64,000 bases of DNA from an uncultured Flavobacteriales bacterium. Its GTDB lineage: Bacteria; Bacteroidota; Bacteroidia; Flavobacteriales_G; Salibacteraceae. The stretch is taken from positions 1-64,000 of the forward strand of contig CALCCE010000306.1 of NCBI GenBank assembly GCA_937899835.1, in the 5' to 3' direction. The translations under genes and the position numbers were made by a program. Below are positions 1 through 64,000 of this stretch, piece by piece (position 1 is the stretch's first letter; each line of letters begins with the position of its first letter). The notes beneath the pieces are model-generated. The model made no database searches. It had not been told where the DNA came from and saw only the letters and a list, made by a program, of their open reading frames with translations.

Positions 1-6
1 TTTTCG

Positions 7-771
7 CTAAGCGTTGCTGGTATTTTGGGTCACCGCATGCACTCTTCGGGTAAACTCGGGCTTTCGCCGAACGGCCACCGGTAGGCACGACCCGTCAGTT
101 AGCATTACCTCGAGCTTGCTGGCATTAAACGCTTTCACGTGGTGCAAATTCACCATGTGGGAGCGATGGATGCGGAAAAATACCTTGGTATCCAACAGCG
201 CTTCGTAATGGCTCAGCGCTTTGGTGCAAGTAAAAGTTTTGCCCGATTGCATTTGAAAGTAGGCGTAATTGCCCGCTTGAGCAGTAATGCTCAGAATCTC
301 CTTTAGTTGGAGGGTAATGAACCCTCTTTGCGAGGTAATGATGATCCGGTCAGGAGTATCCGGTGTGTCCAACAAGGCATTGAGTTGTGCAATGCGCACA
401 TCTTCCTGCCCACGAACGGCATCCACCTTTTTCAAGGCCATTCCCAATTCTTCGCGGTTCACCGGTTTGAGCAAATAATCCAGAGCCGAGTGCTTGATCG
501 CCCGGATGGCGTAGTGGTCGAAAGCCGTGGCAAAAATCACTTTGAACGGAGGTACTTCAAACGCATGAAGAAAATCGAAGCCATTGGCCTCCGGCATTTC
601 CACGTCCAAAATCACCAATTCCGGTTGTTCGCTTTCTACCAACAACTCGGCTTCCCGGGCCGAATGGGCTTGCCCCACCAGCGTCACTTCAGGAAAATCT
701 TTCAAGAGCAGCGCCAATACCGCCAGCGCATCGGGTTCATCGTCTACAATCAGGGTACGAATAGGGATCAT
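7..771 (-). CDS. LytTR-family DNA-binding response regulator
   Basis: This is the output half of a two-component system. The receiver domain (residues 1-120) has the acidic pair D10/D11, the phospho-acceptor D56 in a VILDVEMP context and K102 in the LKPV motif. A LytTR DNA-binding domain follows (about 145-245), with the family-typical stretch FFRIHRSHMVNL. The length of 254 residues is normal. Its start ATG overlaps the stop of the LytS-type kinase gene by 4 bases (768-771), so the two are translationally coupled and the kinase is almost certainly its partner. LytTR proteins bind direct repeats in promoters; the targets here are not evident. The assignment as a regulator is secure, the regulon unknown. 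Confidence 0.95.
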   Translation of the reverse strand: MIPIRTLIVDDEPDALAVLALLLKDFPEVTLVGQAHSAREAELLVESEQPELVILDVEMPEANGFDFLHAFEVPPFKVIFATAFDHYAIRAIKHSALDYLLKPVNREELGMALKKVDAVRGQEDVRIAQLNALLDTPDTPDRIIITSQRGFITLQLKEILSITAQAGNYAYFQMQSGKTFTCTKALSHYEALLDTKVFFRIHRSHMVNLHHVKAFNASKLEVMLTDGSCLPVAVRRKPEFTRRVHAVTQNTSNA

Positions 772-3700
772 TGAATCGGTAATAAAAGTTCAACCAAGGT
801 GCCTTTTCCTGTTTTCGGATTGGCCGGTCCGATATGAAACGCCGTTCGATGGCCTTGTTTTTCCAACAAAGCTACCCGGCTCTTCACAATGTTTAAACCG
901 AGAGAATTGGACTTCTCGAGAGTTGCTGAAGCGGTTGATGGCAGGCGATAGCCCACCCCATTGTCTTCCACCCGCACCCGCAAGGTATCGGAACCCTCTT
1001 GGGCAAGGGCTACGGTTAAATGCACTTTTTGCCCACCATAGGCATGTTTCACGGTGTTCTCGCAAAGCGGCTGGATCAGCAGTGGCGGCAAAGCAATGAA
1101 ATCGAGGTCGGCGTCCAAGGCCTCGTCCAGCTCAATGGAATAATCGAACCGCTCGGGGAAGCGCTGGGTCTCGATTTTCAAATAGTTGTCTAAAAAATCG
1201 ACCTCCCGCTCCAGCGGAATAAAAGCCAGTCGGGAATACTCCAAACCCGAACGCATCATACCCGATAATCGGGTAATGAACTCGTTGTAGTCCTGGGTTT
1301 GGCCGAGCAACAGAAATTTTTGGGCCGAGTTGAGGGCATTGTACACAAAATGCGGATTCATTTGCGAGCGGAGGGCCTTTTGTTCCGCCTTCAAGGTTTG
1401 AATTTCGAGGTCTGTCTTTTGGCGTTGGGCTTGGAGCCGAAGCTGCACTCCCAGCGTTATCAAACCCATCAAGAGCAGGCCCATTAGGGATAGAAACCAC
1501 CACGTTTCCCAAAAGGGAGTGGCAATGAAAAATTGTGCGGTAGCACTTTTTCCCCAGGCATCCTTGCCCAGGCGCGCCTGCACCTCAAAGGTGTAGTTGC
1601 CCGAAGGCAAGTTGGTGAACTGTGCCACGGGGTAAGACGATTGCCGCCAGCTGGTGTCCAGGCCCGACATGCGGTAGCGAACCTCCGGAGTATAAAGGCG
1701 AAAGCTCATCGCCCCAAATTCGATGATGAGGGCATCCTGATCGTGTTCGAGCTGAAACCGATCCTGCAAACTTTGGGACTGATAGTTGACCAATACTTTT
1801 TGCAGGTAGGCCTCGGGCTTCGGGGCGTCAGTTTCCAACTGATCGATCGGTAGTTTGAAAAGGCCACCCTGGTTGCCCAGGTACAAGTTGTGACCGACCA
1901 CCGCAAGGGGCTCTCGGGTAGTCATGCCAAAGCGAAGAACATGATCGCTGAAATGAAAGGCTTCCACTACCGGATCAGAAGTTTGGGCGGGAAGCTTCAG
2001 TATGCGGGGCACCTCTTCTTGGCTTACGAACCAGAAATTACCCTCCCGATCGCTGGTGACTCCGCTGGCCAATACCGGACGGCCGTCGGCGTAGCGTACC
2101 GTTAGGAGCCGCTTGTCACGAATGAGCCACACCTTACCACTGCGCGCAATCACGGCCAAGGTTGGTCCGATGCGGAGCAGGTTCAGAATCCTTTCTTGTT
2201 CCCAGGCTACGCTATCGCCCAATAATTTGGGGCGCTCAAAATGCTCCCCATCCCAGGTTTTAAGACCCTTGTCTGTACCTACCCACACCAGCCCTTGCTC
2301 GTCGGTTTCGAGGTTGAGCAGGCGGCCGCCCAGCCGGTCTTGGGGCACTTCCAATACCACCCTTCCTGCTTCAAGCAAAAACAATTTTGAATACGTTAAC
2401 GCCCAGATGCGCGTGGAGTCTTCGCTCTTAAGGTCGGATAGCTTGCCACCACTCAATACCGATGGATTTAGTTTCCAGGTCGTCCACCCTTGACCGTCCC
2501 AACGACCGATCATCCGGTTGTTTCCGGTGACTGTCCATTTGTTCTTAACATCGCAATAGGTAGCGGTGGGTACATTGTAAGAAGTCAATTCATCATCCGA
2601 AGGAGCATCTACCGGATCGGGAATTGTAAACCAGCTTTCTTCGTTCATGCTGACCATTCCGATCCCCGGTAGGCCAACCAACAAACGCTCGTAGTCCGAC
2701 AGGAGCGTGCCCACCGCCGGGCTTTTTTTACTCCCCTCCGATCTGCCAATCTGCATTACACGCGGTGCCGGAATACACGCTAATTTTACTGAAGAAGATT
2801 TGATCCACAACGTGCCATCCTCCGATTCGGCCACCACTGCACTGGTCGACTTCTTCAAGAGGTGGTCTTTCAATTTCCAACTATCACCTTCTAACCACAA
2901 CAAGCCCTGCGCATAGGTACCCAGCCAAATATCTCCAGCCGCATCCTGGTGCATTTCATGAATCTCGTAAGGAAACCGCTGCTGTTTCAGCAAGGTGCTT
3001 TTACGGCCACGCACCAGCTCATGGCTGCCGTTAGACAGGGTCCAATGGCCATCGGGATGAACGGCCAATCGAGCAGAATGTCCCAAACGGATGTCGGCGG
3101 TGGTGGTTACCCTGCTGATGCTGTCTTCCGACGATTGATAATAAATAGAAACAGGGATTCCTTGTTCCCTGCCGTTGGGTTGCAAAAAAGTGTAGTGCAT
3201 CAACTCTCCGTTGGGCAATGCTGCGACTACAATGCCATGAATTTGCTGTTTCACCGGGCATATTGTCTGCACTTTACCTTCCGGTGAAATGGAGCAGATT
3301 CCGTGGGTCCCAGTGCCAAAAAACAAGGTGCCAGCCGTGTCTATGAATTGCGATTCGCACCGTAAGCCATGGTATTTTCTTAGGGTGTCGTTGTAGGGGT
3401 AGGGCAACACCGTATCGGACAAGATTTGGTACAAGCCCTCCCGCATGCTTTTGGCCCACACCTGTTGGTTGGCATCCCGGAAAAGTGATAAGTAGGGCGT
3501 GCGCGGAGCAGGTATTGCAGTCATTTGGTGTCCGTCGAAGCGGTTAATTCCACTGGGCCCGGCAGAATACACAAAACCCTTGGGGCCAACGATCAAGTCA
3601 TAATGGTCAATTGCCTGTGCTTTGGAGGGAATAGGAAATTCGCTGATCGGAATATAGGTCAGGGAGGCTTTTTGTCCGAAAAGGCATTGGCTCCAGCACC

Positions 3701-3773
3701 AAAGGCATGCGAGGAGCGCGAATCGAAAAATAGATGCGGCAGGATGCCTCCTGCCAGATGGGGTGAGCAGCAT
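768..3773 (-). CDS. LytS/YehU-type sensor histidine kinase with periplasmic propeller and Y_Y_Y domain
   Basis: This is a membrane sensor of 1001 residues. A hydrophobic signal segment ends near residue 33. A large periplasmic part of propeller-type repeats (phrases such as DIWLGT and LVWVGTDKGL) follows, then a Y_Y_Y domain (about 660-750, GLDTSWRQ) and one transmembrane helix (about 757-780). The cytoplasmic part is a His_kinase (PF06580) domain with the acceptor histidine in QMNPHFVYN (about residue 806), an N box in PLCENTVKHAY and a G box in DNGVGY. In Bacteroidota such kinases sense envelope ligands, often sugars, although no sugar-use genes lie nearby. The gene overlaps its LytTR partner by 4 bases. 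The 140 bases upstream hold its promoter region but no clear consensus element. Confidence 0.93.
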   Translation of the reverse strand: MLLTPSGRRHPAASIFRFALLACLWCWSQCLFGQKASLTYIPISEFPIPSKAQAIDHYDLIVGPKGFVYSAGPSGINRFDGHQMTAIPAPRTPYLSLFRDANQQVWAKSMREGLYQILSDTVLPYPYNDTLRKYHGLRCESQFIDTAGTLFFGTGTHGICSISPEGKVQTICPVKQQIHGIVVAALPNGELMHYTFLQPNGREQGIPVSIYYQSSEDSISRVTTTADIRLGHSARLAVHPDGHWTLSNGSHELVRGRKSTLLKQQRFPYEIHEMHQDAAGDIWLGTYAQGLLWLEGDSWKLKDHLLKKSTSAVVAESEDGTLWIKSSSVKLACIPAPRVMQIGRSEGSKKSPAVGTLLSDYERLLVGLPGIGMVSMNEESWFTIPDPVDAPSDDELTSYNVPTATYCDVKNKWTVTGNNRMIGRWDGQGWTTWKLNPSVLSGGKLSDLKSEDSTRIWALTYSKLFLLEAGRVVLEVPQDRLGGRLLNLETDEQGLVWVGTDKGLKTWDGEHFERPKLLGDSVAWEQERILNLLRIGPTLAVIARSGKVWLIRDKRLLTVRYADGRPVLASGVTSDREGNFWFVSQEEVPRILKLPAQTSDPVVEAFHFSDHVLRFGMTTREPLAVVGHNLYLGNQGGLFKLPIDQLETDAPKPEAYLQKVLVNYQSQSLQDRFQLEHDQDALIIEFGAMSFRLYTPEVRYRMSGLDTSWRQSSYPVAQFTNLPSGNYTFEVQARLGKDAWGKSATAQFFIATPFWETWWFLSLMGLLLMGLITLGVQLRLQAQRQKTDLEIQTLKAEQKALRSQMNPHFVYNALNSAQKFLLLGQTQDYNEFITRLSGMMRSGLEYSRLAFIPLEREVDFLDNYLKIETQRFPERFDYSIELDEALDADLDFIALPPLLIQPLCENTVKHAYGGQKVHLTVALAQEGSDTLRVRVEDNGVGYRLPSTASATLEKSNSLGLNIVKSRVALLEKQGHRTAFHIGPANPKTGKGTLVELLLPIQ

Positions 3774-3913
3774 GGAACAAGCGGGCGTATGATGGGAATC
3801 CCGAAACAGGAAAACCTGTAGAGGGGACCGGTTAGTGGTTTAAGATAGTCAAAATCTGATATTTCTTATCCCAAAACCGAAAAGGATGAACCGCCCGTTG
3901 CAAGGGTGGTAGC

Positions 3914-5029
3914 TCAGCTAAAAAGTGTCTGGTTGGTGCGCTGCAACCGCAAAGCCAGGGAGCGACTGATGTTGAGCAACAAACGGTTGGCCGCCGGACT
4001 GGGTTGCTCAATGAAGTGTTGCAGGTTACGTTGGTTGAGGCTCAGTACTTTGGCGCCTTCAGGTCCGGCAACTACATCCGCCGTACGGCGGCCGCCTACC
4101 AGAAAAACCATTTCGCCCAGCATTTCACCCTGGCCAATCTTAGCGATGGTGCGCTGGTGGACCCGTACTTCAAGGTTGCCTTCCAACGGCACAAAAACGG
4201 TTTGCGTTACCTGTCCTGCTTTGATAACCCGATCTCCGGGAAGGCATTGGATGACGTTGCCCAATGCAATAACTTGTTTGATCTCCTCCTCCGCTAATCC
4301 TTCGAAAAAAGAGATCCTTTCATTGGAGTGGGTTTCCAGATGCTCGGCCAGTTCGCTCCATTCGGCTGCTGAAGGGTGTTCGATCATAGCTACAGATTCG
4401 TGGCCCATCGCTTTGTAAATATCTGGTAGCAGTGCAGCGTTGTATTTTCCTTTAGCAAACAACTCACCCAAAGGAGACTGCACCTGGCGAAAGTGGGCAT
4501 CATCGCCCGTCACCATCACCAAAGGAACCATGATGCCAAACTCCGGATCGTTGAACACCTCGTGTGCATAGCTCTGAAATCCAAGGCGGTGGTATAGGTT
4601 GAGCAAATGCGGTTGGCAAGTACAGAAAGCCAATTCAACTCCTGCTTCGACCCATTGACGAGCGCCTTCGGCCATGAGCTTGAAGGGCAGGGAAGTGCTT
4701 CGGTATTCCGGTTTTACCACCAGCCGAATGGCGGCTGCCATTTTGCTCTCGGGCAACACCTGCACATAGCGGAGCAGGTCGTAGATGGCACGCAAACTTT
4801 CAGGAAAAGGGGCATCACAGCCCATCACCAGGCTCATGGCACCCACCATTTCAGCGCCATCGCGCACGTAGAGCAGGCGGTTGGTAGCATCCAGCGCATC
4901 GGTAAAAACACCGGCTTCATGGTTGGCCTGATCCACGTAGACCTCCATTTCCTGCACATAAATCTGGTAGCGCAAAGCCGTTATTTCTCTGACTTCCGCC
5001 TCCGTGTGTGCCTGATGAAAGGTGAACAT
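3914..5029 (-). CDS. GNAT-fold N-acyltransferase fused to a cyclic-nucleotide-binding domain
   Basis: The protein has 371 residues in two domains. Residues 1-170 have a GNAT/acyl-synthase fold: the start (LRYQIYVQEMEVY, 19-31, then an aspartate-rich turn) resembles LuxI/FeeM-type N-acyl amino acid synthases, followed by RLVVKPEYR (102-110) and the GNAT end motif NLYHRLGF (144-151). Residues 240-345 form a cyclic-nucleotide-binding domain whose phosphate-binding cassette is well kept: G305-E306-M307 and R315-T316-A317. cAMP or cGMP binding is therefore likely and probably gates acyl transfer. It is the last gene of the seven-gene operon, 4 bases after the adenylate cyclase gene, a natural source of the ligand. 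Substrate and acyl donor cannot be read from the sequence. Confidence 0.88.
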   Translation of the reverse strand: MFTFHQAHTEAEVREITALRYQIYVQEMEVYVDQANHEAGVFTDALDATNRLLYVRDGAEMVGAMSLVMGCDAPFPESLRAIYDLLRYVQVLPESKMAAAIRLVVKPEYRSTSLPFKLMAEGARQWVEAGVELAFCTCQPHLLNLYHRLGFQSYAHEVFNDPEFGIMVPLVMVTGDDAHFRQVQSPLGELFAKGKYNAALLPDIYKAMGHESVAMIEHPSAAEWSELAEHLETHSNERISFFEGLAEEEIKQVIALGNVIQCLPGDRVIKAGQVTQTVFVPLEGNLEVRVHQRTIAKIGQGEMLGEMVFLVGGRRTADVVAGPEGAKVLSLNQRNLQHFIEQPSPAANRLLLNISRSLALRLQRTNQTLFS

Positions 5030-5033
5030 CGCC

Positions 5034-6128
5034 TTAGTGCTTCCGGCTCAGAACCTCGAAAACATTGATGGGCTCGTCTTTGCCTTTCACCTTTACCGGC
5101 TCTCGCGGTGAAGTCTCCACCACCGTTTCTGATTGTTGCATCACGCTTTCGCTGATGAGGATGGAATTGGGCTTGTCTTTGGTGAGCGATTCGATGCGGG
5201 CCGCTACATTCACTACGTCACCGATCACCGTGTATTCTACTTTTTGCTCCGAACCGATGTTGCCCACCACCGCCTTGCCGGTATTGATGCCCACACCAAT
5301 GGCCACTTCGCGGCCAAATTTTTCTTCGTAGCGCTGGCTCACCTCGCGCACTTTTTCCAGCATTTCGAGGCCACACATTACCGCATTTTCACTGTTGTTT
5401 GGGTAGTTGATCGGAGCACCAAAAAGGGCCAAAATGCCATCGCCCATAAACTTGTTGATGGTGCCGTTGTATTTCAGAATGATGTCGTTCATCACCCCGA
5501 GGTAGTCGTTCAAAAACTCCACTACCTCGTGGGCTTCGAGCTTCGAACTGATGTTGGTAAAGTTGCGGATGTCGGTAAACATCACGGCTACCTCCCGGGT
5601 CTCGCCGTCCAGCAGCGATTTGCCGTCCTTGGCTTCCAGGCTTTCGCGCACCACTTCTTCGGGCACGTATTTTCGAAAGAGCAGCATGGTTTTTTCCAGG
5701 TCGCTCACCTTTTCGCTCAACTCACTCACCAGGCGCTTGTTGGCCTTTTGCAGCGAATACAGCTTGTGGGCGCGCAAAATGGTATCCCGCAGTTCGTCTT
5801 CGTCCCAAGGTTTGGTGATGTAGCGGTACACATTGGCCGAGTTGATGGCCTCGATCACCGCTTCCAGGTCGCTGAAGCCGGTGAGGATCATCCGTACCTG
5901 ATCGGGAAACTCGTTGTTGATCGATTGCAAAAACTCCACCCCGGTCGTTTCGGGCATCCGCTGATCGGTAATGATCAGGTGAACGTCTTTGTTGCGCAAA
6001 ATCTCAATGGCTTCGGCGGCACCTTCGGCCAGATGGATTTTGAACTCCCGGCGAAAGGCCGCCTTAAAAGTGCGCAAGTTGGCAGGTTCGTCGTCAACGT
6101 AGAGTATGACAGGCTTTTCTTGGTCCAT
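5034..6128 (-). CDS. Response regulator fused to class III adenylate cyclase
   Basis: This is a two-domain cytoplasmic protein of 364 residues. The receiver domain (1-120) carries D12/D13, phospho-acceptor D55 and K106 in TKPW. A coiled linker (about 121-160) leads to a class III nucleotide cyclase domain (about 175-362). All expected catalytic residues are visible: metal-binding D186 (FTDIRNF) and D230 (FMGDG), base-recognising K226, and the Asn/Arg pair in VNVAARIE. The Lys and the YTVIGD context point to ATP rather than GTP, so cAMP is the predicted product. It follows the broken hybrid kinase gene by 29 bases and precedes the cNBD-acyltransferase by 4, which suggests phosphorylation-controlled cAMP synthesis feeding that enzyme. 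Confidence 0.94.
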   Translation of the reverse strand: MDQEKPVILYVDDEPANLRTFKAAFRREFKIHLAEGAAEAIEILRNKDVHLIITDQRMPETTGVEFLQSINNEFPDQVRMILTGFSDLEAVIEAINSANVYRYITKPWDEDELRDTILRAHKLYSLQKANKRLVSELSEKVSDLEKTMLLFRKYVPEEVVRESLEAKDGKSLLDGETREVAVMFTDIRNFTNISSKLEAHEVVEFLNDYLGVMNDIILKYNGTINKFMGDGILALFGAPINYPNNSENAVMCGLEMLEKVREVSQRYEEKFGREVAIGVGINTGKAVVGNIGSEQKVEYTVIGDVVNVAARIESLTKDKPNSILISESVMQQSETVVETSPREPVKVKGKDEPINVFEVLSRKH

Positions 6129-6157
6129 GCTTCAGGTTTTTTAAGGTCAACTTCCGG

Positions 6158-8608
6158 TTAGGCCTCTTCCTTTTTCGGCTGCTTCTTGGGTAAAGTAATA
6201 ATGAATTCGGTACCCACCCCCAATTCACTCTCAAATTCGATGGTCCCGCTGTGGTCATTGATGACCCCAAAAGAGATCGACATGCCCAGGCCAGTGCCCT
6301 CGCCCACATCTTTGGTGGTGTAGAAGGGATCAAACAATTTCTTTTGCGTCTCCTCCGTCATTCCCGCTCCGGTATCTTTCAAACGCACCTCCACCATTTC
6401 ACCTTTGTCGATGGTCGTCAGCGTGATCGTGCCTTTGTCTGGTGTAGCCTGAATGGCATTGTTCAGGATGTTCATAAACACTTGGTTGAGTTTTCCGGCG
6501 TAGCACTCGATGGGTTCCAGGGGCGCGTAGTGGCGCACCACCTCGATGCGCTCCTTGTATTTGTTTTTCAGGATGCTCAGGGTAGAATCCAGGCCGTCTT
6601 CAATGCTGGCCTTTTTCAGGTTGGCCTCGTCGAGGCGGGAGAAGTTGCGCAAATCTTTCACAATCTCCGCCGTTCGGGTAGCACCGTTTTCAATGTCGTT
6701 GATCAAGCTGTCGATCTCGTCCAGCACAAAGTCGTAATCGAGGTCCTCTTTCAATTCTTCTACCTCCTCCAACAGTTCTTCCAGGTCGCTGTCCGGCTCT
6801 ATTTCGGCGTACTTTTCCAGGATTTCCTTCAGGTCGTCGAGGTCGCGCCTGAGGGGTTTCACGTTGCCGGAAATGAAATTGATCGGGTTGTTGATTTCGT
6901 GCGCAATGCCTGCGGTGAGCTGTCCCAAACCCGCCATTTTTTCTTGCGAAACCAGTTTGGCTTGCGTCTGTTGCAGGTTTTCAAACGTTTGTTGCAGTTC
7001 GTTCATGATTTTCGACTTGATGAAGGCCGATACCACGTGTTCTTTGAACGAAGCCATGAGGTCAAAATCTTGCGGGCCAAAAGCGTTGGCCTTGCTGAGG
7101 CATTCCAACACCAGGTAGCCGCGGGTTTGATCTTCTACCCGGATGATGAGAACAAGACTGGTTTTTGCGCCTCCAAAAGCCGGGTGTTGCTCAATGGCCG
7201 AGCTGTGATAGCCATCGGCTACATAATACAAGTCTTCGCCCACCTTGGCCGAACGCTGTAGGAGCAAGGCTTCGGCTTCCGCTTCGGTGAGCGATACTTC
7301 GGCCGCTTGTTGCTCCTCCCAACCGTGGTGAGAACGCACCACAAAACGCTGAGTAGCCTCATCCAGCACCAGCGAAGCCGCCCGTTCCACATCCCGAATA
7401 AAACGGATCTCTTCAATGATGTGCCCCATCACCGCGCTAAAGCTGATGCCGGTATTGATGGAAGCCACCATCTGGTTGATCTTCTCCAACTCCTTGTTTT
7501 TGATGTAGAGCGAATCGGATTGCGATTGAATTTCCTCCTTCTGCTCCTGAATTTCAGAAGTGCGTTCTTCCACCATCTTTTCCAGCGCCCGTTTTTCTTT
7601 TTCCAGGCGCTGCGAACGGATGCGCACCAAAATAAAGGTAGCTCCTAAAAAGGCCAGCCCATAAAGCAGGTAAGCCCACCATTGAGCATACCAAGGAGTA
7701 ACAATGGTGAAGCTGAACGAAGCAACCGGCCCCTCTTCGCCATAGCCGTTGATGGCCTTCACCCGAAAAGTATATTCGCCGTAGTCGAGGTTGGTGTATT
7801 CCTTTTCTGTTTCCCGCGAAGGCACCGACCACTCTGCATCGAAGCCTTCCAGTTGATATTGAAAACGCAGCGGCCGCACCCGGTCCAGGTCCAAGGCAGT
7901 GAATCGAAAACCGACCGAAGCGGTGTTGTGCGACAATCGTGGCGTAGTGCCGTCATAGGTAGAAGCGGAGATGTCGCCAGAGTCGCGAGCGGTGTTGTGC
8001 AAATGAACCAGAGAATCTCCGGGAAGGAGCAAGTTTCTCAGGGAGGTGGAAGGAGAGGCCGGCAAAACATCCATGGCCAAACTGCGGTAGTGCAGAAGCC
8101 CATCCGAGCCTCCAATCCAAAAAGTATTATTAGCATCTTTCGAAACACAACGCACCGAAAAATCTTCCCAGGCCAGCAAAGAGCGATTGCTGAAAACCTC
8201 AAGTTTTGGAGCATTGATCGGCGTTTGCGAAAGGTGATTTCCACGGCCATCGACCGAAAAATACCGGTCGGTGCCAAACGCCCAAACCCTGCCCAACCAA
8301 TCTTGGTAAGAAGAAGCTACAAAGCTTTGCTGATCCCTTACAAAGCCCGGTTGCTTGTAGCGATAGCACCCTTCACTGTTGAAGGCGAACACGTCACCTC
8401 CACTTTGCACCAGTTGGTTTTGCATCACTGATCCGCCAGTTTCCAGGGCTTGAAACCCCGAGGCATCCAATCGCCAGATGCCTGCGGCAGCCGTTTGGGC
8501 CAGCAAGTCACCCGAAGGCAACACCAACAGCTTTTCCAGTGCTTCTCCTTTGGCCGAATAGCTTTCTACCGCTTGCAAGTTCCCTGCGTTGCCCTCCAAT
8601 ACCATCAA
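6158..8608 (-). pseudogene. Propeller sensor histidine kinase, C-terminal part (Y_Y_Y, TM, HisKA, HATPase) after an in-frame stop
   Basis: This is the downstream 816 residues of a kinase gene split by a TAA at 8657-8659. The reading frame is the same before and after the stop, and the bases between the stop and the first possible start (TTG 8608, ATG 8605) translate into good propeller sequence (GNRWYTGSIDS). Domains: end of the propeller, Y_Y_Y (about 225-300), one transmembrane helix (about 306-328), coiled coil, a GAF-like region (about 385-530), HisKA with the acceptor in GIAHEINNP (about 569), and HATPase with ILNNAIQA, DTGAGM and GTGLGM. On its own this piece lacks the signal peptide. 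It is probably a broken gene, or a single base error in the sequence; all kinase motifs are intact. Its likely partner is the cyclase-type regulator 29 bases downstream. Confidence 0.82.
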
Positions 8609-8656
8609 AGAGTCGATGGAGCCAGTGTACCAACGGTTTCCTTTTCGGGCTACCGA

Positions 8657-9967
8657 TTAGGGGAAGGCCGACCGCAACTGGCGGAGCTGTGTGCCATCCC
8701 AAGAAAAAAGACCATCAGCAGAAGCCACGATCAAGGCATCTTCGGTGGCCATCAACTGGTAGCAAGCCAAATCCAGACCGGGCACCTGCTCAAAACGTTG
8801 CAAGACTGGCTTGTCGTTTTTGTCCAGGCTCGTGGGCAATGCCGCTTCGTTGAGCACATACAAGCCCCTCAACGTAGCTGTGTAAAGGCGGTTTTCGAAA
8901 CGCAATACATCATTTACCTGCCCCTCGATTCCATTGTTCTCCTGAAACTGTCGAATCGAAGCGCCCCATTGGATGCGGGCAATCCCTTCATTGAGCAAGG
9001 CCCAAACTCCTGTAAGGTTATCCCTGTAAAGGCCAACAACATTTTGATCTTGCAGGCCCGAGCCTTGGTTGCCCAGGTAGCTCAGCTGCTTGAGGTCGAA
9101 ACTCACCATGCCCAGGTAAGCGGTAGCCACCGCGAAATTTCCGGCAGTCAGTTCAATGGCATCGTTGACCAGTCCGGTGCGCAGCAAGTCGTTTGCAGGG
9201 TGGTCCAGAGCCACCAGTGCTTTTCCGTTGTATTGGAACAAACCATTGCGCAAGCTCACCACCAATTGCCCGTCTTCTTTGGTCGGTAGTATCGCTTTGA
9301 TCACCAGTTCACTTTGGCCCACGTCAGGCAAAGTGATGGGCAGGGCTTGTAGCTGTCCGTTGCGCAGTTGAAACAGCCCCCGGCCTTCGAGCTGCACCCA
9401 AAGTTGATCTTCTACTTGATATGCACCAATGATGGGAGCAGCTGCGCGTGTGACGTCTATTTTTTCGCTGTCCCACTTCAAGATTCGTTCACGGGCCACA
9501 AAGTAAACACCCTGCTCGTTGTCGCTTCCGCGGATGGAAAAAATATGGCGAACATCCCGAAAATCCCGATCCGCTTCCGGCACCAACGCATTGAGGGACC
9601 GAAAATCCAAAGCACCGGTTGGCAAGGTTTGCAAATGCCCGATCTCGTCACGTGCGCCTACATAAATTACTTCTCCGTCTGTATCCAACGAATAGACCAT
9701 CGATCCGTTGGAAGTAGGAATGGTACGCCATTGAGTGCCGTCGTATTCCAGTACCCCTGCGGCATTGGCTACGTAGAGGAAGCCCCGCTGATCTTGCACG
9801 GCGGCAAAGTTTTGAGGATGCGCTCCGTATTCGGCTGGCGAAAAATTCCGTACTGCAAAGCTTCCTCCCTGGCCTGCCACTACCGTGGGCATCAGGCAAA
9901 AGATCACCCCAAAAAGTCCCACCAAAACAAGGCGAAGCAAAGACAGAAAGTATGGCAACGGTGGCAT
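8657..9967 (-). pseudogene. Propeller sensor histidine kinase, N-terminal sensor part, ends at an in-frame TAA
   Basis: This is the upstream 436 codons of the same kinase gene. The start ATG at 9967 lies 7 bases after the stop of the transporter-like gene and gives a clean signal sequence (MPPLPYFLSLLRLVLVG, cleavage after VVAG). The rest is Reg_prop/propeller repeat sequence (LEYDGTQWRTIP, LFSWDGTQLRQL). It ends in ...LRSAFP followed by TAA; past the stop the same frame resumes with propeller sequence. As it stands the product would be a secreted half-propeller without any kinase domain. A longer reading from 10039 would run into the upstream gene and gives no signal peptide. Joined with the downstream piece the protein would be about 1270 residues, a normal size for this kinase type. 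Confidence 0.82.
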
Positions 9968-9974
9968 GATGGTC

Positions 9975-12900
9975 CTATTTATTGTCAATGTATGTAGCGA
10001 TGTGTTTGGCCAAAAACACATGGTTCGAAATGGCTTCAAACAAGGGCTCTTGCGGAATGCGCAACAAGCCGCTGGGTTGCTCGGCTTTCAGTTTCAAGGC
10101 GTTCCAGTCGGCCGCTCCGTAGTCCATTTCACTGATGAGTTCGTCTTCCTGAAATTTCTTCGCTTTTTTACCGCCTGTGGCTCCTGCTACCTCGCCTTTC
10201 ACCACTCGAAACATCTCTTTCGAAGTAGCATCTTTATGGATACTATCTGCTTCAGCTACCTCGAAATAATCGGCCAAATGGGCAATTTCTACCAGAAAAA
10301 CTTCTGGGAAACCGCTAAAAATGGCGAGGGTTTTCAAGTAATTCACTTTGGCTGAAATAGGATTTAACCCTTTGTTGACATGGCTTTCCAGGTAAGGAGC
10401 CCATTGGGCTGCCAGCACCTTTCTTTGCTCCTCGGGCAAGCGTTGGAGGTAGTGCTGCAGCTTGTCGGGCTGCATGGCTTGGAGGGCAATCACCACTTCT
10501 TGTTGCACCACAATGTTCGGGTGCTGGATGAACGCCACCACCACATCCGAAAGTTCGGTGAGTTGCAAGCGGCCAGCCGCCTGAATGGCGCAGGCCCGTG
10601 TCCACTGATTGATGGTGGAAAAATCCCGATTGATGATGTCTTTCAAACGGTGGGTAAGCGAAAGCTGCTCTTGTGGGAAACGGTGCCGCAGCACCCGCAG
10701 GCGTTCGGGAATGCTGTTGCTCTCCACCAAAGGGATCAAAATTTGCTTGATGGAATCTTCCACCAGCATGTCGATGATTTCTACCGCAAACACCCGTTCG
10801 TTGGGACTGCCCTCCAAAATGATGTCGCGAATCTTTTTCATGGCTTGCGAATCGTAGAGCAAAGACAGCAGGAGAAACACCCGTTCGGTTTTTTCTACCA
10901 ATTCATTTTTCAGTGCCTTGGAAAGGGCCTCGCATTCGGAGCCTTGGCCAATGTCGCGCACGGCAGCCATGGTCCAAATGAGGTTGGCAATGTCGTGTTC
11001 AATGGCTTGTTTTACCGAATTTACCTCGCTGCTCAACACCGAATACCCCATGTTGCTCAAAGAGAGCAAAATGTGGTGACGAATGCTGTCCACCGGATAA
11101 TGAATCCGATTCTTAAGTGCCCAGACGGCTTTTTTTCCACCGATGCGCCCAATGGTGCGAATGATTTTATACTGCGTTTCGCGGTTTTTCTCCCGCTGGG
11201 TAAACAGCCGTTCGAGTTCGGGCAAAATGGGTTCGCCAATTTCGAGCAAGGCCATGCAGGCCACGTTCGAATACCGGGGGTCGTCCAGGTTGTCTAACAA
11301 ATAAGGCCACAATTCCCGGTTGCGAATGCGGCCCGCTGAGAGCAGGGCATTGGTGCGCACGTTCGGGTCATCGTCTTGTAGCAGCAGACGCATGGCGTTG
11401 GAAACCTTCAGGCGGGGCAATTGCCCTAGCACCACCGCAGCTTCATGGCGAATTTCCGGATCGGAATCTTCGGCCATGGCTTGCAAACGCGGCCCGTTGT
11501 ACTGGCGCACTTCCAACAAATGATCGCGGGTTTCTTTGAGCAAAGCCGCTACACCCTCGTTGCTTTCGCTGTTCAGCTTATCGTCCACATCCAACAGCAT
11601 CGATACCAAACGGTGTACGCCAATGCGGGCCACCACCTCTTTGCGGATGCGGGCATTCGGGTGGTCGAGCAACTGACGGTAATAGGACTCCCGACCGATC
11701 GGTTCCAGTTTTTCCATCAGGTTGAGGGTGCTGATCGCCTTCCGGGAAACCGGACTAAAAATGAGTTCGCGAAAGAAATAACTGCCTGTTTTGAGGAAGG
11801 AATGCACCTTGTATTCCATGCCCGATTTGCCCATCAATACCTGGCGGATCATTTCGCGGTACTCCCGGTAAAGGGACACGGTGAGCCACACCCAAGACAC
11901 CACGATCAACAAAAAGATGAAGTTGAAATACACCAGGTTTTTCAAGCCAAACACCGTAAGCGCCAACAAGACCAGGCCGGCGGCAATGTTGCCAATGGCT
12001 TTAGGAATACCCTCGGTTTTATTTTGAAAATCGATGCGTTCTTCGGCCGGTAAGGGTTGGTAAAGAATCTGAAAGGCCGGGTCGTAGATCGAGCTGCGGA
12101 TGGACCGATCGGCCAACTTAGACAAGATGATGAAGGAGAAAAAGAGCATGCTCTCCCCATAAAACCCTCCCGATAGGGAAGCCAGCAAGGCACAAGCCAA
12201 TAACGCAACCGGCAGCGAAAGCAAGGCAGGTTTGAGCCCGTAGCGGTTGATGAAACGGCCAGAGACAAACACCTTCAACACCAGTTCGATGACGGCGACT
12301 GCTCCAAAGAAAATACTGAGAAAATTGCCCAGCACTTCAGGATCGGTAAACTTCACCTTGGTTTGGTCCAAAAACATGTAGTCGATGAACATGATGCCAA
12401 AAATGGGCAACAAGGCCAAGGCAAAAAGGTAGCGGAAGTAAGGTGTTTTGAGGTAGCTCCAAAACGATTTTTCCTCCTTCTCTTCTGGCTTTTGATACAC
12501 CGGAGCCACTTCCGGTGGCGCCAATTGTGTTTTGAACTTTCGCAGGATATAAAACAACGTGAGCAGGCAGGCCAGCATGGAACAACTGGCCAAAAACAAC
12601 AACTCGGTATAGCCCATGTAGCGCAACAGCAGAGGAATGGAGAAAAACCCGATGACATCAGAAAGCACTTCTCCGGTGCTGATCAATCCAAAAATGCGTT
12701 TGCCTTGCCGCAAGTCGAACAAGCGCCCGGCCACGCCCCAAAACACCACTACGCTGATGAAGGCCAGCACCCGGAACCAAATAAACATCGCAAAGGCCAT
12801 GGTGGGGGATGGGGCCAACCAGTTCCAAACACTAAAGGCCAAAATCGAAACCAATACAATGGCGAGCTTCACTTTGAGCTGGGTAAACAGCTTCAGCTTC

Positions 12901-13133
12901 AGGTCTAATTTTGATAACAACCAGTAGCCCAGGTAGCCCGCAACGCCTGCCAAGGTGTAGGCCAGTGGCAGCTGTTCTGAATCAAAGTGTTGCAGAAAAA
13001 TGGTAGTGGAAGTGATGTAGTACAACGCCAGTGCCCAACCAATGAAGTAAGACAAGGCGGTGAGCGTGAGAATCGGCAGGCCTTCCCCTTCCCGAACTTG
13101 AAGCACCGTAGCCAGCCAGTTGTTCCGTTTCAC
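9975..13133 (-). CDS. Npt1/Npt2-like nucleotide transporter domain with HEAT repeats and a degenerate cNMP-binding domain
   Basis: The protein has 1052 residues in three parts. Residues 1-430 hold about 10-12 membrane helices resembling the ATP/ADP translocase-like (Npt1/Npt2) branch of the major facilitator superfamily; the segment GRLFDLRQGKRIFGLIS is family-like. Residues about 440-850 are HEAT-type repeats (DPEIRHEAAVVLGQL, DPNVRTNALLSAGRI). The C-terminus (about 930-1045) has the fold pattern of a cyclic-nucleotide-binding domain, but the phosphate-binding arginine is missing (ISEMDYGAADWNALKL), so it may not bind cAMP. It overlaps the GNAT gene upstream by 4 bases. Substrate and direction of transport are unknown; a receptor or sensor role is also possible. 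Confidence 0.85.
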   Translation of the reverse strand: MKRNNWLATVLQVREGEGLPILTLTALSYFIGWALALYYITSTTIFLQHFDSEQLPLAYTLAGVAGYLGYWLLSKLDLKLKLFTQLKVKLAIVLVSILAFSVWNWLAPSPTMAFAMFIWFRVLAFISVVVFWGVAGRLFDLRQGKRIFGLISTGEVLSDVIGFFSIPLLLRYMGYTELLFLASCSMLACLLTLFYILRKFKTQLAPPEVAPVYQKPEEKEEKSFWSYLKTPYFRYLFALALLPIFGIMFIDYMFLDQTKVKFTDPEVLGNFLSIFFGAVAVIELVLKVFVSGRFINRYGLKPALLSLPVALLACALLASLSGGFYGESMLFFSFIILSKLADRSIRSSIYDPAFQILYQPLPAEERIDFQNKTEGIPKAIGNIAAGLVLLALTVFGLKNLVYFNFIFLLIVVSWVWLTVSLYREYREMIRQVLMGKSGMEYKVHSFLKTGSYFFRELIFSPVSRKAISTLNLMEKLEPIGRESYYRQLLDHPNARIRKEVVARIGVHRLVSMLLDVDDKLNSESNEGVAALLKETRDHLLEVRQYNGPRLQAMAEDSDPEIRHEAAVVLGQLPRLKVSNAMRLLLQDDDPNVRTNALLSAGRIRNRELWPYLLDNLDDPRYSNVACMALLEIGEPILPELERLFTQREKNRETQYKIIRTIGRIGGKKAVWALKNRIHYPVDSIRHHILLSLSNMGYSVLSSEVNSVKQAIEHDIANLIWTMAAVRDIGQGSECEALSKALKNELVEKTERVFLLLSLLYDSQAMKKIRDIILEGSPNERVFAVEIIDMLVEDSIKQILIPLVESNSIPERLRVLRHRFPQEQLSLTHRLKDIINRDFSTINQWTRACAIQAAGRLQLTELSDVVVAFIQHPNIVVQQEVVIALQAMQPDKLQHYLQRLPEEQRKVLAAQWAPYLESHVNKGLNPISAKVNYLKTLAIFSGFPEVFLVEIAHLADYFEVAEADSIHKDATSKEMFRVVKGEVAGATGGKKAKKFQEDELISEMDYGAADWNALKLKAEQPSGLLRIPQEPLFEAISNHVFLAKHIATYIDNK

Positions 13134-13975
13134 GCTTGAAGGGCTTGATAGTTCAACTCCGCCGACGGCAAGGCCAGAAAATGGGGCGTGTCGTAAGGCT
13201 GCCCTTGGGGCAAAAACGCTACGACCTTAAAATCGGTTTCCCGAAACAGGTGATGCATCCCCTCCAGGTCGTGGGCCGGTAAGGCGCGATAATCCAACTT
13301 CGGATCAGCTTCTTTTAGAAATTGCTGCACCTTTTTCAAATCAATGGCGTTGCGGGTCATGCCCCCTACGGTAAGCGGGAGGCACACATCAAAACAAGAG
13401 CCAACCGCGGTAATGTAACCATCAAAATCACGGGCGATCCACCCAATGTGGTTGAGATTGATGTAAAGGTTGGTATGGTTGTCAAAATCGATGATGCCGC
13501 TTTTGATCAACGCGCCACTTTGCCGGGCTTGCAGGCACGACCTTATAATCAGGTGATACCCGATTTTACGACCGTTCCAATTCGGGTCCACGGCTAGCCG
13601 TACGGTATAAGAAGGTTGCTCCGGAGTAGCGTAGCGCACGCCGAAAAGGCATCCGCGCAGGCGATCTTCCAGGTCGTGCAACACCACACCATGCCCAAAA
13701 CTCAAAAAGCGGTACAGGTCGTAAGGACTGATCTCGGTAGCTTGTTCCCCTTGGTAAATTTGGCGGGTAAATTCTTCTACTGCCGGAATGTCTTGAGTAG
13801 TGGCCAGGCGTACCTTCAAACCCTGTTGCGCCAATTCTTGCTCCACATACCGTTGAAGGCCTTGAAAAAACGCATCTTCCTCCAAGGGCAAGCCAGGAAA
13901 TACCGCATCCGGAAGCTGGCAGATGTAGGCGGGCTTTTGGTAAAGCGCAGTGGGGACGTGTGTAGCCTGCTCCAT
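13130..13975 (-). CDS. GNAT-family acyltransferase
   Basis: This soluble protein of 281 residues has a GNAT core at about 54-185. The acyl-CoA-binding motif A is readable as VDPNWNGRKIGYH (129-141; the usual Q/R-x-x-G-x-G/A is kept as RKIGYH), and the end motif NLYINLNHIGW (169-179) matches the usual NLYxxxGF pattern. About 50 residues before and 90 after the core are not recognised. It starts 7 bases after the TonB receptor gene and overlaps the transporter-like gene by 4 bases. It is the second acyltransferase of the operon and lacks the cNMP-binding domain of the other. A small-molecule or lipid substrate is likely, but that is inference. Confidence 0.85.
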   Translation of the reverse strand: MEQATHVPTALYQKPAYICQLPDAVFPGLPLEEDAFFQGLQRYVEQELAQQGLKVRLATTQDIPAVEEFTRQIYQGEQATEISPYDLYRFLSFGHGVVLHDLEDRLRGCLFGVRYATPEQPSYTVRLAVDPNWNGRKIGYHLIIRSCLQARQSGALIKSGIIDFDNHTNLYINLNHIGWIARDFDGYITAVGSCFDVCLPLTVGGMTRNAIDLKKVQQFLKEADPKLDYRALPAHDLEGMHHLFRETDFKVVAFLPQGQPYDTPHFLALPSAELNYQALQA

Positions 13976-13982
13976 GCTCCGA

Positions 13983-16589
13983 TTAGAATTGAAAGCTGAG
14001 TTTCCCTAAAAAGTGGCGCTCGCGTTGCGGTACGCGCGAGGTGTAAAACGTTCCACTGGCACTGCGTGGGCCGGGGTGGTTATAGGCTTCGTCCAGCAGG
14101 TTGTTGACAATGATTTGCGCGCTGAGCCCCGGAAAAATATCCCGGTAACCGACCGTGAAATTCAGCACCATGTGGGCCGGAAACTCATCGGGGTTGAAAC
14201 TCACCGTGGTGCCTTCACCCGTTTCGCGTTCACCCACAAAATTGAGCCTCAGATTTCCATTGAGGTGCTTTTTGTATTGGTAGTGCGCTCCCCAGTTAAC
14301 TTGATGTGTGGCAATGTCGCCAATGCGCTGGTCGTTTTCCTGATCCTGTGGATTGGTAAACGTGTAGTTGAAATACGAAGAAAAGCTCCCCCGCCGATAA
14401 GTAGCCGTTGATTGCAGTCCGTACACCAAAAAGGTGCCAATGTTGTCGTTCCATTCCTTGCCTACCTCCGTAGGATGATCGGTTGTGCCCACCACATCAC
14501 TAATGCTGGACTGATAGACCACTACATCGGCAAACCAATGTTTGTTGCCCCGCCACGCAGCAGCAAATTCCAGGTTACGAATCGACTCTGTTTTCAGGTT
14601 CGGGTTGGCAATCCGAATGTCGGAAACTGAGTATTTGGTCCAGTTCGAAACGTTTTGAATTCCACGGGAATAAATGCCTTTGAAAATGAATTTTCCCGGA
14701 AGGTACACCACAGCCAACCTTGGGCTCACCTCGGTACCAAAGCCATCGCTCACCCGCACCTGGTTGTTGTCTACCCGCGCCCCGAGCACCAGCTTGAGGT
14801 TGTCGCGCATCCGGTAGGTGCCCTGCGAATAGAAACCAATGTCGCGCAGGTTGAACTGGTTACCGCCTTGCAGTGCGGCTTGCAGAGAAGTGCTGTTGGT
14901 TGGATCGCCGGTAAAGAAGACGCCTTCCTCTTCGGGGTTGCCAGTGAAAAAGGTGTTGAGGTAGTTGCCTTGCAAATTGCTGGTGCGGTATTCGAAACCC
15001 GACACAATATCGATGCGCGGAGTAGGCGCGTAAATCGATTTGAGCTCAATGCGCAATTGATTCGAGAGCTGGTAATAAAACTGCTCCACCCAAAGGGGCT
15101 CCACCCCATTAGCCAAATCGGCAATGGAGTTGTTGTTCGTGTAATTGAAGACATACACCGCCTCCGATTCTTCGGTCACCTGGTGCGATTTGTAGCGCGT
15201 AAAACCAGTGATAGAAAGCTTGTCGCTGAGTTGCTTTTCGTATTTCACAAAAAAGTGGGAAAGCGAAGGCACCCAAAGGCTGCCGTTGCGCGAACCCGCC
15301 TCGTTCATGTCGGTAAAACTTACGTTGGCTCCCTCTTTCCGTTGCCAGGTTTGAAAACCAATCGTAAAGTCGCTCACTTTTAGCCGGGCATTGATGAGCC
15401 AATCCTCGGTATCGTTGGAAAAGGCAATGGGTTCGCCATTCACGATCTGATCGTAGCCGGAGCGATCGAGCCGGCGGGCTTCTGCCTGTCCGGCATCGGT
15501 GAGGCGAACCGCTACCGTATCGCCGTTGGCATCGCGTTCCAGCGTGTAAAAGGAGTTGCTGTCGGTCAAGCCATTAGACCTTGCAAAATCTGCGGCCCCG
15601 GAGGTCACATCAAGAATGCTTTTGTAGTCGATGCCGTCAAATTCAGAAGGATCATAATCGTAGAAAGGATCACCGCTCAGGTCCATTTCATCCGACCTGA
15701 AATAGTGTCCGGTAACCGTCAACTCAATGTTTTTGCTGCGGCCTGCCAGGGTAAGATCGGCCGATTGGGTATTCCAGCTTCCCGTGCTTACCTGGCCAGT
15801 GATTCCCCAGTTTTTATCGGATCCGGTTACTTCCTTGCCGGTTTTAGTAATCACGTTGATCACCCCCACAAAGGCGTTTGGCCCGTACATGGTGGAAGCA
15901 GGCCCGTAGACGACTTCAATGCGTTTGATGTTGGACAAAGGATACTGCCGCGAAATAAAGGCCGTGTTGGTCCAGAGGTCGTTTTCTTCTACGCCATCAA
16001 TGAGAAAGAGCGTTCGCTCGGTGTTGTTTTGACGAAAGCCGCGCTGGTAAATGTTGGCGTAGGTAACGCCGTAAATTTTTGAGATGTCGAAGCCCGGCAG
16101 GTCGGTAATGGCATCGATGAGGTCTATATAACCTCGGTTTTGGATTTGTGCTTCGGTAATGACCATTACCGTGGCAGGTGCTTCGAGAATGTCTTCCGCT
16201 TTTTTCGAAACCGAGGTGACCTGCACCACGGTACGCCCTGCTTTGTAGTCGGCCACCATTTTTTGAAAAACCAAGGGGTCGTAGATCACCGGATCGTAGA
16301 GCGGATCGATGCGCAGCAGGTTGGCCACGGCCTCCTCAGCCTTGGGCAGGTCGTCGGTGGCAATGCTGGCAAGGGCAATGAGTCGGTAAGCTTCTACTTT
16401 TTCCTTTTCCGCAAACCCATTTTTGAGGCAGGGCTGGAGTAAATCAAAAACGGCTTCGAAAAGGCCCAGTTCGTAGCGTGACTTAGCTTCCTTCAGCTGT
16501 CGTTCGTCACAGCTTTTTTCCTGTGCAATGGCAGCAGTAGAGCACAACAATGCTCCTAAACAACATCCGATCAACAACTGAATTCTCAT
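13983..16589 (-). CDS. TonB-dependent outer-membrane receptor with N-terminal TPR-like domain
   Basis: This outer-membrane protein of 868 residues has a signal peptide (cleavage after AAIAQ, residue 23), then a helical TPR-like segment (about 25-110) instead of the carboxypeptidase-regulatory domain common in this phylum. The plug domain (about 120-245) has the family motifs TVMVITEAQI, LFLIDGVEEN and IEVVYGPASTMYGPNAFVGVINVI. A 22-strand barrel follows and the protein ends in LSFQF with the terminal aromatic typical of barrels. Ligand class is not evident; there is no SusD partner. Its start overlaps the STAND NTPase gene by 4 bases and the GNAT gene follows after 7 bases, so it is an integral part of the operon. 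Confidence 0.93.
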   Translation of the reverse strand: MRIQLLIGCCLGALLCSTAAIAQEKSCDERQLKEAKSRYELGLFEAVFDLLQPCLKNGFAEKEKVEAYRLIALASIATDDLPKAEEAVANLLRIDPLYDPVIYDPLVFQKMVADYKAGRTVVQVTSVSKKAEDILEAPATVMVITEAQIQNRGYIDLIDAITDLPGFDISKIYGVTYANIYQRGFRQNNTERTLFLIDGVEENDLWTNTAFISRQYPLSNIKRIEVVYGPASTMYGPNAFVGVINVITKTGKEVTGSDKNWGITGQVSTGSWNTQSADLTLAGRSKNIELTVTGHYFRSDEMDLSGDPFYDYDPSEFDGIDYKSILDVTSGAADFARSNGLTDSNSFYTLERDANGDTVAVRLTDAGQAEARRLDRSGYDQIVNGEPIAFSNDTEDWLINARLKVSDFTIGFQTWQRKEGANVSFTDMNEAGSRNGSLWVPSLSHFFVKYEKQLSDKLSITGFTRYKSHQVTEESEAVYVFNYTNNNSIADLANGVEPLWVEQFYYQLSNQLRIELKSIYAPTPRIDIVSGFEYRTSNLQGNYLNTFFTGNPEEEGVFFTGDPTNSTSLQAALQGGNQFNLRDIGFYSQGTYRMRDNLKLVLGARVDNNQVRVSDGFGTEVSPRLAVVYLPGKFIFKGIYSRGIQNVSNWTKYSVSDIRIANPNLKTESIRNLEFAAAWRGNKHWFADVVVYQSSISDVVGTTDHPTEVGKEWNDNIGTFLVYGLQSTATYRRGSFSSYFNYTFTNPQDQENDQRIGDIATHQVNWGAHYQYKKHLNGNLRLNFVGERETGEGTTVSFNPDEFPAHMVLNFTVGYRDIFPGLSAQIIVNNLLDEAYNHPGPRSASGTFYTSRVPQRERHFLGKLSFQF

Positions 16590-19500
16590 GGCGTTCGAGA
16601 GCTTTGAGTAGCGGTTTCTCCACTCGGGAGACTACTGCAGGTGGATTGATAAGGGATGTCTTTACCAATGTATTTTTCCCACTCTTCCCGAGTGAGGTTC
16701 CGTTTTAGGCGGGCGCAAAGTCCAGTGGCCATTTGTTCGGAGTTGGCCGCCCACAAACGAATGGTTTTGTCTTGACTCCCGGAGGCTACCTGTTGGCCGT
16801 TGGGGTTAAAGCCAGCCGCCCACACCCAGCCTTGGTGGCGGTCGATCGAAATGGGTTCGTTGCCCGCACTTTTCCAGGCCCAGATTTTTATCGTTCCATC
16901 CAAAGAGGCCGATACCAATTCATTGCTGATCGGATTCAGGTTCAGGCCCCTGACGGCCGATTCGTGTCCGCGCAGCAATCGGGGAGCTTCCCGGCTTTTT
17001 AGCGGCTGCACCTGAATCTGTCCGTTTTCACAACCAATGAATAAATAGTTGCCTTGTTGATCAAAAGCCAGTGCCGTCACCGGTGCACCCGTACCCGAGA
17101 GGCTGCGTTGCGGCAATTCGTCGTTCAGGTCGATGAGCACCACCTTTCCGCTTTGGGTACCACAGGCCAGGAAACGACCATTATTACTTACGGCAAGCGA
17201 TAAGCCTTTGCTTCCCAGTTTTGCAATTTGTTTCGCAGGCTTGCTGTCGCCTTTCAGGTCGTAAGCAACCAAAAGGCTATCTGCTCCACAGCTAAAGAGT
17301 GCATACTGCGGGGCGCTGTAGGCCAAACCATAAACCACACTGCGGTGCATGGACCAGGAATTCACAAACTTTTGAGTAGGAGCATCCCAAAGGGAAACCT
17401 GACCATTGAAATTGCCTGCCGAAGCCCATTGACCGTTGTTACTGATGGCCAGGCTGCGGATGCTGCTTCCCTTTTGCGGTGATTTTAACTCTTCATAGGT
17501 TTTGCTGGGCAAGTCCCACAAAAATATTTCTCCGGATTCGCTGCCGCTCAGCAGCAAAGTAGGGTCAGTGCCATACGCCAGCGCGCGAACCGCATCATTG
17601 TGCCCCAGCAACACTTGTTCATTGTCGGTAGCATGCATGAGCGCCTGATAAATGTCGGGTTCGTGAGAATTACCGCCATTTTCGAGGTTGAAATCGTAGG
17701 CTTGCAGCGCCAGCAGGTTTACCAGCTCAGGACTTTCTGCTACATCGATCTTTGTCGCCTGAATGGCCACGTTTCGGGCAACTGCCAGCAGGCGCAAACG
17801 TTTGGCATTGGCTTCGGAGGTTTCCGCTTTTTGCCGGTTGTCATCCGCAATTTGCTTTTGCTCCACCGCAATTTTTTCCTGTTTCACCGCCTCGTCCCGT
17901 GCTTCTTCGGCCAATTGTTTTTGCTCTACCGCTACTGCTTTTTGCCGCACGGCAATCGATTCTTGTTGGCGGGCAATTTGACTTTGCTCATCGGCGATCT
18001 GGCGGTTTTTCTCAGCGATCAGCCGTTGTTGGTAGGCGATTTCCTGCTGCTGTTCCGAAATCCGTTTTTGGGCTACCGCTTCTTTGGTTTGCTCCAGGGC
18101 TAACTGACTTTTAGAAACGGCCAGCTGGCTTTGTTTCACCGCCTGCCGTTCGCTGTCTTCGGCTTCAAATTTCAGAATGAAGGCCAGCAGTAGAAAAAGC
18201 AAGGAAACTACCGAGGCAAGCCCCAGGATAATGGAAAAGAATTTGGCCCGCTTCAGTTCCCGCTTCTGACGGGCCTGCTCCCGGTCTACCAGCAAATGGT
18301 ACTGGTGCGCACTGTGATCGAGAAAGTTGAGGGCGCGTTCCAGGTTGGGATCGTAGCGTTGTGCCCAAGACAGGTTGGGCTGGTTTTCTTTTTCCCAGTT
18401 GATGGCTAATTGTAATTCCGGATTACCAAGAAGACCGGCTTTCCCCTGCTGGTAGAGCAAAGAAGATTCGCAGAGCCGCAGGTAGAGCTCAGCCGATTGA
18501 ATTTCTTCTTCCACCCATTGGCGAAGGCGTACCCATTTGCGCATCAAGCTCTCGTGGCTGATGTCGAGCACGGTTTCTGTTTGCAGCGAAAACTTAACGG
18601 GAGGCATCAAAAATGCCCTTCCCGAAGCGCGAAAGACCTCCACTACTTCCATTACTTCCGCCTCTTGCACCCCCGATAGTTGAGCTACTTCTGACAAGGG
18701 CGTGGGCCGTCGGGTCCCTTTGTTGTCTGCACCCAGATCGGTGAGTGCTTTAAAGAGGTTTTCGGCAATTTTTTTGTGGTGCTCATCGGGCAGTTCGGCA
18801 AATGCTTCCTCAGCATGGATGGAAAGCGCTCCTTCAATTTTTCCTACCGCTTCATATTCGTGGTAATCCATCGGAGCATCGCCCACCCGGTTTTCTTCCC
18901 AATAATCCCAAATGCGCATTAAGGTGTGCTGCAAGGTGGGCAGCTGGTCCTGTGCTTCGCCTACTTCCCGTAAAATTCGATCCACCAAACGGTCGGAAAT
19001 AGTGCCTCCCGATTGCTCAATCGGACCCAGCACGGTGGCTTTTCGTTGCTCAAAAGTGAGCCGTGGAATGAGGTATTGGCCGTCGTTGATGGCTTCAGTC
19101 AGTCCACTGAATTCGGTACAGTTGCCCAAAAAGTCACTGCGCATCGTGAGCACGATGTAAATGGACAGTTCGCGTTGTGCGATGGCGTGGAGCAGGGCGT
19201 TCACAAATTTTTGTGCCCTTGGTTGGGTGCCCGGATCGGACGAAAATTGTTGAAAGGTGAACAGTTCCTCGAACTGATCGACTACGATAACCAGGTTGCG
19301 CTTTTCCAGTCCCAGGGTTTGCGCTACTTCCGCTATACCATTTTCAGAAGACTGTAACTGTTGTTCCACGGCTTCCGGAGTAAGGTCCGTTTCTACCCCT
19401 TCACCCGTTACCTCATCGTGCCCTAAAAACGCTTGACTGAGGTTCTGAAAGGGATTTCCTCCGGCTTTAAAAAGTAGGGTGCGCCACGAAGCACCGGCCA

Positions 19501-19720
19501 TGCCCTGGTGCCCTTGAGACAAGCGCGGCAAAAGTCCGGCCCGCACCAGAGAGGATTTACCACAGCCTGAGGTACCTACAACGGCCAGGAAACGAAACCG
19601 ATCGAGGCGTGAAATCAGCTCTGCAATTTGTTGGTCCCGGCCATAGAAAAGGTGACTTTCCTCGGGCTCGAAACTGCGCAGTCCTGGAAAGGGGTTGGCC
19701 TTGAGTTTAGCTGTGTTCAT
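16586..19720 (-). CDS. Membrane-anchored STAND NTPase (nSTAND1) with coiled coil and WD40 propeller
   Basis: This is the first gene of the operon. Counted from the ATG at 19720 it has 1044 residues (an ATG at 19744 would add eight; 19720 is preferred because it begins the conserved NPFPGLRSFEPEE lead-in and because a possible promoter element overlaps the earlier codon). The P-loop NTPase domain has Walker A GTSGCGKSS (K55) and Walker B VIVVDQFEEL (D148, E151, E152). A helical winged part follows, then one transmembrane helix (about 493-517), a long heptad-like coiled coil rich in Q, E, K and A (about 520-655), and WD40 repeats (about 690-1000; e.g. SASLDGTIKIWAWK). STAND proteins oligomerise when repeats bind a ligand. 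No effector domain (protease, nuclease, TIR) is visible. Confidence 0.92.
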   Translation of the reverse strand: MNTAKLKANPFPGLRSFEPEESHLFYGRDQQIAELISRLDRFRFLAVVGTSGCGKSSLVRAGLLPRLSQGHQGMAGASWRTLLFKAGGNPFQNLSQAFLGHDEVTGEGVETDLTPEAVEQQLQSSENGIAEVAQTLGLEKRNLVIVVDQFEELFTFQQFSSDPGTQPRAQKFVNALLHAIAQRELSIYIVLTMRSDFLGNCTEFSGLTEAINDGQYLIPRLTFEQRKATVLGPIEQSGGTISDRLVDRILREVGEAQDQLPTLQHTLMRIWDYWEENRVGDAPMDYHEYEAVGKIEGALSIHAEEAFAELPDEHHKKIAENLFKALTDLGADNKGTRRPTPLSEVAQLSGVQEAEVMEVVEVFRASGRAFLMPPVKFSLQTETVLDISHESLMRKWVRLRQWVEEEIQSAELYLRLCESSLLYQQGKAGLLGNPELQLAINWEKENQPNLSWAQRYDPNLERALNFLDHSAHQYHLLVDREQARQKRELKRAKFFSIILGLASVVSLLFLLLAFILKFEAEDSERQAVKQSQLAVSKSQLALEQTKEAVAQKRISEQQQEIAYQQRLIAEKNRQIADEQSQIARQQESIAVRQKAVAVEQKQLAEEARDEAVKQEKIAVEQKQIADDNRQKAETSEANAKRLRLLAVARNVAIQATKIDVAESPELVNLLALQAYDFNLENGGNSHEPDIYQALMHATDNEQVLLGHNDAVRALAYGTDPTLLLSGSESGEIFLWDLPSKTYEELKSPQKGSSIRSLAISNNGQWASAGNFNGQVSLWDAPTQKFVNSWSMHRSVVYGLAYSAPQYALFSCGADSLLVAYDLKGDSKPAKQIAKLGSKGLSLAVSNNGRFLACGTQSGKVVLIDLNDELPQRSLSGTGAPVTALAFDQQGNYLFIGCENGQIQVQPLKSREAPRLLRGHESAVRGLNLNPISNELVSASLDGTIKIWAWKSAGNEPISIDRHQGWVWAAGFNPNGQQVASGSQDKTIRLWAANSEQMATGLCARLKRNLTREEWEKYIGKDIPYQSTCSSLPSGETATQSSRTP

Positions 19721-19741
19721 CACATTCGGGTACAGGAAAGT

Positions 19742-19773
19742 CAAAAGAAACTAAAAATACTGCCTTCTCCAAA
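19742..19773 (-). promoter_or_regulatory. Possible promoter of the seven-gene operon
   Basis: On the minus strand a TTTG element (19770-19773) is followed after 20 bases by TTCTTTTG (19742-19749), one base off the Bacteroidota consensus TAnnTTTG. Transcription would begin near 19735, about 15 bases before the ATG at 19720. The match is moderate and read by eye. Confidence 0.35.
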
Positions 19774-19846
19774 CCACATAAGAAGGCAAAATGGGGCCGT
19801 TCCTTCGGTTGTAAGCGGATATCATTTGTATTATTCTTGTAGCGCT

Positions 19847-20842
19847 GTGAGACTTTCGGAAAGAAACCGTTTTCTATGGGCCGTAATGCTGGTAATGATT
19901 GGCTGTTTGATGGCAGGTCACATAGGCTTTGCCCAGACCCTATCCCATCCTCCGCTATCCCCGGAAGACGCGCTTTTCCTGCGCTTAGAGAAGCTATCCA
20001 CAGCCGAAGGCCAAGCCTTGCAAGATTCCCTTCGAGCGGAAGGAGCAGTGCAAATGGCCGAAATGGTCGCCTTCTACCGGCAGGCCCAGCAGTTAGACGA
20101 AAACCGTTTGGCCGCCGTGGTGGATTCGCTTTTTGAGGTAGAAGCACCACCGGCCTTGTTTCACATATTGCGGAAGCGCTTGCTTTATCTGTCCAGGGAA
20201 GAACCTGTAGCACTGAGTTCCGATAGTTCCGATTCAATGGTGCTTTCAACCGATACATCTAGCTCACCGCCAGCGAAAAGTGGTTTTGGCTTCAGTTCAG
20301 TAGAGTTTCGGCCCTATCAGGACAACCTCGACATTGAATTGCGGGTTTTGGGAGAGTTTTTTCCGAGATTTTACTTCTATGCTTGGAACCGTACGCGCAT
20401 CAACTACGATTGGAAAGCTTCCAATTTCAACATTGTCGACCTTTATTTCAATTTCTACAAAGGCTTTTTTCTGGTGCAGGAAACTCAGGTCACCGACCTT
20501 GATGGAGCCGTGCCCCGTTACGGGATGCAATACTTTCACCGCTTCAACCCACAGCTAAGCTTCATTGTGCTGGCCACTGCGAATTTTAACGATTACCAAA
20601 ACTTAGAGTTCCTGTCGCAAGTGCGCTATTTCCCGCCACTTACTCCTAAGTTGGATGGAATGGTTTACTTAGAGACCTTGACCATTACCACCCGTGATGG
20701 CCACTTGGGCAGTGGTGAGCGCCTCAAATTAGGACTGCGCAAAAAGGGATTTCAATGGGGTGGAGCCATTGATGTAGAACAAATTGGCAACCGCCCGGAG
20801 TGGTTTACGGCCCCTTCGCTCTTTCTCCTTCGCACTTTTTAA
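19847..20842 (+). CDS. Secreted or outer-membrane protein of unknown function
   Basis: I do not recognise the family. The GTG start at 19847 gives 331 residues with a textbook signal peptide: basic start (RLSERNR), hydrophobic core (FLWAVMLVMIGCLMAG), and cleavage after GFA. An ATG at 19886 is an alternative but leaves no basic residues before the core. The first third is helical and acidic; a serine-rich linker (about 120-140) follows; the last 190 residues alternate polar and aromatic residues like strands of a small membrane barrel and end in FLLRTF. It is divergent from the STAND operon with about 126 bases between the starts and overlaps the tail of the next, convergent gene by 4 bases. 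Confidence 0.7.
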   Translation: MRLSERNRFLWAVMLVMIGCLMAGHIGFAQTLSHPPLSPEDALFLRLEKLSTAEGQALQDSLRAEGAVQMAEMVAFYRQAQQLDENRLAAVVDSLFEVEAPPALFHILRKRLLYLSREEPVALSSDSSDSMVLSTDTSSSPPAKSGFGFSSVEFRPYQDNLDIELRVLGEFFPRFYFYAWNRTRINYDWKASNFNIVDLYFNFYKGFFLVQETQVTDLDGAVPRYGMQYFHRFNPQLSFIVLATANFNDYQNLEFLSQVRYFPPLTPKLDGMVYLETLTITTRDGHLGSGERLKLGLRKKGFQWGGAIDVEQIGNRPEWFTAPSLFLLRTF

Positions 20843-21378
20843 GCCCTTTCAATTGAGTTTTCTGGTCCCTGGAGCACTTCATAAGATAGAGGCTCTGAAG
20901 GTTCCTCTTGGAAAATGAGCTGCCGTAATGTAGCTGTAGGTGTGCTTAAATGCCGTTTCATATCCCACTTATGGAAAGGCAATGCCTGTTTGCCCGTTTG
21001 GTAGGCGCGTTGGAAATTGGTCCATTCTTCGGGGTAGAAAAAAAGAGCAATGCCAACGCAGGTGAGGTTGGCCAACGACTTCTTGCCGTTTCCCAGGGTG
21101 ATGAACTGTCCGCAGGTTTCTTCTTTCATGGTTGTGCCGTATTCAAACAACACGTGGTAGGTATCGTGAAACTCTGCGCGGGGCAGCAGCTGCAGTTGAT
21201 TTCGGGTAAGAAAGAGGTAGAGGTCGTGGCCAAGGCTTGCTTTGGGAAATTGAGATAAATCCTCGGTAGAAAGATTCCATGGTTGACGCTTGAAACGACT
21301 CAAAAAATAGAACGGCTGGATGGAACGGAAGATGGCAAATACGATCTTTTCCCGAACTTCTGATAGGAAGGTTGGCAT
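20839..21378 (-). CDS. Coq4-like protein
   Basis: This soluble protein of 179 residues resembles the ubiquinone biosynthesis scaffold/enzyme Coq4. The telltale motif is HDTYHVLFEYGTTMKEE (about 92-108), matching the HDxxH plus downstream Glu metal-binding pattern of that family. Bacteroidota make menaquinone rather than ubiquinone, so the true role is unclear; Coq4 homologues outside quinone synthesis exist in many bacteria. It converges on the secreted-protein gene to its left with a 4-base tail overlap. To its right an inverted repeat lies in the shared 200-base region with the decarboxylase gene. Confidence 0.7.
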   Translation of the reverse strand: MPTFLSEVREKIVFAIFRSIQPFYFLSRFKRQPWNLSTEDLSQFPKASLGHDLYLFLTRNQLQLLPRAEFHDTYHVLFEYGTTMKEETCGQFITLGNGKKSLANLTCVGIALFFYPEEWTNFQRAYQTGKQALPFHKWDMKRHLSTPTATLRQLIFQEEPSEPLSYEVLQGPENSIERA

Positions 21379-21415
21379 GGAGTGATTGGGGTTAGGTGAA
21401 ATTTTTAATTAAAAG

Positions 21416-21434
21416 TACTTTGAAATACAAAGTA
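21416..21434. promoter_or_regulatory. Inverted repeat TACTTTG-N5-CAAAGTA, candidate operator
   Basis: A perfect 7-base inverted repeat with a 5-base spacer sits 38 bases upstream of the Coq4-like gene and about 150 bases upstream of the decarboxylase gene. Each arm also resembles the TTTG-type promoter element of the phylum, so it may be an operator over a promoter. The binding protein is unknown. Confidence 0.5.
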
Positions 21435-21580
21435 AATAAAACGCATTAACACTTTTTCTGATTTCTCCGACAAGAATCGCCTTCAAGAGCCAATGAGAGC
21501 GATTTTAAAATTTACTTGTCGATAGCCATTGTCACCCCGGTCATTTTGTGCATCCTTACGGCAGAACCTACAAACTGGTT

Positions 21581-22963
21581 ATGCATCAAGAAGACCTTCA
21601 ATTTTTCCAACACATCACCCAACAATTATTAAAAGCAGAATTTGAAACGCCGGTAGTTACTCCCATCCCACCTACTGAAATGAACCAGCGTTTCAACCTC
21701 GACCTTTCGGAAGAGGGCATTTCCGACGAAGTTTTTCAGCCTTTGCTACAGGATCTGATTTTAAATACCCCTCGAACATCTACCGGATCGTTCTTCAACC
21801 AACTTTTTGGAGGAAGAAGAAGCAAAGCCGTGATGGCCGAGTTGCTTTCGGTAGTGCTCAACAACAGCATGTATACCCACAAAGTAGCGGGCCCTATGGT
21901 AGGCGTAGAGCAATCGGTGATTCGCTCCGTTTGTGATCTTATTGGCTACGGTACGGAATCCGACGGTACTTTTCCTCCGGGCGGCTCGATGGGGAATTTC
22001 ATGGGGATGGTAATGGCTCGTGATGCCTATTTAGAGCAACACCCCGAAGTAGCGCCACACCTTTTGCGGTACTACACCTCCGATCAATCGCACTATTCCA
22101 TTAGTAAAAATGGTTCTTTGATGGGCTTGTTGGCCAATCAGATGCAACAAGTAGCTTCTGACGATTTAGGACGCATGATTCCGGAACGTTTGCTGGAACA
22201 CGTACAACAAGATCGGGCGGCAGGATTGCACCCTTGCTTTGTGAATGCTACCGCCGGAACCACCGTGATGGGCGCGTTCGATCCCGTTCAGGCCCTTGGA
22301 GAAATGGCCCACCAAGAAGGATTTTGGCTGCACGTAGATGGCGCCTATTGTGGCGGGGTGATCTTCAGTGAGTCGTTGAAGACGCAAGTCAAAGGTTTAG
22401 AGCTAAGTCACTCTTTTGGTTTCAATGCCCATAAACTTCCAGGATCGCCTTTGTCGTGCTCTATTTTGGTGGCACAAAATCGTACCGACTTGTTGCGTTC
22501 TTTTAACCACAAGGCCGACTACTTGTATCAAACTGAGGCGCAGCGGTACAATCCAGGCATGACCTCTTTGCAGTGTGGACGCCGAAATGATGCGCTTAAA
22601 TTTTGGGCTTTGTGGAAAACCGAAGGTTCCAAAGGCATGGGCAAAATGGTCGATCACCAATTCCAATTGGCCCAGGAAGCCAGAGATTATGTGGCCGACC
22701 ATCCTGACTATATTCTCTACAATCAAGGCCCAGGTATCTCGGTGTGTTTCAATTACAAAGGCATTTCGGCCAAGGAACTGTGCACCGCTCTAAACGAGAG
22801 TGCACAATTGATGGTGGGGTACGGCAGTTTTCGCGGCCAGGAGTTTGTACGCATGGTGACGATCAATGCTAACTTGGTGAAAACCGATATCCAACACTTC
22901 TTTGAAACCTTAGAGGCTTTTGTGGCTGAATACACTTTAGAAGCCAGTTCAGTATCTGTTTGA
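21581..22963 (+). CDS. PLP-dependent group II amino acid decarboxylase
   Basis: This cytoplasmic enzyme of 460 residues belongs to the pyridoxal-phosphate-dependent decarboxylase family (glutamate, cysteine sulfinate, aromatic amino acid type). Visible signatures: the substrate-side segment GSMGNFMGMVMARD, the cofactor-binding aspartate in WLHVDGAYCGG, and the Schiff-base lysine in FNAHKLPGSPLSCS, where the usual Trp or Met after His-Lys is Leu. The ATG at 21581 is preferred over an upstream GTG at 21548 because family sequences begin near MHQEDLQFF. The substrate cannot be fixed by eye; the diverged lysine context leaves it open among acidic and aromatic amino acids. It is a single gene without clear operon partners. 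Confidence 0.9.
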   Translation: MHQEDLQFFQHITQQLLKAEFETPVVTPIPPTEMNQRFNLDLSEEGISDEVFQPLLQDLILNTPRTSTGSFFNQLFGGRRSKAVMAELLSVVLNNSMYTHKVAGPMVGVEQSVIRSVCDLIGYGTESDGTFPPGGSMGNFMGMVMARDAYLEQHPEVAPHLLRYYTSDQSHYSISKNGSLMGLLANQMQQVASDDLGRMIPERLLEHVQQDRAAGLHPCFVNATAGTTVMGAFDPVQALGEMAHQEGFWLHVDGAYCGGVIFSESLKTQVKGLELSHSFGFNAHKLPGSPLSCSILVAQNRTDLLRSFNHKADYLYQTEAQRYNPGMTSLQCGRRNDALKFWALWKTEGSKGMGKMVDHQFQLAQEARDYVADHPDYILYNQGPGISVCFNYKGISAKELCTALNESAQLMVGYGSFRGQEFVRMVTINANLVKTDIQHFFETLEAFVAEYTLEASSVSV

Positions 22964-22969
22964 TACTAC

Positions 22970-23362
22970 TCAACTGCCGGCGAATATTAACCCGCCGATC
23001 GCCAACAATAGCATCCATTGGCCCAACTTCAAATAGTTGCTGGGAAAGGCTTTGGACAGGGTAATGACGAATGCCCAAACGATTGCATAGGCCAAATAGT
23101 GAAGGCCAAGCAGGAACAATAGCACTTCAGCATTGCCCAATATTTCGGTGAAGTTGATCAAGGCGATCAACACCGAAGACGAAAGCAGGTCGACGGAAAT
23201 CCAATGCCAGCCGCAACGGGCCATGGTCCAATAAAGTCGCTTTTGATGATCGGAATCGCTCTTTTCAGGTTCCAATTGTCGAATTTCGCGGTCTCCTACG
23301 AAGGTGTGTACCAAAAAGGCCAGGGCAGTAAGCAGGTTAGCAGCCAACAAAAAATAACTCAC
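22970..23362 (-). CDS. Small four-helix membrane protein of unknown function
   Basis: The 130-residue protein has four hydrophobic stretches (about 2-21, 55-72, 78-98, 108-128) and a charged loop after the first (REIRQLEPEKSDSD). I do not recognise the family beyond a general inner-membrane protein. It lies downstream of, and in the same direction as, the Crp/Fnr regulator gene 77 bases away, so it may be controlled by it. It converges on the decarboxylase gene with 6 bases between stops. Confidence 0.75.
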   Translation of the reverse strand: MSYFLLAANLLTALAFLVHTFVGDREIRQLEPEKSDSDHQKRLYWTMARCGWHWISVDLLSSSVLIALINFTEILGNAEVLLFLLGLHYLAYAIVWAFVITLSKAFPSNYLKLGQWMLLLAIGGLIFAGS

Positions 23363-23438
23363 GGATTTGTAAAGTTTTAGTGTTGACCAAAGGTCGTTCG
23401 ACGGTACCCCTTTTCTCCTTGACTATCGTCAAGAAAGT

Positions 23439-24041
23439 TTAGCGAAGGGCCACACGATGGCGGATGCGGCTCAACGTTTCGGGGGTTACGCCAAGGTAAC
23501 CGGCGAGGTGGTGTAGATTAATGCGTTGCAGCCAGTCAGGGTGTTCCTGCAGCAAGTGAAGGTAGCGTTGTTCGGGGCTCAGCGTGATAAATGTGGCCAC
23601 CAGATTTTGGTACATGATGAGCTCTTCGGTTTGAATGGACCAGGTGAGCAAATCAAACTTGGGGAAACGGTCCAAAATTTCGAACGTAACCGCTCGGCTA
23701 ATGGCCACCAGACGGCAATTTTCAAGGCATTGAAAGCCATGTCGTGCCGGAGTTTGTTTCAGAAAGCTTTCATATGAACTGATAAAGGAATTTTCCAGAT
23801 AGAAAAAAGCCGTTTTTTCTTCTCCTTCCACCGGATAATACATTCTTACTGCGCCTTGAATAACGAAATAGAAGTCTTTTGAGCACTTCTCGGCTTCCAA
23901 CAAGTATTCACCTTTGGCTACTTCTATCACTTCCGCATGGGCCAGCAGGTAGTCGCGTTCCTCTTGCGACAACTCCGCTATAGCATTGAGGTAGTCGAAC
24001 AAAGGGGCCATGGCTTGGGGTGCTTCCATGTCCCCAAACAT
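23439..24041 (-). CDS. Crp/Fnr-family transcriptional regulator
   Basis: This cytoplasmic regulator has 200 residues from the ATG at 24041. An N-terminal cNMP-binding fold (about 20-130; GEYLLEAEK, FYFVIQGAVRMYY) carries no clear phosphate-binding Arg and so probably senses something other than cAMP. A C-terminal helix-turn-helix (about 150-195) reads LHHLAGYLGVTPETLSRIRH. Proteins of this shape are very common in Bacteroidota and mostly uncharacterised. A terminator for the gene on its right lies directly upstream. The adjacent four-helix membrane protein may be its target. Confidence 0.9.
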   Translation of the reverse strand: MFGDMEAPQAMAPLFDYLNAIAELSQEERDYLLAHAEVIEVAKGEYLLEAEKCSKDFYFVIQGAVRMYYPVEGEEKTAFFYLENSFISSYESFLKQTPARHGFQCLENCRLVAISRAVTFEILDRFPKFDLLTWSIQTEELIMYQNLVATFITLSPEQRYLHLLQEHPDWLQRINLHHLAGYLGVTPETLSRIRHRVALR

Positions 24042-24055
24042 AACCAAGGGCGTTG

Positions 24056-24091
24056 GAAAACAAAAAGCCCCGCCAAAATATGGCAGGGCTT
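24056..24091 (-). terminator. Rho-independent terminator of the small secreted protein gene
   Basis: The stem AAGCCC-x-GCCA / TGGC-x-GGGCTT (24065-24091, loop of 5) is followed on the minus strand by a T-rich run (TTTTTGTTTT). It lies 20 bases past the stop at 24112. Confidence 0.8.
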
Positions 24092-24111
24092 CACCAAAAG
24101 GGTGGGGAGCA

Positions 24112-24489
24112 CTAATTGATGGTTATGTTGGCTCCTGGATTTATAACGACCATGTGGCCGCAACCGGTAGGCGGTATGGAGATGACATCGGGTGGGCCCG
24201 GACAAAACGGGCTGCTCACCACCACGGAACCTCCACCCATGTTGTCGACCTCCACGTGGTTCATTTGGAAAAAGGTGGAGAAGGGACCACCCGGGCCAAC
24301 GATCATCATCATGGCCCCGGGTGCAACGGCGTATTGCCCAACTCCGGCGGGCCCACAAAATGGATCGACCCATTCTACGGCAACCATATGGTTGCAGACC
24401 GAATAATTGTAAATGAATCGGGTCTGCGCTTGCGTGTCAAACGACAAAAAAGTAAGCACCAAGGCAGCTAATAAAGAAGCAATTTTCAT
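24112..24489 (-). CDS. Small secreted protein of unknown function
   Basis: From the ATG at 24489 the product has 125 residues. A signal peptide (MKIASLLAALVLTFLSF, cleavage after TQAQ) is followed by a mature part of about 100 residues rich in Gly, Pro, Val and Met, with five cysteines that could form disulfides and phrases such as VAPGAMMMIVGPGGPF. No family is recognised. A strong terminator follows 20 bases after the stop, and the gene is separated from the LuxR-type regulator on its right by a divergent spacer of about 258 bases, so it is a single-gene unit. Extended upstream reading adds only non-conserved sequence before the signal peptide. Confidence 0.65.
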   Translation of the reverse strand: MKIASLLAALVLTFLSFDTQAQTRFIYNYSVCNHMVAVEWVDPFCGPAGVGQYAVAPGAMMMIVGPGGPFSTFFQMNHVEVDNMGGGSVVVSSPFCPGPPDVISIPPTGCGHMVVINPGANITIN

Positions 24490-24747
24490 AGTGATTGATA
24501 TTAGATGAATGAGGGAGCAAGATGAGGGCTCAAAAGCGCAAATGCGTCCTCCGTTTGGGCGATTTTGAGGAAAAATAGCCATGTAACCCAAACGGGTGAC
24601 ACGATTTTAATGAATTGAAAATGAGGATTTTTGTAGTGTTGAAAAGGTTTTTCAAGGCAAGAATTTGTTTTCTTCACTACGTTGTTTTTCTTTGGATTTG
24701 CAGGGAGCCCCACCCGGCCACCACCAACCCAGGCTAAAATCCATTCC

Positions 24748-26478
24748 ATGCTCCACCGCACCCCACCCTTTTTCATTGTTCTGCTGCTTTTGTTAGGAGG
24801 AATCTCCTTCGAAGGTTTTGGGCAAAAAACTTCAGGAAAGGCCTACCTCGATAGCCTCGAAAATCGATTGATGTTGGCCGAATCCGATTCTGGTCGGATG
24901 GATTTCCTCGGGAAACTGGCTTATCGTTGGCGGACGGTAGAAGCTGCCCGGTCCAAGTCTTATTCGCGGCAATTGATCCAGTTGGCTACCGCTCAGCAAG
25001 ACACCTACATGCTGGCCATGGGCTGGCGCGGGTTGGCCAAAACCCACCGCCACCAGCAAGAGTACGATTCTGCCCGGGTTATTTTCGATACCCTGGCACT
25101 CTGGTGGGAACGCAATGGCGACCGACTTGCTCTGGTTACTACTTTGAATGATTTGGGTTGGTTGGAGAAAATGCGAGGCGAACCGGAGGGTGCCATTGAA
25201 TACGGACTAAAAGCCTTGGAAATCAACCGCCCGGTATTTCACCGAAAGGGGCTTGCCCGAACGTATGCGCTGTTGGGAGCAGCCCACAAAACCTCGGTCA
25301 CTCAGGTTTACGTTCAGCCTTACCCACCCGAAGCGGTAGCCTTGTTGCGTAAAGCCATGCAGTATGAAGAAGAAGCCTTGGCGATCAACCTCGAATTGGG
25401 CAATTCTTATGCAAAAAGTGCGGCCGTTATCCTGGCCAATACTTACGCTTTGCTAAACCTCAATCAAAAATCTTTCGAAGCTTACACCATAGCCGATTCG
25501 CTTTGTCGAGTATACCATTGTGATGAATCCAAAGCCGCAGAAATCGACTTTAACCGAGCTTTAACGGTACGCGACTTGGGCAATATAGACTTTGCCGATT
25601 CGGTGTTTCAGGCCCGAAGGTCTTTTTTTGCCACCTGCGAAAACCTGAAAACAGCTTACAAGTTTTTCTACAACTACTACCGTCTGGCCGTGGAAAAAGA
25701 CAATTTGGAAATGGCCTTAGAGTTGGCATTGATCGCGCTGGACAAGGCTGAAAAGGCTAGCATTACCATCCATGAATTGGAGGCCAATGTGATTGTGGCC
25801 AAGGCTTGGAGCAAGTTGGGGCACCATGATTCTGCGGTGGTAGCGTGGAATAAGGCCTACCGAATGAAGGTGGAGCAAGACAAAGTGGCCTTGCGGGCCA
25901 AAGCCGATGAACTGACCCTGAAGTACGAAACCCACTTAAAAGAACAGGCCATCCAGCAATTAGAGCTGGAAAAGCAATTCAGTGCCCTGGAAGACCTTAG
26001 CCAGATTACCCAGTTGCGCCAGCAGCGCTGGGGCTTGATCCTAGCCGGGTTGTTAATTTTTGTTTTGGTGGCATTGTTGGTCACCCTCAACCAACGAAGC
26101 AAGGCCCGGCAAGCTTTGGCAAGGGAAAAATTATCCGCCGGAGCCAATGAATTGGAAGTGTTAAGGGCCAACTTACAATCGGAGTTAGAGAGCCGTCCGC
26201 CGGTATTCAAAATGCATTCTGAGCAGAAAGACATCAACGAATACCTGTTATCGCCTTTGACCGAACGGGAAATGGAGGTACTGCTCCTGTTGTCAGAAGG
26301 TTTGTCGAATCGGGCCATTTCCGACCGCTTGCACATTTCTCCCAATACGGCGAAGACCCACATTGCGCGGATTTACGATAAGTTGGACGTCAACAACCGT
26401 ACACAGGCCGCACGTAAAGCAAGCAACCTAAAGCTGCTTCAACATTTAAAACAAGTGAAAGAGCCGCTGGCTTCTTAA
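24748..26478 (+). CDS. TPR-containing membrane-anchored LuxR-type transcriptional regulator
   Basis: The product has 576 residues from the ATG at 24748. A signal-like N-terminus (FFIVLLLLLGGISF) precedes a periplasmic TPR region (about 30-380). One transmembrane helix follows (about 429-448, GLILAGLLIFVLVALLVTL), then a short coiled coil and a LuxR/GerE helix-turn-helix (about 503-560: LTEREMEVLLLLSEG, ISPNTAKTHIARIYDKL). This one-component layout, sensor repeats outside and DNA binding inside, is frequent in Bacteroidota. The regulated genes are unknown. Its tail overlaps the convergent gene to its right by 4 bases. Confidence 0.9.
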   Translation: MLHRTPPFFIVLLLLLGGISFEGFGQKTSGKAYLDSLENRLMLAESDSGRMDFLGKLAYRWRTVEAARSKSYSRQLIQLATAQQDTYMLAMGWRGLAKTHRHQQEYDSARVIFDTLALWWERNGDRLALVTTLNDLGWLEKMRGEPEGAIEYGLKALEINRPVFHRKGLARTYALLGAAHKTSVTQVYVQPYPPEAVALLRKAMQYEEEALAINLELGNSYAKSAAVILANTYALLNLNQKSFEAYTIADSLCRVYHCDESKAAEIDFNRALTVRDLGNIDFADSVFQARRSFFATCENLKTAYKFFYNYYRLAVEKDNLEMALELALIALDKAEKASITIHELEANVIVAKAWSKLGHHDSAVVAWNKAYRMKVEQDKVALRAKADELTLKYETHLKEQAIQQLELEKQFSALEDLSQITQLRQQRWGLILAGLLIFVLVALLVTLNQRSKARQALAREKLSAGANELEVLRANLQSELESRPPVFKMHSEQKDINEYLLSPLTEREMEVLLLLSEGLSNRAISDRLHISPNTAKTHIARIYDKLDVNNRTQAARKASNLKLLQHLKQVKEPLAS

Positions 26479-26885
26479 AAAGAGAGCAAGTCGGGTTCGA
26501 GAAAAGTGGTGCGCCCTTGTTCGCCTTGCAACTTGGCTTTGGAATAGTGGCTTTCCAGCAAGGATTTAAACTGGTTACGAAGTTTTGGAAATTCTTCGAG
26601 CAAGCTGACAAAATCGGTGCTGCGGCTTCGGGTCATAAAATGGTTCACCACCTTCACGCCTGCTTCGGTCATGGTTTGGTGAAATTTCTTACCATCGGTC
26701 CAAAACGCATCGTAGCGTTTGATTTGTAAAGAGATGTTTTCAATGGCCGTTTCTAAACCGTATTGCTGCAGATGGAGGTAGGCTAAACGAAGGTGTGCCT
26801 CATGATTGAACCACTCGGGAGGAAAGGAACAATCGGCAAATCGCCGGATAAAATCCGAATCGTTTAACTGGAAGTGAGTAGGCAT
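26475..26885 (-). CDS. Conserved-looking soluble protein of unknown function
   Basis: The 136-residue protein starts at the ATG at 26885; the longer reading adds only non-conserved residues. It is helical, with the distinctive stretch FNHEAHLRLAYLHLQQYG near residue 25 and a second histidine at KKFHQTM, which together look like a possible metal site. I cannot name the family. It is convergent with the LuxR-type regulator (4-base tail overlap) and divergent from the TerB-like gene, with a 246-base spacer in which I see no further feature. Confidence 0.7.
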   Translation of the reverse strand: MPTHFQLNDSDFIRRFADCSFPPEWFNHEAHLRLAYLHLQQYGLETAIENISLQIKRYDAFWTDGKKFHQTMTEAGVKVVNHFMTRSRSTDFVSLLEEFPKLRNQFKSLLESHYSKAKLQGEQGRTTFLEPDLLSF

Positions 26886-27131
26886 GATGGAGTAGCGTAA
26901 TGCAACTAAGTTACGGAGAATTACAGGCCGTTGCAAATGGTACTTTCGTCGAGCGAATTGTGACATCCGTCAATTTATGCCACTCAAACGGGGTCAGGAT
27001 AGAACAAAAGCCGGATTGCAGCTTTTGGGCACCAACTTATCAACGCGCTTTTGCTTACAACAAAATTTCCGCTCCGCTCGGTGCTCCTGCGTAAACCTCA
27101 TTTTTGTGTAAATCCAACTTTTTCAATCAAC

Positions 27132-27527
27132 ATGGCCGCAACCGACAAATTATACGATGCTTTTGGCGAACTGATTTACGTATTGGCCATGTCGGACGGA
27201 GTGATTGAGCCGGTAGAGTTGGCAGTGATCGAAAAAAAGTTGGCCGAGCACGAATGGGGACAAGCCATCAAGTGGTCTTTTGACTACGAAGTGAAGCAAA
27301 ACCGCTCGCTAGAAGAACTGTATAAAAAGGTCATTATCTATTGTGAGCGGCATGGTCCTGATTCAGAATATGCCTTCCTGATTGAAGTACTCGAAGAGGT
27401 GGCGCACGCCAATGCTGAATTTCACGCTTCGGAGCGGAAGGTGTTGGATTCTTTCGTTTCGGACCTCACGAAAAAGTTCAAGGCCGATATCGAGCGCATC
27501 AACAAGCGCAGCAATAGCTTAGATTAA
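27132..27527 (+). CDS. TerB-like domain protein
   Basis: This small all-helical cytoplasmic protein of 131 residues starts at the ATG at 27132. Acidic, metal-binding-like motifs typical of the TerB fold are visible: AMSDGVIEPVELAVIEKKL near residue 17 and HANAEFHASERKVLDSF near residue 94, each with the family's D/N-G-x-(I/F)-x-x-x-E pattern. TerB proteins are linked to tellurite resistance and stress sensing at the membrane, but lone TerB domains have no settled function. The gene is followed by the DUF5655 gene 29 bases later in the same direction. Confidence 0.85.
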   Translation: MAATDKLYDAFGELIYVLAMSDGVIEPVELAVIEKKLAEHEWGQAIKWSFDYEVKQNRSLEELYKKVIIYCERHGPDSEYAFLIEVLEEVAHANAEFHASERKVLDSFVSDLTKKFKADIERINKRSNSLD

Positions 27528-27556
27528 GCGCAGAACATCTGTAGGAGCTTGTTGTT

Positions 27557-27982
27557 ATGCCTTCAAACTCCTTTTTCATGTGGACCTGTCCGGCCTGCGA
27601 AAGGCAATTCAAGACCAACAACCAGTCGCATACTTGCACGACCAAAACCCTGGACGATCTTTTTCACGATAAGCCCGACCACCTGGTATTGGCGTTTGAC
27701 CGGGTTTTGAATGCTGTAGTGCATTGGGAGCCTAATTCGGTAGGGGTGGCGCGCCATTCGGTAGTGTTCACCAACCGCAAGGCATGGTTGATTGTGAAAC
27801 CCATGAAAAAGGAACTTGACCTCAAGTTTTACCACCACCAGCCGCTGGAGGGAGATGCTTTGCGCAAAGTGAGCTTTTCGATGGGAAAATACGTTCACCA
27901 TATTCGAATCAACGATGAGCATCAGGTAGGACCCGAAGTCCTTGAACTGTTACGTCAAGGCTACCAATACGCGATGAATTAG
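27557..27982 (+). CDS. DUF5655 domain protein with zinc-finger-like N-terminus
   Basis: The protein has 141 residues. The first 30 hold a Cys2-His-Cys pattern (CPACERQF, then SHTC) that could bind zinc. The remainder matches the DUF5655 pattern, an alpha/beta domain with a conserved end segment VGPEVLELLRQGYQYA. Function is unknown; some DUF5655 domains occur beside DNA-acting proteins. It stands between the TerB-like and DUF2805 genes in the same direction, with 3 bases to the next gene, so these probably share a transcript. Confidence 0.85.
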   Translation: MPSNSFFMWTCPACERQFKTNNQSHTCTTKTLDDLFHDKPDHLVLAFDRVLNAVVHWEPNSVGVARHSVVFTNRKAWLIVKPMKKELDLKFYHHQPLEGDALRKVSFSMGKYVHHIRINDEHQVGPEVLELLRQGYQYAMN

Positions 27983-27985
27983 ACC

Positions 27986-28258
27986 ATGGGAAAAACGTTG
28001 ATTGAAAAATACAACCTGAGTCAGGAGGCAGTAGACCGCATCATCGGCATGGCTTGGGAAGATCGAACGCCTTTTGAAGCCATCGAATTTCAATTTGGTT
28101 TGAGCGAGGCAGAAGTCATTCAATTGATGAAGCTGCAAATGCATCCCCGCAACTGGAAAAAATGGCGGGCGCGGGTCCAAGGCAGAAAAACCAAGCATCA
28201 GAAACTCCGGGAAAAAGGAGTGGATCGGTTTCGATCAAAGAATCAGCGAAGCGCTTAA
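27986..28258 (+). CDS. TIGR03643/DUF2805 family protein
   Basis: This small basic protein of 90 residues shows the family hallmarks in order: IGMAWEDRTPFEAIEFQFGL (about 20-39), SEAEVIQLMK, then WKKWRARVQGRKTKH (about 56-70). The helical start looks like a helix-turn-helix, and the basic tail suggests nucleic-acid binding, though no function has been assigned to the family as far as I know. The start ATG lies 3 bases past the stop of the DUF5655 gene. It converges on the EnvC-like gene with 13 bases between stops. Confidence 0.9.
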   Translation: MGKTLIEKYNLSQEAVDRIIGMAWEDRTPFEAIEFQFGLSEAEVIQLMKLQMHPRNWKKWRARVQGRKTKHQKLREKGVDRFRSKNQRSA

Positions 28259-28271
28259 GTAGAAAAGCCGA

Positions 28272-29453
28272 TCAACGCGACTTGAATAGCCATTTGGCCG
28301 GGTCTTGAGGTGTTTGGCCCTTCCATACTTCAAAGTGGAGCTTTGACTGGTCGTTGTCCGACAATACTTCTCCAACGGCTTGTTGCACATCGATTTCTTC
28401 GCCCATTTTAACAAACACCTCTTTGAGGTTGGAGTACACGGTGGTGTATTCGCCATGGCGCACCATCACCACTTTACCCGATCCTGGAATGATGAACACG
28501 CCGGAAACTTTGCCTTTAAACACCGCTTTGGCTTGTGCGCCTTTGGTGGTGCTGATATCTACTCCGTTGTTTTGAATGGTGAATGAAGGGTAAACCGGAT
28601 CGGGATGTGTTCCAAACTTACCGGTAATGATGCCACTCTCAGTTGGAAACGGGAGTTTCTTTTGGTTCTTGGCAAAATCGGCCGATAGGGCCACATCCAC
28701 CACTTTGTTTTTATTGGCGGCAATTTCCCGTTCGATGGCTTTTTTGATGGCTTCTGCCAATTGCGAGGCTTCTTTCTTCTTTTTGCGCAGTTCTTTTTTC
28801 AGTTCCTCTTGCCGGCTTTTCAGGCTGGTAAGGGTTTTGGATTTGTTGTTGCGTTCTCGCGCCAGCACCGATTTCTCCGATTCTACTTTGTCCAGCAGTT
28901 CCGTTTTTTCTGCCCTTACTACTTCCAACTCTTGGTTTTTTCGAGCAATGTCGTCACGGGTAGCGGCAATGGTGGCTGCTTGTTGTTGGCGGTAGACCGA
29001 AAACTCCTGCATGTATTTCAGCCGATGGTAGGCCTGATTGAAGCTTTCAGCAGCAAAAACAAACATCACTCTACTGTGCGAGTGGCGGGTTTTGTAGGTA
29101 TTGTAAACGATGCGCGAATATTCCGTTTTCAACTCTTGCATGTCATTTTCCAAAGCCTCTACCAGCGCTTCATTTTCCGCGATCACATCGTTGAGGCGGT
29201 GTACTTCGTCACGGTACTCCCCGATAAGGTCTTCGTGCAAACGAATTTTCGTGGAAAGTACGGCAACCTGCGTTTGCGATGCTTTCACTCCTTTTTTCGT
29301 TTCGCTAAGGATTTTTTCGCTGGTCTTGATGTCGTTCTTAAGGGCTTCCTCTTTCTTTTTGAGGTCTTTGCTGGTTTGGTTTTGAGCCAAACTGGCCCAA
29401 CCAGCGGCTACTACCAGCAGTAGAATTAGTCCTTTATTGCGCCACCCGCTCAT
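28272..29453 (-). CDS. EnvC/NlpD-like murein hydrolase activator (degenerate M23 peptidase)
   Basis: This exported protein of 393 residues starts at the ATG at 29453 (MSGWRNKG). A signal sequence is followed by a long coiled coil (about 25-250) and a LytM/M23 domain (about 285-390). Zinc-site residues are lost: the first ligand His is Asn (IQNNGVDIS), the His of YxH is Asn (VYSNL), and the first His of HxH is Lys (KLHFEV). It should therefore not cut peptidoglycan itself but activate amidases, as EnvC and NlpD do in division. The start overlaps the DUF4292 gene by 20 bases. This gene order (TPR, DUF4292, EnvC) is widespread in the phylum. Confidence 0.9.
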   Translation of the reverse strand: MSGWRNKGLILLLVVAAGWASLAQNQTSKDLKKKEEALKNDIKTSEKILSETKKGVKASQTQVAVLSTKIRLHEDLIGEYRDEVHRLNDVIAENEALVEALENDMQELKTEYSRIVYNTYKTRHSHSRVMFVFAAESFNQAYHRLKYMQEFSVYRQQQAATIAATRDDIARKNQELEVVRAEKTELLDKVESEKSVLARERNNKSKTLTSLKSRQEELKKELRKKKKEASQLAEAIKKAIEREIAANKNKVVDVALSADFAKNQKKLPFPTESGIITGKFGTHPDPVYPSFTIQNNGVDISTTKGAQAKAVFKGKVSGVFIIPGSGKVVMVRHGEYTTVYSNLKEVFVKMGEEIDVQQAVGEVLSDNDQSKLHFEVWKGQTPQDPAKWLFKSR

Positions 29454-30270
29454 ACTTCTGCGAAACTTTGAATGGAAGGCGTTGAGGCACATCAACCACA
29501 ATTTTAGAGTACTCCAAAGAAAGAGAAAGCGACTCTTTTCCGGTTACCTGGAACGACTGCTTCTTAGGAAACAGAAAGTCACCTTGCTTTTGAAAAGCAT
29601 CGAACTGAGCCACCAGGTTTTTGTTTTGGATAGGGTCTTTAACGGAAAGCTTTACCACTCGAAACATTTCCGGATCGATCCAAAAGGTATAGAATAGTTC
29701 GGCAGAAGGGTCTACTGCCTCTGTGTTTCTACGGCGTTGTCGCCTCCGGCTAAATTGTCGCAAGACATAGGCAGCACTGTCCACATCCGATTTGCGTTTG
29801 GCGTTTTCATCCCACAACATGCTGTTGCCAAGCATCATGGCTTGCAACACCTGAAAGTTGACATCCGTCTGAATCATGTTGCTGAGGTACTCAAAATCGC
29901 CTACGTAATATTTTCCGTGAATGCGATCCAACATTTGCAACGAATCTGTGGTGATCAGCACCCGCGATACTTCTACTCCCAAGGCCATGGCCGACATCCA
30001 GATCACACTGTCTTTGCGCATCTTGACCCGAATCTTAAAGCTTTGGTTTTCGGTAGGGGATTTGAATTTGGCGGACGCCTTCAGGTACAGCCAGTCGAAT
30101 TGAAAGTCCGTTCCGGTAACCAGCTTGCTCAGCTGTTTCGGACTTTTGTTGTTGAGTTTGGGGCCGATGTTTTTGGCAAGCTCCCGATTGGAATGACAGG
30201 CAACCAACAGGCTGCCCAATAAGAGGGTCAACAGCCAGGAGTATTGAAACCTGCGATAGTTTTTACTCAT
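29434..30270 (-). CDS. DUF4292 lipoprotein
   Basis: This predicted lipoprotein of 278 residues has a signal sequence ending in the lipobox LLVAC (Cys about 25; start at the ATG at 30270). The mature part is the beta-rich DUF4292 fold, related in shape to LolA/LolB-type lipid-binding half barrels (that relation is inference); characteristic stretches are FQFDWLYLKASAKF and IHGKYYVGDFEYL. It overlaps both neighbours: 8 bases with the TPR gene upstream and 20 bases with the EnvC-like gene downstream. The tight coupling suggests a joint envelope-assembly role. Confidence 0.88.
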   Translation of the reverse strand: MSKNYRRFQYSWLLTLLLGSLLVACHSNRELAKNIGPKLNNKSPKQLSKLVTGTDFQFDWLYLKASAKFKSPTENQSFKIRVKMRKDSVIWMSAMALGVEVSRVLITTDSLQMLDRIHGKYYVGDFEYLSNMIQTDVNFQVLQAMMLGNSMLWDENAKRKSDVDSAAYVLRQFSRRRQRRRNTEAVDPSAELFYTFWIDPEMFRVVKLSVKDPIQNKNLVAQFDAFQKQGDFLFPKKQSFQVTGKESLSLSLEYSKIVVDVPQRLPFKVSQKYERVAQ

Positions 30271-32017
30271 AAAACTGTTTTTCCGCAATCTTGCGTTCCA
30301 GTTGTTTAGAACCACCGCCTATTCCGAGGGCACGTTGCCATTGTTCCAGCGCTCCTTCCACGTCGTTCAGTTGGAAAAGAATGTCCCCATAATGTTCTAT
30401 GATCACCGCGCTACGACCACCATCAGCTTGCACTGCCTTTTTGATTTCATCGCGGGCCTCTTCGTAATTGCCTTGCTGAAATAAAATCCAGGCGTAGGTA
30501 TCGAGGTAAGTTGAAGAGTTGGGGTTGGCCTTCAATGTGGTTTCTGACATAGAAGCGGCTTGTTCCAACTTTTCTTTTCGCAACGAAAGGTAGTAGGCGT
30601 AATTGTTGAGGACGACCAAATCCGTCGGATTCAAACGCAGCGCCTCATCAAAATAGTAATCGGATTGAGGGTAATCCTTTAAGTTGTGATAGCTCTCGCC
30701 AAGGTTTGAATAAAACTGCGCTCTCATGCGCGGATCGTCCAAGGCCAAATCTTTTCCAATTTCCAGGAATTCAGCCGCCACAGCATACTCTTTCAGTTGC
30801 AACTGAGCCAGGCCGTGCAACAAATAGAGAAAGGGTTGGTTGGGAAACAATTCAATGGCACTTTCACTTTCGGTGGCCATGGCTTTCCAGTCGCGCAATT
30901 CCGAATTGAGCACCAGCAATTCCCGCCAAATCAAATAGCGATCCCGGTCCAATTCTAAAGCCTTACGGTAGCTGTCCCGGGCCTCTTCAAAACGTCTGTC
31001 GCGGGAATAAAAATCACCGTTTATTGAATGCGCTTTGGCACTTTTGGGATGAGTTTTCACCAGAATGTCGCTGAGTTCGTAGGCCCTGCGTTTCGTATCA
31101 GCGTCCCATTCACTCACCGAATAAAGCGACAACAAAATGTTGATTTTAGAATCCAGGTCAAGGTTCGGATTTTCAAAAGCTTTCCGAAGTTCTACCTGCG
31201 CTTTTTCAAACTCTTTCTCCTTCCGGTAATAGTCCGCCAATGCCAGACTTAAAAATGGATTTCCCGGATCAATGGCTTCCATTTTTCGATAGGTCTCTAA
31301 TGCCTTATCGTTTTCACCAATCTCCAGGTAATATTCTGCTAAAAAGCGGTAGTAAGATGGATCTTCTGGATAAGCCTCAATCAAGCGCTCCAGTTCTTTG
31401 GCCGCCTCTTCCTTGTTGCCCATTTTGAGCCAGAGACGCTTCTTGGTCAACGAAAGCGGCTTATCGATCCCCGTAAGCTTTTCCAGTCGATTGTAGGTGG
31501 CAATTGCATCCTTGTTTTTACCTTGCAACGCTTGTACCCGTCCGAGCAAGTCGTAGTACTCCAATTTGTTGGGATAAGTATTTACCAGTTTTTGCATCAC
31601 TGCGGCAGCGTCTGAAAACCGAGCGTTTTTACGGTAAAGTGTGGCCAATTGGAGTTGGTACCATTGGTTCTCAACGTCAATTTCCGCAGCTTTCTCAATG
31701 CACTCCAAAGCGGCCTCATCTTGGTCGAGGTGATTGTAGATGAGCGAAAGTTCGAAGAGCGCAGCGGCATTTTCGGGTTGTACTTTCAGGCAGGCATCGA
31801 AATGTTGGGCAGCTATTTCATAGTTGCCTTTCATTTTCTCTTTTTGACCTCTAAAAAAATACGTTTGTACCTGCACCCGCTGGGCTTCGGTCAATTCCTT
31901 TTTGGCCGACTTTTTCTTTTTCTTCTTCCCTTTGTCGGGAGGAGCTACTGCCACCAAATTGGCCGCCAGCAACAGGGTACCGATCAAAAGTGTAATATGT
32001 CGAAGTGTAAATCGCAT
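30263..32017 (-). CDS. Tetratricopeptide repeat protein, exported
   Basis: The 584-residue protein has a signal peptide (HITLLIGTLLLAANLVAVA) and a very basic stretch directly after it (KGKKKKKKSAKK), followed by about 14 TPR units to the end (e.g. GNYEIAAQHFDACLKVQPEN, NYEEARDEIKKAVQAD). TPR arrays serve as protein-binding scaffolds. Its place immediately after the nucleotidyltransferase gene (no gap, stop and start adjacent) and 8 bases into the DUF4292 gene puts it in the envelope block. Which partner it binds is not evident. Confidence 0.9.
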   Translation of the reverse strand: MRFTLRHITLLIGTLLLAANLVAVAPPDKGKKKKKKSAKKELTEAQRVQVQTYFFRGQKEKMKGNYEIAAQHFDACLKVQPENAAALFELSLIYNHLDQDEAALECIEKAAEIDVENQWYQLQLATLYRKNARFSDAAAVMQKLVNTYPNKLEYYDLLGRVQALQGKNKDAIATYNRLEKLTGIDKPLSLTKKRLWLKMGNKEEAAKELERLIEAYPEDPSYYRFLAEYYLEIGENDKALETYRKMEAIDPGNPFLSLALADYYRKEKEFEKAQVELRKAFENPNLDLDSKINILLSLYSVSEWDADTKRRAYELSDILVKTHPKSAKAHSINGDFYSRDRRFEEARDSYRKALELDRDRYLIWRELLVLNSELRDWKAMATESESAIELFPNQPFLYLLHGLAQLQLKEYAVAAEFLEIGKDLALDDPRMRAQFYSNLGESYHNLKDYPQSDYYFDEALRLNPTDLVVLNNYAYYLSLRKEKLEQAASMSETTLKANPNSSTYLDTYAWILFQQGNYEEARDEIKKAVQADGGRSAVIIEHYGDILFQLNDVEGALEQWQRALGIGGGSKQLERKIAEKQFYE

Positions 32018-33022
32018 TTAGATGGAAATCTGGCTGAAGTCGCTAATGCTGAGGTCCATTGATTTTCTACGCACTCCCGCATGGCTGCCTACCAAGCTGT
32101 TTTCTAACACCGCGTTGACGATAACGGTGTCGCCTCCTATGATGGTATTTTGAATCACTGATTTTTCAATGAAGGAACGGTCCTCAATGGAAGCGCCCGG
32201 ACCAATGATGGAGTCTTTGATCACCGTATTGGCCCCGATAAAGCAGTTGCCAATCACCATAGTGTTCTCCAAATGAGCGGTAGGGTCAATATGAGACGCT
32301 TTAAAATGAGCTAATACCCTTGAATTGGTATGCACGGTAGCATCTTTGTTGCCGCAGTCCAGCCATTCGTCTACCTGGCCCGGTACAAATTTCAGGCCCT
32401 TTTGCTTCATGTTTTCCAACGCATCGGTTAGCCCGAATTCGCCACCTTTGATTCGAATGTCGTGATCGATGAGGTATTGCAATTCTTTGCGCAGGTTGGC
32501 TCCATCTTTGAAATAGTAAATTCCAATAATGGCCAGATCAGAAACGAATTCTTCGGGTTTTTCTACGAAATCGGTAATGACACCGTCTTCCAGCTTCACC
32601 ACCCCAAAGGCACTGGGGTCTTCCACTTTTTGCACCCAAATGATGCCTTCCTGCGATTCGTCCAACTGAAAATCGGCGTGGAACAGCGTGTCCGCGAAAG
32701 CGACCACAACTTTACCTTCCAGGGCTTTTTCGGCACACAAAATGGCGTGTGCTGTACCCATCGGGTCGTCTTGATAGGCAATGCTTCCGGTGGCCCCCAG
32801 GTTGGCCGCAATGGCTTTTAGCTGTTCCTCTACCGCTGCACCAAAGGCGCGGTTGATGACGAAGGCCACCTCGTCGATGGGCTCCTCACATACCTTGGCA
32901 ATGTCTTCGACCAACCGTTGCACAATGGGCTTCCCGGCAATAGAGATCAAAGGTTTAGGAACGGTAAGGGTATGCGGACGCATCCGTTTTCCCATTCCTG
33001 CCATCGGTACCACAATTTTCAT
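32018..33022 (-). CDS. Sugar-1-phosphate nucleotidyltransferase with left-handed beta-helix tail
   Basis: This cytoplasmic enzyme of 334 residues has an N-terminal Rossmann-like nucleotidyltransferase domain (1-240) with the nucleotide-binding signature MAGMGKRMRPHTLTVPKPL (residues 7-25) and the metal/sugar site FADTLFHAD. The C-terminal 80 residues are hexapeptide repeats (VIGNCFIGANTVIKDSII). It makes an activated sugar (NDP-sugar) for envelope polysaccharides; whether UTP or dTTP is used cannot be told. It stands between dut, 118 bases upstream, and the TPR gene, which follows directly. Confidence 0.9.
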   Translation of the reverse strand: MKIVVPMAGMGKRMRPHTLTVPKPLISIAGKPIVQRLVEDIAKVCEEPIDEVAFVINRAFGAAVEEQLKAIAANLGATGSIAYQDDPMGTAHAILCAEKALEGKVVVAFADTLFHADFQLDESQEGIIWVQKVEDPSAFGVVKLEDGVITDFVEKPEEFVSDLAIIGIYYFKDGANLRKELQYLIDHDIRIKGGEFGLTDALENMKQKGLKFVPGQVDEWLDCGNKDATVHTNSRVLAHFKASHIDPTAHLENTMVIGNCFIGANTVIKDSIIGPGASIEDRSFIEKSVIQNTIIGGDTVIVNAVLENSLVGSHAGVRRKSMDLSISDFSQISI

Positions 33023-33140
33023 ACGTAAAGGTTTGAAAGTGAAAGCTATTCCAGCTTACGCAAAGTTGCAAAAAGATAACGGCACTCCCTTCATAAAGGG
33101 GCGTATTTATCCATAGCCAGATGTTAGCAGAAGGCGGGAT

Positions 33141-33590
33141 TTAGCGGGTTCCGGTATGGCCGAAACCACCTGCTCCCCGGTCTGTTTCACCAAGCGTTTC
33201 CACCGCTTCCCATGCAACTTGTTCGTGGGCTGCCACCACCATTTGAGCCACCCGTTCGCCCGCTTCGAGGGTAACCGTCTCCTGGCTGAGGTTGATGAGC
33301 AAAACACCCACTTCTCCCCGGTAGTCCGCATCGATGGTGCCAGGGCTGTTAAGTACAGTAAGTCCTTTTTTGTAGGCCAGCCCACTGCGGGGACGAATTT
33401 GAGCTTCGTAGCCCGGAGAAATCTCCAAATACAATCCGGTGGGAATCAATTTTCTGCCCATGGGGGGCAAAGAGATCGGTTCTTCCAAATTGGCCCGTAG
33501 GTCGAGGCCCGCAGAAGCAGAAGTTGCGTATGCTGGTAAGTCGAAAGCCGAACGATTGATGACTTTCACCTTGAGAGAGGTCTTTTCCAT
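33141..33590 (-). CDS. dut: dUTP diphosphatase
   Basis: This trimeric dUTPase of 149 residues hydrolyses dUTP to dUMP and pyrophosphate, keeping uracil out of DNA and supplying dTMP synthesis. All five family motifs can be read in order: SAGLDLRA (27-34), [11 protein letters not shown] (about 67-77), the uracil-binding hairpin with [11 protein letters not shown] (84-94), GERVAQMVV (about 112-120), and the flexible C-terminal GAGGFGHTG. Length and start are typical. It is embedded in the envelope gene block between the flippase and the nucleotidyltransferase, an order often seen in this phylum. Confidence 0.97.
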
Positions 33591-33649
33591 GCTTGCAAAT
33601 TAACGATATACCAGCGTCTGATTTTGGCTTGGACAAGGGATTTCGCCGA

Positions 33650-35134
33650 TTAGCGAAACAATCCTTTCTGAAAAGGACGTTCAACGGCAATCACTATTCC
33701 CAGGTAAAGGGACAACAGCACGGCATGCACACCAAGTTTGAGCCAGCCTTCCTCCAATCCGATCGCCACTGATGCAAAGTAGAGGCCCAGCGCCAATCCG
33801 AGGTAGAGCAAAATTTTTCCCACCTGATAGGGGACCGGATAGTGCTTGCGGCCAAGAACATAGGAAAGTATGGTCATCACCACGTAGGTGATGAGGGTAG
33901 CCCAGGCAGAGCCGGTATAGCTGAATTCGGGAATCCAAAGCATGTTTAAAACAATGGTGATGAGTGCCCCGAAAGTGGCTACGTACGCCCCCATCATCGT
34001 TTTATCGGTGAGCTTGAACCACACCGAAAGGTTATAGTAGAGGCCTAACACCAGGTTGGCCAGTAGCAAAATGGGAACCAGGTGCAGCCCTTCATGAAAC
34101 TCAGAACCAATGAAGCGCTTAATAACATCGAGAAACAAAAGAGTAGTCAGAAATATGGCACCCAACACCAACGAAAACCAGGTCATGACGGTGGCATAGG
34201 TCTTTCGGGAATCTTTTTGATCGGCTTCCGCAAAAAAGAAGGGCTCAGCAGCATAGCGAAAAGCCTGAACAGCTAAGGTCATAATGATGCTCAGCTTGTA
34301 GCAGGCGCCATAAATGCCAATTTCTGCTTTGATCGCCCCATCGTCAAGCGGAAGCAGGTAATTCATTAGAATCCGATCTAAAGTTTCGTTTACGATACCC
34401 GCGATACCAATGAGTACCACCGGAGCAGCGTACCGAAACATGGGACCATTCAATTTCGGATCAAGGCGTAACCGCACCTTCAGCAACTCGGGAAACAGCA
34501 GGGCCAAAGACAAGCCACTTGCTGCCAGGTTGGCAATAAAGATCCATCCTACGCGCACCGATTCGCTGTACCAACCGCTGATGAGGGGATAGGCCCAAGA
34601 ATCGGGTTCACGGTATAGGATTGGGCAGAGGAGGATAAAAAACAGGTTCAGGCCGATGTTTACTCCGATCCCAAGTAGTTTGAGCAATGCAAACTTTTTG
34701 GCCTTGTTTTCCGCTCGGAGTCTTGCAAATGGGATTGCACTGATGGCGTCAATGGCCACTACCCAGGCAAACCACACAATGTATTCGGGGTGCTCCGCAA
34801 TCTTCAGGCTCTCGGCAATGTTGTCTTGCTGCCACAGCATGATGCCCAGAAAAGTGACAGAGGTGAGCAAAACGGTAGCCAGTGCAGTGCCAAACACATG
34901 GTCGATTGGGTGTCCCTTTCGGGAAAAGCGCAAAAATGCAGTATCCATCCCTAAATTCAAGATGGCAATGAAAAGGGCTACATAGGCATAAAGTTCCGTC
35001 ACGATACCGTATTCCTGAGGGAGGAATACCCGCGTGTATAGGGGCACCAACAAATAGTTGAGTACCCGACCTATGATGCTACTTAGGCCATAAATGGCGG
35101 TTTGGCCCACCAAGCGTTGAAGCGCACTGGCCAT
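33650..35134 (-). CDS. Polysaccharide/lipid-linked oligosaccharide flippase (MOP superfamily)
   Basis: This integral membrane protein of 494 residues has about 14 predicted helices. The start, LVGQTAIYGLSSIIGRVLNYLLVPLYTRVF, is typical of the Wzx/polysaccharide biosynthesis family, which flips undecaprenyl-linked glycans across the inner membrane. Charged residues between helices (KGHPIDHVFG, ARLRAENKAKKF) fit the family. It is the first gene of the envelope block, 59 bases upstream of dut. The substrate is unknown; it could serve O-antigen-like glycan or a protein glycan. Confidence 0.9.
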   Translation of the reverse strand: MASALQRLVGQTAIYGLSSIIGRVLNYLLVPLYTRVFLPQEYGIVTELYAYVALFIAILNLGMDTAFLRFSRKGHPIDHVFGTALATVLLTSVTFLGIMLWQQDNIAESLKIAEHPEYIVWFAWVVAIDAISAIPFARLRAENKAKKFALLKLLGIGVNIGLNLFFILLCPILYREPDSWAYPLISGWYSESVRVGWIFIANLAASGLSLALLFPELLKVRLRLDPKLNGPMFRYAAPVVLIGIAGIVNETLDRILMNYLLPLDDGAIKAEIGIYGACYKLSIIMTLAVQAFRYAAEPFFFAEADQKDSRKTYATVMTWFSLVLGAIFLTTLLFLDVIKRFIGSEFHEGLHLVPILLLANLVLGLYYNLSVWFKLTDKTMMGAYVATFGALITIVLNMLWIPEFSYTGSAWATLITYVVMTILSYVLGRKHYPVPYQVGKILLYLGLALGLYFASVAIGLEEGWLKLGVHAVLLSLYLGIVIAVERPFQKGLFR

Positions 35135-35198
35135 TAGCGGACAAAATCCTTAGTGCCGATTATGCCACTGTAGCGGTAGTAAATGTCGCTGTGCTGCC

Positions 35199-35981
35199 TC
35201 AACGGCCTGGGAAATTGGCTTTGCGTTTTTCCAAAAAGGCGGTGGTGCCTTCTTTAAAATCTTCGGTGCCAAAGCAGCGACCAAACTCGTCGATTTCGCT
35301 TTGATATCCGTTTACTCCATCGGTGAATCCGGCATTCACTGCCCGAATGGCACTGGCCAGCGCCACGGGTGAATTCTTCATCATTTTACCGGCCATTTTT
35401 TGGCAAAAGGGAAGCAGTTCTTCCAAGGAGGTGACGTGATTGACCAACCCAATACGATGCGCCTCTTCTGCGCCAACCATACCGCCCGTCAACACCAATT
35501 CAAGTGCCCGACCTTTGCCGGCCAATTGTGCCAGTCGCTGCGTTCCTCCATATCCGGGGATAACACCCAGCGATACTTCCGGCAAACCAAGCCGTGCGTT
35601 GTCGCTGGCTACACGTACGTGGGCAGACATGGCCAGCTCAAGGCCGCCACCGAGGGCAAATCCGTTGACGGCGGCAATTACCGGGGTGCCCAGTTGCTCA
35701 ACTTTGTCAAACAAGGTTTTTTGTCCGTTGGCACTTAGTGCTTTGCCTTCCTCCACCGAAAAATCGGCGAACTCGGCAATGTCTGCACCAGCAACAAAGG
35801 CCTTTTCCCCACTTCCGGTCACGATGATTACCTGAACTGCTGCGTCAGCATCAGCGGCACCAAAAGCGTCACTCAATTCGGCAATGGTGGCCCGGTTCAA
35901 AGCGTTAAGCTTACTCGGGCGGTTGATCGTAATGGTTAAAATTCCATTTTCAAGATGGGTAAGGACGTTTTCGTAGGCCAT
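35199..35981 (-). CDS. Enoyl-CoA hydratase/isomerase family protein
   Basis: This crotonase-fold enzyme of 260 residues has the oxyanion-hole segment GEKAFVAGADIAEF (about 57-70), the GGGLELAMSAHVR segment with the first catalytic Glu (about 111-123), and PEVSLGVIPGYGGTQRL with the second catalytic Glu. With both Glu residues present it should hydrate enoyl-CoA in fatty-acid or amino-acid breakdown. It stands alone: the upstream 200 bases separate it from a divergent gene, and the flippase gene downstream begins 64 bases away. Confidence 0.93.
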   Translation of the reverse strand: MAYENVLTHLENGILTITINRPSKLNALNRATIAELSDAFGAADADAAVQVIIVTGSGEKAFVAGADIAEFADFSVEEGKALSANGQKTLFDKVEQLGTPVIAAVNGFALGGGLELAMSAHVRVASDNARLGLPEVSLGVIPGYGGTQRLAQLAGKGRALELVLTGGMVGAEEAHRIGLVNHVTSLEELLPFCQKMAGKMMKNSPVALASAIRAVNAGFTDGVNGYQSEIDEFGRCFGTEDFKEGTTAFLEKRKANFPGR

Positions 35982-36190
35982 GATAGCGATTGCGTTTATG
36001 GCTGTAAAAATAGGATTATTGTTCGGTTGTTCGCACCGTTTGCAGCAGTGCCTCTAAGGGCAGAGTTGTATATTTGGGGCGTACCTTCAGGCTTCAATTC
36101 CACATGAAATTTGCTTGCGAAGCACTGAAAATGCTATAACCAATAGCTGTTAAGTGAGTTTTGTTACCCCCGACAGAATATGAAAGTGCA

Positions 36191-36568
36191 ATGGGCATGA
36201 ACCAGGATCATCCAGCTTCTTTTACTACTTCCAAAGACCAGCACGTAAATGATTACCTGGAAGTATTGGCCCCCTTTCAACGCAGTATTCTGTTGCCACT
36301 TCGGCAGGAGGTGCTGGATACGTCGGACGACTGGGTGGAAGGTATGCGCTGGAGCAGCCTCACTTTTTCCCGAGATAACCAGATTCGGGTAGTGGTGCAT
36401 GCCGCGAAAGATTTTATAAGCCTGGTCTTTCCGCAAGGACACACGTTGAACGATCCCAATGCCCAACTCTCCGAAAGTGATGGGAATGCCAGAAGTCTGG
36501 CTTTTTCCGACCCCGAATCACTCGATTTGGATACGCTCCATTTTTTCCTGAAGCAGCTAACCCTTTAA
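36191..36568 (+). CDS. DUF1801 domain protein
   Basis: This small soluble protein of 125 residues starts at the ATG at 36191 (an ATG at 36197 is equally possible). It matches the DUF1801/YdhG-like pattern: a start rich in polar residues, then VNDYLEVLAPFQRSILLPLRQEVLDT, a WVEGMRWSSLTF strand, and VVHAAKDFISLVF. Family members are one-domain alpha/beta proteins of unknown function, possibly binding small ligands. Nothing in its neighbourhood suggests a role. Confidence 0.8.
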   Translation: MGMNQDHPASFTTSKDQHVNDYLEVLAPFQRSILLPLRQEVLDTSDDWVEGMRWSSLTFSRDNQIRVVVHAAKDFISLVFPQGHTLNDPNAQLSESDGNARSLAFSDPESLDLDTLHFFLKQLTL

Positions 36569-36639
36569 ATCCTTCTACCGATCAATGGCTGGTGTCACAA
36601 AGTCTTTGTGTCGGCTTTCAGACAATTGGGTGTTTTTGT

Positions 36640-36671
36640 GTTGTCACAATATGTGTATCGACATATATTTG
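36640..36671 (+). promoter_or_regulatory. Promoter for the structured RNA
   Basis: TATATTTG (36664-36671) is a perfect match to the Bacteroidota -7 element TAnnTTTG; a TTG (36641-36643) lies 20 bases upstream as the -33 element. Transcription should start near 36678. Confidence 0.6.
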
Positions 36672-36677
36672 TACTAT

Positions 36678-36894
36678 CAATGTGCAATCTAATCAACAAC
36701 AACGTGACGAGCCTTTTTTAAACAACAGGTATAGCCAGTGCAACAAGGTTAGATGGATGAATTGGAGTTGCGCTGGAAACCCAGTTTAAAACGATGAACC
36801 TCCGCGGTTCAAGAGGTCGTTATCGGATAATGTTGATGGATGGTTTTAGTGGGTTATAAGAAGGGCAACCAAAGCGGTGGCCCTTCTTTGTTTT
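36678..36894 (+). ncRNA. Candidate structured small RNA, 6S-like
   Basis: The 560 bases between the DUF1801 and CarboxypepD genes hold no convincing protein gene but do hold a complete transcription unit: promoter, about 215 nt, terminator. The transcript folds by eye into one long rod with nested helices: 36692-36698 with 36831-36837; 36705-36710 with 36817-36822; 36712-36717 with 36811-36816; and a ten-pair apical stem 36735-36744 with 36767-36776 (one G-U pair). A long closing stem broken by internal loops and an asymmetric central bubble is the layout of 6S RNA, which binds housekeeping RNA polymerase; 6S-Flavo is the form known in this phylum. Class assignment is inference. Confidence 0.5.
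36858..36894 (+). terminator. Rho-independent terminator of the small RNA
   Basis: The stem AAGAAGGGC-x-ACC / GGT-x-GCCCTTCTT (36858-36888, five-base loop) is followed by TGTTTT. The stem is nearly perfect and ends the proposed small RNA. Confidence 0.85.
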
Positions 36895-36916
36895 AAGGAA
36901 CTTCAGGTGACTCCAC

Positions 36917-36950
36917 AAAAAAACCGGGAGAAACCCCGGCTTTTTTGTTT
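36917..36950. terminator. Bidirectional terminator-like hairpin
   Basis: The stem CCGGG/CCCGG (36924-36939) is flanked by an A-run on the left and a T-run on the right, so it can act in both directions. It separates the small RNA from the convergent minus-strand genes. Confidence 0.7.
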
Positions 36951-37127
36951 GCCTAACTAATTAATCGCCTAACTGAAAAGTGTGGCAAAGGATACCGGTC
37001 GGGTAGGATTGGGTGACCGGATTTGTTTCGCTGATGGTAGGACGCTACTGGGTACAGAGAAGTTACATCACTTGAGCATTTTTTTTGCTTTTTCTTTTTT
37101 GTCGCATAATACCCTGGGAAACAGCAT

Positions 37128-37793
37128 CTATTGTCGCACCAAAACAGAGTCTACTCCTGTAGAATCTATTTTCAAAGTATCCTCAGGATACAGCTGGGGG
37201 AGGTCTTTTAAATCGTAACCTTCGGGCAGGTTGGTGCGCAGCCGGTCGCGCATGCGCTGAAACTTTCGTTCCTTAAAAGCATGGGGACTCAACGTTTCGT
37301 AGTACAAACTGACAACATTTTGTGAAGTGGGAGGAGGTTCATAACGTTTTTTGCGGTACCTCGCTACCCCTGGAATAGCAACATCAGTGGTATCATTCCC
37401 GGCTTCTTTGTCGGCAAAATCTTCTTGAAACTGCCGCCATTTGGTGTAGCCCACCACGGTATGGGTGGGCAAACTTAGTGTGTCAGGTTCCAGTTGAATG
37501 GTCAATTGAGCGGCCGTTAAGGCGTGAACGGGTACCTGTGTGGGCACGAATCCCACCGCAGTAACCACCAAAGTATCTCCTAAAGGAAGCCGGTAGCGAA
37601 ACCTGCCATCGCCATCGGTTGTCGCTGCACTCCGGGCCAGTTTTAAAGTGAGGTGGGCATAAGGAATGGGATTTCCCAAGGTATCGGCCACTACTTGCCC
37701 TGCTACCGCCACCGAAGAGTCGGTAGTAGGTGACTGTCCCATTAGAAAATGCGATAGCCCACACCAGAGCAATATCATTAGCCCAAGCCTCAT
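37128..37793 (-). CDS. Secreted protein with carboxypeptidase-regulatory-like domain
   Basis: The 221-residue protein has a signal peptide (cleavage after FLMGQ) followed by a CarboxypepD_reg-like beta-sandwich (about 28-105) with the usual phrases GQVVADTLGNPIPYAHLTL and TDGDGRFRYRLPLGD. The C-terminal half is polar, rich in Lys, Arg and Tyr (ARYRKKRYEPPP), and not recognised. Such domains occur in envelope proteins and TonB receptors of this phylum; this one stands alone without a barrel. It is the last of four minus-strand genes starting with the sigma factor, 36 bases after the gene before it. Confidence 0.85.
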   Translation of the reverse strand: MRLGLMILLWCGLSHFLMGQSPTTDSSVAVAGQVVADTLGNPIPYAHLTLKLARSAATTDGDGRFRYRLPLGDTLVVTAVGFVPTQVPVHALTAAQLTIQLEPDTLSLPTHTVVGYTKWRQFQEDFADKEAGNDTTDVAIPGVARYRKKRYEPPPTSQNVVSLYYETLSPHAFKERKFQRMRDRLRTNLPEGYDLKDLPQLYPEDTLKIDSTGVDSVLVRQ

Positions 37794-37829
37794 GTGTTTG
37801 TAGAGGCAACGCTTAGGGTAGGGCGTTTG

Positions 37830-38891
37830 TTACAACGTAAGCCCAATGCGCAAGCCGGGATAAGACTTTGAAAAAGAGTCATAAAAATAGATTTCGGGAG
37901 CAACGGTGATGTTTCGATACAGTTTAGAATTGGTGATGAGGCTGAACTTATAAGTGTTGGAATCAAAAAGGTTGCCGCTTCTGCTGGTGAGCAGCCCCGC
38001 CCGAAAATAGGTCCATCCCACCTCGTTTTTTCTTGCCAGACTGTTAAATCCATATTCAATTTCCAAAAATTGGTTCGGCCGCGAAGTGAATGGGCTTTCC
38101 AAAGACGGTTGATAGTAAAAATACGTTGTAGTGCTTATCCCAAACGAATGCCTCAGCACATTTCTTTTGTTGGCCAGGATCAAACGTATGTTGGCCGAAA
38201 AGTCGAGTACCGGTTCACCTCGAATCATGGAAAACCCCGGGGCAATGTTTGCCTCAATCAGGTCGGTACCGTATCGGCGGCTTTTTTCATTCACAATTTT
38301 TTTGTCTTCCACCTGATAGGCCATCTTAATGGCCGGCCGGGTGTGGAAGTTGCGGTCGTCTTCTTCAATGCGTTGCAGAATTGGAGCCAATTCAGCATCC
38401 AAATCCAATTGAGCCAGCTGCTGTAGATGGTCGAGGCCTTCCAGATAAATTAAAACACGCTGCCCGGCGGACAGATAGATCAACAAAGAATCGGGTACCG
38501 TCTTAATGGGAGCACTGGCATCACCGTCGATGTTGTAGACGCTACCTTCAGCATTGGCTCCCAGGGTCACCGTAAACAAACGGGGTTTTGCACGTTCGTC
38601 GAGTACCAATCGAACCGGTCGGTACCGGTCGGGTGCTGCAATTAAGATTTTTTCTCGTTGTTGGGCCACCAAACGCACCCGTTCGTTGAGGTTGGTAAAG
38701 GCTTTGAAGTGATTGCGGTGCGCCCCTACCAATACCAATTTATAGCGTTGGGCCACTTCTACAAAAACCGTATCCACGTAGTCTTGTGGCGCGTAGTTCT
38801 CTTTGAGTTTTTGGGCGGATAGATCGGCAAAAAATAGGCATAGCAAGGCCAGTACTCCGGTTCGTAGCCGGAATGAAGGGTCACATTTCAT
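37830..38891 (-). CDS. Probable outer-membrane protein of unknown function
   Basis: The 353-residue protein has a signal peptide (TGVLALLCLFFADLSAQ). The middle has alternating polar and hydrophobic residues; the last 150 residues look like strands of a small beta-barrel (FGISTTTYFYYQPSL, FLEIEYGFNSLARK) and end in GLRIGLTL. No family name can be given. It lies 15 bases downstream of the probable anti-sigma gene and 36 bases upstream of the CarboxypepD-like gene, so it is likely part of the same transcript and perhaps of the stress response controlled by that sigma factor. Confidence 0.8.
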   Translation of the reverse strand: MKCDPSFRLRTGVLALLCLFFADLSAQKLKENYAPQDYVDTVFVEVAQRYKLVLVGAHRNHFKAFTNLNERVRLVAQQREKILIAAPDRYRPVRLVLDERAKPRLFTVTLGANAEGSVYNIDGDASAPIKTVPDSLLIYLSAGQRVLIYLEGLDHLQQLAQLDLDAELAPILQRIEEDDRNFHTRPAIKMAYQVEDKKIVNEKSRRYGTDLIEANIAPGFSMIRGEPVLDFSANIRLILANKRNVLRHSFGISTTTYFYYQPSLESPFTSRPNQFLEIEYGFNSLARKNEVGWTYFRAGLLTSRSGNLFDSNTYKFSLITNSKLYRNITVAPEIYFYDSFSKSYPGLRIGLTL

Positions 38892-38906
38892 AGGAAGTTG
38901 ATTTGC

Positions 38907-39836
38907 TTACAGTTTCGTTCGAAAAGCGAGTGTTTCGCTATCGGAAGTAGATTTTGAAAGTTGATCTCGGTTGCCGTTCATGCGCAAACGACGGGTGGCA
39001 GACGATCTTCGACGGTTGGATCGATTTGCCTTTTGAGAAGATTGAGCGTATTGTGAAGGAGAGGGCGTAGCAGGTGGAGTCACCACTGTTGTAGCGTTGA
39101 TGAAACCTGGAATTGCATTGCCCACCCAAACAAAAGACGGGTCTGCCGGTGCTTCAGTGGCTGGCACTGCAACGGTTGCCACCTTTATGGTAGAATCTTG
39201 AAAGTTGAAATTTTCGGTACTGGATGTTTGTGAGTTGGTCGTTGAACGTGTCTCAAAACCTGGAATGGGAGTTGTCCAGACAAACGAAGGACTTTCTGGA
39301 TTTTTGGATGTTTCCTCCGGATCAGTTGAAATAACCGCCTCTTCACGTGGGTTGCTCAAGTGATGTTCAAGACTATTTTCTTTGCTGATTACAGCACCAT
39401 AAATTACTGAATCTAAGGTTTGGGCGTTTGAAGGAGAAATGACCGTTTTCCAAGCGTTATCTTCGGCAGCTAAGCCCCCAGAGTTGATTTTTGGTGCATC
39501 TTGGGAATTACCAGAAGGTGTTGTTACGGTTACATATTCCCGAATTTCTACGAGTTCAATCGGAGCCTGCTCTTCTATCCAGGAGTTGAGGGTAGGTGGG
39601 GCTTGCAATGCATAGGTTGGTGCAGGAGAACTGGTCAACCAAAAAGCACTAAGGCCAAGCACCAGCACTACTGCTATAGCAGCACTCCAAATAAGCCCGG
39701 GCTTTTTCCACCAAGGTGGAGTATTGACTTGCTGTTCCACTTTACCCCAGGTGGTTTGTGGGTTCCAATTGGGAACTGGTACCGAATCGAGGTCGGTGAT
39801 CTTTTGGCGAATTTCCTGATCGGACAACGTGTTCAT
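38907..39836 (-). CDS. Probable anti-sigma factor with extended periplasmic tail
   Basis: The 309-residue protein has a short cytoplasmic start (1-45, with DQEIRQKITDLDSV) and one transmembrane helix (about 47-67, LIWSAAIAVVLVLGLSAFWLT). A long periplasmic region rich in Ser, Thr and Pro follows, holding an imperfect repeat (PSFVWTTPIPGFETRSTTN and PSFVWVGNAIPGFINATT), and the end is basic (NRRRSSATRRLRMNG). Its start overlaps the ECF sigma gene by 4 bases, the classic arrangement for a cognate anti-sigma factor. No ZAS zinc motif is visible, so the role rests on topology and position. Confidence 0.75.
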   Translation of the reverse strand: MNTLSDQEIRQKITDLDSVPVPNWNPQTTWGKVEQQVNTPPWWKKPGLIWSAAIAVVLVLGLSAFWLTSSPAPTYALQAPPTLNSWIEEQAPIELVEIREYVTVTTPSGNSQDAPKINSGGLAAEDNAWKTVISPSNAQTLDSVIYGAVISKENSLEHHLSNPREEAVISTDPEETSKNPESPSFVWTTPIPGFETRSTTNSQTSSTENFNFQDSTIKVATVAVPATEAPADPSFVWVGNAIPGFINATTVVTPPATPSPSQYAQSSQKANRSNRRRSSATRRLRMNGNRDQLSKSTSDSETLAFRTKL

Positions 39837-40384
39837 AATATCGAGCTTGTTTGGCGCAACTGATGCCGAAGCGCCTTTCGGGCTTTGTTCAATTGAGTTT
39901 TAGAGGTGTTGGGACTAATGCCCAACAGGGCAGCAATTTCGGGATGGGTGTGTCCTTCAATCACATAAAGGTTAAAAACCGTGCGGTAGCCATCCGGGAG
40001 TTGCCGAATCAAGGAATAGAGCTCTTCAGCGGCCAAATCCGATTCTACCTTGGGTGCTTCTTCCTGTTCAGGAGGCTCAGCTAAGGCATGCAGCCAGAGG
40101 TTTCGGCTGCGCAACACCATCAAGGCTTCGTTCACCATGATTTTTTTTAGCCAGGCAATCAGAGCACCTTCTCCCTGGTAATCCAGTTTAGACAAGGCAC
40201 GAAAAGCTTTGGTAAAACCACGTACCAGCACGTCTTCAGCATCTTCCTGCTGTTTGAGGTAGCGGAAACACAGCCGAAACATTGAAGTGGAATACCGTTC
40301 GTAGAACGCCTTTTGCGCAATCGGCTGGCCGTCGATACACCTCCGAATGAGTTGCTGCAGTTCTAACTTGAAAATGGTATCCAT
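39833..40384 (-). CDS. ECF-type RNA polymerase sigma factor
   Basis: This sigma-70-like factor has 183 residues from the ATG at 40384 (MDTIFKLELQQL; the longer upstream reading is not conserved). Region 2 (about 25-90) includes FRLCFRYLKQQEDAEDVLVRGFTKAF. Region 4 (about 130-178) has LPDGYRTVFNLYVIEGHTHPEIAALLGISPNTSKTQL, with the helix-turn-helix in the last part. It directs RNA polymerase to a private set of promoters and is held back by the membrane protein encoded just after it (4-base overlap). The inducing signal is unknown. Confidence 0.95.
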   Translation of the reverse strand: MDTIFKLELQQLIRRCIDGQPIAQKAFYERYSTSMFRLCFRYLKQQEDAEDVLVRGFTKAFRALSKLDYQGEGALIAWLKKIMVNEALMVLRSRNLWLHALAEPPEQEEAPKVESDLAAEELYSLIRQLPDGYRTVFNLYVIEGHTHPEIAALLGISPNTSKTQLNKARKALRHQLRQTSSIL

Positions 40385-40440
40385 CCTTACTCTACCAAAT
40401 GCAGTGAGCGGCACAAGGGTTGTCCGGCAAGGAAAAAAAA

Positions 40441-40485
40441 TGGGAAAAAAAGAAAAGCCGGCTATAAGGGGGCAGGCCGGCTTTT
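40441..40485 (-). terminator. Rho-independent terminator after the secreted protease gene
   Basis: A perfect ten-pair stem AAAAGCCGGC/GCCGGCTTTT (40453-40462 with 40476-40485) with a 13-base loop is followed on the minus strand by CTTTTTTT. It lies 92 bases past the stop of the protease gene. Confidence 0.85.
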
Positions 40486-40576
40486 CAATGCTGTGGGGGC
40501 AAGTAAACAACTACACAGCAAGTAGTTGTACTAAGTTAGGAAAACTCAACTATAGTGTCGTCTCAAATTTAAAGAC

Positions 40577-43500
40577 TTACAATACACTGAGTTTCAGTTG
40601 CTCTTCGCGGTCACCAGAAGTTACTTTCAGGTAATAGATACCTGCTGCTTCCTGGCTCAGGTCGATTTGGCCATTGCTGGTTTTTGTCGATACGAGAGAC
40701 TCTCTTAAGATCACCCGACCAGTTACATCGGTTACTTCAATTTCTACGGTTTCGCTGCTGTTTTGTGGCAACTCGTAGTTGAATAAACCTTGGCTTGGAT
40801 TCGGGAAAACTTCCAACAACAGGGCGTTGTTTTCAACTGCTTCTGCAACATCCGTTGGAATCACCGCAACTTCCTGCGTAATGGTGTCCGTTTGGCAACC
40901 ATTGTCTACAATTAAGGTCACTTGATAGATGCCCTTTTGTCCATAACTGTGAAAGGGGCTTTCCAAGGTGGAGGTATTGCCATCACCAAAGCTCCAGAGG
41001 TAGCTTAATCCTCCTTGACTTTGATTGGTGAATTGGAAATCGGTGAATTGTCCTACTTCCTGGCTGTTGAACCCTGCAGAGACGCCTTCGTTTACAGCAA
41101 TGTCGTCAAGTGCAATGTCGCTACGGAAACCACCTCCGGTAACGCCACGGAAGCGAATGTTGATGATCTCACCTGTGTAGGCAGATAGATCAACAATTTG
41201 ATTCAGCCATGCGTCTCCTTGGTTCCCAGAAATAACGGGTGTCACATCATTTACCCAAAGGCCATTGGATTTCACATCTACGTGGAGGTCTCCCATGTTG
41301 TTGCCAAACATGTGGTACCAAAAGCAAAGGCTTGGATTGGTAGCGTTCACCAAATCAATACACGGCGTGATAAGGTTTGCCTGACTGAATTGGCAACCGG
41401 TGTTGCCCAAAGTGGCCTCTGTGTAGAGGTAACGACCACCACCATTGCCTAAGGTATGGTCAACCGAAGGTCCCGTATTTCCAGTGTTGGTACCATCGTT
41501 ATCGGTTCGCCAGTCGATGTCGTCTCCAAGTTGATTTACATCGTTAATAAATCCGTTGGACAATTGACAAACACCTAACTCACAGTTGCCATCGGTATTA
41601 CAGAGGGCAAACGACTCAAAATCTTCGCTCCAGGGGAGGGTTACGGTATTCCCGGTGATTACATCCAATGTAGTGTTGAGGGTATCGTTAAAGTTATTCT
41701 GGTCGAGACCAAAATTTACCCAGGCAGAGAGGTTGTAAAAACCACTGGTGAAAGTTTCGTTAACAGAAAAGGTAACCGTATCCGTCATTCCGGGGTTGAT
41801 AGAAATCGGGAAGGTATCCGTAACCACCGGTTGAGTACCAATTTGGTAAGAAACCGGAATGTTCCAAATGTTGGTGGCTCCCGGGTTGTGAATCGCCAAA
41901 CTGATGGGGGTATCAAAATTGGTTTCACAAGTTGCAGTTGCTCCACCGGTAGGAGTGATAAATGCTTCCAACTCCGCATCGAAGGCGATGTTGCAGTTCA
42001 CCACTCCTCCTGCACGGAAGATGGCCACAGCACGACGACCTACAATACCATTAGGCCCTAAGGCTTTCACGCTGAACCAGCGGTCTTCATATGGATTGGA
42101 ATGGTACATGACAAAAGAGGTAGTGGAAGACGTTCCTACCGCATCCATGTATTTCTGACCGAGCATGCTCACTTCGTAGCTGGTCGCTCCGTTCACATTG
42201 TTCCAGCTTAGACCCAAGGAATCAGGACATACATAATTTACCGTAAGGCCCGTTGGAACCCGAATGATGGTAAATGTGGTATCGCTTTCATCGGAAACGG
42301 CTCCGCGAGAAACCCGCACCATTGCCTGACCGGTAACAATATTGGGTACGGTCCAGGAGAATGTACGTTGGTTGCCCGGAACGCTGGAAGAAATGTTATT
42401 CCAGGTAGCACCAGCATCAGAAGAGTATTCCAATGTGAAGTTTCCGGTGGTACCGTAAGCATCCCAACGAATTTGTTCGTTTTCGAAGGGTACTAAAGGC
42501 TCACCACCAATTGGGTAGGTGACATCGATCGATTCTCCAATGAATTCATAAATCACGTAATAGTCCTGTGGTCCGGATGGTACCGAGCTACCGCTTACGT
42601 CAATGGTATAAGTCCCAGACATGGGGCTCACAATGGCTACTTGCTCTACATTGTTGAGGTTGTCTACACCAGTAGTAGCAGGGTTGTCCAGCGTTTGTGT
42701 ATTCGGGGTAGGATCCAATACCCAAGGTAAGTGCGTGTTGGTATTTGGGTCAGTAACGACCATGTCAAGGTTGTTGACCAAGGCTTGGCTGGCATTGGCA
42801 GAAGCTGCTGCATCCGTCCAATAAACCATGATTTTCACATACTGAGTACCACCGGGAACCGTGATCGTGTGCTGATTAGAACCGCCACTGCTGATGGTGC
42901 CCGACATGTAGTGGTTTTGCTCCAACGTGCGAACAGCGCGCAATCCGTTGATGCGACCCCATCCAAATTTAAAGTCAGGACCTTCGTTGCCGAGATCATC
43001 GCAAGAGTTCAGCATCACCGCCTTCATTAAACCGCCGGTAGGATCATTGCCCCCATTCAGGTCGCGGTAGGCTTGATACAATTGAGCCAATGTACCAGAA
43101 GTACCAGGACATGACATCGAGGTTCCAGTCTTGGAAACATAACTGTTAACATCCGTAGTGGAAATCACTGCAGTTCCTTTAGCCGCTACATCGGGCTTGA
43201 TACGTCCGTCATGAGCAGGGCCACGACTACTGGAGTTGGCCAGGTCATCGTTGAGGTTGAGGTTGGCTACGGCAATTACGTTTTTGCCAATTTTATGTCC
43301 TCCGGTAATGTTACCCCAGGTGTTGCCAGCTCCGTAACCACAATCGGAAGTTCCGCTGTTTCCAGCCGAGAAAACGTGCATCAAAGCATCGTAGGTGCTC
43401 ACCTGAAGGTCCATGGTGCGGGCCAGGGAAGTATAACCTGCGTTACAACCGTTGCTGTAAGAAGTAGAGGTGATAACAATGTCTTTTGTGTTGTAATGGT

Positions 43501-44470
43501 TGGCGTTGCTGATACTATCGAATCCAGGATAGCTGGGAGCTGCACCGTAAACGTACAGGTCGGCACCGAAAGCCATTCCCCGGTTTTGTGGGTTGATGTT
43601 TCCGGCTCCCATAATGATACCGGCAACGTGGTCGCCGTGATCCCCGTTGTTGAAAGTGGGATACTGATCCGGAAGGCGTCCTTGATAATCGATGTGAGGG
43701 CCAATAACGCCATCATCTTGCATCATTACGGATACACCAGTACCATCGTAGTGACGGCCGGTCGAAAACTCAGTGGCAATGGAGTTGCTCCGGTGCAAGG
43801 TGCGTGCCGTGTAGTTTTCTGCCTCACTTGGCGGATCGATGGGCTCAATAAATTGAACCGCTGGCAAGGCAGTTAAGTCTGCCAACTCCGCGATGGGAAG
43901 TTCTAAAGTGAGGTAGCGCCCAAAATCGTTGGTGTAAGGAATTTTCCATCCTTGATTTTTAAAGAGCTCTTTTGCTTCAGGGGCAGTAACGTTGCCGAAA
44001 TAGGTGACATTTACTTGAATGCGTCCTTTCCCGGATAGTGCCCACACGGGATATTCTCCTTCAAAAAGATTTTTGGTCATTTTGAAGCGTGGCAGTACGG
44101 GTAAAATTCCGCGAACAGAAAGCGTAGCCAATTGGCTGAGGTTTGCGTTTTCTTCAATGGCCACCAACCATGCATTGCGTGGCAGATAATCCAACAAATG
44201 AATTCCTTGCTGTTTCAGCGCAGCTTTCTCAGCTTCTCCGGGAATAACGTGGAATTGAAGTACCCGGTAATAATGATTATTAAATATTTCGTCAGCATCT
44301 ACAGCTGACTGGGCTAAAGCATTCTCAATGTTGTTGGGGAATGCGAAATCACCTGAGCGCAGCAGCAAGTGATGTGGGTTTTGGATTTCTTGTGCCTCCA
44401 GGGAGCTAACACTCATACACACAAACAGGCCCAAGGCCCCCAAGCCCCGGATGGGTAAACGTAATTTCAT
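40577..44470 (-). CDS. Subtilisin-like serine protease with PKD domain and type IX secretion sorting signal
   Basis: This large secreted protein has 1297 residues from the ATG at 44470. The signal peptide (GALGLFVCMSVSSLEAQ) is followed by an N-terminal propeptide-like region to about 220. The S8 catalytic domain (about 235-520) shows the full triad: Asp in VMMQDDGV (about 249), His in DHGDHVAGI (about 279), and Ser in TGTSMSCPGTSG (about 450). Fibronectin-like modules follow, then a PKD domain (SYLWSFGDGNTSTL) and a type IX secretion C-terminal domain (LEVFPNPSQGLFNYELP, then AAGIYYLKV). It should pass the outer membrane through PorU-type sorting and degrade proteins outside the cell. It is a single-gene unit. 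Confidence 0.95.
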   Translation of the reverse strand: MKLRLPIRGLGALGLFVCMSVSSLEAQEIQNPHHLLLRSGDFAFPNNIENALAQSAVDADEIFNNHYYRVLQFHVIPGEAEKAALKQQGIHLLDYLPRNAWLVAIEENANLSQLATLSVRGILPVLPRFKMTKNLFEGEYPVWALSGKGRIQVNVTYFGNVTAPEAKELFKNQGWKIPYTNDFGRYLTLELPIAELADLTALPAVQFIEPIDPPSEAENYTARTLHRSNSIATEFSTGRHYDGTGVSVMMQDDGVIGPHIDYQGRLPDQYPTFNNGDHGDHVAGIIMGAGNINPQNRGMAFGADLYVYGAAPSYPGFDSISNANHYNTKDIVITSTSYSNGCNAGYTSLARTMDLQVSTYDALMHVFSAGNSGTSDCGYGAGNTWGNITGGHKIGKNVIAVANLNLNDDLANSSSRGPAHDGRIKPDVAAKGTAVISTTDVNSYVSKTGTSMSCPGTSGTLAQLYQAYRDLNGGNDPTGGLMKAVMLNSCDDLGNEGPDFKFGWGRINGLRAVRTLEQNHYMSGTISSGGSNQHTITVPGGTQYVKIMVYWTDAAASANASQALVNNLDMVVTDPNTNTHLPWVLDPTPNTQTLDNPATTGVDNLNNVEQVAIVSPMSGTYTIDVSGSSVPSGPQDYYVIYEFIGESIDVTYPIGGEPLVPFENEQIRWDAYGTTGNFTLEYSSDAGATWNNISSSVPGNQRTFSWTVPNIVTGQAMVRVSRGAVSDESDTTFTIIRVPTGLTVNYVCPDSLGLSWNNVNGATSYEVSMLGQKYMDAVGTSSTTSFVMYHSNPYEDRWFSVKALGPNGIVGRRAVAIFRAGGVVNCNIAFDAELEAFITPTGGATATCETNFDTPISLAIHNPGATNIWNIPVSYQIGTQPVVTDTFPISINPGMTDTVTFSVNETFTSGFYNLSAWVNFGLDQNNFNDTLNTTLDVITGNTVTLPWSEDFESFALCNTDGNCELGVCQLSNGFINDVNQLGDDIDWRTDNDGTNTGNTGPSVDHTLGNGGGRYLYTEATLGNTGCQFSQANLITPCIDLVNATNPSLCFWYHMFGNNMGDLHVDVKSNGLWVNDVTPVISGNQGDAWLNQIVDLSAYTGEIINIRFRGVTGGGFRSDIALDDIAVNEGVSAGFNSQEVGQFTDFQFTNQSQGGLSYLWSFGDGNTSTLESPFHSYGQKGIYQVTLIVDNGCQTDTITQEVAVIPTDVAEAVENNALLLEVFPNPSQGLFNYELPQNSSETVEIEVTDVTGRVILRESLVSTKTSNGQIDLSQEAAGIYYLKVTSGDREEQLKLSVL

Positions 44471-44679
44471 AGGTTCAGTTAGGCAAAATTTCGTATCTAA
44501 AATACTGAAAGGGTGGTCTTTGTTCAACCAAATTGTTATGGAATAGTTGGATTTTCAAGTGTCCGAGTTACAACTTCATTTCGGCGAAAGCAGAAGAATG
44601 CACGGCAAATCTTTAATTCCGACATCCGTAAAACGGATTAGCTCCTATAAAGGTTAGGTGAAAGCTGAAAACCTTTCGC

Positions 44680-45363
44680 TTAAAAGTAGCTGTATTCGTA
44701 AGTGAGGGTCTGAACGAGTTGTTCACTTTGGTAGTAGCGGGTAGTGATCAGCCTACCTTCGGTGTCGTACTCAAATTCGGCTCTTGAGCTTCCCTGCGCC
44801 TGAGGAAGGGTGAAATTGAAGCCCGAAATACGACCGTTACTGAATTCGTGCACGATAGAAACGCTACCCTCTATAATTTGCCCTTCTGCATCGAGATAAT
44901 CTACGCGAGTGATGTTGCCATCTGCATCGTAGCTGAGCTTTTCGTTTTGATAAAATCCCCGTTCTGGCTTTTGTACCATTTTGTGGGTAACCCGTCCTTG
45001 TTCATCAAAAGTGAAAGTGAAAGGCAACGGTGCACTGCTAACGGTCATGAATTGCATGTCGCCCGATGTGACCTTGCCAGCCGCATTGTATTGGTAGTTG
45101 AACACCATGTACACCTCTCCGCATTTGCGGTAGTCGGTGTATTGCTCCAGTTGGCCTTGAGGGTTATAGCGCTCGATGGTTTTCACGCAATCGCGTTGGG
45201 GCTTTCCGTCTACGTAATTGTTGATGTATCCGGTTCGGGTTTTTACACCCAGCCGCTTGAGGTATTCGATTTCGAAAGCGGATTGTTGCCCATAGGTGTC
45301 CCAACCTACCATTAACAGAAAAAAAAGACCGAGGACAACCTTGGTGTAACTTCCGGGTATCAT
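44680..45363 (-). CDS. Exported protein with YD-repeat-like pattern
   Basis: The 227-residue protein has a signal peptide (LGLFFLLMVGWDTYGQ). The rest shows a repeating beta-hairpin pattern of the YD/RHS kind: YNPQGQLEQYTDY, YNAAGKVTSGDMQF, FDEQGRVTHKMVQ, YDADGNITRVDYLD, YDTEGRLITTRYYQ. It is far too short for a complete RHS toxin shell, so it is likely an envelope protein of unknown role. It has no close operon partner; the flanking spacers are about 180-210 bases. Confidence 0.8.
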   Translation of the reverse strand: MIPGSYTKVVLGLFFLLMVGWDTYGQQSAFEIEYLKRLGVKTRTGYINNYVDGKPQRDCVKTIERYNPQGQLEQYTDYRKCGEVYMVFNYQYNAAGKVTSGDMQFMTVSSAPLPFTFTFDEQGRVTHKMVQKPERGFYQNEKLSYDADGNITRVDYLDAEGQIIEGSVSIVHEFSNGRISGFNFTLPQAQGSSRAEFEYDTEGRLITTRYYQSEQLVQTLTYEYSYF

Positions 45364-45545
45364 AGCATTGTATTAGATGCAAATCGGGCAGACATGTTGC
45401 CAGGTATCCACTGTCCCAACAGCGCTAAAGTATTTCATTTAGGACTTCCTGAGTTGAAAAGGATTTTAAATGGCAACAGGAACAAACTTTCTCCCTCCTG
45501 CCCCAATCATCTTTAGGAGCCGACCCGAAGCTACTTAATAATTGA

Positions 45546-46097
45546 ATGGACATGAACGGACGCATCTACCTTCTGCTAATTCTGTTTTTTTATCTTTTAG
45601 CTGCGTTTCAACCGGCCAACGGAATTTGTAAAAAGTCTTCAAACTTTGTGCTTGAACAAACAGATACAGTGGATGTATGGGTTCATCAGGCGACTGGTAA
45701 GTGGAGGGTGTTACACATTTGGAAGGGAAGGATGGTCAAGCTCAAATTGAACTCAGGAAAACGTTTGAAGGGATTTTTTGTAGGTAAAGTAGGGGACATT
45801 ATTTTGGTAGAACACCAAGGTGAAATCATGCAATTAGGTCTAAATGAGTTGAGTGAGGTCAAGAAAGGAACTTTAGTCAAACAGCGCCCCAATCAGATCT
45901 TTGGTCCTTTAGAAGCTCTCGGTGTAAGTGGGATTTTTGGAGGTGTGCTCGTTGTGGGCGTTGAGTTTATCTTTTATTTCATAGCTGTTGTTCCCTATAC
46001 ATTCTCGATTTTTCTACCATTAGGTATTTTAAGTATTGTTCTTGGAGGCGTTTTCCTCTATCTACATCACAGAATTACACGTGGATTCAAGCAATAA
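45546..46097 (+). CDS. Membrane protein of unknown function, first of three tandem paralogues
   Basis: The 183-residue protein has a signal-like hydrophobic start (IYLLLILFFYLLAAFQ), then a small beta-rich domain (about 35-105) shared with the next two genes: a D-T-x-x-x-W motif (DTVDVWVHQATGKWR), a lysine-rich strand, and a G-K-x-G turn (FFVGKVGDIILVEHQG). Two hydrophobic helices close the protein (about 125-145 and 150-172). I do not recognise the family. Similarity to its two neighbours is plain in motif order and spacing though not high in identity, so the duplications are old or diverging quickly. Confidence 0.75.
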   Translation: MDMNGRIYLLLILFFYLLAAFQPANGICKKSSNFVLEQTDTVDVWVHQATGKWRVLHIWKGRMVKLKLNSGKRLKGFFVGKVGDIILVEHQGEIMQLGLNELSEVKKGTLVKQRPNQIFGPLEALGVSGIFGGVLVVGVEFIFYFIAVVPYTFSIFLPLGILSIVLGGVFLYLHHRITRGFKQ

Positions 46098-46157
46098 ATG
46101 AGCCGCAAGTCGTGAGCCAAAGATTAGGATCAACAGGATTCTTTCTAACATAAGACT

Positions 46158-46706
46158 ATGAACGTTTTTGTGAGCCGACATTTTCTATTTCTCTTGGCAC
46201 TATTCATAGGCTTGTTAGGTTTTTCCGAAACCGCAAAAGGTGTTGCGTTCTTGTCGCCATTGCCCATTCCCATCCAAACCGACACTTCTGATACCTGGGA
46301 GTATCGGGCTCCCGGAAAACGCAAACCGATCATAATCAACAAAGACACTTTGTTGAAGGTCCAAGCCTACAGCGGGGAGCAATGGGAGGGAAAGTTTGTT
46401 GGAAAAACCGGGAACTATATCCTCTTGGAAAAAGAGGGACAGATAGAGCGCATCCGAATTGCCGAACTACGTTTTGTAAAATTCGCGGTGCCGAAGAAAA
46501 AGAAATTCCGAAAAGTGGCCGAATTGCTTCAAACGATTGGTGGAATGTTTATCCTGACAGGAGGCCTCTTTTTGGTGTTGGCAATCATTTTCAGGTTTTC
46601 TCAAATACTGCTGCTGTTCTTCTTGTTACTTGGGCCAATGTTGGCAGTGATGGGTGCCTTAATCTACTACACTGGCAGCAGCATTCTGATCAACCTGCGA
46701 AAATAG
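46158..46706 (+). CDS. Membrane protein of unknown function, second of three tandem paralogues
   Basis: The 182-residue protein has the same plan as its neighbours: signal-like start (FLFLLALFIGLLGF), beta domain with DTSDTWEYRAPGKRKP and FVGKTGNYILLEKEGQ, then two hydrophobic helices (about 118-140 and 145-168). The stretch before the helices is very basic (FAVPKKKKFRK), consistent with a cytoplasmic or lipid-facing edge. It lies 60 bases after the first copy. No family is recognised. Confidence 0.75.
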   Translation: MNVFVSRHFLFLLALFIGLLGFSETAKGVAFLSPLPIPIQTDTSDTWEYRAPGKRKPIIINKDTLLKVQAYSGEQWEGKFVGKTGNYILLEKEGQIERIRIAELRFVKFAVPKKKKFRKVAELLQTIGGMFILTGGLFLVLAIIFRFSQILLLFFLLLGPMLAVMGALIYYTGSSILINLRK

Positions 46707-46940
46707 TGATGGGGCTGGAGGTGGCCGATCTCCATCAAACCCGGTCATTAATGCAACCTTGGAGGAAAAATCGGGTCTCTGTTTCATATAGAGTAAACCC
46801 TGAGTTAAAGGAGTTCGGTTTCAATATGGATAGAGAGCTGAATTACAAAGTTTCTGGGTGAAGCTCAAAGCGCAAAATCACCGGAGAAGGTAGTTGCAGT
46901 GTTGCTAAGTGCACCTTTCTGGTCGAAATTAACCCTCCTT

Positions 46941-47513
46941 ATGCAGTTTTTCTTCTCACCCATAAATAGATTGGCAAGTGTGGCAATAAGCGTCTTGTTC
47001 GCGATGCTGTTCATCCCACAGCAAGCCTGTAGCATTCACAAGCTACAACCAGATACTTTACTACAGCCTTCAGATACGACCGGAACCTGGGAATTTCGAA
47101 ATCCTGGAAAACGGAAAGTACTCAAAATTCCGTTTGGGAGGCGACTCCGCGTTGAGACTTACAGTGACGAGGTTTGGATTGGAGAATTGGTAGGCAAGGA
47201 GGGAGGCCATGTTTTTATAAGCGAAGATGGAACCCAAAAGCGGGTCTTGATTTCTGATATCCGTAAAGTGGAAGTAGAAGTGGTTGATGCTACCAGCAGT
47301 CGCATGTTTGCCCAGTTGGTGCAAGTCATAGGCGGGACGATGATTTTTACTGGCTTGGGAGTTGTTGGTGTGGCAGCATTGTTTAGCTTTTTAAGTGGTC
47401 CGATCATTACCCTCACTTTTTTCACAGGAGTAGGTTTGATTGGGGCAGGAGCAATTTCCATCCTTTCGGGATGGCAGCTGATGAAAAACAAGAAAAGGTT
47501 TGAGCGGGACTGA
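46941..47513 (+). CDS. Membrane protein of unknown function, third of three tandem paralogues
   Basis: From the ATG at 46941 it has 190 residues. Shared elements with the two preceding genes: DTTGTWEFRNPGKRKV, then ELVGKEGGHVFISEDG, an I-R-K-V-E strand, and two closing helices (about 118-140, 145-168). The motif D-T-x3-W...P-G-K-R-K is closest to the second copy. The 234-base spacer before it holds no other gene and may be the remains of a fourth copy or just leader sequence. Confidence 0.75.
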   Translation: MQFFFSPINRLASVAISVLFAMLFIPQQACSIHKLQPDTLLQPSDTTGTWEFRNPGKRKVLKIPFGRRLRVETYSDEVWIGELVGKEGGHVFISEDGTQKRVLISDIRKVEVEVVDATSSRMFAQLVQVIGGTMIFTGLGVVGVAALFSFLSGPIITLTFFTGVGLIGAGAISILSGWQLMKNKKRFERD

Positions 47514-47675
47514 GCCTTTCTCCCCTGCGTTTGATTTCCAATTATTGGTTTTTCGAGTACTCGCTGGCGCACCCTGATTTATGGTTGTTCAAGGCAGAGT
47601 AAGTATGTTAGTGGTGGCGATGGCATAAGAATTCAGTGCCAAAGTTTCACCAAGCGCCTAACACATTTATCAACT

Positions 47676-47957
47676 ATGAAAGCCATTTGGAAAGATCAAG
47701 TTATTGCCGAAAGTGACGATACATTGCAGTTGGAAGGTAATCATTACTTCCCCAAAGATTCCATCCGTTCCGACTTTTTCCAAAGCAGTGAAACCCACAC
47801 CTTGTGCCCATGGAAAGGTACAGCAAGCTATTACAGCGTTGTTATAAACGATGCAGTGAACCGGGATGCTGCCTGGTTTTATCCCGACCCTAAACCTGCT
47901 GCCAGGGAAATCAAAGACCATGTTGCTTTTTGGCGCGGGGTTACCATTACCGAATAA
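47676..47957 (+). CDS. DUF427 family protein
   Basis: This compact beta-rich protein of 93 residues matches DUF427 almost end to end: KAIWKDQVIAESDDT, GNHYFPKDSIR, and the core THTLCPWKGTASYYSV with a conserved Cys-Pro-x-Lys-Gly, then AAWFYPDPKPAA and IKDHVAFW. The family is broadly spread and functionally unassigned. It stands alone between the tandem paralogues and the efflux operon. Confidence 0.92.
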   Translation: MKAIWKDQVIAESDDTLQLEGNHYFPKDSIRSDFFQSSETHTLCPWKGTASYYSVVINDAVNRDAAWFYPDPKPAAREIKDHVAFWRGVTITE

Positions 47958-48056
47958 TATTTTAGAGTAATTCGGGCCGTTGGTCCATGAATTTCCCGCC
48001 AAGGTAGATTAACCCCATGGTTGATTTTGCTGTGTGGGAGAACTTCATGACTTTTG

Positions 48057-48081
48057 CATTAGTTGACAGTGTCAACTAATG
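48057..48081. promoter_or_regulatory. Perfect 25-bp palindrome, probable MarR operator
   Basis: CATTAGTTGACA, a central G at 48069, then TGTCAACTAATG: both arms match at all 12 positions. It ends two bases before the marR start ATG at 48084, so a bound dimer would cover the start region and block expression of marR and the efflux genes behind it. Confidence 0.85.
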
Positions 48082-48083
48082 TT

Positions 48084-48551
48084 ATGAATTTGAAATTTCC
48101 AGAACGTCTAAACAATTCACTCGGTTATTTACTGAATCGGGCAGGCAAGGCGATGGGCGGAAAACTCAACCGCAATTTTAAAGCCGCCGGCTTTGAGGTG
48201 AACCTGGAACACTGGGTAGTATTTGCCAAACTTTGGCGAGAAGATGGGCAAAACCAGCAAGAGTTGGGGCTGCAGTGCATGAAAGACAAAGCAACCATGA
48301 CGCGGCTGATCGACCACATGGAAAAACAGGGTTGGCTGGCAAGAACTCCTGATCCAGAAGACCGAAGAAGCCGCTTGATTCATACCACCAAGCAGGGCAC
48401 CGCCCTACGCGAGCAGTTGTTGCCCGTAGTATTTCGAACGCTGGACGAGGCGGCTACAGGCATTTCTGCTGATGAATTGGAAATCTGTAAACGGGTATTG
48501 GCACAGCTACACCAGAATCTCTGCCAGGAGCCACAATGTGACCCCTCTTGA
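48084..48551 (+). CDS. MarR-family transcriptional regulator
   Basis: The 155-residue protein is a winged-helix dimeric repressor. The start ATG at 48084 is chosen because a TTG at 48063 would lie inside the operator palindrome. The DNA-binding part (about 40-100) includes QQELGLQCMKDKATMTRLIDHMEKQGWL with the recognition helix, then the wing DPEDRRSRLIHTT. Family members release DNA on binding phenolic or drug-like ligands. It leads a run of six genes in one direction ending in an RND efflux set, so it is probably their local repressor and represses itself. Confidence 0.93.
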   Translation: MNLKFPERLNNSLGYLLNRAGKAMGGKLNRNFKAAGFEVNLEHWVVFAKLWREDGQNQQELGLQCMKDKATMTRLIDHMEKQGWLARTPDPEDRRSRLIHTTKQGTALREQLLPVVFRTLDEAATGISADELEICKRVLAQLHQNLCQEPQCDPS

Positions 48552-48565
48552 AATAAGCCACTGCA

Positions 48566-49519
48566 ATGGATAGAAAAACATTTTTGAAGACCCTCACCGG
48601 AACTGCTTTTGGTTCGGGTATGAGCACTTCTGCACAAGGGCAGATGGCCACCAGCGACCTGCGGCAAGTAGACCGGCTGTTAAAGGCAAAACAAGTGCAG
48701 GTAGCACCCGGTTTTTTCATTCGCCGGGCACTACCGCTCCGTGGGCTCAACATGGTTGATCCGTTTTTGTTGCTGGATCACATGGGGCCCAAAGAGATTG
48801 GGCCCGATGAAGGAGCATTCGTGCCCCCACACCCACACCGGGGTTTTGAGCCGGTTACCTTCATTTTTGAAGGCTCTGCTGAACACAAAGATTCGATGGG
48901 AAACCATGGAAAGGTCCATTCGGGCGGAGTACAATGGATGACTGCTGGAAAGGGGGTGATCCATTCCGAGCGCATCGATCGGGAAGCGGAAGAGGGCCGT
49001 GGCAAAATGCACGGTGTTCAGCTGTGGATCAATTTGCCCAAAAAAGACAAAATGATGGAGCCGGCTTATCAAAACATTCCCGCGGAGAAAATTCCCGAGG
49101 TGGCTTTTGACGGAGGCAAAGCCAAAGTTCGCGTGGTGGCCGGTTCTGTATTTGATGCCAAAGGACCTGCCAAAACATTTACCCCGATCAATGCTTTTCA
49201 CGTGGTACTGAAGGCCAAAGGACAGGTCGATATTCCCTTTCCTGAAGACCACAACGTTTGTGTTTATGGCCTCGATGGCGTGGTTACGCTCAGTGGAGAT
49301 CAACGGGTAGAAGGTGGAGAACTGGCGGTGATGGCGAATGGAAAAGGATTGAGGTTAGGCCACGTGGAAGGAGCTACCGCTCAGGTACTTTTATTGAGTG
49401 GTGAGCCCATCAAAGAGCCGGTGGTCAGCCATGGCCCCTTTGTGATGAACTCCATGACGGAGATTCAACAAGCTTTTGAAGATTATTCCAACGGAAAAAT
49501 GGGGCAACTTGAAGAGTAA
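48566..49519 (+). CDS. Pirin-family protein
   Basis: The 317-residue bicupin begins with a short hydrophobic, possibly exported start (LKTLTGTAFGSGMSTSAQG). The first cupin holds the metal-binding set HPHRGFE (about 90), a following His in NHGKVHSGGVQWM, and a Glu in GVIHSE. Pirins with this site act as quercetinase-like dioxygenases or redox sensors; which applies here is unknown. It begins 14 bases after marR and overlaps the MFS gene by 44 bases. Phenolic substrates would fit both a MarR switch and an efflux pump, but that is inference. Confidence 0.92.
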   Translation: MDRKTFLKTLTGTAFGSGMSTSAQGQMATSDLRQVDRLLKAKQVQVAPGFFIRRALPLRGLNMVDPFLLLDHMGPKEIGPDEGAFVPPHPHRGFEPVTFIFEGSAEHKDSMGNHGKVHSGGVQWMTAGKGVIHSERIDREAEEGRGKMHGVQLWINLPKKDKMMEPAYQNIPAEKIPEVAFDGGKAKVRVVAGSVFDAKGPAKTFTPINAFHVVLKAKGQVDIPFPEDHNVCVYGLDGVVTLSGDQRVEGGELAVMANGKGLRLGHVEGATAQVLLLSGEPIKEPVVSHGPFVMNSMTEIQQAFEDYSNGKMGQLEE

Positions 49520-50774
49520 TAAGCTGTTGCGCGAAGAGCGCATTATTCTTTATTTGTTGGCGGCCATGCAGTTCATCCACATCGTGGATTTCATGATCAT
49601 CATGCCACTCGGGGAAACGCTCACGCGTACCTTTGACATTACCATTCAGCAATTTAGTTTGCTGGTAGCGGCCTATTCATTGGGGGCCGGCATCTGTAGT
49701 TTGGTAGGTGCCTTTTACATCGATCGGTTTGACCGCAAGCCGGTGCTTTTGTTCCTGTTTTTTGGCTTTCTCCTGGGCACCTTGTTTTGTGGATTGAGCC
49801 CAACCTATGAAATACTGCTGACCTCCCGCATCCTCACCGGAGCATTCGGTGGGGTGCTGGCCGGACTCTTGTTGTCTGTTTTGGGAGATGTAGTACCCAA
49901 TGAACGCCGTGGCAAGGCCATGGGCGTTTTAATGGCTGCCTTTTCATTGGCGGCCATTCTTGGCGTACCCTTAGGGCTTTACCTCAGTGCACAGTTCAAC
50001 TGGCACACGCCCTTTTTTGGTTTGGCTGGCTTGGGCGTTGTCATTCTTGTTGGCGTCTGGCGGTTTATCCCTTCTCTACGGGGGCACCTGGAACAAGGTC
50101 AGTTGCGCGAGTCTCCGCTGCAAATTATTGGTAACGTGCTGCGCAGTGCCAATCAAAAGCGGGCTTCGATTTTCTACATGTTGCTGATTTTCGGTCAGTT
50201 GTTAATGATCCCTTTCATTGCTCCCTTCATGGAGATCAACGTAGGTTTCAGCAAACACCAGGTGTTGTTGGTGTACACCGTTGGTGGAATGGCTACTTTC
50301 TTTTCTGCTCCACTCATTGGCCATTTGGTAGACCGGTTTGGACGCGCCAAAATCTTTACCATTTTGGTTTTTTGCTCCCTGGTACCCATGCTTTGGGTGC
50401 CCAATCTCGGACCTGAAGTCGTAATGGGCTACATGGCTACCACCTTGGTGTTTGTCTTTTTCAGCGGTCGTATGATCCCCGCTACCACCATGATGACTTC
50501 TGCCGTAGACCAGCAACACCGCGGCAGTTTTATGGGCATCAGCACTTCGATGCGGGAGCTCACCATGGGCCTCGCTTCCTTCACCGGTGGGTTGATCATT
50601 GTGGAGAACACCGAAGGCCTGCTTCAAAACTACCATTACGCCGGTTTCATTGCAGTAGCCATTAGCCTGATTGCCATTCCCATTGGCCGAAGGCTCCGCA
50701 TTATGGACGAAGCACCACCGGCGAAAAACCTCGAATCGAAAATTTCTGAGCCTCAGGCAAATCCGGTAAAATAA
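49476..50774 (+). CDS. Major facilitator superfamily transporter
   Basis: This inner-membrane protein of 432 residues has 12 predicted helices. The first helix reads LYLLAAMQFIHIVDFMIIMPLG, and the loop between helices 2 and 3 has DRFDRKPVLL, the usual MFS motif A (D-R-x-G-R-R/K). Proton-driven drug or metabolite export is typical of this branch. The ATG at 49476 overlaps the pirin gene by 44 bases; a TTG at 49509 would shorten the overlap to 11. It lies 3 bases before the RND adaptor gene, so the operon encodes two separate exporters. Confidence 0.9.
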   Translation: MKIIPTEKWGNLKSNKLLREERIILYLLAAMQFIHIVDFMIIMPLGETLTRTFDITIQQFSLLVAAYSLGAGICSLVGAFYIDRFDRKPVLLFLFFGFLLGTLFCGLSPTYEILLTSRILTGAFGGVLAGLLLSVLGDVVPNERRGKAMGVLMAAFSLAAILGVPLGLYLSAQFNWHTPFFGLAGLGVVILVGVWRFIPSLRGHLEQGQLRESPLQIIGNVLRSANQKRASIFYMLLIFGQLLMIPFIAPFMEINVGFSKHQVLLVYTVGGMATFFSAPLIGHLVDRFGRAKIFTILVFCSLVPMLWVPNLGPEVVMGYMATTLVFVFFSGRMIPATTMMTSAVDQQHRGSFMGISTSMRELTMGLASFTGGLIIVENTEGLLQNYHYAGFIAVAISLIAIPIGRRLRIMDEAPPAKNLESKISEPQANPVK

Positions 50775-50777
50775 ACC

Positions 50778-51935
50778 ATGGAAAGAAAATTAATATTTGT
50801 GGCACTTGGCGTACTGATCGTTGGTGCTGGGTCGCTTCTGATGTGGTGGATGATGAATTCTGCCGAACCGGCCGATAAAAGCAAAACCAAACCCGTGAAA
50901 AAGGTGCTGGTACAAAAAGCGGTACCCACCGCCATCAACCTCACCATCGACCTTACTGGCCGCTTGCTGGCGCGTGAGAAAATCGAAGTTTTTTCGGAAG
51001 TCACCGGAAAAATGCTGGAAACCGGAAAGCCTTTCAAAGAAGGGGTAGTCTTTAGCAAAGGAGAGGCACTGTTGCAGCTGGACAATCGGGAATCGAAATT
51101 GGCTTTGGTGTCGGAGCGCAGCAATTTCCTCAACCTGCTCACACAAGTGCTGCCCGACCTGAAACTGGATTTCCCCTATCGGTTTGGCGTTTGGGAAACC
51201 TTTGCCGCACGCATCGACCCGATGCAAGCTCTACCGGAATTGCCGGAGGTGAAGGAATTGAAAGAACGAAATTTCCTGTCCGGTAGAAATTTGTTTAGTC
51301 GCTACTATACCATTAAAAGTCAGGAAGTCCGTTTGGCAAAGTTTACGCTAACGGCTCCATTTGGTGGGGTGGTCAGCCTTTCACAGGTGAATCCAGGGAC
51401 CTTGGTTCGATCGGGGCAAAAGCTGGGCGAATACATTAACCCCGGTGACTTTGAGCTGGAAGCTGCGATCAATGTGAATGAAGCGGCCTTTGTGAAGCCG
51501 GGCGATACGGTAGCCCTCACTTCTGCCGACCTTGCAGGCCAATGGACTGGCCAGGTGATACGGATTGGTAAAAGCATTGACCCTGCTACCCAAACACTGA
51601 AGATTTTTGTGGGGGTGCAGGACGAAAGCTTGAAGGAAGGCCTCTACCTCAACGCCGTGGTGCAAGTAGGCCAGGCAGAACAGGCCATTGACCTGCCACG
51701 CAACCTGCTTACCGAAGATCAACAGCTTTTTGTAGTAGACGATACGCTGTTGGCGTTGCAACCGGTGGAGGTGGTTCATTTCTACAAAGACCGTATGGTG
51801 GTGCGCGGAGTACGGAGCGGCACCGTTCTGCTTAACGAATTGATTTCGGGTGCTTATCATGGAATGAGGGTTCAATCTCCTTTCAGCTCCGAAGCGCCTA
51901 AAAGTTCGAAACCGGCAAGCAAGAAGGAGGGGTAA
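50778..51935 (+). CDS. RND efflux pump periplasmic adaptor (membrane fusion protein)
   Basis: The 385-residue protein has an N-terminal membrane anchor (LIFVALGVLIVGAGSLLMWW), then the HlyD-type plan: a beta-barrel/lipoyl half (GRLLAREKIEVFSEVTGKM), a short helical hairpin (about 110-170), the second lipoyl half (LTAPFGGVVSLSQVNPGTLVRSG), and a C-terminal barrel. It bridges the pump in the inner membrane to the TolC-type channel. It is 2 bases upstream of the pump gene, and all three parts are present in order. Confidence 0.93.
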   Translation: MERKLIFVALGVLIVGAGSLLMWWMMNSAEPADKSKTKPVKKVLVQKAVPTAINLTIDLTGRLLAREKIEVFSEVTGKMLETGKPFKEGVVFSKGEALLQLDNRESKLALVSERSNFLNLLTQVLPDLKLDFPYRFGVWETFAARIDPMQALPELPEVKELKERNFLSGRNLFSRYYTIKSQEVRLAKFTLTAPFGGVVSLSQVNPGTLVRSGQKLGEYINPGDFELEAAINVNEAAFVKPGDTVALTSADLAGQWTGQVIRIGKSIDPATQTLKIFVGVQDESLKEGLYLNAVVQVGQAEQAIDLPRNLLTEDQQLFVVDDTLLALQPVEVVHFYKDRMVVRGVRSGTVLLNELISGAYHGMRVQSPFSSEAPKSSKPASKKEG

Positions 51936-51937
51936 GT

Positions 51938-54900
51938 ATGCGGTCGATCATTCGCTATTTTATTCAATATCCGGTAGCAGGAAACACCCTCATGCTACTC
52001 ATCATTGCCTTCGGGTTTTTCGGATATCAATCGTTGTTTTCCACCTTTTTTCCCGAAAATGAAAGCCGAACTATTTCGATTCAGGCGGTTTATGAAGGTG
52101 CTTCACCCGAAGAGGTAGAGGAAGGGGTAGTAGTGAAGATTGAAGACAACCTGAAAGGTTTGACCGGGATAGAAAAAGTTACTTCTGTTTCGAAAGAAAA
52201 CCTGGGGAGTATCACCGTAGAGGTAGAGAAAGGCTACGATACCGATCTGGTGGTACAAGATGTAAAAAACGCAGTAGACCGCATCAGTTCTTTTCCCGAC
52301 GAGTTGGAACCGCCCGTGGTGTACAAACGGGAGAACCTCAATCAGGTCATCACTTTTGCCCTGAGTGGAGAGGTAAGTTTACGCGAACTGAAAACCGTAG
52401 CCCGACAAGTCGAAAATGAGCTTCGATTAAAGCCAGGCTTAAGCAAAGTGAGCCTTTCCGGTTTTCCGGATGAAGAAATTCAAATTGCTTTTCGGGAAGA
52501 GGCGCTGCGTGCCTTTGGGTTGACCTTTGAAGCAGTAGCCTCCAAAGTTAACCGAAACAACCTTGAGGTTACGGGAGGCACGCTAAAAGGTGCTGGTGAA
52601 GAATTGCTATTGCGCGCCAAGTCGAAGAATTACTTTGCCGAAGACCTAATGGACCTGGTGGTGAAGGCAACACCCGACGGCCGAATCGTTCGCTTGGGCG
52701 ATGTGGCTGATGTACGCGATGCTTGGGCGGATGACCCCAACCGCAGTTACATGAACAACCGGCCTTCGGTGATTGTGGAGGTGAAAAACACCATTCGAGA
52801 GGACTTACTCACCATTGCAGAGGAAGTGCGGCAATACATCGATGAGTTCAACGCCAAAGAGGGCCCGGTAGAGGCGACCGTAGTGAGAGATGGTTCCATC
52901 ATTTTATCGCAACGCATCGACTTACTGACCAACAATGGCCTCATCGGCTTTGCATTGGTACTGATTTTCCTCACGTTATTTCTCAACCTGCGGCTATCCT
53001 TTTGGGTCGCAATCAGCATCCCGATTTCTTTCATGGGCATGTTTTTGCTGGCGGCTTTTTGGGGCCTCACCATCAACGTCATGTCCTTATTTGGAATGAT
53101 CATAGTGATTGGCATTCTGGTGGACGATGGCATTGTGATCGGCGAGAGCATCTACAGTGAATACGAAAAAGGAAAACCTGCTCTACAAGCTGCTGTAGAT
53201 GGTACCATGTCCGTTTTTCCGGCGGTAGTGGCTGCGGTGCTTACCACTGTGGTGGCGTTTTCTACATTTTTCTTTATCGACGGCCGTTTGGGTGATTTTG
53301 CTCCCGATCTGGCTTTTGTCGTGGTGGCTACCTTGTTGTTTAGCCTGATCGAAGGTGCTTTCATTCTGCCTGCACACGTTGCACACAGCAAGGCTTTGGC
53401 TACTAAAAAAGTGAAGCGGAATCGCCTTGAAACTACCATGAATAAAGTCATGGTAGGCATGCGCGAACGCTTGTATGCACCGGTATTGCGGTTTTCACTC
53501 CGGCATCCGGTTTTTGCCTTGTCCATTCCGATTGCTCTGTTTTTAATCACCATTGGCGGGATGAGCAACGGTACCATTCGTTCCACCTTTTTCCCGGTCA
53601 TCGAACGGGACAACATCACCATTAACCTCGAAATGATTGCCGGCACGCGCGATCACCTCACCGAAGCTACTTTGGATCGCATGAGTAAAGTGGTATGGGA
53701 GGTAAATGAGGAGCTCAAAAAGGACCGGGAAGACGGGTTGGATGTAGTGCTCAACGTGGAAAAGAAAATCGGGCCGGGGACCAATGTGGGCAAGTTGGAA
53801 GTGAACATGATCGACACCGAAACTCGCAACATGAAGGCCCTGAATATTGCCCAAATCATCAGAAAGAAAATCGGACAGGTAGATGGGGCTGAACTGATGA
53901 CGGTTGGAACACTTTCTCCTTTTGGTAAAGAGATTTCCGTTTCGATCCAGAGTTACGACATTCCAGCCTTGGAGAAAGCCTCTGAAGCCTTGAAGGTGGC
54001 CATGCAATCGATGACGGACCTTGCGGATGTAACCGACAACAACAAAGAAGGAATTCGTGAAATCAAGATCTCTTTGAAAGAAAAAGCCTATTTGCTGGGC
54101 CTGGACCTGCAAAGTGTGATGGGGCAGGTGCGCAGCGGTTTTTTCGGGCGTGAAGCCCAACGCTTGCAACGCGGCATCGACGAAGTAAAGGTTTGGGTAC
54201 GCTACGATGAAGCGAGCCGATCGTCGTTGAAGCAAATGGAAGACATGCGCATTCGATTGGCCAACGGTTCGGAGATTCCGCTTCGGGAAATTGCCAATTA
54301 TGAAATTGAGCGCGGCCTGCTGGCCATCAATCACCTGGAGGGAAAGCGCGAAATTCGGATTGAAGCCAATGTGGCAAACGAAGAGGTATCGGCCTCCAAA
54401 ATGACAGCTCTGGTGCGCGACAGCGTGTTGCCGGAAATATTTGTGCAATATCCGGGAGTTTCGGCCACTTTCCAGGGCCAGTCCGAGCAATCTCAAAAAA
54501 CCGCCACCTCCGTGGCCAAGGTAGGGCCAGTAATCTTACTCTTGATGTTGGGCATCATCGTATTCACTTTCCGATCTTTCAGCCAGTCGTTGCTGGTATT
54601 GCTCATTGTGCCACTGGGGTTCATTGGCGTAGGCTGGGGCCATTGGATTCACAATGCCTCGGTGAGCCTGCTCTCCTTTTTTGGTGTCATTGCTTTGGTG
54701 GGAATTATGGTCAACGACAGTCTGGTATTGGTCAGCGCCTATAACCAATTGCTCAAACAGGGAAAAACGGTGCAAGCCGCTATTTACGAGGCTGGAATAT
54801 CGCGCTTCCGGCCAATCATTCTTACTTCCCTAACAACCATTGCTGGTTTGGCTCCCTTGATTTTAGAAAAGAGTTTCCAGGCGCAATTTCTGGTGCCAAT

Positions 54901-55084
54901 GGCAATTGCTATTGCCTACGGCCTGGTGATCGCGACTTTCACCACCCTTATTGTTCTGCCAGTAGGACTGGTTTCCATCAACTTTTTGCGGCACGGCTTT
55001 ACCAACTTGTGGACAGGCAAAATTGCCACTCCTGAAAGTGTAGAACCCGCTGTAAAAGAAACCCGGATTAGCCATGATGCATAG
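51938..55084 (+). CDS. RND-family efflux pump
   Basis: This inner-membrane transporter of 1048 residues has 12 helices in two halves with two large periplasmic loops. The proton-relay acidic pair is present in the fourth helix (GILVDDGIVIGES, about residue 395). The N-terminal SIQAVYEGASPEEVEEGVV and the second-half VALVGIMVNDSLVLVSAYN are family hallmarks. It belongs to the AcrB/MexB (HAE) side by length and motifs rather than to heavy-metal pumps, whose helix-4 signature differs. Proton-driven export of hydrophobic compounds is expected. Its stop overlaps the TolC gene by 11 bases. Confidence 0.93.
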   Translation: MRSIIRYFIQYPVAGNTLMLLIIAFGFFGYQSLFSTFFPENESRTISIQAVYEGASPEEVEEGVVVKIEDNLKGLTGIEKVTSVSKENLGSITVEVEKGYDTDLVVQDVKNAVDRISSFPDELEPPVVYKRENLNQVITFALSGEVSLRELKTVARQVENELRLKPGLSKVSLSGFPDEEIQIAFREEALRAFGLTFEAVASKVNRNNLEVTGGTLKGAGEELLLRAKSKNYFAEDLMDLVVKATPDGRIVRLGDVADVRDAWADDPNRSYMNNRPSVIVEVKNTIREDLLTIAEEVRQYIDEFNAKEGPVEATVVRDGSIILSQRIDLLTNNGLIGFALVLIFLTLFLNLRLSFWVAISIPISFMGMFLLAAFWGLTINVMSLFGMIIVIGILVDDGIVIGESIYSEYEKGKPALQAAVDGTMSVFPAVVAAVLTTVVAFSTFFFIDGRLGDFAPDLAFVVVATLLFSLIEGAFILPAHVAHSKALATKKVKRNRLETTMNKVMVGMRERLYAPVLRFSLRHPVFALSIPIALFLITIGGMSNGTIRSTFFPVIERDNITINLEMIAGTRDHLTEATLDRMSKVVWEVNEELKKDREDGLDVVLNVEKKIGPGTNVGKLEVNMIDTETRNMKALNIAQIIRKKIGQVDGAELMTVGTLSPFGKEISVSIQSYDIPALEKASEALKVAMQSMTDLADVTDNNKEGIREIKISLKEKAYLLGLDLQSVMGQVRSGFFGREAQRLQRGIDEVKVWVRYDEASRSSLKQMEDMRIRLANGSEIPLREIANYEIERGLLAINHLEGKREIRIEANVANEEVSASKMTALVRDSVLPEIFVQYPGVSATFQGQSEQSQKTATSVAKVGPVILLLMLGIIVFTFRSFSQSLLVLLIVPLGFIGVGWGHWIHNASVSLLSFFGVIALVGIMVNDSLVLVSAYNQLLKQGKTVQAAIYEAGISRFRPIILTSLTTIAGLAPLILEKSFQAQFLVPMAIAIAYGLVIATFTTLIVLPVGLVSINFLRHGFTNLWTGKIATPESVEPAVKETRISHDA

Positions 55085-56390
55085 CAAAGTACTCTTGTTT
55101 ACCGGGATGTTGATTCTTGGTTTGGTTGGGGTCAACAGAGCGCAAGACACCTTGAAGCTGGAGCAAGCCATCAACCGCACCCTTCGACAGAATCACGGCA
55201 TTAAGGTGGCCCGAATGGAGGCAGCGGTGAGTGCCAACCAAGCCACCCGTGGAAATGCTGGTTTGTTGCCCACTTTGGGAGTAACAGCAGGAGGAAATTA
55301 CAGCCGCAAAGACACCCGCCTTGAATTGGCCGGCGACAACCCGGATATCGATCAGCCAGGAGCGCAAAGTACCGGCTATAATGTGGCCTTAACTACTTCC
55401 TACTCATTAGTAGGCATGCGATCGGTATACACCTACGAACAATTGCGGGTGCAGTCGGAATTTGCCCGGTTACAATCCAGGGCAACCATCGAAAACACGC
55501 TTATCAACCTTATTGTGGCTTATTATGAGGCGGCCGGATATCAGGAGCAGCTCTCCATTTCGGAAGCCAACATGAAAATTTCACGCGAGCGCTACCAGCG
55601 GGCACGCCTCAACTTCGGGTACGGAAACACCACCCGGGTAGAGGTGCTCAATGCGCAGGTAGATTTGAATACCGACAGTGTTTCGCTCAAAAATGCGCGC
55701 GTCAACTTGGCCAACAGCAAACGCAACCTGGCCTATTTAATGGGGGAACCCGAGGCCACCTTTTTCCTTGGCCGCAAGGTTGATTTTGCTGAAGAAATGA
55801 CGGTAGAGCAATTGCAACGGTTGGCCCTTTCGAACAACGTTTCCATTTTGCAGGCCGCCAGCAACATTCGCAATGCGCAACTCAACCAGCAAATTGCGCG
55901 TCAAAACCGTTTGCCCAGCCTCAACCTAACCGGGAGCTATGGCCTCAACCAAACCAATACCGATGCCGGTATTGTTACCAGCAACCGGTCGGTGGGTTTA
56001 GAAGGGGGGATCACTATGAGCTACAACCTGTTTAATGGAGGTCAAACCAGCACTCAAATTCGCAATGCGCAGCTGGCCATGGAGTCCAACCAGGAGTTGC
56101 AAAAAGATGCCGAGGAGTTGATCCGCAAAGAGGTGACCAACGGTCTTGCCACGTATCAAAACAGTTTGGAAGTGCTGGTACTGGAACAGCTAAGCGTGGA
56201 AACTGCCTTGCTCAACTTTGAACGCACCAAGGAGCAATTTGAATTGGGCAACCTTACCACCACACAATTCCGCGAAGCACAGCTCAACCTTACACAGGCC
56301 CGCAGCAGAATTGTCAATGCCCGTTTTCAGGCCAAAGTAGCAGAGCTCCAGCTTTTGCGGCTCACCGGGTCGTTGGTTTCCGGAGAGTAG
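55074..56390 (+). CDS. TolC-family outer-membrane efflux protein
   Basis: The 438-residue outer-membrane channel has a signal peptide (VLLFTGMLILGLVGVNRAQ) and the two long helical repeats of the family: AINRTLRQNHGIKVARMEAAVSANQA (about 27) and LALSNNVSILQAASNIRNAQLNQQIA (about 245). It is the last gene of the efflux operon and overlaps the pump gene by 11 bases. It converges on an unrelated minus-strand gene 13 bases away. Confidence 0.93.
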   Translation: MMHSKVLLFTGMLILGLVGVNRAQDTLKLEQAINRTLRQNHGIKVARMEAAVSANQATRGNAGLLPTLGVTAGGNYSRKDTRLELAGDNPDIDQPGAQSTGYNVALTTSYSLVGMRSVYTYEQLRVQSEFARLQSRATIENTLINLIVAYYEAAGYQEQLSISEANMKISRERYQRARLNFGYGNTTRVEVLNAQVDLNTDSVSLKNARVNLANSKRNLAYLMGEPEATFFLGRKVDFAEEMTVEQLQRLALSNNVSILQAASNIRNAQLNQQIARQNRLPSLNLTGSYGLNQTNTDAGIVTSNRSVGLEGGITMSYNLFNGGQTSTQIRNAQLAMESNQELQKDAEELIRKEVTNGLATYQNSLEVLVLEQLSVETALLNFERTKEQFELGNLTTTQFREAQLNLTQARSRIVNARFQAKVAELQLLRLTGSLVSGE

Positions 56391-56403
56391 GTAATCAACG
56401 AAT

Positions 56404-57069
56404 TTATTTTGTGAAGGGCTTTAGCTTTTTCAAGGCGGGGTCGATCTTCACTTCGCGTGCCAAATAACTCATCCAGTTGCGTGCTTTGCTTAGGGGGTGA
56501 TCCGGAAATTGAGCATCGTACCCGGCGGCTTCTGCCAGGTTCATCAGATTGCCCGACTGAATGCTGTGGTCGTAAGGATCAGCCGTCCACCCGACAATGC
56601 TGTCGTCTTCCATTTGAATCATTCCTTTGCTCAGCATTTTGGGCATGATCATCGCCTCGCGCTTCCCGGTCAGGCCCATCTCGGCCGCCTGAATTTTTAA
56701 AACAAAACTGTATTTCGCGAAGGGCAGCGTAAAGGCTCCGAGGTACGACATGCCCTTGGGTTTCTGTGGAAATTTGAAAAGCGTTCGAACCGCTGGAAAC
56801 CCTTGCCAGTCAAACATCTCTACTTCGATTAAACCCCCTTGGGCAGGAGCTAGTTGCTGGCGGTAGTATTGCCTGAGAGCAGTGGTGTTTTTCAACGTGG
56901 GCAAATCGGGTTTTGTGGCGAAAAAGTGTACCGATAACGCCATGTCATTGGTGGGCGGCATCCATTGTTTCATACCGGTTTCCGACTTTACCAAATCCCA
57001 ATCGGTTTTGGGCAAGGTGATAGAGGTAAGGCTCGGCCGCGGAGAAGCAAAGAATTGAAACGGTGCCAT
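56404..57069 (-). CDS. Soluble protein of unknown function
   Basis: The 221-residue protein has no signal peptide or membrane helix. Sequence is mixed alpha/beta with a Trp-rich beginning (TDWDLVKSETGMKQWMPP) and segments such as GLIEVEMFDWQGFPAVRTLFKF and GMSYLGAFTLPFAKYSFVLKI. I do not recognise the family. It lies 6 bases downstream of the DinB/YfiT-like gene in the same direction, so the two are likely co-expressed. Confidence 0.8.
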   Translation of the reverse strand: MAPFQFFASPRPSLTSITLPKTDWDLVKSETGMKQWMPPTNDMALSVHFFATKPDLPTLKNTTALRQYYRQQLAPAQGGLIEVEMFDWQGFPAVRTLFKFPQKPKGMSYLGAFTLPFAKYSFVLKIQAAEMGLTGKREAMIMPKMLSKGMIQMEDDSIVGWTADPYDHSIQSGNLMNLAEAAGYDAQFPDHPLSKARNWMSYLAREVKIDPALKKLKPFTK

Positions 57070-57075
57070 GGAAAA

Positions 57076-57615
57076 TCAGTTGTATCGGCCTTTGGCGTTC
57101 AAGGCCTGCTCAATGTGCGCCAGGTGGTGAGCGCAATGCCAGCCATAATTATCGATGTTTTGGTCCAATCGGAGTCTTTCGTTGGTGGCAGGATGCACAA
57201 AAGTGCGCTGCAAATCTGTTTCCGAAAGCGAACGCAAAAGCAATGTCCATTTTCGGTGCAAGGCACGCAGTAAAGTTATGGAATCAGAAAGGTCATCCTC
57301 CTGGCTGTCTACCAAAAGTGCCCAGCGGTCTTCTTCGTAGGGCCGAATGGTAGGATCTTCCTCCGTAAGCGCCAGCTTGAAACGAATCAAACTGTTCATG
57401 TGGCTGTCTGCACAGTGGTGCACTACTTGTTTCACCGTCCAGCCTTCGGGGCGGTAGCGCCAGTTTTTCTGCTCCACCAACAATCCGTTCACCAGCTTAT
57501 CCACCGCATCGGGAAAGGCTGCGATGGTAGTAATCCCTCGTTGCACTTGCTCAGCGCTCACCTCATTCGGATGCTGCCATTCACCAATAGGAAAGGAAAG
57601 GGAGGTCTGGATCAT
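57076..57615 (-). CDS. YfiT/BstA-like DinB-fold putative metal-dependent hydrolase
   Basis: The 179-residue protein is a four-helix DinB-fold protein. The likely metal ligands are three His residues: VVHHCADSHMN (about 65-75) and WHCAHHLAHI (about 158-167). The stretch WRYRPEGWTVKQVVHH is typical of the YfiT branch, in which BstA transfers bacillithiol; other members act on unknown small molecules. It is probably a detoxification enzyme, though the thiol used cannot be read. It is followed after 6 bases by an unknown gene and starts 9 bases after the WG-repeat gene ends. Confidence 0.9.
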   Translation of the reverse strand: MIQTSLSFPIGEWQHPNEVSAEQVQRGITTIAAFPDAVDKLVNGLLVEQKNWRYRPEGWTVKQVVHHCADSHMNSLIRFKLALTEEDPTIRPYEEDRWALLVDSQEDDLSDSITLLRALHRKWTLLLRSLSETDLQRTFVHPATNERLRLDQNIDNYGWHCAHHLAHIEQALNAKGRYN

Positions 57616-57624
57616 GGGCGTTGC

Positions 57625-59556
57625 TCAATTTCTGCTTAAATGCTCCCAATAAAGCTGATGGATGTCATAATAATCGTAGTCAGGAGCTTGGAAAAATTGC
57701 CCCCAATTGATACTCATGGGAACAGCATTAGAGTAAATGGCCGTCATTTCTTTGGCATTGGCATCTGCATAAGTGTAAATACAGGCACGCACTTGGGTGT
57801 TGTATGCGCCAGTAAACTTGGGAATTACAAAATCTACGCAACTCCCATTGGGAAATTTAAATGGGGGTGACATGTTACCACAGCCTGTTTTATAGGTATA
57901 GAGAATATCTTGCCACTGATGGTTCGAATCCAAAGCCTGTAGCATACAACTAACATCTCCATACATCAAAACTGAATCGGAAGTGGCGTTTCTTAGTTGA
58001 AGCGGATATCCCTCGAATCTTTCTTGAAAAGTCAAAATGGAGTCGGTATCGATCTCTACGGAAACAGTTTTTTCCTCAGGATAGGAAGGTGGGAGGCTAT
58101 CGTAGTAATGAAGTCTGGAGGGATTGCCTATTTCTTGCCAGGTACGAGGCGGTAATATTTCTGATTTAAAATACAATGACAATGTCATCATGTAATCCAG
58201 GTTGAGGGGAAGCAGGCTCGAATCCAAAGGCTCCTGCCATAGCAGGTTTTCTTCTAAATCATAATAGGCGGGTCGCTTGTCTACCAGGGCGTAGAATATA
58301 TTGTCCGCACTTCTGTCGAAGTTGAGGTGCTGGTACGACTTTTTCGAGAGGCTATCGGTTCGAATGTTCCAAAACGAGGCACTATCAAAATAGTCAACGA
58401 TTACGATGTTTCCTCTTCGATCCAGGTATTTTGTAGAAAAGTTTCGCGGAGGGTGCAACGCATGGAGCCCGGTATCAATCACGGTCCATCCCTCTTCAAA
58501 CTCATAACAGCCCAAACCATCCTCAAAGGCAGTTCGATGATTAAAATCGTCGTGTGTGTTACAGATGTTAAAAATGGGTTGAGAATGACGCAATACTCCC
58601 CCCTTGTCAACAAGCCAATATCTATATTCCTTGTCCCATACGAGTGCTGTTCTATCGCAAAATGAAGAGATATCATACCAGATTTCACTTTTGTGAATCT
58701 GCCTGCCTAAAGTGTCAAATATATAAATGGTAGGAAAGGTGTTGGAGTCTTCAATTTTTTCATGAGAAACAGTTAAGGCAATTCTCCCTTCTTCGTCTCC
58801 CTGTTCGTAAAGCTGAAAAGTGATGTAATTCTCAGTATCCAATTGGAAACGTTTTTCACCGTACCGATTCACTGCAAAAATTTTATTGCTTCTTTTCTCT
58901 TTTGCAAAGGCAATTGGTCCATAAAAAGGATTAACCCACTTAAATTCGTTGAATTGGGGAGCCACTTGCCCGGTAGTATCTAAAATAGCATAGTGCCTCC
59001 CACCGGTATCGTTTTTGAAACCCCCACAAGTGATGCCACGGTAGAAAGGTCCTAAATCATCGTATAAGGTATCGATGACCAGGGTGCCGGTTTGGTTGAT
59101 CCTACCCAGTTTTCCCGATCGGACAACCACATTGGCAAAACCATCTTTGAATTCTTGAACTTCTATAAAATTGGTGTCTAAGGTGTCGCCACGCACATTG
59201 ATGTAATATTCCTTGCTGCCATCACTCACGGTTGCCCATCCCGATTGAAACGATTCGGCAGCGGCATAAACGGGAGGCAGCACCCATTCGCCCTGGGTGT
59301 TGATGTAGCCGAAATAGGCATTTTCTCTTGCGGGGGCAAGTCCATTGGCAAAGGGTTTGGCATTGTGAAACTTGGGCGGGATCACCACAGTACCATGTTG
59401 GTCCATAAAGCCGTACCGCTGGTGTTCGCGAATGAGAAATAGCGCAGTAGTCTCGGGTTCGGAAAGGGAATTGCACCCTCCAAAAAGCATTGGAAGCAAT
59501 AGCAACGGGAACACCCGTTTTGCTTTAGAGGTCAACTTCAGAATAATGCTAATCAT
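57625..59556 (-). CDS. WG-repeat lipoprotein
   Basis: The 643-residue protein starts at the ATG at 59556 (the earlier reading lacks a proper signal). The signal sequence ends in the lipobox LFGGC (Cys about 28). The first 250 residues are WG beta-hairpin repeats: YGFMDQHGTVVIPPKF, YFGYINTQGEWVLPPVY, LGRINQTGTLVIDTLYD. The remainder has similar but weaker repeats and an unrecognised C-terminal part. WG-repeat proteins are common in Bacteroidota and probably bind surface or envelope partners. A 236-base spacer with a terminator for prc lies upstream. Confidence 0.88.
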   Translation of the reverse strand: MISIILKLTSKAKRVFPLLLLPMLFGGCNSLSEPETTALFLIREHQRYGFMDQHGTVVIPPKFHNAKPFANGLAPARENAYFGYINTQGEWVLPPVYAAAESFQSGWATVSDGSKEYYINVRGDTLDTNFIEVQEFKDGFANVVVRSGKLGRINQTGTLVIDTLYDDLGPFYRGITCGGFKNDTGGRHYAILDTTGQVAPQFNEFKWVNPFYGPIAFAKEKRSNKIFAVNRYGEKRFQLDTENYITFQLYEQGDEEGRIALTVSHEKIEDSNTFPTIYIFDTLGRQIHKSEIWYDISSFCDRTALVWDKEYRYWLVDKGGVLRHSQPIFNICNTHDDFNHRTAFEDGLGCYEFEEGWTVIDTGLHALHPPRNFSTKYLDRRGNIVIVDYFDSASFWNIRTDSLSKKSYQHLNFDRSADNIFYALVDKRPAYYDLEENLLWQEPLDSSLLPLNLDYMMTLSLYFKSEILPPRTWQEIGNPSRLHYYDSLPPSYPEEKTVSVEIDTDSILTFQERFEGYPLQLRNATSDSVLMYGDVSCMLQALDSNHQWQDILYTYKTGCGNMSPPFKFPNGSCVDFVIPKFTGAYNTQVRACIYTYADANAKEMTAIYSNAVPMSINWGQFFQAPDYDYYDIHQLYWEHLSRN

Positions 59557-59724
59557 GACATCGCTCGAAAGGTTAGCACTAAACAAATATAAATGCAGAA
59601 TTGACTCTATCTGCTAAAATCGCTTACGAAGAAGGAAGCTTTGAAGGTGGAGAAAAGCAATCGACACCATTTCGCTGGGTTAAGCCTGCATCGTGAGACT
59701 ATTGGCATTGGCGCTTGATAGGCA

Positions 59725-59758
59725 TAAAAAAAGGGCCATTCCCTAAGGAACAGCCCTT
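59725..59758 (-). terminator. Rho-independent terminator of the prc gene
   Basis: The stem AAGGGC-xx-TTCC / GGAA-xx-GCCCTT (59731-59758) with loop CTAA is followed on the minus strand by a run of seven T. It lies 34 bases past the prc stop. Confidence 0.85.
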
Positions 59759-59792
59759 CATGAGTAGGCCTGGTTGAGGTTCAGTTCTGAGC

Positions 59793-61931
59793 TTAACGCA
59801 TGTCCGAAAGGATATACATCGCTTCGTTCACGTATAAATCGCGGTTCAGCTCTTTCAGCCAGGACTCGTTTAATTTCGTACGGGAGGTATCTGCTTCAAT
59901 ATAAATTAAATCTTCGGGCAAATTGTTCACCTCCAGGGTCTCAATCATTTGTTTGTCCAGGTCTTTCAAACTTTGGCTCTCCTCTTCACGCGCCATGCGC
60001 ATGTTGCGGTAACCCAACCAGTTCAAAGGAATCAAAGACTCGTTTTGTTGGGTTTCGAGGCGCTTGGAGTACTCTTCGATGGTGTTGAAGCCTTCGTTTT
60101 GTGCAATCCGTTTTTCGCTGTTTTCCTTCAGCTGGTCTACCTTGTATTTGGGCGACCAGGCCTTGTATTCCACCGGTTCAATTTTGTCCCAAGGCATCAC
60201 GTATTCTTGCTCCTTTTCTCCGGTCTCGATGTATTGGTAGCGGTCGGGGAAAATAATGTCGGGGGTAACGCCTTTCAACTGCGTAGAGCCACCGTTGATG
60301 CGGTAAAACTTTTGCATGGTGATTTTCACGGCACCCAATGGTTTGATGTTGTTCAATTCATCCGGCAATACATCATCCAAACCAAAGAAGCGTTGAACGG
60401 TACCTTTACCGAAAGAACTGGTGCTGCCCACGATTACTCCGCGGTCATAGTCTTGAATGGCAGCGGCTAAAATCTCGGAAGCGGAAGCGCTGTTGGAATT
60501 TAACATCACCACCAGCGGACCGTCATACACCAATTTGGGGTCGCGATCTCTGTAAACTGTAGGGCTTGCCTGATTTTTATCCCGTACCTGAACGATAGGC
60601 CCTTGCTCAATGAAGAGCCCGGCCATGTCGATGGCGTCCTGTAGAGAGCCACCACCGTTGTCTCTCAAGTCGAGAATAATGCCGCTAACGCCTTCTGCTT
60701 TAAGCTTGATGATTTCTTTCTTCACGTCTGAAGAAGCGTGACGACCGCCTCCACGGCGGGAGAAATCAGCATAAAATTTAGGAAGGTAAATGTAGCCGAC
60801 TGGCTTTTTGGTGTTTTCCTCATTCTTCAGCAGGGCCGATTTGGCATAAGTCGCTTCAATCACCACAATGTCACGAATGATGGGGATGACCTTGATCGTT
60901 CCATCCACTTTTTCAACGGTAAGGCGTACTTCAGTTCCTTTGCGGCCGCGGATGAGTTTTACTGCTTCATCAAGGCGCATCTCCACTACGTCTACGGGTT
61001 CTTCTTCTCCTTGTGCTACCTTGAGAATCAAATCACCAGCCTTCAATTCGCCTTGGCGTGCCGAGGCACTTCCGGGAACAATGCTCGATACTTTGATAAA
61101 GCCGTCACGCTCTACCAACTGTGCACCAATACCCTCCAATTTTCCGGAGATGCTGATGTCGAAATCTTCTTTGTTTTTCGGTGGAAACCAACTGGTGTGA
61201 GGTCCGTGAATGTTTACAATCGAATTGATGTAGAGCGTCAATCGATCATTCTCATCCATTTGTTGCATGCGCTTGTACCAACGGTTGTAGTTTTTAAGCA
61301 CTTTTCCGCGCGCATCTTCTTCCAGTTCTTGAAACGATTTTTCGGTGACCTCTTCGCCTTTCTTCTTTTTCTTTTCCGTTTTTTTCATCTCATCGTACAC
61401 CCGAAAGATGACAGCAAACTTGAGCACCTTGCGCCAGCGATCTTTCAAAGCAGCATCACTATCGGCATAAATGAGTTTATCGGGCTCGGTTTCAATGCTT
61501 TCCTCCTTGTTATAGTCGAAAGGTTGGGCCAGTAATTCTTCGTAAAAACCTTTGACGGTTTCTATCCGCTTGGTAAAAATTTTATCAGAGAGGTTAAAGA
61601 ACTCATAAGCCTTGTCCGAGATTTGATCGTCGATCTTAAACTCAAACGCACTCAGCTGCGCAATTTCCGATTTGGTGAAATAGCGCTTGTTGTAGTCGAG
61701 GCGCTTCAGATACAACTGATAGGCCTTGGAAGAATAATCATCGTTGATGTTGAGGGGATTGTAGTGCCTTCTTTTGAGGCTTTCCATGATCACTTCCATC
61801 AACACCTCATTTTTCTGAGGAGGTTGCACCGCAGGTGCTGGATCGGCATGCGATACCGACTCAGAATAAATCCAGGAACTAAACAGAATTACCGCCAGAA
61901 AAAAGGCGATGTATTTACCGATTCTAATCAT
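59793..61931 (-). CDS. prc: Carboxy-terminal-processing (tail-specific) protease
   Basis: This exported serine protease of 712 residues (family S41) has a signal sequence (YIAFFLAVILFSSWIYS), an N-terminal helical domain with a lysine- and glutamate-rich stretch (KKTEKKKKKGEEV), a PDZ domain (about 240-330, VPGSASARQGELKAGDLIL), and the catalytic core. Catalytic Ser lies in NSNSASASEI (about 480) and Lys in SFGKGTVQ (about 505). A C-terminal DUF3340-like tail follows. In other bacteria Prc cuts cell-wall hydrolases and lipoproteins in the periplasm. It is monocistronic, with a possible promoter just upstream and a strong terminator behind. Confidence 0.95.
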   Translation of the reverse strand: MIRIGKYIAFFLAVILFSSWIYSESVSHADPAPAVQPPQKNEVLMEVIMESLKRRHYNPLNINDDYSSKAYQLYLKRLDYNKRYFTKSEIAQLSAFEFKIDDQISDKAYEFFNLSDKIFTKRIETVKGFYEELLAQPFDYNKEESIETEPDKLIYADSDAALKDRWRKVLKFAVIFRVYDEMKKTEKKKKKGEEVTEKSFQELEEDARGKVLKNYNRWYKRMQQMDENDRLTLYINSIVNIHGPHTSWFPPKNKEDFDISISGKLEGIGAQLVERDGFIKVSSIVPGSASARQGELKAGDLILKVAQGEEEPVDVVEMRLDEAVKLIRGRKGTEVRLTVEKVDGTIKVIPIIRDIVVIEATYAKSALLKNEENTKKPVGYIYLPKFYADFSRRGGGRHASSDVKKEIIKLKAEGVSGIILDLRDNGGGSLQDAIDMAGLFIEQGPIVQVRDKNQASPTVYRDRDPKLVYDGPLVVMLNSNSASASEILAAAIQDYDRGVIVGSTSSFGKGTVQRFFGLDDVLPDELNNIKPLGAVKITMQKFYRINGGSTQLKGVTPDIIFPDRYQYIETGEKEQEYVMPWDKIEPVEYKAWSPKYKVDQLKENSEKRIAQNEGFNTIEEYSKRLETQQNESLIPLNWLGYRNMRMAREEESQSLKDLDKQMIETLEVNNLPEDLIYIEADTSRTKLNESWLKELNRDLYVNEAMYILSDMR

Positions 61932-61968
61932 GCTTGTTGTTGCGTTTCGGGGCTACTGCGCGAATCTC

Positions 61969-62001
61969 TAAAATTACTCTACCGACTTCTACTAACCAAA
62001 A
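61969..62001 (-). promoter_or_regulatory. Possible promoter of prc
   Basis: On the minus strand TTTTGG (61996-62001) is followed after exactly 19 bases by TAATTTTA (61969-61976), one base off TAnnTTTG. Transcription would start near 61962, about 30 bases before the prc ATG. Confidence 0.45.
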
Positions 62002-62083
62002 AGCCCCCTGTTTTATTTCATGCGCCAAGTTGAGTGCATTCAAAAAGCAGGCCAGTTGAATCCTTTACAAAAAAACTTAGCCT

Positions 62084-62122
62084 AAAAACGTTTCTCCTCC
62101 TCGATGGGTTACGGAGAAACGT
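62084..62122 (-). terminator. Terminator overlapping the end of the LD-carboxypeptidase gene
   Basis: A perfect ten-pair stem ACGTTTCTCC/GGAGAAACGT (62088-62097 with 62113-62122) has the stop codon of the gene inside its loop; on the minus strand it is followed by TTTTAGG and a further T-run. Confidence 0.65.
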
Positions 62123-63011
62123 ATTGCAAACGGGTGCCTTTGTCCGAAGGCGTCAACCTTACCCTGTAGCCGCAAAATAGCGCCCGATTTTCGGGCCCGT
62201 GTTCACAGGGAAAACCCGTCCACAACGGGAGGTTGTTTTGCCGGGCAAATTCCACAAATAAGGTTTCACTTTTGGATTGCCCTTCCGGGGAACTTGCAAG
62301 GTTACCAACCAAGATTCCCTTCAATTGTTTTAGCCGTCTGGTCCGATGCAGCTGTAAAAGCATCCGGTCGATCCGATACGGGGCCTCGCCCACTTCTTCC
62401 GTAAACAAAATACTGTCGGTCCAATCGGGTTCTGAAACGGTTCCGAGCAGATGTACCAGCAAGCTAAGGTTGCCACCCAACAGGCGTCCTTCGATGGGCG
62501 CTCCCCGATGATTGCCTTCGAAATACAAGTCTTGCGGGCCATCAAATAATGCCTTGCGCACCGATTTCCGGGCAGCTTCATATCCCTTGCGCGGATATTC
62601 CACCGGCATTGGACCGTGGATGCTGCAAAAGTTCATTTGATTGAGGTGCAGATGCAGCGCTGTAATGTCGCTGTAGCCAACGATCCATTTGGGCGCTTTG
62701 CGAAACCCGGTGAAATCCAGCTGATCCAGTAAACGGGAGGTGCCGTAACCACCGCGCAAGCAAATGATGGCCCTGATTTCGGGATCATCCAGGGCACTTT
62801 GCAAATCGGCCAGCCGGTCGGCATCCGGTGCGGCAAAATGATAATAGGAATCATGCTGCCCATCAGCAGAAGGGCTTACCTCGGGCTGCAGCCCCCAGGA
62901 GCGCAGCAGCTGTTCCACTTGAGCAATCAGGCCCTCGAACTCAACAATCGATTTGCCGGGCGCAACCAGGGCTACCCGGTCGTTGGCTTTCAAAAAGGGA
63001 GCGGGTATCAT
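62109..63011 (-). CDS. LD-carboxypeptidase (peptidase family S66)
   Basis: This cytoplasmic serine peptidase of 300 residues trims the terminal D-Ala from tetrapeptide muropeptides during wall recycling. Signatures: N-terminal LKANDRVALVAPGKSI (8-23), the RGGYGTSRLLDQL segment (about 87-99), the nucleophile Ser in GYSDITALHLHL (about 113), and the catalytic Glu/His region at LLGGNLSLLVHLLG and PCEHGPENRALFCGY. The gene ends 6 bases after the EgtD-like gene begins its downstream spacer, that is, the two are adjacent and co-directional with 6 bases between them. Confidence 0.93.
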   Translation of the reverse strand: MIPAPFLKANDRVALVAPGKSIVEFEGLIAQVEQLLRSWGLQPEVSPSADGQHDSYYHFAAPDADRLADLQSALDDPEIRAIICLRGGYGTSRLLDQLDFTGFRKAPKWIVGYSDITALHLHLNQMNFCSIHGPMPVEYPRKGYEAARKSVRKALFDGPQDLYFEGNHRGAPIEGRLLGGNLSLLVHLLGTVSEPDWTDSILFTEEVGEAPYRIDRMLLQLHRTRRLKQLKGILVGNLASSPEGQSKSETLFVEFARQNNLPLWTGFPCEHGPENRALFCGYRVRLTPSDKGTRLQYVSP

Positions 63012-63017
63012 GGGTAC

Positions 63018-64000
63018 TTAGGCAGACCAAAGGGCATCGAGGAAATGTTTTTTCGCATCGAAAAGATGGGCCACCGTTGAAAAACCGGTGCGCGAAGCCA
63101 GCGCTTCTACCTGGCCAGGGAAATACTTGCGTGACACTTCGGTCTTGATGATCTCAGCCACTTCAAAATCCACGGTGTCGTCCAGGGCAGCGATGTAAAC
63201 CGATTGTTTCACTTTACTGACCAAACAACTGCGCGCCTCTCCATTGATGGCATCATAAAACGGATAGTGCTTAAAAGTGGACAAGTCGAATTCAGCACCC
63301 AACTCCCGGTTCATACGGTTGAGCAGATTGAGGTTGAACTGTGCGGTAACCCCTTTCGAGTCGTTGTAGGCCGCCAAAATCATGTCCGGGTCTTTGCGCA
63401 GGTCGAAACCCGTAAGCAGCAGATCCCCTTGCTTCATTCCCGCCTTCAGTTTTTCGAGAAAGTTGACCACCTCTACAAATTTCAGGTTGCCCACATTGCT
63501 ACCCAGAAATAACACTACCCGAGTGCGTTTAGCGTCTTCCGCCTTCAGGTTGTTGAGTGCTTGGAAATAGTCGTCCACAATGGCGTTCACCTGCAAATCA
63601 GGTATTTCCTGCTGCAATGTGTTGACCAACCCGTCGATCGCTTCGGTAGAAATGTCGACCGGTCGGTAGGTGAAATCGGCTCCGGCTTCCAGAAAGTGCC
63701 GAAGCAACACCTTGGTCTTGTAACCATCACCGGCTCCGAGTTCGATGATGTCGAACCCACCGGTGCGCTGGCAGTGATCCAGAATTTGTGATTTGTTCAG
63801 GTCCAGTACTTCGTATTCACAATCGGTGAGGTAATACTCGTCCAGGTTCATAATGTCCTGAAAAAGTTTGCTCCCGATTTCGTCGTAAAAGTATTTGGAA
63901 GGAATTTTTTTTGGCCGGGCCCAGAGTCCTTTGCGAATGTCGATGGCAAAGGGGCTCAGTGCTTGAGGGGCCGGATCAGAAGATTTTGTCGTAGAGTTCA
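63018..64000 (-). CDS. EgtD-like L-histidine N-alpha-methyltransferase (start just outside the window)
   Basis: This SAM-dependent methyltransferase has the signature start KYFYDEIGSKLFQDIMNLDEYY, in the form known from EgtD, and the SAM site IIELGAGDGYKT. EgtD trimethylates histidine to hercynine, the first step to ergothioneine. An internal Met at 63851 is not the start: family sequence continues upstream to the window edge. The edge reads (A)TG-AAC-TCT on this strand, so the true ATG probably uses base 64001 and the gene is complete but for one base. Whether an EgtB partner lies beyond cannot be seen. Confidence 0.88.
   Translation of the reverse strand, partial: NSTTKSSDPAPQALSPFAIDIRKGLWARPKKIPSKYFYDEIGSKLFQDIMNLDEYYLTDCEYEVLDLNKSQILDHCQRTGGFDIIELGAGDGYKTKVLLRHFLEAGADFTYRPVDISTEAIDGLVNTLQQEIPDLQVNAIVDDYFQALNNLKAEDAKRTRVVLFLGSNVGNLKFVEVVNFLEKLKAGMKQGDLLLTGFDLRKDPDMILAAYNDSKGVTAQFNLNLLNRMNRELGAEFDLSTFKHYPFYDAINGEARSCLVSKVKQSVYIAALDDTVDFEVAEIIKTEVSRKYFPGQVEALASRTGFSTVAHLFDAKKHFLDALWSA

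Follow-up and report, generated by a model that had tools for sequence, protein, structure and literature searches.

Is the gene at positions 3914–5029 (minus strand) of the 64,000-nucleotide stretch of uncultured Flavobacteriales DNA analysed here, referred to as the window, an acyltransferase controlled by cAMP? The region is a real open reading frame of 371 amino acids, and from the reading frame, Pfam and the predicted structure its product, P0001, consists of a FeeM/LuxI-like GNAT domain, a linker and a cyclic-nucleotide-binding domain (cNBD). On re-reading the sequence, the frame, strand, length and residue positions given in the first-pass annotation were all borne out, with LRYQIYVQEMEVY beginning at residue 19 and RLVVKPEYR at residue 102. 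Pfam recognized Acetyltransf_5 (5e-7, residues 19–115) and cNMP_binding (3.8e-11, residues 263–342), both above the curated cut-offs. An AlphaFold2 model was built from an 11-sequence alignment and reached a pLDDT of 81 and a pTM of 0.77. Along the gene, the GNAT N-acyltransferase domain occupies residues 1–175 (4505–5029), a helical linker seen in the predicted structure residues 176–237 (4319–4504, with lower confidence at residues 210–240) and the cNBD residues 238–345 (3995–4318). It ends with a predicted helix at residues 345–369 (3923–3997) which, judged from the ranges of the structural matches, is possibly equivalent to the C-helix of CRP and might be a dimer helix.

The first-pass annotation had assigned the N-terminal half to the FeeM/LuxI type, and both orthologue profiles and structure support this. 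P0001 itself gave no match to Pfam FeeM; the orthologues L098 (1.3e-13) and L070 (2.2e-15) match this family, as do L071 and L120, and two paralogues from the same genome match it at 1e-25 to 2e-26 and Autoind_synth in addition. A profile built from the GNAT halves had the autoinducer synthase 5w8a as its top PDB sequence match (3.8e-7). Comparison of the predicted structure with FeeM, LuxI and cNBD proteins, which had been proposed as a check, gave FeeM as the best match for the GNAT half and CRP for the other half. Residues 1–181 of the model matched FeeM 2g0b with Z 17.0 over 166 residues at 2.5 Å, followed by generic GNATs (14–15.5, about 1.5 Z under FeeM) and the AHL synthase TofI (14.3). 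As generic GNATs score that close behind, the fold alone favours FeeM only modestly and it is the orthologue profiles that carry the assignment. A match to TIGR03896 (bacteriocin transport-associated) was far below its cut-off and was rejected.

In the alignment, Ala99 of P0001 (codon 4733–4735) falls where FeeM (E95), Nas354 (E103) and LasI have their catalytic Glu, and A99/R102 stand where LuxI-type enzymes carry E-x-x-R (LasI E101/R104). Glu103 is essential in Nas354, where according to PMC4897644 the E103A exchange abolished activity. The residue is replaced in seven of eight distinct cNBD fusions, by Ala in P0001 and by Val, Val, Tyr, Ile, His and Ser elsewhere, and kept only in the L120 type (L120–L122), while of 22 correctly read proteins that lack a cNBD and belong or are related to the FeeM family, 19 possess it. 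The other three (L178, L180 and L100) rule out that every protein lacking a cNBD has the Glu. A Fisher test of Glu loss in fusions against non-fusions gave 0.0009, a value that includes the wrong-frame row L175, excluded from the 22, and that is only a guide as the sequences are related and not independent. An acyl site inactivated in all homologues, named beforehand as one finding that would speak against a cAMP-gated acyltransferase, was seen in part: the Glu is gone in P0001 and most fusions but kept in L120–L122.

From the sequence, Ala99 may reflect a changed chemistry, a base supplied from elsewhere or no catalysis. The last of these leads to the strongest rival explanation, a pseudoenzyme sensor whose FeeM-like domain would bind an acyl donor or acyl-amide ligand without acyl transfer, integrate it with cAMP and pass the output on through dimer or partner contacts. 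The uneven loss of Glu (seven of eight fusions against three of 22 proteins without a cNBD) and the inactive Nas354 variant both favour such a sensor, which we consider a possible but minority reading. Against it, R20, E27, R102, Y146 and the CxCQPHL/NDPEFGI motifs are common to P0001 and its close orthologues, and some GNATs function without a catalytic Glu base. A mycobacterial cAMP-GNAT with its Glu mutated is described as still active when cAMP is present (PMC8556138), so the loss is no proof of inactivity.

If P0001 does transfer acyl groups, its acceptor might also be a protein, with lysines or N-termini being acylated under cAMP control as by mycobacterial Pat. Fusions of cAMP-binding domains and GNATs with such a function exist (PMC8556138) and generic GNAT folds match the structure of P0001 closely, but its GNAT half is nearest to FeeM and autoinducer synthases by profile and by structure, and the NCBIfam Pat match is confined to the cNBD, which makes this reading unlikely. 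We regard as slightly more unlikely that P0001 performs the first step of an aminolipid pathway of the OlsB/GlsB type, in which an N-acyl amino acid would be O-acylated by a second enzyme into a membrane lipid. Weak matches to the NCBIfam OlsB models (3.8e-4) and the Acetyltransf_5 hit point in this direction, but the OlsB score is 20 against a cut-off of 350 bits, and no O-acyltransferase gene was recognized beside P0001 in the stretch read.

Homologues that share the GNAT-linker-cNBD order over their full length occur in other Bacteroidota lineages, which takes the architecture beyond chance. They include L033/L098 from a Rhodothermaceae MAG (36% identity), L070 from a related genome, L071, L099 and the near-identical trio L120–L122. 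No homologue was found in the 34 sampled genomes of the same family, and the gene is therefore sporadic. The genome itself carries two more FeeM-cNBD genes in tandem (L034:10696–11658 and 11798–12724), which follow a leucine-carboxyl-methyltransferase-like gene (all three together L034:9821–12724; G000 C251). A near-identical pair of methyltransferase and FeeM-cNBD genes is seen in L120, L121 and L122 from three different families, which could be due to recent transfer or to contamination. At L071:5346–9050 the GNAT-cNBD homologue has genes for a Ser/Thr kinase and a PP2C-like phosphatase as neighbours. Aminotransferases of class V or of the class I/II type are neighbours or fusion partners of FeeM-like GNATs (L037:5465–7125, L124:4602–6206, L101, L102 and L123:4179–5897), which suggests that one unit makes an amino acid and acylates it. 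A plasmid search mostly returned proteins that match in the cNBD alone, and a single GNAT that is part of an aminotransferase. The grouping of all cNBD fusions in a single clade received no support from the tree, which had long branches and three label changes and did not resolve.

The second half of P0001 had been read as a canonical cNBD with its phosphate cassette intact, and structure as well as a comparison within the genome agree with this. CRP-type proteins with cAMP are its best structural matches (Z 15–17), and the cassette G-E...R-[TS]-A is present as G305, E306, R315, T316 and A317. The complete element GEMVFLVGGRRTADVVA (residues 305–321; 4067–4117) agrees in length and key residues with the canonical motif tabulated by Kannan et al. 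2007 (PMC2246266), with the oddity of Val308 where that table has mostly small residues; from the sequence, T316 would also allow cGMP. Among 28 cNBD regions counted in the same genome, not including an assessment of the partial match C285, only four show the strict cassette, namely P0001, the paralogous pair of FeeM-cNBD proteins and a protein combining patatin with a cNBD, so that three of the four are FeeM-cNBD acyltransferases. The Crp-like protein L005 has a partial cassette and the remaining cNBDs, mostly of Crp/Fnr-like proteins, have lost theirs. As the genome also encodes nine class III cyclases, its recognizable cAMP effectors appear to be mostly acyltransferase fusions. The patatin-like phospholipase (L036:5615–7414) carries its cassette-bearing cNBD at the N-terminus. 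Elsewhere in the window, 9975–13133 encodes a transporter-like MFS protein with HEAT repeats, whose C-terminal region reads like a degenerate cNBD and gave no Pfam cNBD match.

A source of cAMP is suggested by the neighbouring gene (5034–6128, minus strand), which Pfam and alignment identify as a fusion of response-regulator receiver and class III cyclase and which ends four bases ahead of the P0001 start codon, as the first-pass annotation had stated. Alignment with CyaC 1wc0 and CyaB 3r5g showed the metal residues D186 and D230, the transition-state residues N307 and R311 and the purine pair K226/T300, which falls on that of CyaC, all to be present. Class IIIb cyclases with such K/T residues make cAMP, and from these residues the protein is predicted to be a class IIIb adenylyl cyclase. 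Its receiver keeps the acid pocket (D55, T83 and K106), and the likely partner providing its input is the histidine kinase encoded at 6158–8608 (minus strand), in which Pfam finds Y_Y_Y, a weak GAF, HisKA and HATPase. The reading frame at 8657–10039 (minus strand), which gave no Pfam match, is the N-terminal part of the kinase frame and probably its sensor part. A single in-frame TAA (8657–8659) divides the two parts and is either a real nonsense change or a sequencing error. None of the homologue loci (L033/L098, L070, L071, L099 and L120–L122) has a cyclase neighbour, and the cyclase-effector pair thus rests on one genome. Very unlikely is a cNBD that is a mere scaffold or binds another ligand beside an incidental cyclase: most cNBDs of the genome lack the cassette, the adjacency is seen in one genome only and Val308 is unusual, but the cassette Gly, Glu and Arg are kept in P0001 and its cNBD-containing homologues, and if about 5,500 genes are assumed from the size of the genome, the rough expectation that any of its four cassette cNBD genes immediately follows one of its nine cyclase genes is about 0.007.

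How does P0001 compare with known systems? The first-pass annotation expected a new kind of second-messenger-controlled product, a claim that is not supported, as direct activation by cAMP was reported in 2007 for the metagenomic N-acyl amino acid synthase NasP (Clardy & Brady 2007, J Bacteriol 189:6487, as given in PMC4897644) and cAMP-activated GNATs are known from mycobacteria (Pat; PMC8556138). With this precedent, control of acyl-amide synthesis by cAMP does not count as a novel type of regulation. NasP is described to acylate phenylalanine (PMC5643525). As an N-acyl amino acid synthase that cAMP controls directly, it resembles what is proposed for P0001, with NasP (ABB76600) being compared by description only, and differs in its source, an uncultured beta-proteobacterium. 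To our knowledge, no cyclase is known next to the NasP gene. With FeeM P0001 shares the GNAT fold, the N-terminal R/E motifs and the Pfam family of its orthologues, but it has Ala99 for the catalytic Glu and an additional linker and cNBD. Because of this missing Glu, we file P0001 as a variant with a NasP-like mode of action and do not take its membership of the FeeM family as proven. Nas343 and Nas354 show the same order of synthase domain, linker and nucleotide-second-messenger domain; theirs, however, is PilZ for c-di-GMP (PMC4897644), and Nas354 keeps its essential Glu103. Mycobacterial Pat/KATmt (Rv0998, MSMEG_5458) also combines a cAMP-binding domain and a GNAT in one chain and is activated by cAMP, but it acylates protein lysines, belongs to another GNAT subfamily and, as a Type III cAMP-GNAT, has the opposite order of cNBD and then GNAT. 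LuxI-type AHL synthases (5w8a, TofI) have a related GNAT fold and N-terminal motif but no cNBD, and P0001 lacks their ExxR glutamate. A literature search found no paper directly on a cNBD fused to an autoinducer or N-acyl amino acid synthase.

Domain architecture, cassette residues, active-site residues of the cyclase, gene order and predicted fold are direct observations, and the position of a cAMP-sensing protein just behind a cAMP-making gene suggests a cAMP-controlled acyl compound. A two-component signal would phosphorylate the receiver of the cyclase, presumably co-transcribed with P0001, and the cAMP formed would bind to the cNBD at the C-terminal end of P0001. Bound cAMP might then control the N-terminal FeeM/LuxI-type acyltransferase allosterically, either up or down, and an acyl group carried by ACP or CoA would be passed on to an amine, for which an amino acid or a similar small molecule is the likeliest candidate. 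That P0001 is a cAMP-regulated, small-molecule-type N-acyltransferase is for us an evenly balanced proposal. Counting against it are Ala99, the lack of a Pfam FeeM match for P0001 itself, the generic GNATs only about 1.5 Z below FeeM, the one-genome cyclase pair, Val308 and the in-frame stop in the upstream kinase. A bolder version, which we put forward only tentatively and as doubtful, is that FeeM-like acyltransferases and not transcription factors are the main cAMP effectors of this bacterium, with a dedicated operon of the two-component-driven cyclase and its acyltransferase, and with fusions that have lost the usual catalytic Glu and in which bound cAMP would complete the active site or stand in for it, or would make the domain a sensor of acyl ligands.

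In summary, three features of the locus are new: P0001 is directly paired with a two-component cyclase, its genome contains three fusions of this kind, and the Glu is replaced. As far as we found, cAMP control of acyl-amide synthesis has so far rested on one metagenomic enzyme, NasP. The cyclase-effector pair and the Bacteroidota fusions offer a system to ask for the role of cAMP where Crp/Fnr-like proteins mostly lack the cAMP cassette, and the same fusions would allow one to ask whether proteins that lost the catalytic Glu have changed their chemistry or have become sensors.
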